Below, in pieces: positions 1-64,000 of a stretch of DNA of 64,000 nt; the stretch's first letter is position 1; each line of letters begins with the position of its first letter. A program made the translations under genes and the position numbers. The notes below the pieces were generated by a model, which did no database searches, had not been told where the DNA came from, and was given only the letters and a program-made list of their open reading frames with translations. Source of the stretch: Morinoia aosen (Eukaryota > Arthropoda > Malacostraca > Amphipoda > Talitridae); assembly GCA_030386875.1 (NCBI GenBank), contig CM059562.1, forward strand, positions 71,298,201 to 71,362,200, read 5' to 3'.

Positions 1-339
1 AATTCGTTAAGACATGAAAGCAAAAGTGTTACTTCTAGCTCTGTGGTGTTATAGAAGCAAGTGGGTCTATTTGCGCAAATTGTGAAACTCGTTCCGTAAA
101 TAGTGACGTCACTCATACAATCGCATCTATTTCTTACATAAAATTGTGCATATTATTCTGAAAATTTTAGTGAATTTATTATGATCACGGTGCCCCGCAC
201 CTAAAAATTTGAATTCTTATTTTACTTTGTACTTCAGTTACCGAGCCCGACGCTGTCTCAAACCTGTAAGAAGTGAGATGGTCGTGCCGGTTTGAGGCCT
301 TTGTCTACGAAGCGCTTTGAAGCCTGAATCTTACATGCT

Positions 340-695
340 CTCATTAGCGCTCCCAGGGGAACCATGTGTGGGCCCGAGCTAAAGGTTAGGTAGGCTTCCT
401 TTTTGTTGCAATAAAATAGGTTTTTGTTTTGTTACGGACCATCTTTTTTCGGTTCACTGCTGTCCTGTTTTTCAGCACCTACTACTTTCTTCTTCACCTT
501 TTTTCTTGTTTCATGAACTTCTTTCCTATCTTACTGTTTTTGTGCACCTTGTGCATAGATTCCACGTTCCCTCAACTCCATACTAAATGGGGCCTTCCTT
601 TTTCCTCTCTTGGAACATCTTTGTCGTGGTTAAGGGAGGCTAAAACTTTCTTATATAATAATAACTTACATGCTCTCAAATTACTCGACAGTTAA
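340..695 (+). repeat. Interspersed repeat family R1, copy 1
   Basis: Seen: starts TTAGCGCTCCCAGGGGAA, then GGGCCCGAGCTAAAGGTTAG, GTAGGCTTCCTTTTTGTTG, CAATAAAAT, ACGGACCATCTTTTTTCGGT, TGTCCTGTTTTTCAGCACC, CTCCATACTAAATGG, CTCTCTTGGAACATCTTTGT and ends in GGGAGGCTAAAACT plus A/T-rich tail. Five clear + copies of this roughly 350-bp unit are in the window. The 88-codon frame across it is not a gene. SINE-like by size; no clear RNA polymerase III boxes seen. Confidence 0.85.
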
Positions 696-2187
696 CGTGA
701 CACAAAGATAAAATTAATGACATGGGTGAAAAAAGAACATTGAAGTGAAGTATTTTTTTTACCTTTTGATCATTGCAGTGAAAAGGGTTCGGGGGAACAA
801 TCTAACTTTAGAACTGCCGTTGTACTAACAAAAGTTGGGAACAAAGAAATTAATTTGACAATAACTGTATTTTCCTCCCACTTTTGAATTCACGCAGCTG
901 TCTCATATGCTTGATTCATTATAAGTTAAAGACATGAATCCATTAAAATAAATTTCACACTTAACAAAAGAACTTGTTCCTTCTTGGAATAAGTTGTGAT
1001 CGCGTCTTATGAAATGTGTGGCCCACAATGCAACTATTTCTGTTAGCTTCTAAGTTCATCCATGTATAGTATTTGTACCAGAGTATTTGTGAATAGACTT
1101 TTCGAATCTTTCATATGTGTATTTGATGGTAGTGATGCCACTCGCCACAATGTGCAGATCATAAGGTAGCATGGTGAAAAGACTTTTTTTTAACTTTTAA
1201 CACGATAACTGCGATAGATTAAACTGAAGCTCAATTTTTAATTAAAATTTAGAGTCAACTGCAGTAAGCAATTTTTAAAATGGCAAGCATGTACTGGGCC
1301 GTGCCTTCATTCAGCTTTCACTAAGGGTTGATAAAACTTGAGTTAGTGGCTACAGGTCTGTCAGCAGCATTATGAAAATACCTTCTTTCTTTCTTGTGTC
1401 AGTTTATTGAGGTTCCTGGTTCCTGTCGGCACATATATGAAATTACCCTCAGTGACCACCGGTGGGTTCCAACTTCCTTCGCAAGAAACGTCTTGATTAA
1501 GTAGACAGTAACAGAATTCGAATTCAGCGTCACTTGCTGCCTCCTGAGGGTGTGCTGTATTCACTCATTGGGAAGTTCTAAGAGCATCGCGTGACCAGCG
1601 AATCGTTACTTCTACCTAATTAGTTGTGAACTTGTGCGTGAAATTCGGTAATACTACGTTGAAAGACGTATTTAATACCGGATAAAGGTGGATAATTAAG
1701 AAATCAAAAGTGATCAGTAAAATTGTAAACATTTATAAGAACTTTTCAGGATAAATCCCATCATCAACTGGACACACCTTAATGCGTCGTTCGCATACGA
1801 ATAACATAGATTACATGAATTAACGCATGTTACATCGGTTAGCTGGAGATATTCGAGAAGAAAGAATAGGACGTGTCATTGCGAATGAATTTGTCAAATT
1901 ATTCAGTGTATTTCTTATACGTGTATCATGTTTTTCTCTGTTTTCAACTGGTAATGGGATTTGCCCCAAAACGCTTTAATTTAATAGGATTTTATTTCTC
2001 ACTTTTAATTTCTTAAATACAACGTTGATTTACAGTTTCGTGCAGAAATTTTCCAAATGTGTTTTAGCTGGCTATGTATTTTAGCTTTCATTTAATGAGA
2101 AAAACCAGTGTAATCCTCTTACTTCAAAATAGCGTCTTTAAAACGGAATAATCCCCTCAGGGGGATACAACTATTGTATCTATGGGA
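696..2187. other. A/T-rich stretch, no feature seen
   Basis: No convincing exon or repeat was found. The small frame at 1370-1564 (minus) has no recognisable domain. Confidence 0.5.
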
Positions 2188-2510
2188 ATTAGCGCTCCCA
2201 GGGGAAAAATGTGAGGGCCCGAGCTGAGAGTTAGGTAGGCCTTCTTTTTGTTTAAATAAAATGTTTTTATGTTAAGGACCACCTTTTTTCGGTTCACTAC
2301 TGTCCTGTTTTTCAGCACCTCTGACTGTCTTCTTCAACTTTTATCTTATTTCATGAACTTCTTTCCCATCTTACTGTTTCTGCATAGATTCCTCATTTTC
2401 TTATCTCCATACTAAATGGTGCCTTCCTCCTTCCTCTCTTCGATACGCTCTATTTTTGCAGCGGTTAGGGAGGCTTAAACTAACTTATAATCTAATCTAA
2501 TCTAATCTTA
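2188..2510 (+). repeat. Interspersed repeat family R1, copy 2
   Basis: Seen: same order of blocks as copy 1 (TTAGCGCTCCCAGGGGAA, GGGCCCGAGCTGAGAG, CAGCACC, CTCCATACTAAATGG, AGGGAGGCTTAAACT) and a clear tail of TCTAA repeats (AATCTAATCTAATCT). Confidence 0.88.
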
Positions 2511-3306
2511 AAACGGAATAAATGCAGTAAATATTTCAACCAGAATTCCAGCACCTTTTAATCATGTTAATGATCTCGATATTTTCTCCCATGGATCTGT
2601 ACTTTCATTCGCTTGAAGTGACTGAATTCAGTTCATTTAAATCGTACAAGGTCTTGCATCCATGTTTCACAACCAGGCAAGAATCTACTTTTTGAGCTGC
2701 GTAGCGGTCGAGTTCATTTACATCTGGCGCTAAAATTTCTAAAATCAGAGTCGAATCTTTCGAACGACCACACGGCTCTCGCAGCACCGATTTGAATAAC
2801 GAGTCCTGCGACAGATTGGCGAGACCTTGTTGGTCTGACTCTTGTTTTGAGAGTGCCTTGTAGTTACCTGTGTAGTTACCTCAATGTCGTTGGGAACGTT
2901 CTAATTGTTGGACCGTACTCCGTGCTTTTGAAGCTTGTAAGATTTGATGGGTGTCTTAGCATCTGTTGCAAAGTTTCATATGGTGGTCTTTTCATTACAC
3001 CAGCGTCTCTTCAAGAGCTCTTCCGATATTACTTGACGAGACTCGTGTTTGCTAAGCACTCATATATGTATGTAATTAGCTTTAATACGGGAAAGACGAG
3101 GAGAGTGATTTCACCCCAACTAAAAGTATCAAAGTCGCGCGAGCCTGTACTCATTTCATAGCTGAAGAAAATACAGTGAGTGCATTTAATTTTTAGTATT
3201 CTTTATCTCATTTTCATTTTTGAGTTCGTGATAGAAATTACACCCGCGAACAAGGCGTTTGTTTGGATGAGCGTCTGAGCAATACAAGCGTTTCATCGAG
3301 CCTTCA

Positions 3307-3411
3307 CAGTCTAGCTTTTTCGCCAGAGCATGCATGTTTTTCGCCACCTGAGCGATTTAATTACTTGGGTGGCGAAAAACATGCATGCAGGCGGCGAAAA
3401 AGTTAGACTGG
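3307..3411. mobile_element. Palindromic MITE, copy 1
   Basis: Seen: CAGTCTAGCTTTTTCGCC at the left and GGCGAAAAAGTTAGACTG at the right are inverted, with internal inverted GCATGCATGTTTTTCGCC and GGCGAAAAACATGCATGC. The whole 105 bp can fold back. A second copy is at 40656. Confidence 0.8.
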
Positions 3412-3454
3412 GTTATTATACATTATTGAAAAAGTGATTGCTGTAAATCCTATT

Positions 3455-3682
3455 TTAAACGGCGTTACTATTGCTCGCCATAGCCGTGTGTCTATGAGCC
3501 GTGCCTGCCGTGCGGGAAACGCGAGTTCGAGTCCCGGCGCTGGATGGCGATTTTCTCTGTTGGGTATAGGGGAAAAATTCAAAGCACAATACCCCACTCA
3601 ACCCAGGTGTCTGAAATGGGTACCGGTCTTGACCGGGGGAAAAGCGTCATCCATGGCGTCTTGGCGTTAGTTATAAGGCATT
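3455..3682 (+). mobile_element. tRNA-derived SINE, + strand
   Basis: Seen: a B-box-like GAGTTCGAGTCCC (3523-3535) after a plausible A-box-like region, then a body ending in GTACCGGTCTTGACCGGGGG, AAGCGTCATCCATGGCG and TTATAAGGC. The tail matches the minus-strand element at 62712, so both belong to one family or share a tail. Chance tRNA gene is excluded by the poor cloverleaf. Confidence 0.65.
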
Positions 3683-4269
3683 TGAAAATCCAATGTACAA
3701 GGTGATATGTATCAGGCTTGAAATTGGAAATAAAGCATCCGTAGATGCGTTGTTTGTTTGGTTACTGCTGTCACGGAACCAGCAAGGAAAAATGGTGTTC
3801 TTTATTAATGAAATGTTTGTTTTGTGTAGATCAGAGGAAATGAATCATTTTCTGCTTGCTCAAAATTAACAAATTATGAATATGAAACATGATACATCAG
3901 CTCTTATTGTTAGCTGTTCACTTACCACACTTTTGAGTGTTGAAGTCGTGTTTTAAAAAGTTTTAAGACCTTATTCGGCACTATTTGATGCAGGCCAAAA
4001 TGGAGCTCACAATCTTTATATGTATTTGCAGTTCTGCATTTTTAAAAACCTTCTTGTGTTCTAAGAAATAGACCATTGTTCTGACTGTCGACTTGACGTG
4101 TAAAAATTCTGTGTTATACAGTTGAAATTGAAGCTAAGTCTGTATGTTCTGGTGTGTTAATTTATTCAAATATCATCATTGATTCTTATGACTCTGAAAA
4201 AACTCTTCAACAACGCGGCAAGACTCTTACTAACATTATCAGTTTTTACCAACGCAATTTAAGCAACAA

Positions 4270-4560
4270 AGTTTGCTGCAGCAGCTGCAGCAAAAATTAT
4301 AGCTTTAGGCAGTGCGTGCAAGAACATCCACTGCAATAACACCAGCGACTGAAGCATCGATAGAAGCAGCAGATGCATCAGTAACTGTTAGAGGCTCCAG
4401 AAACGACAGCAACGGCAGTAGACTCAGCTTGTAAAAGCACTATCCACAATGCCAACTGTAGGGAAGCCAGCTATAAAAGCAGCAGTAACGACTTCACAGC
4501 TGCTTCAATAACAATATTAGAGGCAACAAGAGAAGCGGTAGCAACAGCAGCAAGTCTCAA
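4270..4560. repeat. GCA/ACA-rich imperfect triplet region
   Basis: Seen: many GCAGCAG, CAACAG and AGCAGC steps (GCTGCAGCAGCTGCAGCA near 4276) mixed with diverged sequence. It is open only in short pieces, so likely decayed triplet repeat, not a current exon. Confidence 0.5.
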
Positions 4561-5413
4561 ACCCGTCTCCGATACATCCTCTTTAACAGCCGACACCAGC
4601 CATCGCCGCCGCCACCTACTCAGTCCAGCCATTCTGTGTACATGAACCATGTGGGGTTAGCGCCATTTGGTCTCCTGCTAATTTCATTGAACTTCTCTCG
4701 TATAGCGCCATGGACAAGCGCCATCTTTTCGCTATGAGGCTTGGCTTAGCCAACATCCGCATTAAAAGTATGAGAGCCGCTACTTGGGTTGTTATAGCAC
4801 GTCTTGCAGGTATTTGATGAAGATAATGGGAATGAAAATGCGAATTGAGGGATTAATGTGACCCTTCATACAAGGTTCCCATCGTCAAATCATTATGGAA
4901 GTTTTCGCACTGAGAGCCAACGCCTTAAATAAAACGCTTAGGAAATTTAAATTCCTAATAAAATGACGAGATGTTTTTATTTAACAATCAAGTTATTCAG
5001 CGTTTTTAAGCTCTCTGATTTCTTTACTCGGTTCTCTTTCGTTGTATATCATTATAAGAAAATGTCCGAAGTTTAAAAATTATATCCAATTTTAGAAAAC
5101 ATCACTGATTTTTTTGTTTCAGTTGCGTAGTCTAGCGTTAACTGTAAGACTTGGGTAGCGTGCGTGTTCATTTTCAACAATAAACCTAAATCTCACGCGT
5201 TAATTGTGATTCCACAAAACTTTGATGCATCCCGACCAATTTGCAAGATGTCCCGCTAATGATAAGAGCAGAACAATATTTGGCACAAAGCAGCGTGCGA
5301 CGCACCACTTCCGAGAGTTGGACGCAACTCGCCCAATATCACACATCTCGGCCCTGCTCCTGCTCCCACCAATGCGCTCCAACAAATTCTGCCGCAAGCT
5401 TTTGATCATATGC

Positions 5414-5644
5414 GTAGGGTAATGTTCGAATGGCCGTACGGTTCGAATCGTCGGTCATTCTTAGTTAATTTTAAATTTTTGCGCTCGGTAGCTATTTAAA
5501 AACTCAACCCGCAAGGCCTGTAGTGGTGCAATCTGCTACGCGTCTTACGCGGTGGCTTTTGTATTGCTACCGATCGTCAAAATTTAAAATTAACTAAGAA
5601 TGACCGACGATTCGAACCGTACGGCCATGCGAACATTACCCTAC
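5414..5644. mobile_element. Foldback element with long terminal inverted repeats
   Basis: Seen: the left arm starts GTAGGGTAATGTTCGAATGG and the right arm ends CGAACATTACCCTAC; the arms match for about 80 bp (GGCCGTACGGTTCGAATCGT against its complement ACGATTCGAACCGTACGGCC). The spacer is about 70 bp with no gene. A target-site duplication is not obvious. Confidence 0.85.
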
Positions 5645-6924
5645 CAGAAATGTTTCCGGAATGTCGCTGAATTGAAATTGCATAGCGAATATTGAAACTA
5701 TGTTCTCTGAACTTCGCAAAGACTTCTCTAGCGCTCGTTGCCAATTTATTGTGGAATGCGTTCTATTTGATTGGAAGCACAATGATTTTCGAGAAAAATT
5801 AAATTTGTTAACGTTCCTTTAACTCTGAAGAATCAAATTTTCTCTCCACGTGGTTATTTTACTGTACAGTAGTACATACTGTGTGCAACACTTTTACTCA
5901 CAGTTTTGTTTTCAGAAAAATATACACGATTCTTGTGATCAAGATCTACTGTGCTATTAAGAAACAGTCCTTTTTATTCGATCTATTACGTAACCTAAAT
6001 TTATTGCACTACGTCTTTCAATTACGCTTTGTAACATTCACACTTTTACTGAGCCGTGCTGCAATTATTGAGCCAATGAACACGGTGATCCCTGAATCTG
6101 ACCTTTGTTACGCTGTAACCATGGTTTCAATTCCTGCTCCGCTTCAATGTCTGTAATATCAAATATCAAGAAGGGCATCAGTAATTTTAAGCTACCTCTT
6201 CTTCGTCATCTTTTGCTTCGGAAATACTTACACATGTTTAGTGCTGTTACCTGTCGCTTCAAAGATGAGAAAATTTTCATCTACTTCTGCTCGAACTTTT
6301 ATAACAATATATAACTTTTCGTTTCGTTTCTTTTCTGACATTTGCACGATTGCGGCGCCCTGAATTAGACCCTAAATACCTCACGCAGAGGCAGGTCGAC
6401 AGTTCTGAATGCATAATGGCACGTCGTATCCTGCGCCTGGGTCTAGTGAGCCCTCACTCGGTCCAGGCAATTTGCACTTGCTTACAAATGCCTTAATTTG
6501 GTGGTGCGGTGGTGCCTGCCGCTTCGCCCTCACCTCTCTCTCTTATACAGTTCCAATTAAGTGCGAGACTGAAATTGTGCTGCACTCATCTCCATGTCAT
6601 TTGAAACTTCTGCGCGTTTCTTTGAAATTTGTAATGCAACTTAATCAAAAATGCATCACGGTTACTGGATTACGAGTCTTTGTTTGAAGAAATTCGGAGC
6701 TACATCCATCGTTAAATTATTGTAACATTCGAAAAACCTGGACGATCTTCTGTGGGGACAGCAAAATTTGGGCGTTCAAATGCTGTGCACGATAAAAATG
6801 AAAATATAATAAAACAAAAAGCAAAAACTGTATTAAAATGTTGAACACCCTAAGGGGGAAGAGGGTAAGCAATAGATATTGGGTAATAGTTTTAAATATT
6901 CTATGTTATTGAGACTCTCACCTC

Positions 6925-7250
6925 CTAGGAACTCCCAGAGAGAATATATGAGGTCACGAGCTAAAGGTTAGGTGAGCCTTCCTTTTGTTGAAATAAAACG
7001 TTTTTTGTTTTATTACGGACCATCCTATTCGGTTCACTTTTACTCCTTTTTCAGCACTTTTAGTTTTCTTATTCAACTTTTATTTTACTTCACAAACTTC
7101 TTTTAACTTTGCAGTTTTTACACGCAGGGAGTGTGGATACACCTTGTGTATAGATAGATCCCTTAGTTCAATACTAAATGATACCTTCCTTATTCCTCTC
7201 TTGGAAACTCATTCAAATTGGCTAAGGAGGCAAAAACTAAGGGATAACCT
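6925..7250 (+). repeat. Interspersed repeat family R1, copy 3
   Basis: Seen: diverged copy with GAGCTAAAGGTTAGGTGAGC, ATTACGGACCATCCTATTCG, TTTTTCAGCAC, TACTAAATGATACC, GGAGGCAAAAACTAAGG. It lies upstream of a short AAGGAGTAT repeat (7300-7370) and the satellite. Confidence 0.82.
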
Positions 7251-7540
7251 AGCAAAAAATAACATTCTAGCTTATCGAACACTCAAACAGTATTGTCTGA
7301 GGAGTATTTTCAAGGAGTATACTCTAAGGAGGAGTACCTTGTCTAAGGAGTATAGTCTAAGGAGTATGTTTTAAATAAATTGAGGAGAACTCTAAGGGAC
7401 TTGTAGAGTTTCACAGCTTCTTTCCAAAATATCCTCTGATGTCAGTGAGGAGCTCAGCTGCTCAAGTCTGCTACTAGCATCAGTTACGGGCCAGTACCCA
7501 GCAGTGCATGACGACCTAGCGGCTAGTAACACTTGAGAAA

Positions 7541-9509
7541 CCAGTACCTAGCACCACGTGATGTCCCAGTACCTAGCACCACTTCAGGATCCAGTATCTA
7601 ACACCACGTGATGTCCCAGTACCTAGCACCACGTGATGTCCCAGTACCTAGCACCACGTGATGTCCCAGTACCTAGCACCACGTGATGTCCCAGTACCTA
7701 GCACCACGTGATGTCCCAGTACCTAGCACCACGTGATGTCCCAGTACCTAGCACTACGTGATGTCCCAGTACCTAGCACCACGTGATGTCCCAGTACCTA
7801 GCACCACGTGATGTCCCAGTACCTAGCACCACGTGATGTCCCAGTACCTAGCACCACGTGATGTCCCAGTACCTAGCACCACGTGATGTCCCAGTACCTA
7901 GCACCACTTCAGGATCCAGTATCTAACACCACGTGATGTCCCAGTACCTAGCACCACGTGATGTCCCAGTACCTAGCACCACGTGATGTCCCAGTACCTA
8001 GCACCACCTGATGTCTTAGTACCTAGCACCACTTCAGGATCCAGTACCTAGCACCACTTCAGGATCCAGTACCTAACACCACTTCAGGATCCAGTACCTA
8101 GCACCACTTCAGGATCCAGTACCTAGCACCACTTCAGGATCCAGTACCTAACACCACTTCAGGATCCAGTACCTAGCACCACTTCAGGATCCAGTACCTA
8201 GCACCACTTCAGGATCCAGTACCTAGCACCACTTCAGGATCCAGTACCTAGCACCACTTCAGGATCCAGTACCTAGCACCACTTCAGGATCCAGTACCTA
8301 GCACCACTTCAGGATCCAGTACCTAACACCACTTCAGGATCCAGTCCCTAGCACCACTTCAGGATCCAGTACCTAGCACCACTTCAGGATCCAGTACCTA
8401 ACACCACTTCAGGATCCAGTACCTAGCACCACTTCAGGATCCAGTACCTAACACCACTTCAGGATCCAGTACCTAGCACCACTTCAGGATCCAGTACCTA
8501 GCACCACTTCAGGATCCAGTACCTAGCACCACTTCAGGATCCAGTACCTAGCACCACTTCAGGATCCAGTACCTAGCACCACTTCAGGATCCAGTACCTA
8601 GCACCACTTCAGGATCCAGTACCTAGCACCACTTCAGGATCCAGTACCTAGCACCACTTCAGGATCCAGTACCTAGCACCACTTCAGGATCCAGTACCTA
8701 GCACCACTTCAGGATCCAGTACCTAGCACCACTTCAGGATCCAGTACCTAGCACCACTTCAGGATCCAGTACCTAGCACCACTTCAGGATCCAGTACCTA
8801 GCACCACTTCAGGATCCAGTACCTAGCACCACTTCAGGATCCAGTACCTAGCACCACTTCAGGATCCAGTACCTAGCACCACTTCAGGATCCAGTACCTA
8901 GCACCACTTCAGGATCCAGTACCTAGCACCACTTCAGGATCCAGTACCTAGCACCACTTCAGGATCCAGTACCTAGCACCACTTCAGGATCCAGTACCTA
9001 GCACCACTTCAGGATCCAGTACCTAGCACCACTTCAGGATCCAGTACCTAGCACCACTTCAGGATCCAGTACCTAGCACCACTTCAGGATCCAGTACCTA
9101 GCACCACTTCAGGATCCAGTACCTAGCACCACTTCAGGATCCAGTACCTAACACCACTTCAGGATCCAGTACCTAGCACCACTTCAGGATCCAGTACCTA
9201 GCACCACTTCAGGATCCAGTACCTAGCACCACTTCAGGATCCAGTACCTAGCACCACTTCAGGATCCAGTACCTAGCACCACTTCAGGATCCAGTACCTA
9301 GCACCACTTCAGGATCCAGTACCTAGCACCACTTCAGGATCCAGTACCTAGCACCACTTCAGGATCCAGTACCTAGCACCACTTCAGGATCCAGTACCTA
9401 GCACCACTTCAGGATCCAGTACCTAGCACCACTTCAGGATCCAGTACCTAGCACCACTTCAGGATCCAGTACCTAGCACCACTTCAGGATCCAGTACCTA
9501 GCACCACTT
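7541..9509. repeat. 25-bp satellite array, about 79 copies, two variants
   Basis: Seen: head-to-tail 25-bp units sharing CCAGTACCTAGCACCA and ending either in CGTGATGTC (contains the palindrome CACGTG) or in CTTCAGGAT (making GGATCC with the next unit). The first part (7541 to about 8030) is mostly the CGTGATGTC type; from about 8030 to 9509 it is almost purely CTTCAGGAT. A marked double variant (CTTCAGGAT followed by ATCTAACACC) occurs at 7581 and again 325 bp later, exactly 13 units, showing a higher-order duplication. Degenerate copies extend back to about 7490. No frame is open through it. Copies in the second block are almost identical, so the array is recent or homogenised. Confidence 0.97.
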
Positions 9510-12500
9510 GAGACTCGAGGTGCATCACGCTGCAGTAAAATCCTGCAGAGCGATTTTCCCGTAATTTCGGTCGGCTCCCTGCAACGGGGGCCCAATATAG
9601 GCTCGTTGGCCGCAGTTCTCAGTCTTCTTTCAAATGCGAACTTTTTTCTAAAGAAATTTTTCGTTTCGAGCCGGTGCTTTCACGGCGTTTTAAAGGTTTC
9701 CTCAGAACTTCTCGAAAGATCGCGTGCTTCTGATTACTCAGCGTCTGCCAATTCGTTCGTGTTCGAATGTCGTCTACTTTTCTTTTTAGATATTTGGATG
9801 TGTCTACGATTACTTCTATTTTTTCAGATCCAAATCGGGAAAAGTCTGTCCTTAAAAATTATCCGTTAAATACTGTTTTCTCAGTTTTGAAATGGTGTTA
9901 AGGAGACAATGTAACATCTTTTTTTTAACAAAATGCAGTCGACAAAGTGGGCGTTCAATGAGATTTCGTGGCAATCACAGTTTCGTGCTACACTGGCCAA
10001 AAAATTTTACCATCTTTCATATCATTCGTCAAGAGACACTCATATCATCACAAGGTTGTAGATATTTCACTGACTTTAATTATCATGCTTAAAATTTATG
10101 TCGTCCATGCTGCACTAAACCGATTCCTTCATATGTGTGGGTGAGTGACGGAAGAGATCATTGAATGTTAGCGCATAACTCCCGTTTGTTGGTGAAGAGA
10201 GTGTTAGCGCAACATCCAGCGTTCAGCGTAATGTATGTGACTTTTCTCGATCATGATGCGAGACTGTGAATTTTGCTGGGTGGTCTCGTGCACTTCCAAT
10301 CTTCCCTTGCTTCTGATAGGTTGATCGACGTGTCTTGCACTGGAGTGAAGTTTTTCTGTGTCCGTGATGCTCTGTGAGGAAGACCTATTGGAAAGTTAAT
10401 CATAGGAGCTGGAGAGTGTGATGAGTTGGACATTTGCTAGCTTAATGTATTGCTTGTGGTGGAATACTTTTTTCTGAGCCAGTGAGGCAGGCTATTTCTA
10501 AATGTGCATTATGCAATGTTTATCCCATCAGTGTTTTGAACTTGTATTTTGTTCATAAACGTTCTTGAATGCGCACTGCTTGCTAGTGGCATTAGTACTA
10601 GATTCATGATATAGTTTCGATCAAGTTTTATCGGTGTTCGAATCTGTTTGATTTTAAATCTTGATTAAAAATTGGAAATTTTTCTTCTCTGGCGTAGTTT
10701 TTCTTTTGTGCTGCTAACCGCTTAATATATTTTTTAAAATTCAACAGCTAGTAATATTTATTCCAATTCATTGGATAATTCTTCAATTTTCTTTGACTTG
10801 GTTTTAAATTGGAGCGCTTTTCCCGAAAAGAAAGCTGTGTTCGTTCGTAAATTATATCCTTCACTTCAGCATTTATGGTTATGATTTTGTCAATGGAAAA
10901 CTTTAGCCGCTTTTGACTAAAATTTATTAATTCTCCATTCGGTTTGATTGAGAAAGAAGTCAATCACTCCTAATCAACATCATTGCTTTTTAGAGTAACG
11001 AACGCTTCTCGGCCTCAGTATCGCACCAAGGAGAATCAATGATACCTGAACAGCGATCACTATAATTCATTTTGAACTTTTCATTTGATTTCTTTCTGCT
11101 AGCTATTGTTTTATACTGTGTATTACGTGTCATTGAGTGTGATATTAGCATCATTGTGTTACATGACTTGTGCTCTCCTGCAGGTGCTCACAATAACACG
11201 AAGCTCAGAAGATGAAGAGTCCCATGATAAGGTCGGAACCCGGTTTCGTATACGTTTGCGCAAACATGGCTTTTGTTGCAATAATAGAATGAGCCTTTGA
11301 TTTTGGATGACCGCTTGGGGCTCACTTTCTCCCACGTGATGCCCATCTTGTGAGCTGGTCGCGGTGAAGTCTCTCTCTTTGAAAGACACATGACATGTCA
11401 TTGACAGAGCGTTGCTTCCCTTATGCCCAATAATACCCAGATTTTTAACTTCCCTGCTCTTTTATTGCAGCTTTTCCAATGAGACAAATTGTCGAATCTG
11501 CTTCCTGCACTCCGAGCTCACCCATTTTCATTAGAATTTCCGCTTTTTGGCCGCCCAGCCCCACCACTTCTTGTGTGAAGGACGCTTGCACACTGGCAGG
11601 CTGAGTTTATTCCTGATTTATACGTAAAACAGCCAATTTTACGCTGCTTCTCGAGTTGACTTTTACTCGCGCACACCCTCGTGCTGCTCCCCTCATGCTT
11701 CTTTCATATGAATTTTTCACAAGCCTCAAACATCACTCGTCCAGAAAATATGCATGTTTTCTACATGAAATTTTAATCACCATTATACATGCGTGCTGTT
11801 TTACCCTTTTTCTTCCCGATTATTTTTTACCATATTTTTGGTTTTCCCCTGTTTTAGAGTTGTAAATGCAAATCTGAGACTTGGTTTCATAACGTGAGTA
11901 GTTTGAAACCTTGAGAAAGTAATTATTTTAGCGTGATCAGATACTCAGATTCTAGATGGCGGATCGCCGACTCTCGCTAAAGTTTGTGTTTTTTCCTCAC
12001 GCTGTAAAAAAAATAATTTTGTTATTCCGAGTCCAAACTACTTTTTCTGCCCATTCCTCATTTTCGACGGAGATTCTAAATGACGAGTTGGCGAAGGAGA
12101 AGTCCAAGAAAGTTGGAGCTTTCAGCCTCGTCTAGGGCCTGACTCTCAGAAATTAAACGCCATTTTTACGACGTCTGGCAGTCGAGCGATGAGGCGGCCC
12201 GGAGTATGGTGTACAAGGCCTGAGCTTGGCCAGATGTGCGTCCGATCGACTGACTAACTCGACCAGGCGAGCGTCAGGTGTTGTTTGGGAGGCTGTAGTG
12301 TGCGTGTGAGCTGCCCCACGCTCTCGTCTCTTTCAGTTACCACGAATTTTTATCCACGAATAATTCGATATGTTCCGCTTTTCAAAATCTTTTCTTGTCT
12401 TAATCCATCAGTTTGACTCGCAATTCGCTGAGCTCTTTATGAAGGAAATTTTTGTACGAAGTTAAATCCACTTATGTCTGATATGAAAACAAGAAGCCCC

Positions 12501-13990
12501 TTCCTGGCGTAAATTGCTTAGTATCTGACAGTCACTTATGTTATTCGCTTACGTCAATTGTTTCATCAATTTGATTGAGACCTGAAATTTTTTGTTCAAG
12601 AAATTGTACAACAATATTTTCAAATTTCCTCGACGATGTGCTCATGAAGCAGGTGGCTGTGAAAAAACATTACTTGCATTGCGGCATTGCCAAGCGCTCG
12701 CTATTCGATAACTATCAAATGATCTGCAGTGCTTTGATTTTAATCATGGTTCTATAATTGCCTTCCTAGGAACGTCTAAATTTTGCTCTAGTTGTTTTTC
12801 CCATCAGCACCGGACGGCAGAATAATGAACAGTTATAACGTTTCCACCATGAACCATTTACCATTTTTGCAGAGTGAAATATTCGCTTCAACGAGCTTGT
12901 CGGTGCTAGTAAAAACTAATTGCACCTGATAAAATAGTTCACATATAAAGAGCTGAATGGACAAAATTAATTAAGGCACGTGTGAACCAGCACTTGATAA
13001 ATATTATTCGGCAGTTGAAGGCAGAGACACACGTCTCGCTTAAAATATCGTAACTCTCCCTCATCGCACTTCTCGCACATTCTCTTCTCAGTTTGGAGCG
13101 CACTTTTGATACAATAGATTCTTAACACATTTTATAGCTTCTTTTCTCTACAGTACTGCACGTGTCATAGTACATTTTCTTTAGCGTGAAATTATTGACT
13201 TTTCCTTAAAACTTTTTCAATTTCACCATAGGCAACCATGATTTTATGAGATATTACTGTCATGCTAAATAAATCTATAAGCTATGTTTAGTTTTTTTAA
13301 TTACTTCAAAATTGTTATTGTATGCAAAATGATTGCCCAAAGTAGAAGATTCTGAATATTCCTCTGATTATCACTCGATGTTTTCATTTTGTAAAATGTA
13401 ACGAGTTTACTCAGCTACGGCGTAAATTGACCGCAATTTGTTGACCTAGATTTAGTATTCATAATTCTTCTTTGATTTTGTAGGTGGTGTGTGAAAATAC
13501 TGAAATACAAAGTTTTTTCACATCTATCTCCTGGTACTCGCTTTTTTCACTATCCTTTGTAAACAGTCAGATTTTCTGTGACAAATATGTCGCCCGGCCA
13601 ACACGGTTAGTACCCAGGTAAAATGTAGGTATGATTGAACAAAAATTAGTAGGCTTCGTCAGAATAGATTTAATGGAAAATAATATTGTAACCATAGTTG
13701 CGTTCAGTGTCACAGCGCCGGCTCCCTCTGCGACAACTAGCATGAATAATCCTGTAGATAAAAAGCCTAAAAACAGATTTCTTTCTTTGACAAAAGATAA
13801 GTTATTGGCTCTTTCCAGGCTGGGAAGTTTGTCAGAGAAGTGTTTCAAATGATGGATATTGGACTTAGGATGTTCACAAAACGATTGCTTCATGGGAAAA
13901 TATGGTGAAGTGCTGTCATTCTGTTGTAACAGTCGCTAAGTTCTCAATACTCGCGAGAGGATTTTTCTGAAGCGGTCGGTGAAAGCAAGC
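9510..13990. other. Region after the satellite, no secure gene
   Basis: GC-richer patches at 9530-9620 and 12120-12340 could be promoter or exon material, but no splice-consistent coding frame was found. Overlapping open frames on both strands at 13567-13893 have no recognisable domain. Confidence 0.4.
11184..11231 (+). CDS. Candidate 48-nt cassette exon (weak)
   Basis: Seen: gtgctctcctgcag precedes 48 nt reading VLTITRSSEDEESHDK in phase 0, followed by a weak gtcgga. The acidic/serine composition would suit the ERG linker between PAS domain and S1, and phase 0 on both sides would allow splicing to 24016. There is no conserved motif, and the donor is poor, so this is only a candidate. Confidence 0.15.
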
Positions 13991-13999
13991 CAGCGCAAA

Positions 14000-14842
14000 A
14001 GTTTTCAGGAGTAGAATAGCGTGAGCAATGAAGGTCGTAAGAAAATTTCTGCTCCACCCATGCACCGAAAAACGAAGGCAATTGGTTTAAGGCCTTGTGC
14101 CGATACCACGAAACCATCGGTCAGTAAAGCTAATTGAATGAGACCGCTTCAATTTACAAAAGAAGACAAAGACTGGACTGTGCAGCAATAGAAACGTGTT
14201 ATATCGTCACAGGAATTGAGATTCAAATTGCTCTAGAAAAGTGGCAAAGTTATAGTGAGACGGAAAGTCCATGATGCTTTGGTTCCTTCACTAATCGCTC
14301 CGACAGTACAGGCTTCTGAGGTATTGGAATGATCAGGAAGTGTTTCACATGATCGGCATTTGGCTCGGTAATCTTCTTCAGCTGCTGCAAAATGCAATCT
14401 CAGGATTATTTGAACATCACAAGTGACCAACTACACACGTCTATGAATTTTTATTTTTCTGGCAGTTTCGGTAATGTTTATGATGACAACGCTTGCATCC
14501 ACAGATCGTGTAAGACTGGTTCAGGAATCACGATCGATAATTTTCTCGCATAGAATGTCCTCCACAATCTCCTGATTTAAACCTTATTGAAAATTTATGG
14601 GACCAATTAGAGAGGGAGCTGCGAGCCTCAACGGCTCGCCCTTTTTGTTTGAAGATCTTTCTCAACGTTTTCTCCTAATTTACACAAATATTCGTTTAGA
14701 TTATATGCAAAATATTTTAAAATATATGTCTTAACAGAATGAAAGCTCTAATCAATGTAAAAGGTGGTCAGATAAACTATCAAACATGATTGTTTTCTAT
14801 ACATCCACATTTCTCCAGGGTGCTACAAACTTTTTGACTGGG
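14000..14842 (+). mobile_element. Tc1/mariner transposon relic
   Basis: Seen: CCTCCACAATCTCCTGATTT (near 14561) and what follows give WPPQSPDLN-like PPQSPDLNLIENLWDQLERE, the C-terminal catalytic block of Tc1-type transposases. Upstream, broken frames give RPLQFTKEDKDW and KVIVRRKVHDAL, like the Tc1 N-terminal helix-turn-helix region. The right end near 14819 reads GGTGCTACAAACTTTTTGAC, typical of a Tc1 terminal repeat. Frameshifts and stops make it non-functional. The left terminus was not located. Confidence 0.75.
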
Positions 14843-15424
14843 TTGTGTATTTTAGTCAATAAACACACGTATGGAGGAGAAAACCTTCAAACCTCGGTCT
14901 CAATTTGTACAATTTAATGCAAAAGTTGCAAGACCTCGGGCTGCTGTATCAAAATCTCCATATCAGCCAGTTTCCGGACCCGTGAGACCGAATCAAACGA
15001 ACATCGTGGATCGGAACTTCGTGTTTTCTAGTACGATTGCAGTGAATAGAAGGCAGATATCCCAGTAAATACCGGAGTAAAAGTCGTAAGTTCGATATAT
15101 CGACAGCGCAACTCTGATTAAACATCGCATTTTGGAATATCGATATCAATACAAAAAAATATTACCTCTCCGACAACGAACATCGTGATGTTCACACGAT
15201 GGCAAGTTAACTCCGTTACTATAGTGCACAAATAACAAAATGTTATGAATTGGTTTGACGTCTTCCTTTTTACTTCTTCGCATAAAAATTGGTAATTGGT
15301 TCGCATTCTCAGCGAATTATGCAAAGTTGAGAACCTCGTTAAAAAATATGAAATTACTCTACCGCTCATTGTCATAAATTATCAGAATTAAACCCTTTGA
15401 GAGATGAAAGAGGGCTAAGGCGAT

Positions 15425-15465
15425 AATTTAATCAATTCAATCAATTCAATTTATTCAATTTGAGA
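15425..15465. repeat. TCAAT-type microsatellite
   Basis: Seen: AATCAATTCAATCAATTCAA followed by TTTATTCAATTTG. Confidence 0.7.
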
Positions 15466-17178
15466 AGTGTTATTCAGTCATTTTTGTCACGCTCTCGACG
15501 CGCCCTCAGCTGACATGTTGCGCCCTCCTCTACAGTTGATAACTCGTGTATAACTCCGGTCTTCAACTGCCTTCACTTCTTTAAAGCTCCCATTTTGCGT
15601 CAAAGGTCAAAGTTTTTAACATTTACCTGCAGGAGTAGCCTTATGAGCACGTTTTTACGGCCGATCTTGGCCTTTATGACGCCTAACGAGCATATGGAGT
15701 TGGTCTTATGGTGTTCACAGTTGGCCTCTCGATGGTCCGAGTTAGTACTCTAAGGAGAGTTGTTGGTGCTTATTGTTTTCGCTTACGTATCGTAAATTTT
15801 TTATTGCAAAAACAAATACTTAGTTTAATCGTGTGTTGTTCAGGTATCTTTTATTGAATTTTGCTATAAAAAATATATCCATAAAATACTAGTGAAGTTT
15901 GTCTCTTGATATTTGAAGCCTTTTTTAAATGTTGTTTCAAGTTGATAAGGTAGTAGAAAAAGATTCGAGTTATTGATCATCTTTCATTTCACGAACATGT
16001 ATCATTTTTATTTTAAGGTAATACTAAATATTCTAGTGATGATCTTTTTTAGGAGATGATGGATTTAGATTTAGAATGTATTAAATTCGTGTTTAATTTT
16101 ACAAAATTACCGTCGACAAGTCGGGTTGATTTTTTGCGCTTTTCAATTCTGTTTTTGCTGTATAAATACGAAATAAAGAATGCCCCTAAACATTTCAGAT
16201 TACCTACCATGAAATAAAATGCGCAAAAAACATCGTTTATAAAGGTATAATCAGTTTATTATAATTAAATTCATTATCTAATATTAGAATGGTAATTATG
16301 GAGTTTGAAAATATTTCACTACATCAAACCATATCATGATTTGTTACTTCGAAGTTAATTTGCCCTCATATTTGTGTTTCCTTTTAGTCAAGATAATGGC
16401 CATTGTTTTAAACAAGAGAAGAGGGTTTTTACCTCTCTCGCAGTGAACGCCTAGTATATTTCACAAGAAAATTTGACTTCGTAGACGCAACTTCACTTCT
16501 TTGGCGCCAGTGCAGAGGCTATGCCACCGGCGAACAAACCCTAAATCCCATGGAAATATTATGCATATCATTGAAAAAGTTCTTTCTTGACTGCTAGCCT
16601 ACAAAATCCAACAATCATTATGAAATACATTTAATAAAAATAGTATTTACTTCTTGAGCTTTATGAAGTATCATGATTTTTCCATTTAGACCTGCAAGAA
16701 GGCAATAGCATATAAAAAATGTACTTCACGTTGAGTTTTGAATTGTTCATTTTTCAAGGGAAAAATTGCTCGATAAATCCTGAATTCAGACAGACCTGAT
16801 AGAGTATGCAAATTTCAGCGAAGTTCTTTAAATGGATAAAGTGATGCGGTTGGAATAAGTGCAGTCGCGTTCAATTTCCAGTTAGGCGCAGTAGCTCTGA
16901 GTGAGTTTGCGCTGCGTCGCTGCCAGCCAATTCAAGGCAAGTGTCTGAGTCGAGCACAGAAATTGCATCATGGTTCCATTTCCGTGTCATTTTCATTTGC
17001 CGAGAAAGCATGAACTAATCGTTCTCATCGTTGGCTGGCACTCTGCTAGAACACTATATTTGCATGGTCTTCTAGCGCTTAGCTTTCCACATATTTTTTC
17101 TTTTTTGGGTTCTGGCGCAGTAAAAGACTGGAGGACTTCGGTGCAGCTGGCTCCTCTCAGTCTCGACTAGCCATCGTA

Positions 17179-17324
17179 ATGCCGTGCAGCGGCGGTGACT
17201 CGCCCGGAGCTCTGCAGTCGCTTGCCGACCTCTGCCACGAAGCGACCGACTTGGCCATACCCGTTCGTGGATGCGTGTGCCAACTGCCGTTTCCAGTGCC
17301 AAGTCGCGTGTTCGACCGACTGCC
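17179..17324 (+). CDS. Possible alternative first exon (unproven)
   Basis: Seen: a GC-rich island at about 17130-17390 in A/T-rich DNA contains ATG and a 49-codon frame MPCSGGDSPGALQSLADL..., which meets a possible donor (GCC/gtaaat) just before its stop. An ERG1b-like short N-terminus starting here would be attractive because the S1 exon begins at the 1a/1b junction. However, the frame leaves in phase 2 while the S1 exon enters in phase 0, so at least one further exon would be needed. It may instead belong to a 5' untranslated exon or be chance. Function not recognised. Confidence 0.2.
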
Positions 17325-17980
17325 GTAAATCCCGGTTACGGCTTTCGTTCCTGGTGCGAGAGGAGCTGTGTCTCTCATTCCCTGTCTAGCTGAATACATA
17401 CCTTCAATCAGTGCAAGGCCATTTACGTTGAACGAACTCGCTCTGTAAAGTCTCGTGAATGTGCTGTGTCAAGTGCCACATATTCCAAATCACGGGTTTC
17501 AAACCTAAAATAAGAGAAACTTACGTATCTTCACATGAGGACATTACATATCTGCTGGAATGATTCCCAATTCGTTCGTGAAACCTTTGAAAACACGTAA
17601 TTAAATGAAGCAAAACGTTGAGTGCGGTAGGTCTTGTGACAACAACCTTTAGTTTTAGGAATGCCTCGAAATAACCAAACTGCACAGTCAAACTTCAAGT
17701 AGCACTGCCACCAAAAAATTTACATTGAGGAGAGTTCCGATAGCCTAATGTTGGCGCCAAGTATTGAAGTGATCTTTAGTACGCAAAATGGCTCATAGTG
17801 AGCGATGTAAATTTCAGTGAATAAGTACTGGAAAAGACGAAATGATATTGCTTTTGATCAAAGAAGCGTCTCATGACGAACGTGATCTTGCTGTCGAACT
17901 GTGATCCAGCCATCAACGCCTCTGATACATCATTGCTGATCTATTCTGAAGAGAGCAGTCTTGTGTATTGGAAATAAACT

Positions 17981-18010
17981 GTTTTTCTTTTTCTTTTTTC
18001 TTTTTCTTTG
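17981..18010. repeat. T/C-rich simple tract
   Basis: Seen: repeated CTTTTT units ending in TTTTCTTTGTG. Confidence 0.7.
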
Positions 18011-19019
18011 TGAGAATCATGTGTTTCTAAATAGTTCTTATCCGTAACAGCAGAAAAAGATAAGCACCAGGCAGCGCGTACTCATCACTACATGTCCCAG
18101 CCAGGCGCCGAAACCCTCCAAATAATGCAGGCCCGGCGAAAACGTGCGACTGCGATTGGAGATAGATTGAAGTGGTCAATTGCATTTGGGCGAGCTGCAG
18201 AATTATCGCTATACGGGCAGTGCTAGTGACGTTGCTGCGAAATAGACCATAGAAATTATAGGTGTTCTATATTGTTAATTTATTGTTCGCTCAATATTTT
18301 ATGCATCGTCAAGCCCTGCTGAGTTATATATTACAATTTAACAACCTTCATGTCATTTTTAGCTATAATTTCTTGAATGAATGTACTGCAACTTCATACG
18401 CAACACATGATAGTTTAAAGTGAGAATAATTCATGCTTTTAAAATCGGATGTCAGTAGAAATTCGCTTACTGCTGCCTGTGAATAACCTTGGCCAACGAA
18501 CGACCACTTTTTTCACTCCTTTGTAAACTACCATTCATTCTTAGCCCAGAATTCCACACTAACGTATTATTGTTTACCCCGTCCCCATGTGGATTTACCC
18601 TTGAGCCACGGCTACAGTACTCCGTCGGCTTTAAAGCGCCGCGCCCTGCGACTGAAGGCCCCAATGTTGTTGTGTCCTTCTTTCTAAATATCATCCGAGG
18701 GTTACACGCCTGCGTCACTTATGTAGCACCACCGTTAATCGCTGGATTGTTAGCCCGTCAGCTCTTGCATTTCTTTCTGATGAATAAGCAAGAAACATCA
18801 GAAGTTCTAGGAAATGGTGCAAGCTGAACTGTGTGTCGATCGCTAGGCTCTTATTGAAACGCTTAGCTACGACTCTACAGTTGTTCGATAGAAAATGCAT
18901 CATTATTGTAAATATGAAATCGTGTTTGCAGTATCACATTGAAATTTAAAAATCGACTCTTGTTCTACGTCGGTATTTACATTTACAGAGAAATAAAAAA
19001 TTCAACATTGGAACACCAA

Positions 19020-19394
19020 TCAAAATTTCGTTGAATACTCTTCACTGATGTCGGACGACATGTCGGAAGCGCTTTGTCCAAGCGTTTCGTCGTCAGTGGG
19101 AGATGCCCAGTCCTTCGCTGGCGGCGGTAGCCGATACAGGAGAGGGGGCGGGCGCTTTCGCAGCTTTTCCGTGGTGGATGCACTCAACAATCTAAGGTCG
19201 GCCTCCAGTGTTCCAGGCGCGACCAGCGGGCCAAAAGTTAAGCAGATCAAGATAGGGTCAGAGATGAAAGGCGACTCGTACCGAGTTAGATATGCGCGCA
19301 AAACTTCCTTGTCGTCAACTTTCAAGCTCTCACTGAGGGAGGATACCATCTCCAGTGGTAAATCGGAGACCAAACCCTCCATGATTTCCAGCAT
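19020..19394 (-). CDS. Hypothetical minus-strand ORF upstream of S1 (124 codons)
   Basis: Not recognised. Seen: a frame from ATG to TGA on the minus strand with balanced composition: MLEIMEGLVSDLPLEM, then a charged helix-like part (SLKVDDKEVLRAYLTRYE), a hydrophobic part (DPILICLTFGPLVAPG), a basic/proline part (KLRKRPPPLLYRLPPPAK) and an acidic Ser-rich end (SASDMSSDISEEYSTKF). It is much GC-richer than its surroundings. The plus strand is also open (19048-19446), but its product is Ser/Gly/Arg-rich and lacks a good acceptor; the minus reading looks more protein-like. It could be a last exon of a gene nested in the channel locus with 25147-25467 as first exon, or a one-exon gene. No polyadenylation signal was verified. 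Confidence 0.35.
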   Translation of the reverse strand: MLEIMEGLVSDLPLEMVSSLSESLKVDDKEVLRAYLTRYESPFISDPILICLTFGPLVAPGTLEADLRLLSASTTEKLRKRPPPLLYRLPPPAKDWASPTDDETLGQSASDMSSDISEEYSTKF

Positions 19395-19693
19395 TAATAC
19401 GGTGTGTGTGTGTGACTTCTTACTTGCCCTCTTCCAATTTTTGTAAATTTGACTAATTATATTTTATAACATATACAGCTACGTGTTTAAGCGTAAAATA
19501 TTAACTCCTCGTGTGTATTTTACGAATACAAAAACGCGATAGCAGGCGTACAAAAGTTCAACCTTAACCACTTTTGGAACACGCTTTTAAAAAATTTTTA
19601 ATGCAAAATAAAGCTCTTTCTGGTGAAGGGATAAAATACATTTTTTGGCTTTGCTTTACGTATGCTGTCATCAAAATGTTAGAAGCATCATCT

Positions 19694-19722
19694 CGCCGAT
19701 GGCGTAGTGGTTTCGCCGGTAT
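19694..19722 (+). repeat. tRNA/SINE head fragment
   Basis: Seen: CGCCGATGGCGTAGTGGTTT resembles a tRNA A-box head as found in SINEs; no B box follows. Confidence 0.3.
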
Positions 19723-20139
19723 TAAGTAAATGGTAAACTAAGAACTAAAATATACAGATTAACATCATCCAGCGCTTTTTGTTTATATCAAACTTGAATT
19801 CATTTACATTTTTCTGAAATACCTGGTGAAAACGTTACTGTTTTTGAAAGCGACCTCTTCTTTCATTGTCTCTCGAAAAAACGGTGGTAAATTCTGACTA
19901 GATTTTTCCCGATGTTATCCATTCTGCTAGAGACGCACACTCTCTGGTGCATCCTTCATGGGAGACGCCCGCTAGACGAAATTAAGTAGAAAAACACTGC
20001 TTCGTAATTGCTCCTTCACATCCTAAGCAGAACGTAACGTTACAAGGAAAATTACTGACAAAATTGACCCCATGTCTTCCACTCACCACGATTTCACAGT
20101 TCATAAAGGCATGCTTTCCAAAAATAAATGTCTTATTTT

Positions 20140-20271
20140 TAACGTAAGTGGCTCCCATAAAGCCATGGACTTGAGCTCGGGAGGCAGACGCGGCTTTACC
20201 AGCAGAGAGAGAGGGGCCGAGTGCTTGCCAACGTTAAATTGTCGGACGTATACAGCGCGACGATCTTGTAT
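20140..20271 (-). CDS. Possible internal exon on minus strand (unproven)
   Basis: Not recognised. Seen: on the minus strand, cccaacatacaag is followed by a GC-rich stretch open in two frames, one reading DRRAVYVRQFNVGKHSAPL then SLLVKPRLPPELKSMALW, the other IVALYTSDNLTLASTRPL. Possible donors are CTG/gtaaag and TTAC/gttaaa. It lies between the two other minus-strand ORFs (25147-25467 and 19020-19394) and could be an exon joining them, but I could not find a consistent set of phases for all three. Confidence 0.2.
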
Positions 20272-23200
20272 GTTGGGAAAATAATGAATTTTTATGCGGT
20301 TTAAATGTCGAAGATTAGGTGTCATTTGGTCGTGATTAGAATGTCGAGTTTGATGAGCTTAAGGGAGGAAAAATTTTCTAGGTGTTTATCAGTTAAGCCA
20401 AATACTGTTTTAAAGTATATTTAAGTTGAGTTTTAAATATCACGATGCAAATAGGTATTTAGGTTACCCTTCTGTTTAGATGAATGTGGGCATCTCGTAA
20501 CCATTTCCAGATTGATACATTTATAGATTCTTCTGTAGTTGATCCAATTTAGCCAATTTCGTTTTTATCGTTCGAAGCCCGTTTACGAACTATTGCTTTT
20601 ACAACATATCATGTGGGAAACATGAGTAACTCAAATTCGAACGGGTTAAGTCTGATGATGTGCATAAAAAATTAACCACGTCAGTGTCATATTTTCAATA
20701 TAAATTATTAATGATTCTGAGTTAAATTTTAAAATAAACTCGAAACTGCTCAGACACTGAGCTAATGAAATGAAAGCCACCCACACAATTTTGTGTTATC
20801 CCTTGCTTTCGCGCAAGGAAACTAATGTTAGAAACGGCCGTTGGATTTCCCAAGGGCAGCTTGACTGTTTTTGCAAGCCCTCTGTCGCGCCTCAGAGCTT
20901 CTTTGTTTTCTGCGCTCTGAGATACTGCTCTCTGGGGCACGACCTCAGCCGAGTGCTGGAATTACTTTGATGCACCTCGAGTAGCCCTGTGTTTGTCTAA
21001 TTTTTGCTTTTTTCTTCAAAAAACTTGGATTATTTCTCAGTTAATATGTTTTGAAACTATTTTTTTGTGCTCCTCGTTCACTGAAAATTTGTTTGGATTT
21101 GGCGTTCATACATGACTTTTATATTTTCAAAGAGATTTCTGTGAACATTTTTGTTCCGTTCTGCTAATGGAATTTTTCAAAATTATTTCAGGAGAACAGT
21201 TCGCTGGAACGTAATCCAGATTTTGATTTTCAATTTGGTTGTCTGCATATCCTGAGATCTTGAAATTTATACAGCTTTTTTTACCTGCGGTGCACAGCTT
21301 TTTGATTTTCCTTTTGACGCACTTCTATTCTTCAGCCGTCGTAGCTTTTTGCGCTTGCGAGATTTATTTTAGCTAGGATAGGTATTTGTAACTTATTGAG
21401 TAAAATGAACCCTAAATCACGAATTCAGTCATTTATGGATGTAGTTATAACAATTGCTACAATGAATGTTTCATTTTCAAAATTCCAAGCATATTTCGTT
21501 TGGCGAACTGCAATCCTATACAGGCACTACAATAAAAATCACGAAAAGTATGAAAAGCTATTCCTCTTTAATGTTTTCTCGCCTCAGAGAGCATGAGGAT
21601 GAGCAATAGGTTTTTGAATAATTAGGTTTGTCGAACCCTTGCTAAGGCGACTGGCGCTCCTTGGGACAATTACAATACCTCAGATGCAGATAGACCTTCT
21701 GGACCGCTCGTTTTGAGTCCACTCTGCTCCCATCAGTTTTCGTGCCATCTTCGCCATCTTATTATTTTTTCTTCCTCTCCCTTCCTAACTTGTCGTTTCT
21801 ATGCGCAGGTAATTTGTTCAATTCTTTCCTCTGAAACTTCCCCCGTTTAAAATTCTTTATTCGGTGCTAATCAGGTACGCTCTCTAAGTTCTACATAAAA
21901 TAACTTTTGAGATTTTTCTAGTCTAAATCACGTCCAATCTTTTTTTCTTTTTCCTGAAGCAGCTCCGAACTTTTACGATCCACGTGGAGGAAATTTTCAG
22001 TCGTTTTTGTTGTCACCTCCTGGGCTGAGAGCCTGAGACCAGACCAATTGTGCTCTGTAAAAACATGTACCTGCTGAGCTTGTCAATTTTAGCTGAGTTT
22101 TATTTCATTTTAGCTTTATTTCTATTCCTTTTCCCTGACCCGTCATCCTTTGACTCCAACGCTTCAACTAACTCAACGAAATTTTCTTGGTTTATTCAAG
22201 AAATCCTTTTTCTCCATTTTGTTAGCACAAGTCTCGACATCTTTATAGATATTTAGAGCTTTACTCAGTACTTTCTACGCTTCTCATTCGAGTATTATGA
22301 GATTTTTTTTGTAAAATGTGTTTCTTTCAACCTGTGTGCTCTTCCCACTCGTCAACTATTAATGGTCCGTGTAACCATCGACATTCGAGCTAATTGTTTC
22401 ACTCACTATATACGTTAATAGGAAGTTACTTTACTTACGGTTTGAAGATTCATCGTAATATCGTGTAGCTGAAAAAAAATTATAAAAACTCGTGGGGAAA
22501 AAACAAAGTGATGGTGAAAGGAAGTATTCACCTCAAATCCTATATGAGAGTTAATACACTACGGGGAGCGAGAAGGATTTTTATGTAAACTTTTTATGTG
22601 AACTTTTGTGCAGAAGGTCATTGCTTGTCCTTGTCAGAGTATATCAAGCTTGTGCTACCCAATGATATCACTAGTTGTTCTGCACAATTTAAGCAATCCT
22701 CTTTGCAAGGGCATGATGATGATTTATAAGCTTTAATGGATAGGGTTTGTGTATCTTCCACCTCTTTGTCGCTACATGAAGAGACATCTTTTTGCACAAG
22801 TACAATTTCATCCGTTCTTTCTTCCTCATTTCCCCATTTTATCTCTTCTAGACACTGTCATTCGCCATCAACCGTCGCATTAAAATTTAGCATTAAGGCG
22901 TTGCCAAAAGAAATTTTGAATTTCAAGACAAAAAATTATAGTTTCAATTTAACTCAGGAGAAACAAGGTATCAGTCCTCAGGAAATCGATTCGGAACTGA
23001 AGACAGGCAAATAGAAAGGTCTCTTGTACGTATACAGAGAAAGCATTGTTGTTCTTTTAACGATATCTCTTCTTTACAATTTGGAAGGTTAAACATGAAT
23101 GGGGCTATTTGATGTGCTGCGTAAGCAGAAAAATAAATTGAGGAAGTAATCTGGATTCCCTCGTTGCGCGCAGTCACTTGCTACGTATAGAAAAAACGAG

Positions 23201-24015
23201 ACTTCTCTGTGCAAGTAGTATAGTGCAGGCTTTTGAATGGTTGGACAATTTTAGCAATGTCCCGATCATCCATGGTTTTAATACCTCAAGAAATGTTTGT
23301 TTCTATTGATTTTGCTCCTTATTTTGTTTCTTTTCGATAACTTTATTTTCCCAGGGGTTTTAATTACCTTGAGAAGCAGACATAGTACAATGTAGTCAAA
23401 ATGCTAAAGGATTACTGAATAGGACGGTATTATCATAGCTTGCGACTCAGCTCACATATTCTCTAGAAATACAGTGTGTGTTGAGCAAATGTCATAACAA
23501 AACTCTAGAAACGTAATTTAAGCCAAGTATTCCATTGCATTTGTTCGTGTTCGTTGCCTAGTTTAAGTTGAGTTCATAACGAATATTTTTACGGCTGCAT
23601 GCCAGCGTTAGAGCTTTACCCCAGATTTTCTCAAACAGTGATGACTGTTTTCCTCTATTACAGCTTCTCCCATTAACCTTTCACTCACGCTTGTTCATTT
23701 CCTAGCCGCAGTTCTGTGAATATTTATACTCGTGTGTATTTCCTCCGAAGTTATTCCTCTATATAAAAGTCTATTGGTCTCATTTGATACAATTAAAAAA
23801 GTACTTCAGCGATTATATTACTATTTTGATACCTACGAGTTTTTATAGCGCTGGTTTTATCTTTTTATCCAATTTAAAACATCCGTTTAGATCACCCGCC
23901 CTGATATGCTTTTTCTCCAAAATTCCGCTGATCTTCACAGTTCATCTTGGGTAGATGAGCGCAATTTTTCAGCGTTTAAACCATTCTGAAGGAGTGCTTA
24001 CTCGTGCTGTTGCAG

Positions 24016-24250
24016 GTGCTGTCCTTGGGTGCAGATGTCATCCCAGAATACAAGCTCCAGTCTCCTCACATCCACAAGTGGACCATACTGCACTACTCCC
24101 CCTTCAAAGCCGTGTGGGACTGGATCATCCTCATCTTAGTGATATATACGGCTATTTTCACCCCTTACGTCGCTGCCTTCCTTCTCAACGAAGATAAAAA
24201 TCCCACCAAGCAGCCCTACACAGACCCTCTCTGGGTCATAGAATTATTAG
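24016..24250 (+). CDS. sei: ERG channel exon: pre-S1 linker and S1
   Basis: Seen: the acceptor ttgcag and donor TTAG/gtgagt bound a 235-nt exon entering in phase 0 and leaving in phase 1. It starts [15 protein letters not shown], then [15 protein letters not shown], then a hydrophobic S1 helix ([21 protein letters not shown]) split here as [10 protein letters not shown] and [10 protein letters not shown], and ends in a short extracellular S1-S2 loop with [12 protein letters not shown] at the start of S2. Known: LGADVxPEYKLQ and [13 protein letters not shown] are signatures of the ERG (Kv11) branch of KCNH channels, not EAG or ELK. The exon begins exactly at VLSLGAD, the junction where vertebrate ERG1a and the short ERG1b N-termini join the common body. 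No PAS-domain exon was found upstream, so the real N-terminus is probably outside the window. The last base G joins TG of the next exon to give Val. Confidence 0.95.
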
Positions 24251-25146
24251 GTGAGTTGAGTCAGCTTTTCGGCAGCAGAAGTTACCTTCCGTTTTTGGGT
24301 AGATGCGTGTTCTCATGGTGCTCCTCTGTTTCTAAATAAAAATATTTGTAAATGGAAGTAAATACGTTCATTTTTTTCGAGTGATTACTTATATATTCAG
24401 TAAATAATTATATAATTTTAAGTGCATTGAAAGATTTTTTCAGGATGAATTTTTATTCCACCGATTTTCAGCCCCCTTTTATGAGAAACACTTTGTCATA
24501 CATTCTAGATTTAAATTTTTTGAACGCTTGAAGTCTTAATTTAGCATCACCTAAAATGCAAGGTTGTTTGCTCTCAAGTGCAACGTCTAGGTATAAAATA
24601 TCTTACTGCTCTAATAAAACTCACTAATTTACAATTATTTCCTTGCTAATATATGGTAACTTCTTGTTGGCTTGAAGTTGGTTTTTGGAGTCGCTCCGAG
24701 CTTGGTCTTAACGAAAGTTTTGATGTGAATCTTTACCGATCATTTCAATCGTCTAATAATCATTGGTTTGCTCTGGTATGTTTCACCCATATGAGCATAA
24801 ATAGATTCACAAAAATGCACGCAATAAAATGCACACTTTATACTGGCCAACTTTGAAAACCTTTGATGCAGTGAAAACCTTCCTGTTCTCAGAAAACGAA
24901 TGGATTTGGATAATTTAATTTTATACATTCATGGTATGGTAAGTTGTGCGCAGTTTTCACTTCTAATCCATTTCTTCACGGACTAACATTTGGACGACTA
25001 CAAATGTTATCAGACTTAGCACTCTGACAGTCCGCTGAATCTCTCTACTTTTATTTCATTTGACACCTCTGAAAAGAGCTTGTAATATTATTGTAAATTG
25101 ATGAAACTCGCGAACTTCAGTTTCACCAACTTTGTCTGTTTGAAGA

Positions 25147-25467
25147 CTAATTCGGGATATTTTTTGAGCTATAAGTTACGTACTGCACTGTTACCAGCTC
25201 CATCAAATTCCCGATATTAGATTCCTTGAGCGCTATCGGCACTTCTGGACCATCAGACAAATGTTCGCCAGGCTCCTGACAGTCTAGCGCTCCAACGCCC
25301 AACTTTAACAGTAATTGCCTCGTCTCCTGCTGCTGCATACTCCAAGTTGTTAGATTTGAAGCAGAAAATCCGCCTGGGACCGATGTGATGCTCTCCCGTG
25401 ACAGCTTAGGGCTCCGGATAAAAGTTGTCTCCGCTGCCTTATTGAGGCCGATGGCTCCAGACGCCAT
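25147..25467 (-). CDS. Hypothetical minus-strand ORF in the S1-S2 intron (106 codons)
   Basis: Not recognised. Seen: ATG at 25467 (minus) opens a frame MASGAIGLNKAAETTFIRSP, KLSRESITSVPGGFSASNL, MQQQETRQLLLKLGVGAL, DCQEPGEHLSDGPEVPIAL, KESNIGNLMELVTVQ. After MEL a possible donor occurs (CTG/gtaaca at 25195); a second possible one (TAC/gtaact) is 15 nt further on. Composition is protein-like and GC-richer than the intron. It may be the first coding exon of a gene nested antisense in the channel intron, with later exons at about 20.2 and 19.4 kb. Without transcripts this stays hypothetical. Confidence 0.33.
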   Translation of the reverse strand: MASGAIGLNKAAETTFIRSPKLSRESITSVPGGFSASNLTTWSMQQQETRQLLLKLGVGALDCQEPGEHLSDGPEVPIALKESNIGNLMELVTVQYVTYSSKNIPN

Positions 25468-25979
25468 GAGGCTTTTTTCTTGTTCAGTGATGAGCTTATC
25501 AGATCATAGCCAGCCTAGAGTCGCGACTGTCTCTGTCTATCTCTCGCGCGTCTAATTTCAAACTGTATTCGTTTTCTTTTGTTTGTTTGTGTAAGGCAAT
25601 TAATTCAAAATGATCATGTTATACTCAAATAAATCTCTAAATTGTTTTCGAAGTTTAACAAATTCATGAAACTGGCAAGCATTATGAAATTGAAATATAA
25701 CAGCGCACTAACAAGCGAACATATGATTTAAATTGACATCTGTAGTATTCGTGGGCAAAAAAAGAAACACGCTGTAATTTCAGCTGAACATAAGTGTATT
25801 TTTTGAACTGATGATTGGGTAACTTTAATGACTCTTCTTTTATTTCCAGTACGAAATAAATTTCAAATCAAAAGTGTTAAACATTTTGTGAGACTTGCTT
25901 CATTGACAATTGCTTACTGTACGAAGGCTGTTATTGTTTTAGATTCATTGAGTTCAAAATTCATCCTTGAAAGCTTTTT

Positions 25980-27370
25980 CTAGAGTTCAGTTAACGAGAG
26001 TCCCCCTCCCCGTTGTAAATTGAGTAAACTTCTTGAACCAGTCCTCACTGGCATTAAGAATCAGGATACATTTGGCAATGCTTTCAAAGGTATTGAAACT
26101 ATTAGAAGTATTCCTAATGTTAAAGGTTCACCCATCGCTTTGTTTGATGAGGAATCACTGCATACAAATATTCCTCTCCAGGAAACCATTGAGTTTTGTC
26201 GAAACCGGTTGTTTTCGGAGGGTAACTTAAAATTTATGGGCTTAACGCGGAAAATATTTAAAACCTTACTGGAACTATAAGTAATGCATTACATTTTTTA
26301 TAATTGCAGGTAAACATTGGAAACAAATAGAAGGTCCAGCTATGGGACTTCTATATGCACCTTCACTTGCCAACATTTTTTTGCTTTTTACGAAGCAAAG
26401 TAGTTAGAAAAATATCCTCCCAATTTTAAGCCAGTGTGCTGCAACCGATACGTGGACTACACTTTTGTTCTGTTCAGAAATCCATTGCACGTCGAGCAGT
26501 TTTTTAAGTACCTTAATTTTAAGCATAAATTAATTAAGTTTACCATGGAAGGGGAACAGAACAACACTTTAGCCTTTTCAAACTGTCTCGTGGCAAGAGG
26601 CGAGAATTAGTTTCTGACTTCAGTGCATCGTAAGCCCACTTCTACAAGATTAAGTTCCAGTTTCTTCAGTTTTTTGCTCAACAAGTTTCAAAATTAATTG
26701 GATTCAAACTTGAATCAATAGAGGGTACAAAGTACGTTCAACTTCGGAAAATATTAATTGGGAATTTGAATTTTTAAGTACTCATTTGACGGCTGATGAG
26801 TTTCCATCGGGCGTCATTAATTCCCAAATTAAAAAATTTATCCTGAAGCAATACGCTTCTCAAGCTATTAAAGAAAACAATAAAGACCATTTATATTGCT
26901 CATTTCCGCATTTTGGAGCGCCGTCTGAGACGTTGTCACGTGAAATAAAATAAAAAAAAGTGTTTAAGATATGTTCATAACTTTTGGTTATGCGTCACTT
27001 GAGTTAATAATTTAAGAATACTTTTTCCGGTACAAGGATACGCTTCCCATTGATATGCGAGCTTCTCTGGCTTACTCCTACAGTTGTGCACAGCGCATAT
27101 CGTTGTACAGCGGCATGACGTCACTGAATTTTCCTATCAGAGAGGCCATCACTGTGGTGGAAGCTTCTGTACAAGGATTCAATTAGCACGTTCACCTCAT
27201 TCTGCAGTACGCAATCAAAAAATGCAATGTAGCCATATCTGTTGCCGATTTCAAAATTTTAAGCTCTGCTTTGACTCCCTATGATTTCAGGATTTTGAAG
27301 TCCCTACATATTTTTTAGCAAAAAACTGGCCTAAACAATACGAACAGGGTATTCCCTTTGCAAATAGTAA
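25980..27370 (+). mobile_element. Decayed Penelope-like retroelement (RT plus GIY-YIG end)
   Basis: Seen: read across several frames and stops, the stretch gives reverse-transcriptase pieces: FDEESLHTNIPLQETIEF (26140-26200), EGPAMGLLYAPSLANIFL (about 26330-26385), RYVDYTFVLFRNPLHVEQFF (about 26448-26507), FTMEGEQNNTLAFSNCLV and VHRKPTSTRLSSSFFSFLL, then FPHFGAPSETLSREIKK (about 26907), RYKDTLPIDMRASLAYSYSC (about 27031-27090) and FRILKSLHIF near 27290-27320. Known: the order YVDDTF-like RT, then VYRKPT, then a Cys-containing GIY-YIG endonuclease region matches Penelope-like elements of animals. YVDY replaces the catalytic YVDD, and many stops and frameshifts show it is dead. It lies in sense orientation in the S1-S2 intron. 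Ends are approximate; no long terminal repeat was seen. Confidence 0.85.
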
Positions 27371-28657
27371 ATAGATAACTACCTCTTCATTTACCTGTTC
27401 AATTTTATATATTTTTTTCTTTGTCATATTTTGCTTTTCTTTTTGTGATATCCTTCAATACCTGCCATTCTCTGTATTTTGATCTTTTATTTCAGAGACG
27501 GAATGGGTTTTATTTTTTGAACTAATAATAGAGCTGGACTCCCAAACATTTTTTTAGTAAATATGATTAATTTCCTCTGAATTTCCTTTGCTTTTAAGTT
27601 TCTAATGACGTGGCTACTCAAGCAAACTTCTGACTTGTTCAGTGTTTATGTATTGATGCTCATTTTATCGATATTCACTAATTTTCTATGCATTAATTTA
27701 GGGAAGTCGATGCATTTAGTGCTGCACATTATTATTCCAATGAGATTAAGCCGAACAAAAATGTCTTGTATCTGTAAGGAACGGTTGATGTTATTAAGAA
27801 TAAATCCCATTCGTGTTAAGACGCTCCATTTACATGTATCCTACCCATTAATACATAAATGAAGCTTTTGTTGTGCTAAATACTAGTAGGTAAAATTTTT
27901 ACGCAGCGGAAAATCTCTTATTAATTATTCAAATTTGTAATTTCGCTGTGTTAGAACTGTGTCCATGATGCCTTCACGCGCCATTCGAGAACTTTGACTG
28001 CTGTTCCGCTCTGCAACGGTAGACATTGCTGCCACCTTTCAGGCATTTTTAAAACCTCGCATACTTGTACAGTGTTTCGTCTTGCAGTACGCTATTAATT
28101 GCTCGACAACACACGTTGACAGCCATAAAAATTTGACTTGAAATATTGAATTGTTGATGAAAGCGAGATAATTTTAATAGATTATTTTTATATTTACGAG
28201 TGTTAGACTTGCTCTACTTCTTGATGCTGTATTTTAGGTTGTAGTGTTTTTGGAAATTTACGTGCATTGCATTTTTTTTACCTCATGGACACCATGTTCT
28301 AGGCTGCTAATTGTGTAAAGTTTCAAAAGAGAGTAAAGTTTCATATCCATTTGTGGATATGATACACGTAAATTTCAAATGAATGCTTCATCAACCATTA
28401 TTATTACACCGATTTTGAAAAAAAAAATAAATATTCTTTTAAACACTCCTATATGGCTTCTCGAAAACTCATTCAAATGCATATTGCAATGTACCAAAGA
28501 CGCAACTCCCTCTCGCATCTTTCTAAGACGCAGCTTCCTCTCGCACAGTGGACTTTGGCTTCTGGAAAACTCGCTCAAATACATACTGCTTCATTCTAAG
28601 ACGAAGCTTCTTCTCACATTCTTACCATTCTAAGACGAAGCTTCCTCTCGCACGCAG

Positions 28658-28836
28658 TGGACATCATGTTCATGGTGGACATTGCCATCAACTTCCGGAC
28701 GACGTACGTGAACCAGCAGGACGAGGTGGTGTCCGACCCCCTCAAGATCGCCCTGCACTACCTGAGAGGGTGGTTCATCATTGACATGGTGGCGGCCATC
28801 CCTTTCGATCTGCTCATCGTCGCTGATAATGAAAAG
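28658..28836 (+). CDS. sei: ERG channel exon: S2, S2-S3 loop and S3
   Basis: Seen: acceptor cacgcag, donor GAAAAG/gtatgc; phase 2 in (TG completes Val with the preceding G), phase 0 out. It encodes [18 protein letters not shown] (S2, with the acidic residues D in VDIMF and VDIAINF that face the S4 arginines), the cytoplasmic loop [18 protein letters not shown], then [19 protein letters not shown] (S3). It ends ADNEK, the start of the extracellular S3-S4 loop. Known: INFRTTYV and [16 protein letters not shown] are invariant through ERG/EAG/ELK channels. The 179 nt are markedly GC-richer than the flanking introns, as are the other exons. Confidence 0.96.
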
Positions 28837-30034
28837 GTATGCACTTCTCAACTTGTTCGCGTCATCTTGGCGGAGAGAAATGATCGCGAAGTTAGTGAGC
28901 TGTTCTTTCACTCGTGAATTACTGTTTTTTGAACTATTGGCCGTTCTCAGACAGCAGGCACGAAATCTTTGTCATATGAATCTCTTAATTGGATTTTAAG
29001 CTTTTAATGTTCCTAAATTAATTTGAGCGTTCTTGCTGACCGTTAGTGAAGTCATCTAAATAAATTCAATTACTAGTGAAAATAAGCATTTCGACTCATG
29101 AATTAAAGAATGGTACCTGTTTTATTATGGCTTGTTTTCAAGCTAAGCCAGAAGATGCCTAAGTGGTCGGCAAAACGTATTTGAAGATTACTTCCAGGTG
29201 ATATGTTTTTGTAGAAGCCAGGCGATAACAAATTACAATTCTAAATTTACCCTACGATTTATTCAAAATAAGCTAAACCAAGTTTAAAACATTTCGATTC
29301 TTCCAACTTTCAGTCATGCTGAGAATAAACTTTTTTTCAACATTCTTTTTATGTCAACCGTTTGATGTCGCACTATAAATGAAAAGTTAAAATTCGGATC
29401 AGCTCGGTTGTCTCGGAAGAAAACATTCGCCGCCGTGTTTGTCTCTTTCTGCAATTACAATCTGTTGATGTTGAATATTGCAGGCCTAGCTGACAAACAA
29501 ACCATCGCAGCAAATATGAAATTACTTGTTTTGTTGTCAAACTGCGGTTTACGCGAACATAAAAATTAACGTCAAATCACGGAAAGCGTTTCATTTTAAT
29601 GTCAAGATTTATATTAATTGTTATTCAAAAATACTCAAAGCCCGAAATCTGTAAAACATTTAAAACTCGTTCATCACGTTTCACTACTCACAACTGTCAT
29701 TTGTAAATATAGTAATTATGACAAATTAATTCTTAGGAGTATCCACTGCCAGACATGTATATAACGCAAACATATTAGTAATGCTTTGATTCTGGAATTT
29801 GGCTTCTGGAACGTTGTACAAAAAGATGAAATTTAAAACGCGCATCAAAAGCTATTTCATCCTCAATTTTGGAAGCCATAGTTCTCACGAGACAGTTCCA
29901 CAAGTTTTTTTCCCTTTACCATTTAGCAATATAGCGCAAATTATTTGACTCCACAACATTATGGCTGTGCCGATTGCCATTTTTGGCAGTGTGGACAAAA
30001 CTTACAACTGCCTCTACTTGAATTTTAATACTTT

Positions 30035-30145
30035 CTAATATTCCTGGTATTGACAAACCATGTTCAATATTTCTAATATTCGTGGTCTCAACAAACCACG
30101 TTCAATATTTTTAATATTCGTGGTATCTACAAACCCTGATTAGTA
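30035..30145. repeat. Tandem repeat, about 45 bp x 2.5
   Basis: Seen: TTCTAATATTCCTGGTATTG, TTCTAATATTCGTGGTCTCA and TTTAATATTCGTGGTATCTA each followed by ACAAACC. It lies about 320 bp upstream of the 12-nt microexon. Confidence 0.7.
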
Positions 30146-30461
30146 TTAATGTGTTCAATTCAAAGTTTGGATCATTCTAAGAGTTGTAGTATAATAAACT
30201 TTTGATGGCTACTAATCTCACTTTCTTATTGGTCTTAATTTTCATCCAATGAGAAATTCCGTCGTGAAGAAGTTATAACTAACAATGATCAATCCGGTGA
30301 TTGCTGACCAGCTGTAAATTACTCAACAAAATACTAACTCCGCTGCGCAAACAGCGCAAGTAGTTGATCATAAAATGTGTATATTTTGGGCTTGTTTCGA
30401 TAGGGCAATAATCGTTATGATGACAATGCTAAACCATATCATTTCCCTTCTTCTATTTCAG

Positions 30462-30473
30462 AACTCGGGAGAG
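30462..30473 (+). CDS. sei: ERG channel 12-nt microexon, S3-S4 loop (NSGE)
   Basis: Seen: a pyrimidine-rich tract and ctatttcag lead into AACTCGGGAGAG, followed by gtaagat, close to the ideal donor. It is phase 0 in and out and encodes Asn-Ser-Gly-Glu. It lies in the intron that separates S3 from S4, exactly where ERG channels vary in loop length (hERG has a short Gly/Ser/Glu stretch here). Because it adds four codons without shifting frame it can be included or skipped. The inference rests on splice signals, phase and residue composition; a 12-nt match could occur by chance, but both signals being strong and in the right phase is unlikely. Transcript evidence is absent. Confidence 0.72.
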
Positions 30474-33400
30474 GTAAGATGTGATCTGCTCTAGTGTGCG
30501 CTCTTGATAGTCGCTACAGCCATGTGCTCCGCCTTATGTGTACCTCTTTTCCTTCTTTTTCATGTTGGTGTTGTTTCGACCATGTCTTCTTCTGTTAATG
30601 TACTCTTTATTACTGTGGATGTGCTGTTGATCGGTGTATATAATGCAAATGCTTTCTTTGGATGTAGGGTTAAAAGACTAGACGCCTTTTGCTCCTTTCT
30701 ATAGTTACGATGTGGTGCCCTGCGTTGCTCGAAATTTGCGCCTTGTATCTAAAGGTCGAAATAATTATTCATCACTGTTTGTACGTTTTACTTCATTAAA
30801 TCATCCGTATTTGTTTCTTCATTAATTCCTTTTTATTCAATACATTTGAAGCTTTGGGGCTTACCTTGGCCGCATTTCACTTTTATTTTTGCACGGGTCA
30901 TATGCGCACTATTATTTCCTGACAGAAGGATTCGACAACATGCACTCATGAATTTTTTCAGAAGCGTATTTCATTCGTTCATGCATCGAAGCAGGCATGT
31001 TCAGTAGTGCCAAGTATGTGGTAATTTCATTACGCTAACAAGTTAATTTAATTTGGAGTCGCTTAAGGTTGTCCAAAGGGTCCTAAACTATTCGCTAATG
31101 TGTGATCTTCTCTCGGTAGGAAGATCAGGTAATTTTGTGTAAAGATGGTTTTATTCTGTTTAATTTTTTAACTGCATTCTTTAATGCGTTCGCAGTAAAT
31201 AAAGTTTGTTGTATTATAATTAAAACACAGCTTCTCGCTGAAATCAAGCCATGAATTTATGCACTCGATTTGCAAGTTTACTAAAATCTAGATTAGTCAA
31301 AATCAACTAATCTCTTGTTTTCAATTTCTCTTTTCATACATAATTACTGATGTATTTACTTCTGCTCTCAATTGTACAATGAGATTAAACCAATCAGCTG
31401 TTAGCCATAGGGTAGTTCCCGTGCTCTAGTGATCACTACATCAGACAATGTAGAATTAGCAGCCCACAAATTTGACAGACACGAAGCATCTTACTTGTAT
31501 CGTGGACAGGAATGTTTCACTGCCGGTAAGAGACAAGCGAATCAGAAGCTCGGTGTAACATTACCCACACCTTCAAATACGAAGACTTATTTTAGTCTCG
31601 CTCATAATCATGGCAGTTTAAGAATCCTGCATCAACAGTTAAAATGATCGTAGTTCCATGAAGGTTTAGAAATTATTACCAAGTCTTTCTGTTGTAGATT
31701 AGCGAATTAGTAGAAAAAATTCGTCGGCGTGAAATTAATTGTCCTTGAAAAATCCAAACAATACCGGAGACTAAGCTCTACATTGAACCTTTTAACGGCG
31801 TTCTAAACTATTTTAAATGAAAACAGGATTGCGTGATCTTCACCATAACTCTGTTTATTCTATTTAAATACCGGCTTACCCGTCGAGAAATTTCATGTAG
31901 CTTTACTACGTTTTTCTTACCCTACGGAAAATCCAACATTACGTAGCTCATTTCAAGTATGAGCATTTGGCACTGCTAAGAAAACAATAAGAAAATCTGG
32001 GCAAGGACACCGGCTAATTTTGAACCATAATTTCGTAGCTTTGAAAACCAAAATCCTTTTCGTAAGGCTCACTTTTGGCCTCTCATGTTATCATGAGTAT
32101 AATCTTTGTCGATAGCATTAGTGCCCAGCAAGGAAATTCGGTCTAAGAGATTATTTCTGCAAAGTTCTGACAATTTGATCTGACTTGGTAGTTAAACATC
32201 GAATTAACTTAGCTTGTTTTTGTAGTAATTTTAAACAAAGATCAATGATCCTCTCAATTATATTATACCCTCTTAAATCTTTTATAATCCATTTTTATCG
32301 TTTTTTTTGTAAAGCAAAAGAACGGAAGCTATCTTAAAGAATTTTACCACGACGTACATTCGGAAGCTGATGCATATTGTTGAATTTCACATCGTACAAT
32401 TTGAAGTGGGCATTTATTTACGTAGATCGTAAATCCTGGCATCCAGCAGACCGGCAGGCGAGTCTTATTGAGGTCGCCTGCTGATGTCCATTGCATTTAA
32501 GCGGTTGCCTTTAGGCAGCCCATTGTTGCAAGGCAAGATACTCTGTCATCTCTGTGCGTTCAGTGTGACATCTATTTCCCGTGTTTACACCGACAACCAG
32601 CTTAATACTAGCTGATCATGACAATGACGGGCGTTGATACATTTCGTGTACTCTACTTTTGCTGCAAATTGGACTAAAGTACCAAATACAAATTGTTAAA
32701 GTTGTTGTTATTGTATTCAATGCTCAACATAGGCCTCGCGGTTGAGTGAACAACACATAGGAGTATAACTCAATGCTCAAAACATATCACCCAGATAAAG
32801 GATGATAAATCTTCATGAAGACTTAGATGCTGAAATATGCATCAACGCTTATGTCAATCTCGTTTATTCATTTTTCTTTCAAGTTTGATCCGGGTCATGG
32901 ATGAGAATCAATAGCCTTTTAGAGGAAGACGTTTCTCGTCCCAAAATAATTTCTAATTAAATTTGCTGCATCAATTGCTTTCCCGAAAAGGGTGGTAGAA
33001 AACTGTTACCTTTGTACAGTATTATCGTCTTTCGGGAAATTGTGCTGAAAAGAATTGATATACATCAACCTTAAGGACTTCATGACCATCTAGAAGCTAG
33101 AACAGAAGGTGTTCTCTTTCCCGTGTTCTCTTTTGCTGTGTTTGTCTTCTTCAAGATCAATCGGAAGGAAAATTCTTTCCACAACTATTACCTTCCCGCC
33201 CACTTATCGTCAAAAGTTTGCAATAGGTTTTTTTTCACTGACCTCTTTACATTTTGCCCAATTTATCTCTGTTGAGAATAGTATCCAAAATGTCAACCAA
33301 GTTCGCGGATGTGTCTCATTTTATTTTCTCCGTACGAATGCACACGTGTCTCTTTTAGGCCCTCACGTTGTGTCTTCGGCGGCAGGGAAAACTGAGGTTC

Positions 33401-35786
33401 GAGACGCATTGACGCTCTACAATCTTTTTGTGCCCTTTGAATTAAACTCTCGGTGGATTTCCCTATGACAATCGGATACACTATATAACAGTAGTCATGG
33501 ACCCTGGATACAGCCATGAAGATAATAAGGATTAAGCAAAAACGACCAAGCTCGAGACCGATCGTAAATTAAAGTTCATCTCATCTGTTGAAATTTGCAC
33601 CAGTACCATCATCATTCATTCTAATTTAAATTTTAGTTTTCATTTATCGTACACCGTATTTTGTTTACTTGAAAACAATCATTTGAAATTTTTTGTTTAA
33701 TTTCTACAATTTGTTGGTTTTCTTCTTCCGCTATTAAATGCTATTCTTCCGACCACCTCTCGGCCTGCAGTTCAAACTCAGAATGTGGTTGAATTATTTT
33801 TTAGTTTGAGGATGATCAGTGACCAATAAATTTTCGGCTCTGAGCTCAACCACGTACGAAGGGTACATTATCATCACTTGAAGTGGCCCGTTCTCCAATT
33901 TTGTTCATTATTTTCTCTTAAATGCTTCGATGCTTCGGACGTCTCCCAAGACGTACGTGAAACACGAGTATATGTTGTGATACTCTCAGGTTCACTCATA
34001 ATATCAGAGTCCTGCCTCCGATGTAACAGAATTTCTAAGGAGTACTTATAATTCCCTCAGCCATAAAAAGACACGATTCTAATTTTGTTTATGAGGATCT
34101 TACCCTCGAAAGTAAGGGCTAGTTTCTTGATCTCTTTTCTTGATCTTGACCGTTGACTTCCTCGGTACACGAACGTTTATTTGTCTAATATTGCACCACA
34201 CATAATACTATGAATAACGATTACAACTCATGAAAACATAGAACACAGTGTTAAAAAGCTTACAATAATTGAACATTTCATTCAAATACTACATAAGTAC
34301 GTTGCATGGAAAGACCCTACAATATACCGTGCGCAGTATGTAGGTTATTTTCTGAACCTCGACTTGCTTCCATTTCTTTCAGCTGATGGAACCTAAGTTC
34401 AATCGCAAGCTAGATGGTAATAGCATTACTTCCAATTCGCCAGTGTTTTTCTCCTATTGGTTAAAGCCCAGAAAATCGACTTCCACCTTCCGGGTGTTTT
34501 AGACTCATTATGTCTACTTTGTTTATTTTCTGTTTCTCCGAAAGGTTTCACGCATTTTAGAACCAGTCCTAGCGTAGAACAAATAATCTTTTCGAGATAA
34601 ACAGTGCGCATGAAGTGACTGTGGTCTCAATGGTTGTTATATTTTTCTAGAAATGTTAATGTTTACCGAATTTCATTGTGTTATGGTCATCTGTTAGGCT
34701 TTGTTTTTTTCTCTTAATAACAATGATTATACCCGGCAAGCAGTCAATGTAACCAAGACTTTAGTAGAAAGCATAAATTATTGACTTTGAGATGGCCTAC
34801 TCTCTCTTCGCCGATGACATGCCCCTCTCCGTCGCCAATTGTCTTCGACTTGCGTGTGAACCGTAATTTAGAGCATTGAGCACAGAGAGGATTCATTGCG
34901 AATACAAAAGAAGCTTTAGCGGAAACCGTTTGCACATACCACAGATATTGAACATAATTTATACACTGTTTCAAAGTTGTAAGGTGCTGCATCTGATAAG
35001 CTTCTCTAACAGTTCCTTTCGAATTCTACATGCGGAATCCAACGATTTCAACCATTTTATAAATGAATTTTAGCTTTTCAATTTCTGTCCTCGTCTACAT
35101 CTTCAACTGTTCCTTTTATTTTCCCACGACGAACGGAAACACCGACTTCGCAGATGCCATCTCGACTTTTCGATGCGTTTTATTGTTATTTCATGACGTA
35201 ATGTGTTCTAATATAGTTTGTTTTTCACAGCCAACTCCAAAAATTGAGGTGCTAAATGAGGTAACTGATTTGTTTTGTCCAGAAAGTTCGTGGAACACTT
35301 TAATCCTGTTCTATATTTATCACAAATTTTTCCCATCTTTTGCTTTGCCAACTAGCTATATCGGCACTTTTTAGTCCAATGATTGACGCCTAGGCTATCT
35401 ACTTAAAATGGAAATCTATTTCGTGTGTACACTTATTTTTACGGGCATTATTTTTTGAAGAACTTAAGTTTGATTTGATGACGCTGGTTTCGCAGCTCCC
35501 TATGCTTTTCCCCGATCTTAAATTCCTGTCGACAACGACACCGAACAGAACAGTTCGATAGTGTCCGGTTCCGTTGTCAATTAATTTTTGATTGGGTACT
35601 GAAAGAAACATGCTCTTGGTCTGAATGAACGTAAGAGCGTTGCCTTACAAATCGCAGCGTAGCCCTGATATCGGATATTCAAATAAGTTACTTAAAAAAA
35701 ATCATAATGGCACGGGTGATAACGTAAGTTCTGCTCCATGCACTTGGCTAAGATACGTGCTGTTTTTTTATAAACCTCATACTCAT

Positions 35787-35845
35787 AGTCTTTACGTCAT
35801 CACTAAAAAGCTCAACCTGAGCTTTTTAGTGATTACTTAAAGACT
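35787..35845. repeat. 28-bp near-perfect hairpin with 3-nt loop
   Basis: Seen: 28-nt arms 35787-35814 and 35818-35845 around ACC, with two mismatched positions. The inner 16 pairs around CACTAAAAAGCTCA are perfect. It lies in the 11-kb intron between microexons. Confidence 0.85.
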
Positions 35846-38800
35846 GTTTGACCTAACAGCATCCGATAACTTCAAAGAGTTATACATTACATTATTTCAA
35901 AAAAGCTCCAACTAGAGCATTTAAGCTAGAAAAAACTGCAAGTGGCGCATCCAAGTAGACTGAACAGGACTTATGCTCCAAGCTGTGCCGCCGAGCAGCG
36001 GTAATTGTTTGAAATTCCGGCCCCTGCGTTTGTAATCAACTGCTTACGGTTGTGACGGTCACTCGCACTCGTTCAGACCATGTACAAGTTTCTCCGAGAA
36101 GTGGGCGTCCCCGCTTGCAGCACTCAACTTTCCCTCACAACACTTGATGTTAATTATATTCTTGTCATCTTGGATGGCCTTCATGTGTGACTAACCAAAA
36201 AAGTAATCACCTCCCAGAATTCTCTGCCAATATTTGAGGTTAGGATTAGTGTCTATAAATCTTAAAATTATTGACAATCTACCTCAGCATAATACTTATA
36301 TCTGATGTTTAGCATCACTTATAATTCAAATGATTGGTAGATCTCACTTTCTCGAATGAAATTATTCTTTTTTGACAAATATTATTTCCCCAAATCATCA
36401 GATGAGTACAGTGGTCCTTCAACCAACGACACAATTTACCTTTTGCTCGTAAAATATGTTAAATTATATTCGTAAATATATTATACTATTCTAAACAGTG
36501 TTCTAAGTAGTCATTCGGAATATTTTTTACTAGCCATGGAAACATACATTTAGTTATTAACTTCCGATTTTTCTTGTCTACAACCTGTAATTTTGGTGCC
36601 ATTAAATTAATTGATTACTTGTGAAATCGAAAAACTAGGAAATATTCGTTTCAGGTAAATTTTTTTTAAATTTCAATTGATAAGAGAAAGCCACTTTCCT
36701 GAAGAGCACTCGTGGATTCACTTTGTCTGGGTTTTGACTTTGAATTTTCCCCTGATTTTCACTGTTTTTTGCCGCAAATTTTTATTAATTGATTCATTTA
36801 TGGAAATTTTTCTCACTTTGTTGTGCTGTCACTTGCAAGCTCATATTCGCCTTTTTTTTCTCCAGCAATTTCATGCTTCTTTATTTGCAAAAGATTTCCT
36901 TTTAAAGTGCATATTTTTCTATTCACAAATTGGCACTCAAATGCAAATTTGCTCTGTATTATGTGCAAACTTTCACTCACTCGATAAGTCGTTCACATAA
37001 TTGGTCTTTTTCACTGTTTTGAATACTTGAAAAATTTCTATTTCATGATTAATAACAGTTGCCATCTTCAACTAATCTTTTTTCGATAATTATTGCCTTC
37101 TTAATATTCAAGCACTCAGTCGCTCACTTATTTTCTTCGTGTTTGGATTATCGAAATAGAGATGAATTTCTCACGTTTTTAAAACTCTCTTCATGTCATG
37201 CGATGCTCGTAAAGCGATTTCGTTGATCAACATACTTTTTAAATTATTACCACTTGATCGCGTCATCGTCATTGGTCTCTGGAACTTCATTGATATCTCT
37301 TTTCCAGACCGAAATGAGTTCGGTGCATTTTGAAGATCGAGAGAGATTTGTGACTGTCGCTTGTAAAATTTAGAGTTATACTTTTACCGCTCACGTGACG
37401 CAGCTGCTGCATTCCAATACGGGCGTTTTCAAGTCGCAAGAACGTCATTTTTGGATCGATTGTGGCCATTTTTTTGTGTAAATTCCAGACAAAATGTTAT
37501 TTAGTTTATGATTAGAAATTCACGAGTGACCTTATGGCGCTGCCCAGAGAGTCTGTGTTTATGACTGGTAACAGCGAGTGACGTCTTTACTTTTGGTTTT
37601 TGTTCATTGTGCGCCAAGAAAATTTTTCCCTAGAAATGGATCCAAAACTCTCGTCGGGAAATGTGGATGAGGTAGTCTAGGCAGTTTACAGTTTTTAATT
37701 TTAGGCTTAGTATTAATAACAAATACGAGTACGAGGTGATCATCTGCCGGACATTTTTTTCAGATTTGGGTGTTTTTTTAAAATCAGAGTAGAAGAATAT
37801 GCGTGCTGAATTAGCAGATGTTCATAAACTTTAGCTCGTTTTTTAAAAATTTCTTCAGAACCATAGTAAATACTCGATACAATCATTTTTAACTAGCTTA
37901 CCGTAGAAATCCATCTGTTTAATTTCATTTTCATAAATTATAAAGTAGTGTTATTGTTATGACTTAATTTTCTAACGCTTTGATTCTCGTGTGACTTTGG
38001 CTGATAAATTTTTTGTTATTACATGACCAGTAATTTCATGTTTCCTGGTTATTAGTAGACGTGTTTCAACAAATTGAAACAATTATTCTCATAGCTTTAT
38101 AAAATGAATGGCTTTTTAACAAGCATGAAAGCATTTTAGTTAACCAACACGAGAATTTACCTTTTTCATTTTTGGTATCGTTTGGTTCGAAATTATCGCC
38201 TTAACTTCTTTCGTTTGTAGGCCACAGTAATTCATCTGTGGTAAAGTTTGTTTTGCTGCTTGTGTTAGCCTTGCTGCACATTTTGGAGCGCTTATTTGGT
38301 GTATAGACCTCAATTTTGCGCTGTTGGGGCTGAGGATCCGATTCATGGCTACAGGGAAAATTATTAAGATTACCGTACCCTCTCCTAGCCTAAATTTTAC
38401 GAACGGAAGCAAAGCTTGGTTAGCACGCGTTTTTGATGTTTTTGAAGAGTTGAAGCCTCTTTTGTCTGAATACTAGGTGTTAGTTCAAGAAAAACTAGAG
38501 CCGACTGCTGCGATTAGTATCCCTTCACTAGCTTCAGGGAACTTCATTTCTAGCCAACGATATTCTGCTGCTCGTCTTTCAGCCCTTTATTATTGCAGTC
38601 GACCACGCTTCCCCCAACAAATGATTATAAAGCGATTGATGCGAATTACGGGATTCTTTTTATGAAATACAATATTTACGTTGAATTGCTTCCCGGCTCA
38701 GAGCTCAGCGTTCGTTTTCAAGTCCAGAGCTTCCTAGATATTCTTTAATCAAAAAAGTAGGCGCTGAAGATGTCAAGTTGGTGGTAAAATTAATTATTGC

Positions 38801-39841
38801 ACACAATTTTTGGCCTCTAGAATTTTTGTTCTTTTAGCTTTTGTGTACAACTGCTCTTTAGAAATGGGATCAGTTGTGAGGATTTGACTGCAGTTTATGA
38901 GCTTCACGAATAAGGAACTCAAATTTTCTTCGCCAAAATTCATTTTAACCTTGAAATGATTACTCAAATATTTTCCGGTAACAAATATTAAGTGTAATTC
39001 GTTTGCCTTGATAGATAATCCTTCCACTGATTTTGATAAGTACGCTTTCTACTTCATGTTTCCATGCCTTACATTTAGCTTTGGTTTCTACAATTTTTTG
39101 GGATCGCTTAAAACTTAACAGATTGTTGCGCTAAAATTTCTGAGGGATTTCTGAATATTAAGATTCAAGTAAAAAAATGTATTTTTTAGTTGATTTCTGA
39201 TATAGTTCTAGCGTAATTTTTCAACAATATTTTTTTCAAGAGTTTTTTTTTCAATGCATCGCTCTAAATGTTTCGTTAATGGTCATCGCTGTTATTGATC
39301 ATTACTTGCATCATGTTTTCTCCGTAGCTTATTGCTGACATGTGTTGTCTTCGACTTGCATGCATGTCTTGCTTTTGTTTCTGTGTTACTATTGTGACCT
39401 GTTTAGATTTCTTTGGACTGGCTTGATGTGGTGTGATTTCTGAGTTCGAAATTGAAAGTTTTGCATTGCCCGGCCTGCTTAAGAGGCCCAATTATTTTTG
39501 CTTTTTGTCCGTGTGTGAGAACACAAGGTAAGTATTTCGCTTTGTGTATTATTTTATGCTAAAATGTAAGCTTCGTTGTCGTTCTAGTGTTTTGAGCTTA
39601 ATTCAAATTTGAACTTGCAAGCCATTTTCATTTTTCATTTGAAAAAGTCGAAGATATTGTGCAAGAGTAATTCTTGCCACGTAATTTTTCTGCTCATATT
39701 TTCTCGTTTTTGAAACCATGCGCCACATGTTATCATGCAGCTCATGTGTCCTGTTCTTGTAATTCGCTGAATATTCTGAATAGTATTTCTCGAAGGTTTC
39801 GTCATTCTTCAAATTAACACAACGCGAATTGAACAAATCGC

Positions 39842-40022
39842 AACACTGTTTTGGCAGTACACAACATTATTTAAATGCATTGAGCTAAATACCGTGTTGG
39901 CAGTACACAACCTCATCATTTAAACGTATTGAGCAAAAGACCATTTTTGGTTATACACATCTTCGTCGTTTAAACATAACAAACAAATGACTATATTGGT
40001 AGTACACATCTTCATTTGAACG
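39842..40022. repeat. Degenerate tandem repeat, about 60 bp x 3
   Basis: Seen: repeated pattern of GGCAGTACACAAC (or GGTAGTACACATC), then CATTTAAA-like sequence and GCAAA(A/T)GAC, in the intron between the microexons. Confidence 0.6.
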
Positions 40023-40655
40023 GGCTTACTCCTGTCAGCTTATCAGTTTAACCAGTTATTCGTCCCAAGGAAAAAATTGTTCTTTAGAATAGCAAGGATG
40101 TGCTGCAGCAATTCTATTTTCACCATTAATTTCGCTTCAATGTGAACACAAACATGCGAGTTCAACTTAAGGCTTCCAAAAATTTCCGAATTTTGAATGT
40201 TTAATGAGCCATTAGAGTATGTTTGTGTTTTTCCATATTTTTTCGCAGTCTATTACTGCGTGCTCATACACTAGAAAAGTAGTAAAGAAGTGGCATTCTT
40301 GACTGTAGGCAGAGAAGATTTACTCTATTAATCTTCACTATACTAATAATAAGTATCCCTGTGAAATAGTTCCGTCCTTAGATGTTGCAAGACATTTTTT
40401 GAGAAAGATTACTCATGCGGAAGGTTCTTAATAAGTTGAATCCGTATTACTGAAGAAGCAACTTTCAAAATAACTTTCACATAATTTGGTAGTTAGCAGC
40501 TTGCTTCCAAAATAGCGCGCGGAAATATGCCATTAAATCCTTTGCCCTTCCAAGTATTGCACGCAAGTATTGCAGCGAGGCAAATTAAAAATAAAATAAA
40601 TCACGGAAACATGCAGGGAAATTATCGTACTATCCTAAATTAAGCACGGAAGCAT

Positions 40656-40771
40656 CCCAGTCTAACTTTTTCGCCGCCTACATGCATGTTTTCGCTGACC
40701 AAGCGATGTAATCGCTTAAGGCACTTAGGCGGCGAAAAACATGCATGCAGGCGGCGAAAAAATGAGCTGGG
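40656..40771. mobile_element. Palindromic MITE, copy 2
   Basis: Seen: CCCAGTCTAACTTTTTCGCC at the left; GGCGGCGAAAAACATGCATG and GGCGGCGAAAAAATGAGCTG at the right. Same architecture and core as 3307-3411; the right arm is more eroded. In the intron between the microexons. Confidence 0.8.
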
Positions 40772-41535
40772 AAACCAGGATAATATGGTACCTTCGAAAA
40801 AATGAGCAAAATTAACACTAACTAATTAATCACTAATTAAAACTTTGCACTTTTGTGTATCATGAAGCAAATTAACTTGAATGCAATCGTGTTACATATC
40901 TATATTTCGATCCCTAACTCAAATAATTTAATATAAGTTCGAGTTTCAAATTACACAATCAATTTAGTGCTGCTGAGCACAGATCTCGCTCCTGTTCCGA
41001 CAGACGCAATATTTTATGAATGCAGGTTATTTTCATAGCAAATTTCTATCCTTCAACTTGGGACAAAAATATCGAGTTTTCTGATCCTTATTTCGAGCTC
41101 TATAACCTTGCGCAAAGATTGTGATATTTGCCAGTGTAAAAAATCAAACGATCGAAAACTAAGCTTTCTTCTGTTTTCCATTTATCTCGACTTTGTTTTG
41201 AAGACAATGAGATTTAGTAACAATTTTCGTCTGTTTAAGGCCCAAATCGACTAAAAATTCATAATTTTTTTCACTGATAATGAGATATTTTCTGACTTCG
41301 AGCGATGTGATAGTTCTCATACGCGTTTATTAACGAATATTATTTATTTTCCGCTGACAAAAAGGTTTTTATTCTTTTTCTGTCGAAATCCCTATCGGAC
41401 GGATTCTTTTTGTTTGTATCTACCTTTCTGTTTGTAGTTACTCTATGTACAAACAACTTATTTCCTTGGAACTTTCTTTTGTTATTCGTTCGAACGTTTC
41501 GGTGTTACTAACCATTCCTTTTTGGTTACTTTCAG

Positions 41536-41559
41536 GACGACACTGGAGAAGAAGACAAG
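41536..41559 (+). CDS. sei: ERG channel 24-nt microexon, S3-S4 loop (DDTGEEDK)
   Basis: Seen: the tract ttcctttttggttactttcag, then 24 nt encoding Asp-Asp-Thr-Gly-Glu-Glu-Asp-Lys, then the donor gtaacc. Phase 0 on both sides, so it is a frame-neutral cassette. Five acidic residues and one Lys would be placed in the extracellular S3-S4 loop next to the voltage sensor. Joined to its neighbours it links ...ADNEK (optionally NSGE) to [15 protein letters not shown]. The 11-kb intron upstream and 4.5-kb intron downstream make it an isolated tiny exon. It could be constitutive or alternative; the sequence cannot decide. Confidence 0.72.
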
Positions 41560-41831
41560 GTAACCTACTTTTTGCGTTATTTTTTGTCATTCTTTCCTTA
41601 ATAGCGCACTTACCACCAATTAGATCCTATAATAATTATATCTGTTGATTAGAAAAAACTAATGAATGCATCAAATTTCTTCTCAGCCGCTGATTGCATG
41701 CCGGTTTTGAAGTGTATGAGACTGACAGGCGTGTGGCGCACAACAGCCCACTGACTGGACGTCCCGCGACACTTTTTTGTCGATTATTTACGCGTCTCTG
41801 CACGAGTCGCATAGTGTTCATCACAAGGATG

Positions 41832-42110
41832 TTTTGGTTCAACCATTAACTCATCTCATAAGCCGCTGAAATCACGCTGACTTCACTGCACATCGCCTTC
41901 CGACCATATTTAGATACAGCATCTTCCATGAAGCCAAACATTTTGTTCATTGTCAGCCTTCATAACAAAAAATTTTGGTTCAACCATTAGCTCATCTCAT
42001 AAGCCTCTGAAATCACGCTGACCTCATTACATATCGCCTTCCTAACATATTTACACACAGCATCTTTTATAAAGCCTAAAGTTTTATTCATTTGCAGCCT
42101 TCATAACAAG
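41832..42110. repeat. 141-bp direct tandem duplication
   Basis: Seen: TTTTGGTTCAACCATTA at 41832 recurs at 41973, and the two copies match along their length to TCATAACAA, at roughly 85-90% by eye. Non-coding, in the intron after the 24-nt microexon. Confidence 0.85.
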
Positions 42111-45100
42111 GGTAGAGATCATCTTTTCTCATTGTATACATATTACATGGTTGCTAATGGGATTGCTTTCGCCATGATTTAGTTTTTTTCAGCAACTCCT
42201 CTGCCTCCGTCATAGTCAACGCAGCATTCATTTTTGACTTATTAAATTCCATCCCAATCTACATCACTTTCACCCTACACAACATTATCACTTCAATAAT
42301 CTAGACAACTTGGCAATCTTCGAACTTTCACTCATGAACTTCTTCCGTTTTCGAAGTCACGAGAGCCTTATTGGCTTCTCCAAACTCTTCTCCTTCATCC
42401 GCTTTTACCAAACCAGTATTTCTAAGTTGCATTCAGTTCTGATGACACTTCAATTTCTTCACAACTCATTGCACAAGTGACCGTACGACATTCATATTTG
42501 TGATGTGCCTGGGTGTAGAAAGGGAGCAACAACCTCTCTTGTTCGAATTTGCTGCCCTTGGTTCCTATTCCTTCCCGTGTAAGGGTTAAAATTTTTATGT
42601 CTTGCGCATGATTTTGTACTTCAATTCTGATGATTACGGAGCTCTCTTATGTGCTGCAGTTCACGAACCATTCCTCAGCGATTGCTGTTCGACTTTAATT
42701 TCCTCTTGCTATTGACTTACGAATGCCATGTTCTCAAAGAGTGCATTTTGATACCTTTGGGCTTTATTACTTTTGGTAAAATGCATTGATATTCTTATAA
42801 ATCACAATGTTATTCTTTGTAGCATTTTCTATGGTGTTTGTGACGGCAGTTTTTGAGGACCGTTGCTTCATCCTATTTCATGTAAATGTTAGTTCCTCGA
42901 ATTTATAAATGATATATTGTCAGCCAAGATTGGCTCATGACTTCTTTGACATGTAATGTCTTATTTCTGTCATTTAGGCGTATTTTCCACGATCACACTT
43001 GCAAAATATGCACATTTCTCTGAGTCGATTGGTGACTATCAGGGCTGCTTCGTAATTCTTTACACTTTTCAAAGACACTCCCTACTTTTCCTGTATTTTT
43101 TTGCTCTGTGTGTAACATTTTACTCGTGAATGCGGTTATTGATTTAATTGTTCCCATTGCCATTTTATTTTCCTATTTGTTCTGTTTACGTTAAATATTA
43201 TGATTTTTCTTTTAATCTTTCCTGGTGGAACTCTTACCAGGATGGTACTGAAAATGTACTTTTGACGATAGCGGTCGCGAAATAATTTAAAGTTCAGCTC
43301 TCCCGTCGGCGGGAAAATGGTATACTGCACCTATCCTGTTATGGATCCCTTTCAATATTTTGCTCTCCTCGATATCCACTAATAATTTTGTCGCTAGGTA
43401 GGCCTTATTTATCTCCCTTTCTTTCACTTTCTGTCTCAGTCCCGTGGGCTAGGCGAACACGCAAGGCAACTGACCCTTGTCAACGATGCTATCCAAATCT
43501 AATTCATTCCTAACTATGGCGGGTATGTGGTTTGTTTACAGCCACATCATACATGCTGTGTATCAAATTCCTAAGACCCATTGGGCATTAACTTAATCTG
43601 ATGCGAATTTGAACATATATAAAGACCCACTAAATAGCTCTTAAGAATTTTCACACCAAGAAATTTTACAGATCGTCTCTTCCTGAGTAGGTTGTAGCAT
43701 CTAATCTTGATTGTTTCCTTTACCAATGCCAAGAAATTTTTAGGACAGATTTCTTTATCTACCCACAATTAAGTGGAAGAGTTTTCCAGAACCATTCTTG
43801 AAAGGTGTTTAGAAGAATATAATTTTTAATATGCTTAGAAATGTTCCATGATGATACAAAAGAAAATGGCATGAAGTTTTTTGCAACGCTGGAAAGCGTA
43901 GTAATTAGGGTTATCAACTCGTTATTGTTACGCGTAGTTTCTTGGCAATGTAAAAGTAGTAAACTTTAGTGCATGTGGATGTCAGTTTGATCGTCATATT
44001 CGTAAAAGTTGACAGCATCAGACGCCTGTGAGCATGGATACTTCCAGTACTCGGCTTTGATTTCCTTGCGTTACACTTGCAGCGATAACGTCTCGCAAAC
44101 AAAGCTTAATTTCCTGCTAATTTTCGCGTGATCTCCATTGCGTGGTAAGACTTGGTTGTGTTGTATTAGCTGTCTTCTCCGCATGCAATCTTGTCTTGTG
44201 TGGTTGTGAAGCTGTGGTAGGCTACTGTAAGGTCATAAAATAATATTCCTACTTACGAAACCACAAATTTACAACATCTAAATTGTTATTATCATACCCA
44301 GAAGCATTTCTACAAAATTTGATCGTGTGATTCGTTTTTTCTTGAAGTTACTTTAATGCTCATTGGATTTTCATGGTTTTTATAGCAGGGAGCTCTCTAC
44401 TTATATTCAGCAGGGTATACGCTAAAAGAAATTTGTAAAAAAAATCTTTCTTCAGTTCGATTTTTTAGCATAAAATGTTCAAATCTGTCTTTTTATTGAT
44501 TTTTGAACGAGTAACATAAAGTTCATATTTCCATTCATGTTTCAGGTACTCTCCGAATGACTCAAAGCTTTTTAAAGTTTGTTTAGCAACCGTGCCGAAA
44601 GCATTGTGCTAGTTCCTGTTAAAATGAGATACCATTTCACATTTCATCAATAGATGAACATAATGTAATATGAGAAATGTGTGAGAATTTCACCCTTAAT
44701 CTAGGCTCCGGGTTTGGGCGAGTAAATCCTTGCTTGAAGTCGAGCCATCTTGTGCAGATGCGCTTCGCGCGCTTCCTTTAGGTGAAAGTCAAAGGAACTC
44801 AGCAAGTCTCGGTGGCTCTGTCTTCATGCCTTTGCTTTATTTTCTATAGTGTTGCTTGAACAAGACGCAACGAAGTAAATTATTGGTTTTTATCCTTTCT
44901 TGTGTGACAATGAATAAACGTATCATAATAATCATTTCTGAATAATTGCATTTTTCCCTTATGTTCGGTTGTGTGTGCTTTTTCTATAAATCAATACGAT
45001 GCATCAGCATTATTATCCGAACAGATATTGAGAAGAAATACGTTCTGGAAGCTTTTCAACAGCTGTCTTCTTTTCACTACAAAGATTTTCAAGTAATAAA

Positions 45101-46009
45101 TGCAAACTGATTTTATTTGATATATACTGTAAATAGAAATAGGAAATTTAATAGCATAATGAAGCAGTATTTTTAATTTTTTTGTCAAGTTTTTGCAGTG
45201 ATTGCATAAAAAACATGAGCTTCAACTGCCCTTGAAAACTTTCAAGTATTAAACAAAATTTTACTTACGCATTTCAAATGGCTAGATACTGATAAGATAA
45301 TACAATTCTGCATATATATTAAAAAACTTGAATGTCAACGTGATGTATTTAGAGAAGGATCAAGATTTTGAGATTCATTCTTCGATATCATTCACATGAT
45401 CATAATCAGCAACAAACTGAATTATAAGAACAGTTTCCCGTGACTACAAAAGTTTGCAGGACTAAAGTACCTTTCTTCAACCGACATCACCTAATAAGAG
45501 AGTGATGTGATACAGTGTTTTCTCGCAAGTGAATATGTGTTTAGTTTTGTTGAAAAGGACAACGCTTTTTTCAAAGTCTTAATTCTCTTAATTACATTTC
45601 CTGATTCCTAATTTTTTAATCTTAATTCAGGAGTTCTTTTAATTCTAATTTTACTCCTGTTTTTGCAAGTAACGACTTCTTGCGTTAAATAACCGTCATA
45701 AATTTATCATAACACGCTGATGCTGTACGTCACATCTTTGTGATTGAAATAAATGTCCCTTCGTCCTAGCGTTATGGACGCCTATCAAAATTGCGAGACA
45801 GTCTTGTACAACAAACACGTATAGTTATCACAAGCGCTACGAAATTACTGACAAGATGCTATAAGCTGTTCCTCAGACGTGTTCCCATCTAATTCTCAGT
45901 CGTCCTGTCTCAACAGACGACACGGGGACCTGCTTCTACTACACAGCTCCGTTTGCCAAATTTGTGCTCTGTAACACCGCCAATTTTGCAAACTTGTACC
46001 ATCACCTGA

Positions 46010-46335
<326 letters not shown>

Positions 46336-46798
46336 TCCTGTCTCGAGGAACTATTCTCATGATCGGTAAGCGAGTGATATTTTCCCTTTGGTCTGCTTGT
46401 GTCTAGTCCACAACATAATATAATGAGAAATTATAGTTTTTAGCTCTTTAAATAATCGCAGCCAGGCTGTTATCCAAATTTCTGTGAAGTTTGCATTTTT
46501 CATCATTGTAAGTTCATCCCCCAAACCAAAAATCCAAATTAATATTTCATTTCAAAATATGTAATAATTTTTTTGGCTGAAACTGCCGATCATCAATCAT
46601 GTACGCAGACTATTTTTTCACTCGTTCATTGTGCCTCAACTGATGTCACAGTGTACATTAATCGTCAATGATGTTTCAGTTCCTGTAAATGTCATGTAGT
46701 ACATGTAGTAGATGTCAGGTTGTCATGTAGTACAGAAACATAACAAAACTTGTTGTAAAAATTGAATATTGAAAAGAACAGAATTCTTGATTCTCCAT

Positions 46799-47266
46799 TT
46801 AATGGTATTTTAGCTCCGCTATGTTCATGCCTGCATCATAGTACATTACGGTACTTAGTCTCTGTACATACTGGTAGTACGTAGGCCCAGTATATGGTTC
46901 ATGTGCTGGAACAGTCTCTGCACACGTTGGTAGTGCGCAGGCCCAGTACATGGTCACTTTACTGGACGGTATGCGGTCAGGGGACACTGGTCTGCGGCGC
47001 AGTGAAACTTTATCCCACGATCTCCAAATTGCTGCCAAATCTGAGGCACTAGTAATTCTGTAAACTATCACGCAAAAATAGAACAGATTTGCAGTATTAC
47101 CGCTGGATGCTTTTACCTCAGGACTCGGTGTGGATGTACGAAGGGTTAAATTTTTCATGCTTTCAGTAATGTTGTTATAATCAGGATCCATGGACACTAC
47201 TGCGATGCATTTGGGTTCTTGTTTATTCATTCCTGTCCATTTGAAATTAGGATTATTTAGATACAT
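46799..47266 (-). CDS. Hypothetical minus-strand ORF in the S5-turret intron (155 codons)
   Basis: Not recognised. Seen: the longest open frame in the window, starting MYLNNPNFKWTGMNKQEP and ending AGMNIAELKYH. It has one hydrophobic stretch (NLFYFCVIVYRI). The last third is a degenerate tandem duplication (about 57 bp period; YWACALPTCAETVPAHEPY and a second copy TGPTYYQYVQRLST), so part of its length comes from a repeat with few stops. Composition is A/T-rich like the intron. It could be a nested small gene, a transposon remnant or chance. Confidence 0.2.
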   Translation of the reverse strand: MYLNNPNFKWTGMNKQEPKCIAVVSMDPDYNNITESMKNLTLRTSTPSPEVKASSGNTANLFYFCVIVYRITSASDLAAIWRSWDKVSLRRRPVSPDRIPSSKVTMYWACALPTCAETVPAHEPYTGPTYYQYVQRLSTVMYYDAGMNIAELKYH

Positions 47267-47639
47267 TTGAATTTTGATGTGAGCCGTAAAAAATTTCGAA
47301 TTAACTTATTTGCTCTAAATTTTTTTAATGAGATTTAAAGATGTGATTTTGATAGCACACGAATTTCATTTCAGTGAGTGCCTCCAGATAAAGTTCGGCT
47401 GGAATCCTAGAATTTAAAATGTAAACTATATTAAATTAGACATTGCTTTATAGATGGCTCGTGTAGCAGAGAAAATAAACTTGGAGTTTCTAAATGGTGT
47501 TTTATCTATATACTTAATTCAGTAACTCAAAATTTGTCCGAGTCCGTTTAGAAAATTGGCTGAGTCTATATGGTCAAGTGAGGTATTAAATTGAAGCCAC
47601 TGGTGTCTATATTTGCAGAAAATTATCAGATTTGAAAAA

Positions 47640-47757
47640 TATTATTTTTTTTTCTTCATTTTTTTTATTTTATTTTTTTTTCTTCATTTTTTTTATTTTT
47701 TTTTTATTTATGTTTTTTTTATTTTTTTTTTTTTATTTATTTTTTTTTTATTTTTAG
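47640..47757. repeat. T-rich low-complexity tract
   Basis: Seen: 118 bp almost only T with scattered A and C. The open frame across it encodes Phe-rich nonsense. It could represent the tail of a minus-strand retroposon, but no body was identified. Confidence 0.9.
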
Positions 47758-48214
47758 GCAAGTCGGACAACCCGATACTCGGGTTCAACCGGTACTAGTT
47801 GCCTTTTAATAGACTGCTGAACTGCAATTCTAACGCTATTACTTGCATTACAACCATTTTATGCCACCTAAACTCTAGGGTGATTTAAACTTTTTCTTAG
47901 GTTCTTTAAATATCCCAAGAATTTTCGCATAAAATGTCATAGCTTTGAGACACGTCGATTAAAGCGCTTTCTTTCCCATTAGGTCCAGAACTCGTGAGAT
48001 TGAATTTGTCATTGAATTCTAACGAGATAAATTTTGCCTCTCTAAACTTTATAACTTTCTCGATGGTGAACATTCGGGAAGCTAACGAGTAAAATTTATT
48101 CTCCCAATTTAAATTGCAATCCATCGCCATCCTCACATTCCTTGTAGATTTTTTTAGTGCCTTCTTTTCGAACCGAGGAATTTCTGGTTTAGATAGAAAC
48201 AGCTATTGTGTCCA

Positions 48215-48600
48215 TGGGAACTAGAGCTTCTGGGGGAAATTGGAAGTCTCGAGCTGAAGGTTGGGTGGGCCTTCTTTTTTTATGGAATGTTTTTTGTTTC
48301 GTGATAGATCATCTTTTCTCGATTCAATGTTGCCCTGTTTTTCAGCACCAATTACTTTATTCTTCAACTTACAGCATGTTTCATAAACTTCCTTCATAAA
48401 TTAATGTTTTTACGCGCAAGGGTATCTTTTGTGGGAACGCGCCTCGTGCATAGATGTTGCGCGGTTTGAAATTTCTCTGTTTCCTTCAACTCCATAGTAT
48501 GATAAATGGTGCCTTCATCCTATCTCTCTTTAGAACACCTCTGTTGGGATCAGGGTGCATAAACTAGATTAAAACCTAATCTAATTACTTGCTTAGAACA
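48215..48600 (+). repeat. Interspersed repeat family R1, copy 4
   Basis: Seen: GGGAACTAGAGCTTCTGGGG, TCGAGCTGAAGGTTGGGTGG, TTTTTCAGCACC, CGCCTCGTGCATAGATG, ATAAATGGTGCCTTC, and tail AAACCTAATCTAATTACT. In the intron between S5 and turret exons, same orientation as the gene. Confidence 0.82.
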
Positions 48601-49554
48601 TCCAGCTATCTTTCCCTCGTAATTTAAACACGGTTCCTGCAAATGAATCCTCCGGGGGTCACTGACGGTATTTTCATTATGCTGATGACCGACCTGCAGT
48701 CACTAACCCAATTTTTATAAATACGTAATGAGAGCTAAATGAAGGCACGATCCAGTTAATGTTTGCTAATTTCTAAATTGCCTACTACAATTGACTTGAA
48801 ATTTTAATTTAATATTGAAATTCAGTTTAACCCATTCCAGGAAACGTGTTAGGCCTCACGGATTTTCTTGTTCGTCTTCAATTGAGGCCACAAACATTAC
48901 AGCGAGTAGACGTGTCTGCAAACCGTTGTCATGGACATGGTGACAGAACATTTCACTCTCTGACACCAATGATGCAAACATTCTTTTGAAATTGATTCTT
49001 TGACTTTCATTAGCTTTGTTTTTCACTGAAGGTTTTTTCCATTGATCCCTCGATTGATTTATTTACTCGTAAAATGAAAATGAAAATTTAGCTCATCAAG
49101 TAATGGCAGAATCAATTTAGATGACCTTTTAAGCAGCCGTGCACACAATGGCTAGTGAGGTGAGTAACTAGTTTACCGCCTGACATCCACACACGGACTC
49201 TGGATACGCCATCTGGTCCTGTCGATTATGATCAGGCTCATAAATCCACGAGTAATTTATTAAATGTTAGTTAAAGTGCAAATGTTATTTGAAGAGCTGT
49301 TACGAAAGATTGCAGAGGAGTGCGTCATTAAGGGTGAGTCAATATATTAATTAGGCTCTCTCATGATGCCTTTCCCTTCCCTTACGGTCTCGCAGAATAA
49401 AGGTAGCTCACTGGGACATGGGCTGATTGTGCTTGCGCACTCCACGGGGGACGTAGGATAAACAACAAGCTTAGGTTAATCAGGTTTGGCTATCCTAAAC
49501 CAGGCAGACTGGTTCCGCACAAGGATACTGTTAGGTTACTCCCGCTTGAGATAG

Positions 49555-49800
49555 GCCTTCAGGACTTCTATTTTTCGTGTCCACTTTGATTCTTTAAATG
49601 CTCATGATTACTCCGCTATTTCTTTGTTTTTTTTCCTCTTCCATTCTAACTTGTGATTTCAATGTTCAGGGTAACCTGCAGTGTGTGGAAACACATAGAT
49701 TCCCCGTTTTCTACAGTCTATGCGAAACGGCCCATCTTTTCGTTCTCTTGGGATCGCTTTTGTTATTTTCTACGAAGTCATAAACTATTATATGATCTGT
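49555..49800 (+). repeat. Possible eroded R1 copy
   Basis: Seen: TTCCATTCTAACTTGTGATT, ACACATAGATTCCCC, CTTTTCGTTCTCTTGGGATCGC resemble the middle and right of R1; a similar faint match lies at 21760-21830 (CCCTTCCTAACTTGTCGTTT). Divergent, so tentative. Confidence 0.4.
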
Positions 49801-49918
49801 GCACGTTAAGGTGTCGCCTTGAAGCTTTTCCCCCACGGGTTACGTGCAAACCTAACTTGAAAATGTCACGTCTCGTGTCCGCATCGTGAATAACAATAAT
49901 TATTATCTTTCCACTCAG

Positions 49919-50039
49919 GTATGCCATTGGGTCTGCAGAGAGACCTCGCCTTGAACACAAGATAGGTTGGTTGGACCACCTCGCTAACGCCACCCACCAG
50001 CCCTACACTTCTGATAACAAAGGAGGGCCTTCTTTAAGG
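49919..50039 (+). CDS. sei: ERG channel exon: end of S5 and extracellular turret
   Basis: Seen: acceptor tttccactcag, donor TTAAGG/gtgagt; phase 2 in, phase 0 out, 121 nt. It completes Trp, then YAIGSAERPRLEHKIGWL, DHLANATHQPYTSDNKG and GPSLR. Known: ERG channels have an unusually long S5-P linker (turret) with an amphipathic helix; WL(H/D)xL is part of that helix, and the turret influences C-type inactivation and toxin binding. The NAT sequon sits where hERG carries its N-linked glycan (NSS), an inference from alignment by eye. This exon leaves in phase 0 and feeds directly into any one of the three pore exons. Confidence 0.95.
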
Positions 50040-51949
50040 GTGAGTTGCCAGGCCCAGCTGCTGCTACAGCAGTCATTTGCAATTCCTTGCTCTCAAAATG
50101 ATCTTTCTGTTTAAAGGATCATTTCTTATTTGAAATTTGCCGAGCGAGTGATTCATCTTCGATTATTTCTGATTGCTACGTCAGTATAAGTTTTAACTTT
50201 GAAATATGGCAACATAAACATTGAAATTAACTTAACAATGTCTGAGGGCATGAGAATCCATCATTTATTTTACTTACGGTTTTGCATTCCGTTAGGAATC
50301 TACCTAAAATGAGCGTTAAGTTGTCCCATAGGAACGCACCATCCAATTTCCTGACTTGGCCTACAACCTTAGAATGAATTTCTCTACACCATCAGGTCAA
50401 AAAACTGAAATTTCAAGAGAGCAATTTGAGGCTTGATCACTAAATCTTATATTTTTGTCTAATCTCATGCAAAGAGCTTATTCGTCTCCCGAGAGCCGGC
50501 CTAAAATATACGAAGTTGAGTTTGAGTAAAAGATTTTTTTTAATTTGCTGGTTGCCTTCTCGTAAGCAGCCTCATCTCTTCAATAGCTTCTCAAAGCTCG
50601 CATTTCATTGCAAAATCAATTTTATTGGGAGAGATGAAAATTTTATATTCGAGCATAATTAGGGTCTTGACGTGTTCGGAAACATTCATAAAGGAACTTT
50701 CGCACGAGTGGATCTACGCTGAATATTTCAAGCCACAGCTTATTCTCAAAATGCGAGTATTAAGAAAACTAAAATCTTCATTGCATAATTTCATAAAAAT
50801 TCTTCACGAAAAGTTCTTCGGCGAATCTTTAAATGATTTAACAATTTCCAACGAATAATGACATGAATAATTTATAGGTTGAAGGCTTTCATGAGTTATG
50901 TCCTCTGTATTATTTCGGAAAAGTTTCAATGTTGAAGTTCACAATCCTTCCATGACTAGTTCGTCAGCTCAATGGAATAATAGTTCAAAATTTTAAATTT
51001 TACATCATAATTATCTTGGACTGCGAGGCTCCTAATACATTACGAAGTGGTTTATCATACGTTTTTATACATAGAGATGCTGGATTAATGACATCAATTA
51101 TAAAATTGTAAGCTTAGTCTTTTGTCTTACTTAGTCCGCAAAAATTGAAAGCAGACCTTGATGGATTTGCATTCATGCGAATATATTTTCCTGCCCGGAC
51201 CACTGACTGCTTTGAGCACAGTTCTCAACTTAGTTTGGAGTTCATTTTTGACGATTTAAAAAATCATGAAAAGCTTACTTCTCAATGAAGTCGAAATACA
51301 AATAAAAACGATATTTAAATTGCTGACTGAAAGTTCCTCAGTTGTAAATTTGAAAATGTTATTGAACGTAGCTGCCACACAATGCCTCAATTTATAAGCA
51401 AATCTCGAATTCTTCTGTACACTTCCTTGTGATCACAAGATCGTGAATTGTTTATTTGCTCTACAGTTCTTCGGGTGTATTACTGCGGTTGTAGATATGT
51501 TTTCCAGCAAACAAAACGACATCTTTACAATTCGTGAGTGGAAAACATGCCTTTACCAAAATACCCTGCTTTGAGTATACTATTGTACACCAAATTTTTA
51601 TGAAAAATATTATTCATGTGTTTTTATTAAATTTAAAATACAAACATACTTCCAGGATTAATTTTCAACATAAATTTAATACTTCTAAAGTCAGTTTCTT
51701 ATATAGGCAATGATTTAACTAATTTGGGAAAGCTAACCTTCCCTATTTTTCAAACATTTTACTGCTACTATTTTTATCTTCGTTTGAACTTGCAGACTTA
51801 ACGAGCATGTGTCGCGTTAGGAGAATATTTTCCCAAGTGTCATTTTTTTCACGAACTAAACAACGTACGATCTAGCCGTGGCTTTCATCTTACAACGTTC
51901 AGACGCTCTTCTAAGTTTTTATTTCATTATCGGGTGAGACATGGCAAAA

Positions 51950-52570
51950 TCAGATTGTCATGAGGCTGAAGGCTCCAAAATCTACGATGTAACACTTAAC
52001 ACCTGTTCAATGTACTTGGAACTCGTGAACATACTCTGAAAGAGGTTGCTGTCGAACTTTTCGTACTTCAAGATTATGCAGCAAACCATCACAGCAACAG
52101 TTGCACGAATCCCAGAAGTCATTGTGAAAGTTGGCGAGAGAAAATAATGTTAGTAAAAAATTCATGGAAGACATTGTTGAAAAAGATAGAATTTCCACCA
52201 AAGATTTCCGTTTCAGTGGTCACTCCTGCGTTTCCAGCTCCTTCCAAATAATTTAAGCTGTCTCAAAGTAAGAAGTTTAATAAACCTAAAGAGGAAAGCG
52301 CAGATGTTAGTCACAAGAGTTAAAGCGGGAGAAAAATCTTGAAGATCGTGTATAAAAAATTGAGCTCGTCAGAATTCAAGTTTCAAAAGCGTCAGGCGTT
52401 AACAAAGCTCCGAAAAAACGACTAGCGAAGGCGAAAGTTCTCTCAAGAAGTCCAAGGCAAGTACGCTCATGGCCGACATCATGTTTTCTGATGAGAAACT
52501 TTTTCCTGTTGAGTCGAAGTTCAACTGCCAGAATGACTGAGTGGTTTTAAAGTCCTATATAACGTCCCAA
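51950..52570 (+). mobile_element. Tc1/mariner-like transposase relic
   Basis: Seen: around 52420-52540 broken frames give KRLAKAKVLSRSPR, then FSDEKLFPVESKFNCQND (with a frameshift between), which fits the block around the second catalytic Asp of mariner/Tc1 transposases (VFSDEKxFxVExxxNxQNDRV). Upstream about 52030-52330 looks like the N-terminal part (EHTLKEVAVELF) but is weaker. Many stops; dead. It lies in the intron before pore exon A. Confidence 0.6.
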
Positions 52571-53113
52571 ATTCTCTAAAAATATTCCGAACAATAATCC
52601 GTCTCGAAAATGATGCACAGTGATTTTTTCCAAAATAAAAAATTGCATTTGATTTTTGTTCTAAGAATTGCTGAAGCGAACTCAAATTTGTATATTGAAT
52701 AAATACTGACTCCTACCCTTGCGGAAGCGAAAACGCATTTCAAAAACCAGCGTGTTCACTTTTTAACAAAAAAATGCAGCTCATCACACGTCAATAGGGC
52801 CATTTTTATAAGATTCTAAGGCTAGGAAACATTTCTCATACCGTTTCCCAATCTAAACTAGTTATATTGTTTTCCGTTGCTCCATACCAGAATCTGATGT
52901 CGATGCTTCTTCTGCACAACTGAAATTTTGAAACGCTTCATTCAGAAACGCAAGGAAAAAATTGCTCAATACATGTTTCAATGTGTAGAGATTTCTCGAG
53001 GCTGGCTGAATGTTGTAATTCAGGCTATGAAAGGGATGATTGAATAATAATAGTCTCGCTGTAAATATAAGCCTAAACTAAAGAATATATCTTAGCTTTT
53101 TTCCAAGGGTTAT

Positions 53114-53153
53114 GTACTACAAATCTATCTTTAGTCGCTCACATAAAGGTCTC
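53114..53153. promoter_or_regulatory. Intronic 40-nt repeat, copy upstream of pore exon A
   Basis: Seen: 40 nt beginning GTACTACAAATC and ending AAAGGTCTC that recur at 55630-55669 with one difference; flanks do not match. It lies 1075 nt upstream of exon A. A role in mutually exclusive splicing is a guess; a transposon fragment is equally possible. Confidence 0.35.
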
Positions 53154-54228
53154 TCTGACATTAGTCATTCGTCATTATTGTCATGCCTAACAGTGTTAGA
53201 ATAAGCTGTTCATCAAATCATTCGTACGGAAACTAAACAATTATGTTATCGCTATTGTTTTCATTGTAAAATGTATTCTCGCTTTTTGAAGTTCTCGTTT
53301 ACGTTCATTTAAGGAATCCTAAAAAAAAGTGTGATCCTTTTTTGGGACTATTTTGTACGCCTTTGCGCGGTAAGAACTTAATTTACAAATAAAGATAATT
53401 CATTTTTCATTTGCTCTAAAGTACTTTTTGTTAAATTATTCATGATGTACACACATTGATCGCAAGGTCACCTGCAGCTAGAGTTGCTGTTGCGGTTTTT
53501 GGTCATTGTGTCAAGTGTTGAAAAAATTATGTATTTTTCTTGCGTTTTTTTTTATCAAGTTTTAGCGTTGCCTTACGCTAATAGACGACTCTGTTTCTTT
53601 TTCTCATTGGAATAGTGAACACAGTCAAACGTTTAAATGTCTTGATACTTTTTATTCATGGACGCTATAAGCAAAAATTTTCCAGCACTGACTTGAAATC
53701 TTTTCAACTCTAGATACACTCCAATGCAGTTCAACATCATTTTTTGTCAGGGCTGAGGCTCTTGTGCTCAAAATAAATCATTAGGCAGCTGAGAATCAAA
53801 GTTTTAGCTGCCGCTTTGCATTGTAGATGAGCATCGATTTTTCTCCATTAAATTTTATGCTTTTCTTCTGAAACCAATTTTATCGATCGTCCCCCTGCGG
53901 CATCCACCCCTCCAGCCCCCATCTCTACGCTGTAAGCACTTCAAGCTTTCCAAGATACCGGATTATGGATGGGCCTTGTTTGTAGCTCCTTCTATAGAAA
54001 ATTTAATTTAAGCTACCGGTTTGGCCAGCAAACTTTCAGAGTCCTCATTCATATATTTTGAAATTGATGAGTTTTATTATGATCGTTTTATGTACACGCA
54101 CCAATTTTCTATCAGAGTACATTACAAATCGATTTATGAAAAGCCCAACACATCCTCTATATAGTTGAATCTTCGGAGTAAACTCCGTAGAGTTCTAATT
54201 TCGTCTCAAATTCAAATTGTCTTCGCAG

Positions 54229-54349
54229 TCATGCTACATCACAGCGCTCTACTTCACGTTCTCTTCCTTAACATCCGTGGGGTTCGGTAATGTGTCACCC
54301 ACCACCAATATCGAAAAAATATTCACGATATTTTTCATGATGCTAGGCT
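54229..54349 (+). CDS. sei: ERG channel alternative pore exon A (SPTTN type)
   Basis: Seen: acceptor ttgtcttcgcag, donor GGCT/gtgagt; 121 nt, phase 0 in and 1 out. It encodes [11 protein letters not shown] (pore helix), [10 protein letters not shown] (selectivity filter GFG), [11 protein letters not shown] (outer mouth) and TIFFMMLG (first half of S6); the last T plus CG of the 58141 exon gives Ser-Leu-Met-Tyr. Known: hERG reads [17 protein letters not shown] here, so A keeps the Ser-Pro pair at 631/632. A shares 36 of 40 residues with B and 27 of 40 with C. Unlike B it has Cys at its second residue and Ile where B and C have Ala after the Asn/Asp. It is one of three mutually exclusive versions. 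Confidence 0.93.
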
Positions 54350-54942
54350 GTGAGTGGGAGTTCCTTGTTGTTGCCGATCTGTACGAACCACACAGTAGAT
54401 CGCTCTGGTTCACTCTGTGTTCGTTGGCAGTGACACAATCACTATATCTATTTGATGTTGTATTTTTATATTATTTACGTGTAATTTTATAATACAAATT
54501 AAATGTGTATTTGATGAACTTGTTGTTGCCACTCGTATAATACAAGTTGTGTTTGGAAGGATGCTAACTCTGCAATTATTTCTCTCACTTCATAACAGGG
54601 TAAATACCTAAAAATACATATTCCTTAATTTCTTTAAGCCTACATTTTACGACACTTTATCAAGAAATATTTTATTAAAATAGAGGTAAATCAGCCTCAT
54701 GTGATTCATTCGTATAATTTGAAAACATTCTCGTACCAAAAACATAAGGTCACGCTCTTTTCTCAATCATCAATAACAGATTTTTAATGCACCTCGAAAT
54801 AAAAATGTTCCATATGTGTTCATATGCTATTTTAACAAAAATCATCATTATAATTCACACACACAAGGTTGAACTCTTCTTTTCCATTTGATACTCAAAA
54901 TGCACAAAACTTCTTTTTTTTCTCGACATTTGGCCGGGGCAG

Positions 54943-55063
54943 TCGCGCTACTTGACCGCTCTGTACTTCACTTTCTCCTCCCTCACCTCCGTCGGGTTCG
55001 GTAACGTGTCACCGACTACAAACGCCGAAAAAATCTTCACAATTTTCGTCATGATGCTTGGGT
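54943..55063 (+). CDS. sei: ERG channel alternative pore exon B (SPTTN type)
   Basis: Seen: a T-rich tract 15-30 nt upstream and acceptor cggggcag, donor GGGT/gtacgc (weaker than those of A and C); 121 nt, phase 0 in and 1 out. It encodes [32 protein letters not shown] and TIFVMMLG. The pore helix and GFG filter are identical to A; the four differences from A are Arg for Cys, Leu for Ile, Ala for Ile and Val for Phe. It starts only 593 nt after exon A ends. Codon usage differs from A at many third positions (Ser TCC TCC ... TCC against TCT TCC ... TCC), so both look maintained by selection rather than a fresh copy. Likely the closest to a standard ERG pore. Confidence 0.93.
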
Positions 55064-57019
55064 GTACGCTTCAGAAATTTCTAGCGTTTAAACTTGACGT
55101 AGGCTATTTTTCATGCAGCGAACGGCAATTTGAAACGTGGGCTGCAAATTGTCCGTGCTCGTGGTTCGCTCGTATTGTAACGTAACGTACATGCTAACTG
55201 CTGTTCCACTGACGTTGAGGGTAACCGTAAACTTTAAAAACATCGTAGCTTGTTTTTTGCTAACCACATATTTGTACTATACCCTCACATTCTCATTTTT
55301 ATTAACCGCAGTTCCTTTCTGAGAATGTCAACCAAGGCAGAGTATCTGCTAACTCAAGTAGAACGTTTTGTCCCTCAATTGTGCCGTTTCTAATTACAAG
55401 CTACGAGTTATGGACGTACGAAGTATTGTTCTAATATGCTTGTACAGGCTCACAACAAAATTTCATGTCAAAATTTCTGGCGGAGAATAAAAAACACAAT
55501 CCTCTTCTGCACACAGCTCTCAGGAAACAGCTTTATCTCGGTTTAAATGGAGACAAGTGCACGATGAATATATTTTAGATACGATTTTAAATATTTTCCT
55601 CTGGTGTTGGCTTATAACAAACTTTACTCGTACTACAAATCTATCTTTAGTCGCTTACATAAAGGTCTCACAATTTTTATGGAACAGTAATCTCACTGTT
55701 CAACATTTTCGGAATAAAAACCTATCCCATTATGGCTTTACTCCCCCAATGTGGGCGCGCATCTTGCACGTCATCAATACGAAGCTGCTTTTCACTGCCG
55801 ATCTTCTGCGCATTATTATTGCGTATTTTACGGTTTCTTAAGGCGAGGTCCGGTTTTATCTGGCGTCTGAAGTGCGGTGGCGCTGTTCAGACGTTCTGGC
55901 GAGACTCGTAAACTCGGAAAGTTTCCACTTCGTGGGATTTATTATTATTTTATTGAGGATTTCTGCCCGAGAACGGGAGCTCTGCGAGGCAACTTGACCC
56001 GCGCGGTCCTCTACAATGGGTCCTTCATGTTCGGAGTTCTTTAATATTTTAATTTCTGAGAGAAATTTCGTTCTTCAAATGCCGACCTAGTCTCGCAAAT
56101 TGAAAAGAAGTTTTCGAATTATTTTTTTCGGGACTTTTTAAAAAGATATTTGCATATCAGAAAATATTCGAAAGAATTGAGTTTTCTTAGGACATCATGT
56201 AATGAAGAGGGATTTTTTATCATTTCATTTGAAAATGAAAACTTGATGGCAGCACTTCTATAGAAGAGCATAGTTCTAACGTGAACATAGTGACGTTTTT
56301 AAAACTTTGCCAATATTATTTAAATTGTTCATTCTCAAGCATTGATTTTGAGGGAAATTTGAGAATAAACTCATTTAATTTTGCAAAATTTTTGATTGTT
56401 AATGGTTAAAATTGCCACGAATCAAAAATTGAACTTTTCATGCTATTGCTAAATTTATTCGTTTTTCACTTGTACTCCAAAACGTCGTATCCTTTCACTA
56501 TTCTCATTTCAATATCGTTAGAGCATCCAAAAATGTTAGAAAAAGTTACTCGTCAGCTGAGCTAACTATATTCTACATCCCTTAACCATAACGTTACAAG
56601 GGATGGGTAAACGGTGAATTTAAGAGTTTTACTTTTCAATTGCTACAAACCTTTTGAAACATTGAACCTGGCAAGTTATATGAAAAAACTAATCGCTTTA
56701 GTGCTCATTTCAGACTAAAAAACTTATCTTCCTTTAATCACTTTTAACATCTCACAGTATACTTATAAAAAACGTTTTTGTCCCAAGTTTGGTTACATTC
56801 AAGCTTTGCTGGTCACTTTTTTTAGTCAAGCCACTTCAGGGGCTTTCGTTTCGCTTTTCATTCTCCCGTTGATGTCTTACTCCAATTCTCCAATGTCAGG
56901 CTGCAGTCAAACGGCTGTGCCGTACATCGCATTTGTAGCGAGGTGCAGCAATGACTCTGTGTTTGGGTAACCTTCTTCGTGCCAGTCTGTGTCACCGTGT
57001 CTGTATCATTTGTCCACAG
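55064..57019. other. Intron between pore exons B and C
   Basis: 1956 nt. It contains the second 40-nt repeat copy and a GC-richer patch at 55850-56030 with no recognised function. No pore motif. Confidence 0.6.
55630..55669. promoter_or_regulatory. Intronic 40-nt repeat, copy between pore exons B and C
   Basis: Seen: same 40 nt as 53114-53153 except T for C in the middle; 1350 nt upstream of exon C. Same orientation. No equally good copy was seen between exons A and B. Confidence 0.35.
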
Positions 57020-57140
57020 GCCAAGTACGTAACGTCACTGTACTTCACGTTTAGCAGTCTCACGAGCGTAGGTTTCGGTAATGTCGCAGCGAACACTGAT
57101 GCCGAGAAGATCTTTACGATATTGGTGATGCTTGTAGGAT
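57020..57140 (+). CDS. sei: ERG channel alternative pore exon C (AANTD type)
   Basis: Seen: acceptor atttgtccacag, strong donor GGAT/gtaagt; 121 nt, phase 0 in and 1 out. It encodes [32 protein letters not shown] and TILVMLVG. The outer mouth differs from A and B: the Ser-Pro after GFGNV is Ala-Ala and the Asn two residues later is Asp. Known: in hERG, Ser631 at this place is needed for normal fast C-type inactivation and Ser631Ala impairs it; ELK (Kv12) channels, which mostly lack such inactivation, have [12 protein letters not shown], close to exon C. Serine codons here are AGC, AGT and AGC where A and B use TCN, a switch needing two steps, which points to an old duplication under selection. 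It shares 29 of 40 residues with B. Confidence 0.93.
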
Positions 57141-58140
57141 GTAAGTAGATTCATTTGATGCTCGTTCTTCCGATCAACTTCTTGAGTTTGTGTTGAACTC
57201 TTGAGAATCGTTTCAGTATTGCCGTATTTTTCATGTTTTTTAAGCTTGCTTCTCTTAAATGGACTGAGGTTAGTTTATCATATAGATCTGTTTGGTTTAT
57301 TTTTGTGCATGGTAATTTAGTGTTCTTCCTCATTTGTTAATTAATTGTAGCTTGTCTTCACCCTCCTGACGTTATATTTATATTTGCTTATTCTTAGTTT
57401 ATCCATTTTGTATGCTTCCCATACTTCTGTTTTTCACCTTTCCTTCATTTTCACTTCCTCTTCTTACATTGTATTGGAAAAATCAGATGTACGCTTAGCT
57501 GCGCGTATATCACAACTTCAATTTAATGGGTGTTGTACATTATTTCGTGCGATTTTTTAGCCTGATCTATTTCATTTTTCTTTCATCGCGTCCTGAATCG
57601 TTTTGGATTATTTTTTGCTCGTGTTTATTTCATCTGAATAACTTGTTGCATGTCTTGCTCACCGTTGACACGTAAGTTGAATATAATGTATTTCATTACA
57701 GAGTTGTGCTTATCAGATCGTTTGGTTTCTTTTTCGATTAGTACTCTGTAGTCTGTTTTACTTTAGCACAATTTGTTTTTTATACCTATAGAGATCTTGT
57801 GTTAAATGTTTTGTACTAATTTTTTCGGCCGATTTTTAGCATGGAGTTTTCCCTTAAATATAGATTATAATATTGTTCCTTATTTTTGATCTCTTAAGAT
57901 TTATAAAATGTGAATTTCAATTACATTGTTTGAAAAATTGAACTTCAGGAAAATTGAATAAATTCCTTATACTAGATGATATTTCGAACTCTTTCACGCA
58001 GTGAATTTAAATAACTTTCCAATTTTCAAACCTTTTCCTGGTTAATGAAACATCATTCTTATAAGTATCTTATCATTAAATAACTTTTTTAAATTAGATA
58101 ACTTATTTCATTTCGTAAATAACTCGCACACTCCTTTCAG
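57141..58140. other. Intron between pore exon C and S6 exon
   Basis: 1000 nt, A/T-rich, with no element seen beyond a normal acceptor. If a common docking site for competing RNA pairing exists downstream of the cluster, it would be here; I could not identify one by eye. Confidence 0.6.
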
Positions 58141-58301
58141 CGCTGATGTACGCCAGCATCTTCGGTAACGTGTCGGCGATCATCCAGCGGCTGTACGCCG
58201 GCACTGCCCGCTACCACACGCAGTTCATGCGCGTCAAGGAGTTCATACGTTTCTATCAAATACCCAATCCGCTCAGACAAAGAATGGAGGAATATTTTCA
58301 G
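58141..58301 (+). CDS. sei: ERG channel exon: end of S6 and start of C-linker
   Basis: Seen: acceptor actcctttcag, donor TTTCAG/gtgaga; phase 1 to 0 (CG completes Ser with T from whichever pore exon is used). It encodes [13 protein letters not shown], the gating half of S6, then [35 protein letters not shown] and MEEYFQ of the C-linker. Known: the Tyr and Phe of MYASIF match hERG Tyr652 and Phe656, which line the inner cavity and bind many drugs; [14 protein letters not shown] is an ERG C-linker signature. This exon is common to all three pore versions. Confidence 0.96.
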
Positions 58302-59512
58302 GTGAGAGAGGGTAGAATGGACGTGTTTTCACGTTATAATGAATAAAACCTGTTGTACTGGGATTTCTTTGCTTAATTGGAATATTTTGTTACAATTTTA
58401 TGGCTTGAATCAGATGTGTTTTAGAGTGTGAGTTCGTAAGTTGTGGCTGAGAAATTATTTATACAGTTCGTTGAGATTCAGTTATAGAAAACTTATCCCT
58501 AGTACCACATCGATTTACTAAAGAAAGAAATCCCTCAGTCCCAAATAAAACGTTTATGTTCAGTTACTAGATCACCGATGGACACATTTCATTGGTGAAA
58601 TTGTCCATGTCTCAAATAGCTTAAATTGCAACAAAAAGCTCGACTTGTCTGCCGGTTTGAGCTGCCTCATGGACACGCTGCCTTCCATGATGAAATACTT
58701 TTAGTTTAAGAAGCGTGAACTAGATGAATTATAATGTTTATTCTTGTTCGTTTGCACCGTTCTGCAGTATAATTCATTAAATTTTTATCAGTTGGGACTA
58801 AGAAGTTTATATCCTTTGAGAAATTTCATAACAAATGTTAGGTAGTCCAGCTCAATTTGTTGCTCTGTAGAATGGGTTCTTGAAATAACATTTTCAAATA
58901 TAAATTTGCCCTAGTATAGAATAGTTTCCTGAAATTTCATTCTCAGAATCAAGATACTATCTTCACAAAATGCGTTGGTGTCGAGCGACAGGAATTAATA
59001 ATGTCAAATTCAGATTTTTTTCTATAACTGAGCTTTAAAATTAACATATATAATATTCTCGGACAATACTACCTGTGTAAATATTAATGTGTGCTTTTAA
59101 TAACAATATTACCAGAAATATGAACTGCGTTTTTCTAATAATTTCAATTCATGATAATAGCTTCAGGTATGCCAGTAAAGAGGAAATCAGAGTCATTCAA
59201 GATTCGGACTGTTGAAATAACAACTTGGACTCCACTAGCTCAGATCACCCTTCCATACTCCTGAGTCTCCTCCTGTGTCTGTACACCCACATTGATGAAA
59301 ATCATCCAAGTCCTGAATTTGTGGCGACCTGCAAATCATCTAAAGAAATATAAAATTTGATACCAGTGACCAAAGGTATCCAGTTTTAACTTCGCGCCAC
59401 GTGTAGGCCATGTGAAGAATTACCAGCCTTAATACATAAGGTATCCATCAACTCTGGAAACTGGATTGCGAAAAAAGAGGCAACATTCTAATGTATCTTG
59501 TGATGTTTGCAG

Positions 59513-59661
59513 CACGCGTGGTCGTACACAAACGGCATCGACATGGGTGCCGTGCTGAACATGTTCCCTGAGTGCCTGCAAGCGGACATCAGCTTGCACC
59601 TCAACGAGAGCTTGTTCCAGTCGTGCCCGTCTTTTGCGGGCGCTACACCTGGTTGCCTTAG
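59513..59661 (+). CDS. sei: ERG channel exon: C-linker
   Basis: Seen: acceptor gtttgcag, donor CTTAG/gtgaga; phase 0 in and 2 out, 149 nt. It encodes [50 protein letters not shown]. Known: [15 protein letters not shown] and [14 protein letters not shown] are the ERG C-linker helices that join S6 to the cyclic-nucleotide-binding homology domain and form the tetrameric gating ring. Its 5' splice site is immediately followed by a minisatellite whose units repeat the donor-like GTGAGA motif (see 59662-60040). Confidence 0.95.
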
Positions 59662-60040
59662 GTGAGACTTGGTTGTCGTGAATGAGACCGAGTTGTCTAA
59701 CGCGAGACGCGATTATTTTCCGTGAGACGTGGTTGTCTTACGTGAGACGTGGTTATTATACGTGAGACTGGGTTATTTTACGTGAGACGTGATTATTTCA
59801 TGTGAGACGGGGTTATTTCACGTGAGACGTGGTTATTTTACGCGTGAGACGTGGTTATTTTACGCGTGAGACGTGGTTATTTCACGCGTGAGACGTGGTT
59901 ATTTTACGTGAGACCAGCTTATTGTGAGTGAAACTAGGTTACTCTAGGTAAAAGTAGGTTACTTTAGGTGGGATTAGATCACCTTTGGTGGGACTATAGG
60001 TTGTTTTGGTGAGACTAGGTCACTTGATGTGAAACGATAG
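59662..60040. repeat. Minisatellite beginning at a splice donor (GTGAGACGTGGTTATTT units)
   Basis: Seen: starting exactly at the donor of the C-linker exon, about 20-23-bp units of the form GTGAGACGTGGTTATTTTAC repeat about 12-13 times to 59920, then decay (GTGAAACTAGG, GTGGGATTAG, GTGAGACTAGG) to about 60040. Each good unit contains GTGAGA, the same six bases as the real donor. Known: GTGAGA is a usable 5' splice-site core, so the array offers many U1-binding decoys. Confidence 0.9.
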
Positions 60041-60563
60041 GTCCTTTAGCCACAATAAACACTACTGAGGAGGGACTGTGCTGCTCAAAACACAATTGTC
60101 TCAACTAAAGCGATTGTTGTGACAAATTCTGAGTGCTACAAAGTCTGAGATAATACGCAAAAAATATAATTACTAATTACTGAAAACGCACTGATTTGAA
60201 ATAATCATAATCACACAGGATTACATTTCTTTAATTCATGTCGTCATTTTTATTTGTTCCGTGTAGGAAGCTTCAGACACATTGAGCGTTTGCGACCCAC
60301 TTTCGGTATTCTTAACTCATTACCGTCAAGGGGATTTCCAAATCCATTTTCATAAACAGCTCTAATATATTTTATTCCTTGTAAAATTTGTGCCCTAATG
60401 TGTTCTTTGGAGTTCATTGTCGAGTGGCAGTCACTTCCTCGTTATGATGTCGGTGACTACATGATGCCGGTGCCAGTTTAATATTAGTGGGTGTGATAAC
60501 GGTAATATGAGTACAAAATGCGGACGTTAAAGGGTTAGCACAAATTGCACTTGTTTCCCACAG

Positions 60564-60706
60564 AGCTCTAAGTATGAAGTTCAGGACGACTCACGCTCCC
60601 CCTGGAGACACGCTCGTCCATAAGGGGGATGTGCTCACCGCCGTCTACTTCATCGCCAGGGGCTCCATTGAAATACTGAAGGACGATGTCGTCATGGCCA
60701 TATTGG
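60564..60706 (+). CDS. sei: ERG channel exon: CNBHD first half
   Basis: Seen: acceptor gtttcccacag, donor ATATTGG/gtgagg; phase 2 in and 1 out. It encodes (R)[48 protein letters not shown]. Known: this is the start of the cyclic-nucleotide-binding homology domain beta roll; [32 protein letters not shown] is the ERG consensus. ERG CNBHDs do not need cyclic nucleotide; their pocket is filled by an intrinsic ligand from the C-terminal end (see next exon). Confidence 0.95.
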
Positions 60707-60734
60707 GTGAGGCACTTCACCATATGAAAACGAT

Positions 60735-60890
60735 TTTAGTAGTTTGAGTCAGGATGAGTGAACTCATGATGTGGCCAAAGATTTAAAGTTTGAGTCAGGA
60801 TGTATGAGTTCATGATTTGAAAAAAGATGCACTAGTTTGAGCCATGATAAGTCAGCTCATGATGTGTCCGAATAATAAATAATGTTTAAT
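60735..60890. repeat. Degenerate tandem repeat, about 55 bp x 3
   Basis: Seen: GTTTGAGTCAGGATG...CTCATGATG(TG) recurs three times with substitutions and small indels, just after the first CNBHD exon. Confidence 0.65.
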
Positions 60891-61164
60891 GATGAGGTGA
60901 TTCATACTGTAATCATTTTCACCAAAATTATTGAAGCAAACTAAGATTGAATTCACTTTGTTATTCATTGCTTTTTCTGGCCCGTTCTGAACTCGATCTT
61001 TCATAGAAACAAACGTCACCTAAATCTATCGTCTGGTTTCTCGAAAACTTCCTAAACACACCCATTCTCCAACCCAATATTTTCTTTAAAAAATCATCCT
61101 CTACGTGAATAACACAAACACAAACCCATTAATTGACACGCTAACTCCTCTAAAAATATTGCAG

Positions 61165-61358
61165 GCAAAAACGACATCTACGGAGAAAATCCGTGCATCT
61201 ACCCGTCCATAGGCAAATCTGCGTGCAGCGTACGCGCGCTGACGCACTGCGACCTGCACCGCATCATGAGAGACGACATTCTCGATGTGCTCGACCTCTA
61301 CCCTGAGTTCCAGGAGACCTTCGCTCGCAACATCGAGATCACTTTCAACCTCAGAGAC
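61165..61358 (+). CDS. sei: ERG channel exon: CNBHD second half with intrinsic-ligand motif
   Basis: Seen: acceptor atattgcag, donor AGAGAC/gtgaga; phase 1 in and 0 out. It encodes [65 protein letters not shown]. Known: VRALTYCDLHKIxRDDLLEVLDMYPEF and ITFNLRD close the CNBHD in ERG; the Phe-Asn-Leu of TFNLRD matches the hERG intrinsic ligand (Phe860-Asn861-Leu862) that occupies the nucleotide pocket. [14 protein letters not shown] differs from hERG (EPLNLYARPGKSNG), a normally variable loop. Confidence 0.95.
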
Positions 61359-61624
61359 GTGAGATTACGTTGTGTTGCGCTTGAATCTCGGTAACGTTAC
61401 ATGTCCTACGGACACGGTTGTGCTAATTTGAATGTGAAGTCTGCGCTTCTTCTGTAGTTACTTTCGTTGTTGACGAAGTCGTTTACGATGTTGATGAAGG
61501 ATTAGAAGTCAAATGAAACTTATTCTGTTAAGTACTGCTTGGAACTCACTCGATATAAGGTGTAGCGTATTTTCTTTATCATTCCAACAGCTCCCTTAGA
61601 ACGATAGCACGATTTTATCATCGG

Positions 61625-61995
61625 AAATTACCTCTCCTACGGGGAAGATGTGAGGCCATGAGCCAAAGGTTAGGTAGGCTTTTTTTAAATAGAATCGATT
61701 TTTGCTTTGTTAAGGATCTTCTTTTCAGTTCACAGCTGTCTTTTTTTTATCAGTACCTGTAACTTTCTCCGTAAGCTTTTCTCTTATTTCATGAGCTTCT
61801 TTCCTAACTTGTTCTTTCTATGTGCTGTAGTGGGAGCACATCTTGCGTGGGAGCACATACGGGGCAAAAATTTTTTGTTTTTTTTATACTCCATACTAAA
61901 TAATGAATTTCTCCTTCCTCTCATTGGAACACCTTTGTTGTGGTTGGGGAGGCCTGGACTAACTTATCTAATCTACTCTTTCTTCCAGTGTGAAC
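61625..61995 (+). repeat. Interspersed repeat family R1, copy 5
   Basis: Seen: TACCTCTCCTACGGGGAAGA, GAGCCAAAGGTTAGGTAGGC, TTTTTTATCAGTACC, TCATGAGCTTCTTTCCTAAC, CTCCATACTAAATAATG, GGAGGCCTGGACTAACTTAT, CTAATCTACTC. In the intron after the CNBHD. Confidence 0.82.
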
Positions 61996-62162
61996 GCGTA
62001 TAACACAGCAAAATGAAATACATTAAACGGTATATATTATTTGGTACAGAAACTTATTTTGTAATTATACTTGCTGCATGGCTCCTAAACAAAATTTTGG
62101 TATTTAACTCTGTGAATGGCAAGTTAGTTAATTTAAATTTAGTTTAAATCGAGAGACTAAAG

Positions 62163-62401
62163 TTGGTTGTAGTGGATGAGGGTCACGGCACTTGTAGCTC
62201 GACAGTACAACATGCGGTGTCTGAGCAGGAGGAAGTGTCGGGAGTGGACCCAGAAGTGATGCGCAAGAAGCGCGGCTCCCTGATGCGCCACAACTCCCTC
62301 GAGTCCGAGGAGACGCAGGTCAGACGGAACGCGTACCGTCTGCCCAGACGACGGCGAAGGCACGTCAAGAAAAGACGTAGCAGTGAAGATGAATCAGAGT
62401 C
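62163..62401 (+). CDS. sei: ERG channel exon: C-terminal tail, basic region
   Basis: Seen: an open frame in the phase expected after NLRD, ending at donor GAGTC/gtgagt (phase 2 out). It encodes LVVVDEGHGTCSSTVQHAV, then SEQEEVSGVDPEVMRKKRG, SLMRHNSLESEETQVRRN, then a very basic stretch YRLPRRRRRHVKKRRSS, then EDESES. Known: ERG channels have an Arg/Lys-rich segment soon after the CNBHD (hERG RKRKLSFRRR). The start is uncertain: in-frame acceptors without a good pyrimidine tract exist before 62154, 62163 and 62181; a short exon between 61358 and here cannot be ruled out. RHNSLES and RRSSED look like kinase sites, by motif only. Confidence 0.78.
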
Positions 62402-62477
62402 GTGAGTTGTGCTTCTAAGGAGGGTTCAGGCTCACCATTATAATATTGAGAATGCGTGATTCTAATTGAGATTGGGG

Positions 62478-62705
62478 CATATCATTCAGTTTGCTGCTAT
62501 CATTTCATTCAGTATGCTGGTATCATATCATCCAGTATGCTGGTATCATATCATTCAGTTTGCTGCTAACATTTCATTCAGTATGCTGGTATCATATCAT
62601 TCAGTATGCTGGTATCATATCATTCAGTATGATGGTACCATATTATCCAGAATGATGGTATTATATCATTCAGTATCCTGGTATTGTATCGTTCGGTATG
62701 CTTGT
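62478..62705. repeat. 23-bp minisatellite (CATTCAGTATGCTGGTATCA)
   Basis: Seen: about ten tandem units of 23 bp such as CATTCAGTATGCTGGTATCA plus TAT, with variants TTTGCTGCTA and TATGATGGTA, in the intron between the two C-terminal tail exons. It ends where a minus-strand SINE begins. Confidence 0.9.
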
Positions 62706-62711
62706 TTTCCA

Positions 62712-62933
62712 AACGCCTTATAACAACAGGATGCAATGACGGTTACCCCCGGTCCAGCCAGTACCGATTTTTGACCTGGGTAGAATCGAGAATTATGAGA
62801 GTTCTTATTTTTCTAGACGGGAAGAATCACCCGAAATCGCATTGCCCAGAATCGAATTGGCGCCCAGAATCGAATTGGCGCCCCCCTTTCGAGTAGAAGG
62901 TCCGCGCTCTTTAACCACTCATGGTGGCCCCAC
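62712..62933 (-). mobile_element. tRNA-derived SINE, - strand
   Basis: Seen on the minus strand: GGGCCACCATGAGTGGTTAA (A-box-like TGAGTGGTTAA) and GCCAATTCGATTCTGGGC (B-box-like), an internal duplication of AGAATCGAATTGGCGCC (plus strand, near 62850 and 62866), then GGTACTGGCTGGACCGGGGG and GTTGTTATAAGGCG. Shared tail with the element at 3455-3682. Confidence 0.7.
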
Positions 62934-63598
62934 TAATGAACTAACAAAATGTTTAGATGTATCTATTCTATCCCGGAAGTATCTACATATTCTCGAAATG
63001 TGATAATTTCATAGTTTAAAATTAAGTTGAAGTTTAACAATTAGTTCTCACAATTCTCTGCTCTTTTGACCTGTCCACCGATAGCGAGAGTTCGAGTGTG
63101 AACCTCAGCAACTGAGGAACAGCAACAAAATATATAACGACTGAAAGCCAGCTTTTCTGAACGGGTCCCATCGTCAGTGCAACTGATGAGTTGTCACGAA
63201 AACATTGAGATCATAGGTTTGAATAGTTTACTGTTAATACGAGTAAATACAACGGTCCAATATATTTATTGATGTCATAAGCAAGCAAATTACAAACTCC
63301 TAATAATAATTTATGGGTTATACTCGTACATCATTCGTTTGTTATTTCTTCCAATTGACCAAAAAGTAACAATAAAATTCTAAAATTTTTGTTCATTATG
63401 AATCCAAAAATTTTCTTCTTCTAAAATGGCAGAATAGCGATACGATTTTAGAAGCAAACATTTTCGTCGCTCTTAAAACCTTCACTCTCTTGCCATTAGT
63501 ACTTCGAAATCAATCACAACATGCTTTAAGTGAGATAAGAGTGAGATAAGTTATATGTACATTGATGTATGTTGCCCACACCTGACGTTCGTCCCCAG

Positions 63599-63855
63599 TA
63601 ATGGCTCGGGGGGAGACCAGCGAAGAAGCTCTCCTGACGGCGACGCAGAAGGAGGCGCCAGTGGCAACAAGACCAAAGGAGGGCACGTCAACGGCAGCTG
63701 CGGGGCCGTGGTAGAGCGTACTCCCGACAAGGGTGGCGGCAGCGGCAGCGGGGGAGGTGGTGGGACGCAAACTTCATCCAAAAGTGAATCGGCGTTTCTG
63801 AAGCCACCGAGCTCTGTTGACTCGAAACCCATCCAAGGAAGATCTGGCTTAACAG
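63599..63855 (+). CDS. sei: ERG channel exon: C-terminal disordered tail
   Basis: Seen: acceptor cgtccccag, donor AACAG/gtacgc; phase 2 in (T completes Ser) and 1 out. It encodes SNGSGGDQRRSSPDGDAEGG, ASGNKTKGGHVNGSCG, a Gly/Ser run GGGSGSGGGGG, then TQTSSKSESAFLKPPSSV and DSKPIQGRSGLT. It is GC-rich, low in complexity and not conserved in the family, but phase, splice sites and composition fit the ERG distal C-terminus. No stop codon occurs, so the protein continues past the right edge. The opposite strand also carries a 144-codon open frame (63551-63985) that is a shadow of this exon. Confidence 0.82.
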
Positions 63856-64000
63856 GTACGCTGTTTCTCGCTTGATTTTTTTGCGTGCGGTGTTTGTGTC
63901 GATATGAATAACCTTTTGTTTGTGTCGATGTGAGTAACTTTTTTGGGGTGAAAAAGAACTGCATGCTGGTTCTTTTGGTTAACATACTCGTTATTTCTAG

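Follow-up and report, generated by a model that had tools for sequence, protein, structure and literature searches.

Can a single ERG potassium channel gene of the amphipod Morinoia aosen exchange part of its pore by alternative splicing? The question is raised by three neighbouring exons, termed A, B and C, which lie in a 64-kb window (the whole stretch of DNA that was analysed) of a 1.99 Gb genome assembly consisting of 29 contigs. The three are most probably mutually exclusive, functional pore exons, a reading deduced from sequence to which we assign a probability of roughly 0.86. According to this explanation, tandem duplication would have turned the pore exon of a malacostracan ERG gene (KCNH2/6/7-type) into a three-exon cluster, and each transcript would include one of the three between its turret and S6 exons. 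The actual splicing of A, B and C in Morinoia aosen, its tissue regulation and the electrophysiology of the resulting channels are what we infer from the evidence described here.

The three exons belong to a KCNH gene of the ERG type, which is on the + strand. A protein joined from turret, pore (exon C) and S6 was compared with the sequences of solved structures, and the six best matches were all KCNH2 (first E-value 7.5e-63), followed by KCNH1 (9.7e-34). For turret, SVGFGN filter and S6, KCNH2 reached 213.9 bits vs 119.8 for KCNH1, so that the gene is nearer to ERG than to EAG. The designation as an ERG potassium channel in the sequence-only reading was thereby borne out, with KCNH1 far behind, and by sequence similarity the gene is assigned to the ERG (KCNH2/6/7, Kv11) type. 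Using tblastn with hERG and Penaeus indicus (P0124) probes, the core of the channel, S1 through the CNB-homology domain, was found in order on the + strand, the exons of the C-linker and of the CNB-homology domain included (Table 1). For the hERG probe, matches were reported at E<0.5; with relaxed probes (E<5), 164 kb around the gene were covered. The PAS domain of this hERG sequence was searched for in the window together with the 60 kb before it and the 40 kb after it, and no match at E<0.5 was obtained. For the decapod ERG models P0125 and P0199-P0201 (up to 1203 aa), no PAS domain is listed. An Rfam search of the window resulted in 0 matches at the gathering threshold. A repeat scan of positions 49000-60000 revealed about ten tandem copies of a 20-bp unit at 59700-59914, just downstream of the C-linker exon.

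Table 1. Exons of the ERG-type gene in the window (percentages are tblastn identities to the probes; a slash marks the exon end at the donor).
Feature	Position	Strand	Evidence
S1 exon, ends in phase 1 (...WVIELL)	24016..24250	+	tblastn, hERG 66%, P0124 73%; donor TAG/GTGAGT
S2-S3 exon (...ADNEK)	28658..28836	+	tblastn, hERG; donor AAG/GTATGC
S4-S5 exon (...LACIW)	46037..46191	+	tblastn, hERG 83%, P0124 94%; donor TTG/GTGCGT
Constant turret exon YAIGSAERPRLEHKIGWLDHLANATHQPYTSDNKGGPSLR, upstream of the cluster, ends in phase 0	49919..50039	+	tblastn, hERG 45%, P0124 77.5%; donor AGG/GTGAGT
Putative alternative pore exon A, Ser at hERG 631	54229..54349	+	translation, splice sites, frame, selection
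Putative alternative pore exon B, Ser at hERG 631, with splice signals weaker than those of A and C	54943..55063	+	translation, splice sites, frame, selection
Putative alternative pore exon C, Ala at hERG 631, 37/40 with P. indicus Ala-type	57020..57140	+	translation, tblastn, frame, selection
Constant S6 exon, downstream of the cluster, enters in phase 1	58141..58301	+	tblastn, hERG 84%; frame test
C-linker exon, decapod M type	59513..59661	+	tblastn, 82% P. indicus type, 70% P. vannamei type
CNB-homology domain exon, first half	60564..60706	+	tblastn, hERG 80%, P0124 88%; splice boundaries
CNB-homology domain exon, second half (start read from the sequence, donor side not fixed)	61165..61358	+	tblastn, P0124 81%
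C-terminal exon, matched part only, EEVSGVDPEVMRKK...	62229..62402	+	tblastn, P0124 46%

The sequence-only reading had placed A, B and C as 121-nt exons of phase 0/1, each coding for one and the same structural unit between a common turret exon and a common S6 exon, and all of this was confirmed. Translation and the AG/GT boundaries agree with the coordinates, and each exon runs from phase 0 to 1 and encodes 40 amino acids corresponding to hERG residues 609-648, i.e., the pore helix, the SVGFGN filter, the outer mouth and the first half of S6. CAG precedes and GT follows each of them (GGCT/GTGAGT for A, GGGT/GTACGC for B, GGAT/GTAAGT for C). All three are open in the coding frame, with 1-4 stops in the other two + strand frames; in exon C, one frame of the - strand is open as well. 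The turret exon and the S6 exon can be joined in frame to A, B and C alike, and the introns from the turret exon via A, B and C to the S6 exon have lengths of 4189, 593, 1956 and 1000 nt.

Eight combinations of pore exons were tried between turret and S6. A, B or C alone leaves the frame open, while none, AB, AC, BC and ABC all run into stops. The upstream boundary of the cluster is in phase 0 and the downstream boundary in phase 1, and for this reason the reading frame permits exactly one pore exon per mRNA, which upholds the frame part of the claim that the exons are mutually exclusive. In the proposed mechanism, inclusion of none, two or three pore exons would cause a frameshift and an early stop, the frame itself would remove the other products, and the wrongly combined transcripts would presumably be degraded by nonsense-mediated decay. 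An early stop in each wrong combination would also suit a cluster that controls expression via such stops and not gating, with exons that are near-neutral in their residues. A Dscam-like docking-site mechanism is not indicated by the introns: the longest exact complements (10-12 nt) were within the range of 60 dinucleotide shuffles for each of the six intron pairs, in a scan confined to the introns of this one gene, which is a weak test.

Among the pore exons, B is the one with the least secure status. Its donor GTACGC lies at the 76th percentile of the 3,671 GTs in the window and is the weakest of ten donors scored, the nine others of the gene ranging from 96.1 to 99.9. The donors of A and C are ordinary, and B reaches 1.5 bits vs 5.7 for A and 8.4 for C. 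The pyrimidine content of the B acceptor is the joint lowest of ten. Such signals would be expected if only C (perhaps A) were used and B were a copy decaying to a pseudo-exon. However, B contains no stop or frameshift, it differs from A by only 4 residues over 20 synonymous changes, and it is closer than A to the pore of a termite (33/40 vs 31/40 residues), so that decay of B is considered unlikely.

The reading as three functional exons agrees with the pattern of substitutions. A and B are sisters (36/40 residues, support 97/97) that differ at 27 of 120 bases and 4 of 40 residues, and 21 of the 27 base differences are at third positions. Between A and C 45 bases and 13 residues differ, between B and C 43 bases and 11 residues. 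When equal numbers of changes were placed at random, 0 of 20,000 placements had as few residue differences in each of the three pairs (mean 17.6 for A/B, 26.1 for A/C and 25.0 for B/C). A, B and C are under purifying selection, and each has been kept as protein. For A/B, dN is 0.081 and dS 1.89; dS amounts to 3.8 for A/C and is beyond estimate for B/C, with synonymous sites near saturation. In the 400-nt intron flanks, the upstream comparison of A and B scored 28 (shuffle maximum 31), a value reached by 4 of 200 simple shuffles, and for the remaining five comparisons the number of shuffles with as high a score was 47-117 of 200. Due to the near-saturated dS and the flanks lacking clear homology, the duplications are taken to be old. 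A duplication in the assembly was rejected since the DNA identity of A, B and C is only 62-78% and no clear relationship is seen between their intron flanks; an assembly artefact or merged haplotypes are extremely improbable.

An origin of A and B from a separate paralogous gene was also rejected, as all three exons are located between one turret and one S6 exon. No fourth or antisense copy of the pore exon was found in 164 kb, where the next matches of the pore probes are fragments with an E-value of 0.3 or worse. Searching the genome with exon C (10 candidates scored, 9 matches listed) yielded A, B and C, one more strong match and five weak ones (E above 1); this search was not exhaustive, because no EAG pore is among the matches listed although one is expected in such an animal. 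The additional strong match (L020, G000:C7:81134349-81134465) was found as one copy about 9.8 Mb away on the same contig, and we take it to be ELK-like on the basis of an ELK motif.

The pore helix FTFSSLTS and the filter SVGFGN are identical in A, B and C, and selectivity should therefore not change. A/B and C differ in residues 631-636 of the outer mouth and in S6. The structure of hERG S631A (5va3) and a wild-type structure differ at exon position 23, which identifies this position as residue 631. Residues 631-635 read Ser-Pro-Thr-Thr-Asn in A and B and Ala-Ala-Asn-Thr-Asp in C. The turret takes part in ERG inactivation; in the window gene the position of hERG N588 is His and the turret differs, so the transfer of effects of hERG mutants is uncertain. 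According to two hERG studies (PMC6992539; PMC6119704), the side chains of N629 and S631 form a ring round the filter, and inactivation is attenuated or lost in S631A; exon C resembles this mutant in having Ala at the same position. What is a mutation in hERG S631A would here be an exon choice inside one gene. A and B would keep the Ser of the N629/S631 ring and C would carry Ala as in S631A, and by analogy fast inactivation is expected for A and B and attenuated inactivation for C. Judging from the positions that differ, the choice between the exons could alter inactivation, the binding of toxins at the outer mouth and the behaviour of S6, and its most likely use would be channels differing in inactivation and outer-mouth pharmacology.

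The distribution of Ser and Ala at this position was recounted using a stricter pattern, as a looser count (211 pattern matches in 202 proteins) had caught stray GFGs; all numbers refer to search matches and not to a sample. Among the matches listed there are 32 arthropod rows, of which 20 have Ala, 11 Ser and one (Portunus) both. Ala was found in 17 of 17 hexapods, two Tachypleus and P. indicus, and Ser in six other chelicerates or pycnogonid, P. vannamei (two), Cherax (two) and Artemia. The other 161 TSVGFGN rows listed comprise 151 with one Ser pore, eight with Ala and two with two filters. These eight Ala rows belong to Dimorphilus and Helobdella (annelids), Macrostomum (flatworm) and five entries without a name. 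Furthermore, three of the six TSIGFGN rows listed, all from snails, have Ala. No vertebrate name occurs among the Ala rows, and the vertebrate rows listed have Ser. Going by these matches, Ala631 is not special to hexapods and crustaceans and may be a mild change.

Protein searches returned the best 120 of 438, the best 120 of 734 and 6 of 6 significant proteins, and the crustaceans among the matches listed are Portunus, Penaeus indicus, P. vannamei (2), Cherax (2) and Artemia. In a 23-row tree with pore and C-linker masked, the window gene and four decapod rows were grouped with a support of 100/100, which places the animal among the malacostracan crustaceans. The decapods without the window gene form a weaker group (88/71) in this tree, in which 14 of 20 inner branches are open, the bootstrap is not quite settled and Portunus fills 44% of the columns. 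A position of the window gene outside the decapods is thus only likely.

The decapod entries are database gene models clustered at 90% identity. P. indicus P0124 and P. vannamei P0199, which come from two species and are not isoforms of one, are identical in S6 (54/54) and the CNBD (112/112) and share 238 of 248 residues from S1 to the turret, vs 30 of 40 in the pore block. The edges of this block coincide with exon edges in the window gene. The neighbouring C-linker block is swapped as well (36/50). This block of 50 aa occurs as two types with identical flanks in the decapod models (P0124, P0125, P0199-P0201, P0005), and pore and C-linker are combined as Ala+M, Ser+T and Ser+M. The comparison suggests a second pair of alternative exons, for the C-linker, in decapods; in the 164 kb around the window gene, no second copy of the C-linker exon was detected by tblastn. 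Cherax carries the Ser-type pore (39/40 with P. vannamei). The Portunus model P0005 combines both types in one predicted protein, an Ala-type pore being followed by the final portion of a Ser-type pore (a partial second pore), and among the 199 relatives listed no other has both letters. Exon C is nearest to the decapod Ala-type (37/40 in P. indicus, 36/40 in Portunus), and, in a comparison on 40 columns, A/B are only possibly orthologous to the decapod Ser-type exon. The Ala-type comes first in Portunus and the Ser-type first in the window gene. Taken from gene models, these data support a similar pore swap in decapods, which would then not be unique to this animal. Two models with repeated pores were kept apart from this comparison. 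P0004, a low-quality KCNH2-like model with two filters, was not used since its copies look like a misprediction. In the partial model P0006 from Rotaria magnacalcarata, turret and pore are together repeated (SKYITALYF..., SRYITALYF...). Either this protein is mispredicted or the pore exons of ERG may have been duplicated independently in the bdelloid rotifer, and the model was left out as evidence for a pore-exon swap.

With regard to near-neutral exons serving expression control, the occurrence of both Ala and Ser at 631 in several animal groups would fit this idea. It is opposed by the fact that exon C shares 37 of 40 residues with the Penaeus Ala-type, yet is separated from A by 13 sites and from B by 11, that the differences lie in S6 and at outer-mouth residues 631-636, and that residue 631 divides the two pore types in decapods, too. 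We therefore regard this explanation as rather improbable. The preferred reading of exchangeable pores can be extended to a splice-controlled inactivation switch, Ser631 vs Ala631, but only as a tentative proposal.

Alternative pore exons have precedents in other channels. The lobster Shaker gene reportedly (J Neurosci 1997) has alternative pore exons giving two functional pore types that differ in gating and drug block. It is comparable as a malacostracan voltage-gated K+ channel gene with alternative pore exons; however, it is a Kv1 gene and not ERG, another exon is concerned and not the S631 position, and it has two functional pore types vs three candidates in the ERG cluster. In the invertebrate NALCN, as described in PMC4436565, mutually exclusive exons (exon 15 or 31) swap part of the pore at the selectivity filter, as is proposed here. 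There the filter ring is changed (EEEE/EKEE/EEKE), whereas in A, B and C SVGFGN is constant and the outer mouth and S6 change. The ERG channels of hexapods (Drosophila seizure kind) and vertebrates belong to the same family and have the same domain order. The hexapod rows (17) have Ala and the vertebrate rows listed Ser, whereas the crustacean window gene carries both. To our knowledge, the vertebrate ERG genes and Drosophila seizure have one pore exon.

In the literature, a survey of tandem duplicated exons stresses ion channels and names no KCNH gene in the passages covered (PMC9741552), and a decapod nervous-system transcriptome study describes three KCNH genes and does not contain the word "isoform" (PMC5096308). 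The passages covered of a paper on Drosophila seizure hold nothing on isoforms or pore (PMC6687100). Alternative pore exons in an ERG channel were not found among the full-text literature matches listed, a coverage outside of which many subscription journals lie. The sequence-only interpretation of exchangeable ERG pore exons is supported, to be refined in two points: decapod gene models already hold both pore types, and alternative pore exons as such are known from other channels (Shaker, NALCN). In the literature searched, none was seen for ERG.

Inactivation is how hERG shapes the cardiac action potential, and its alteration leads to long or short QT syndromes. In the gene described here, a key position of ERG inactivation appears to be under splice control, and the natural pore variants offer ready material for comparative work on how ERG channels inactivate and are blocked by drugs. 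Classic preparations such as the crustacean heart and the stomatogastric neurons make the idea of a switch testable in identified cells. In a broader scheme, to which we give somewhat less than even odds, malacostracans would hold Ser631 and Ala631 in one gene and obtain an IKr-like inactivating or a non-inactivating channel by splice choice, decapods would add an alternative exon for the C-linker, and hexapods would have kept Ala only. If this is true, one locus would give rise to an inactivating and a non-inactivating channel, and in decapods to a splice-coded matrix of pore and gate.
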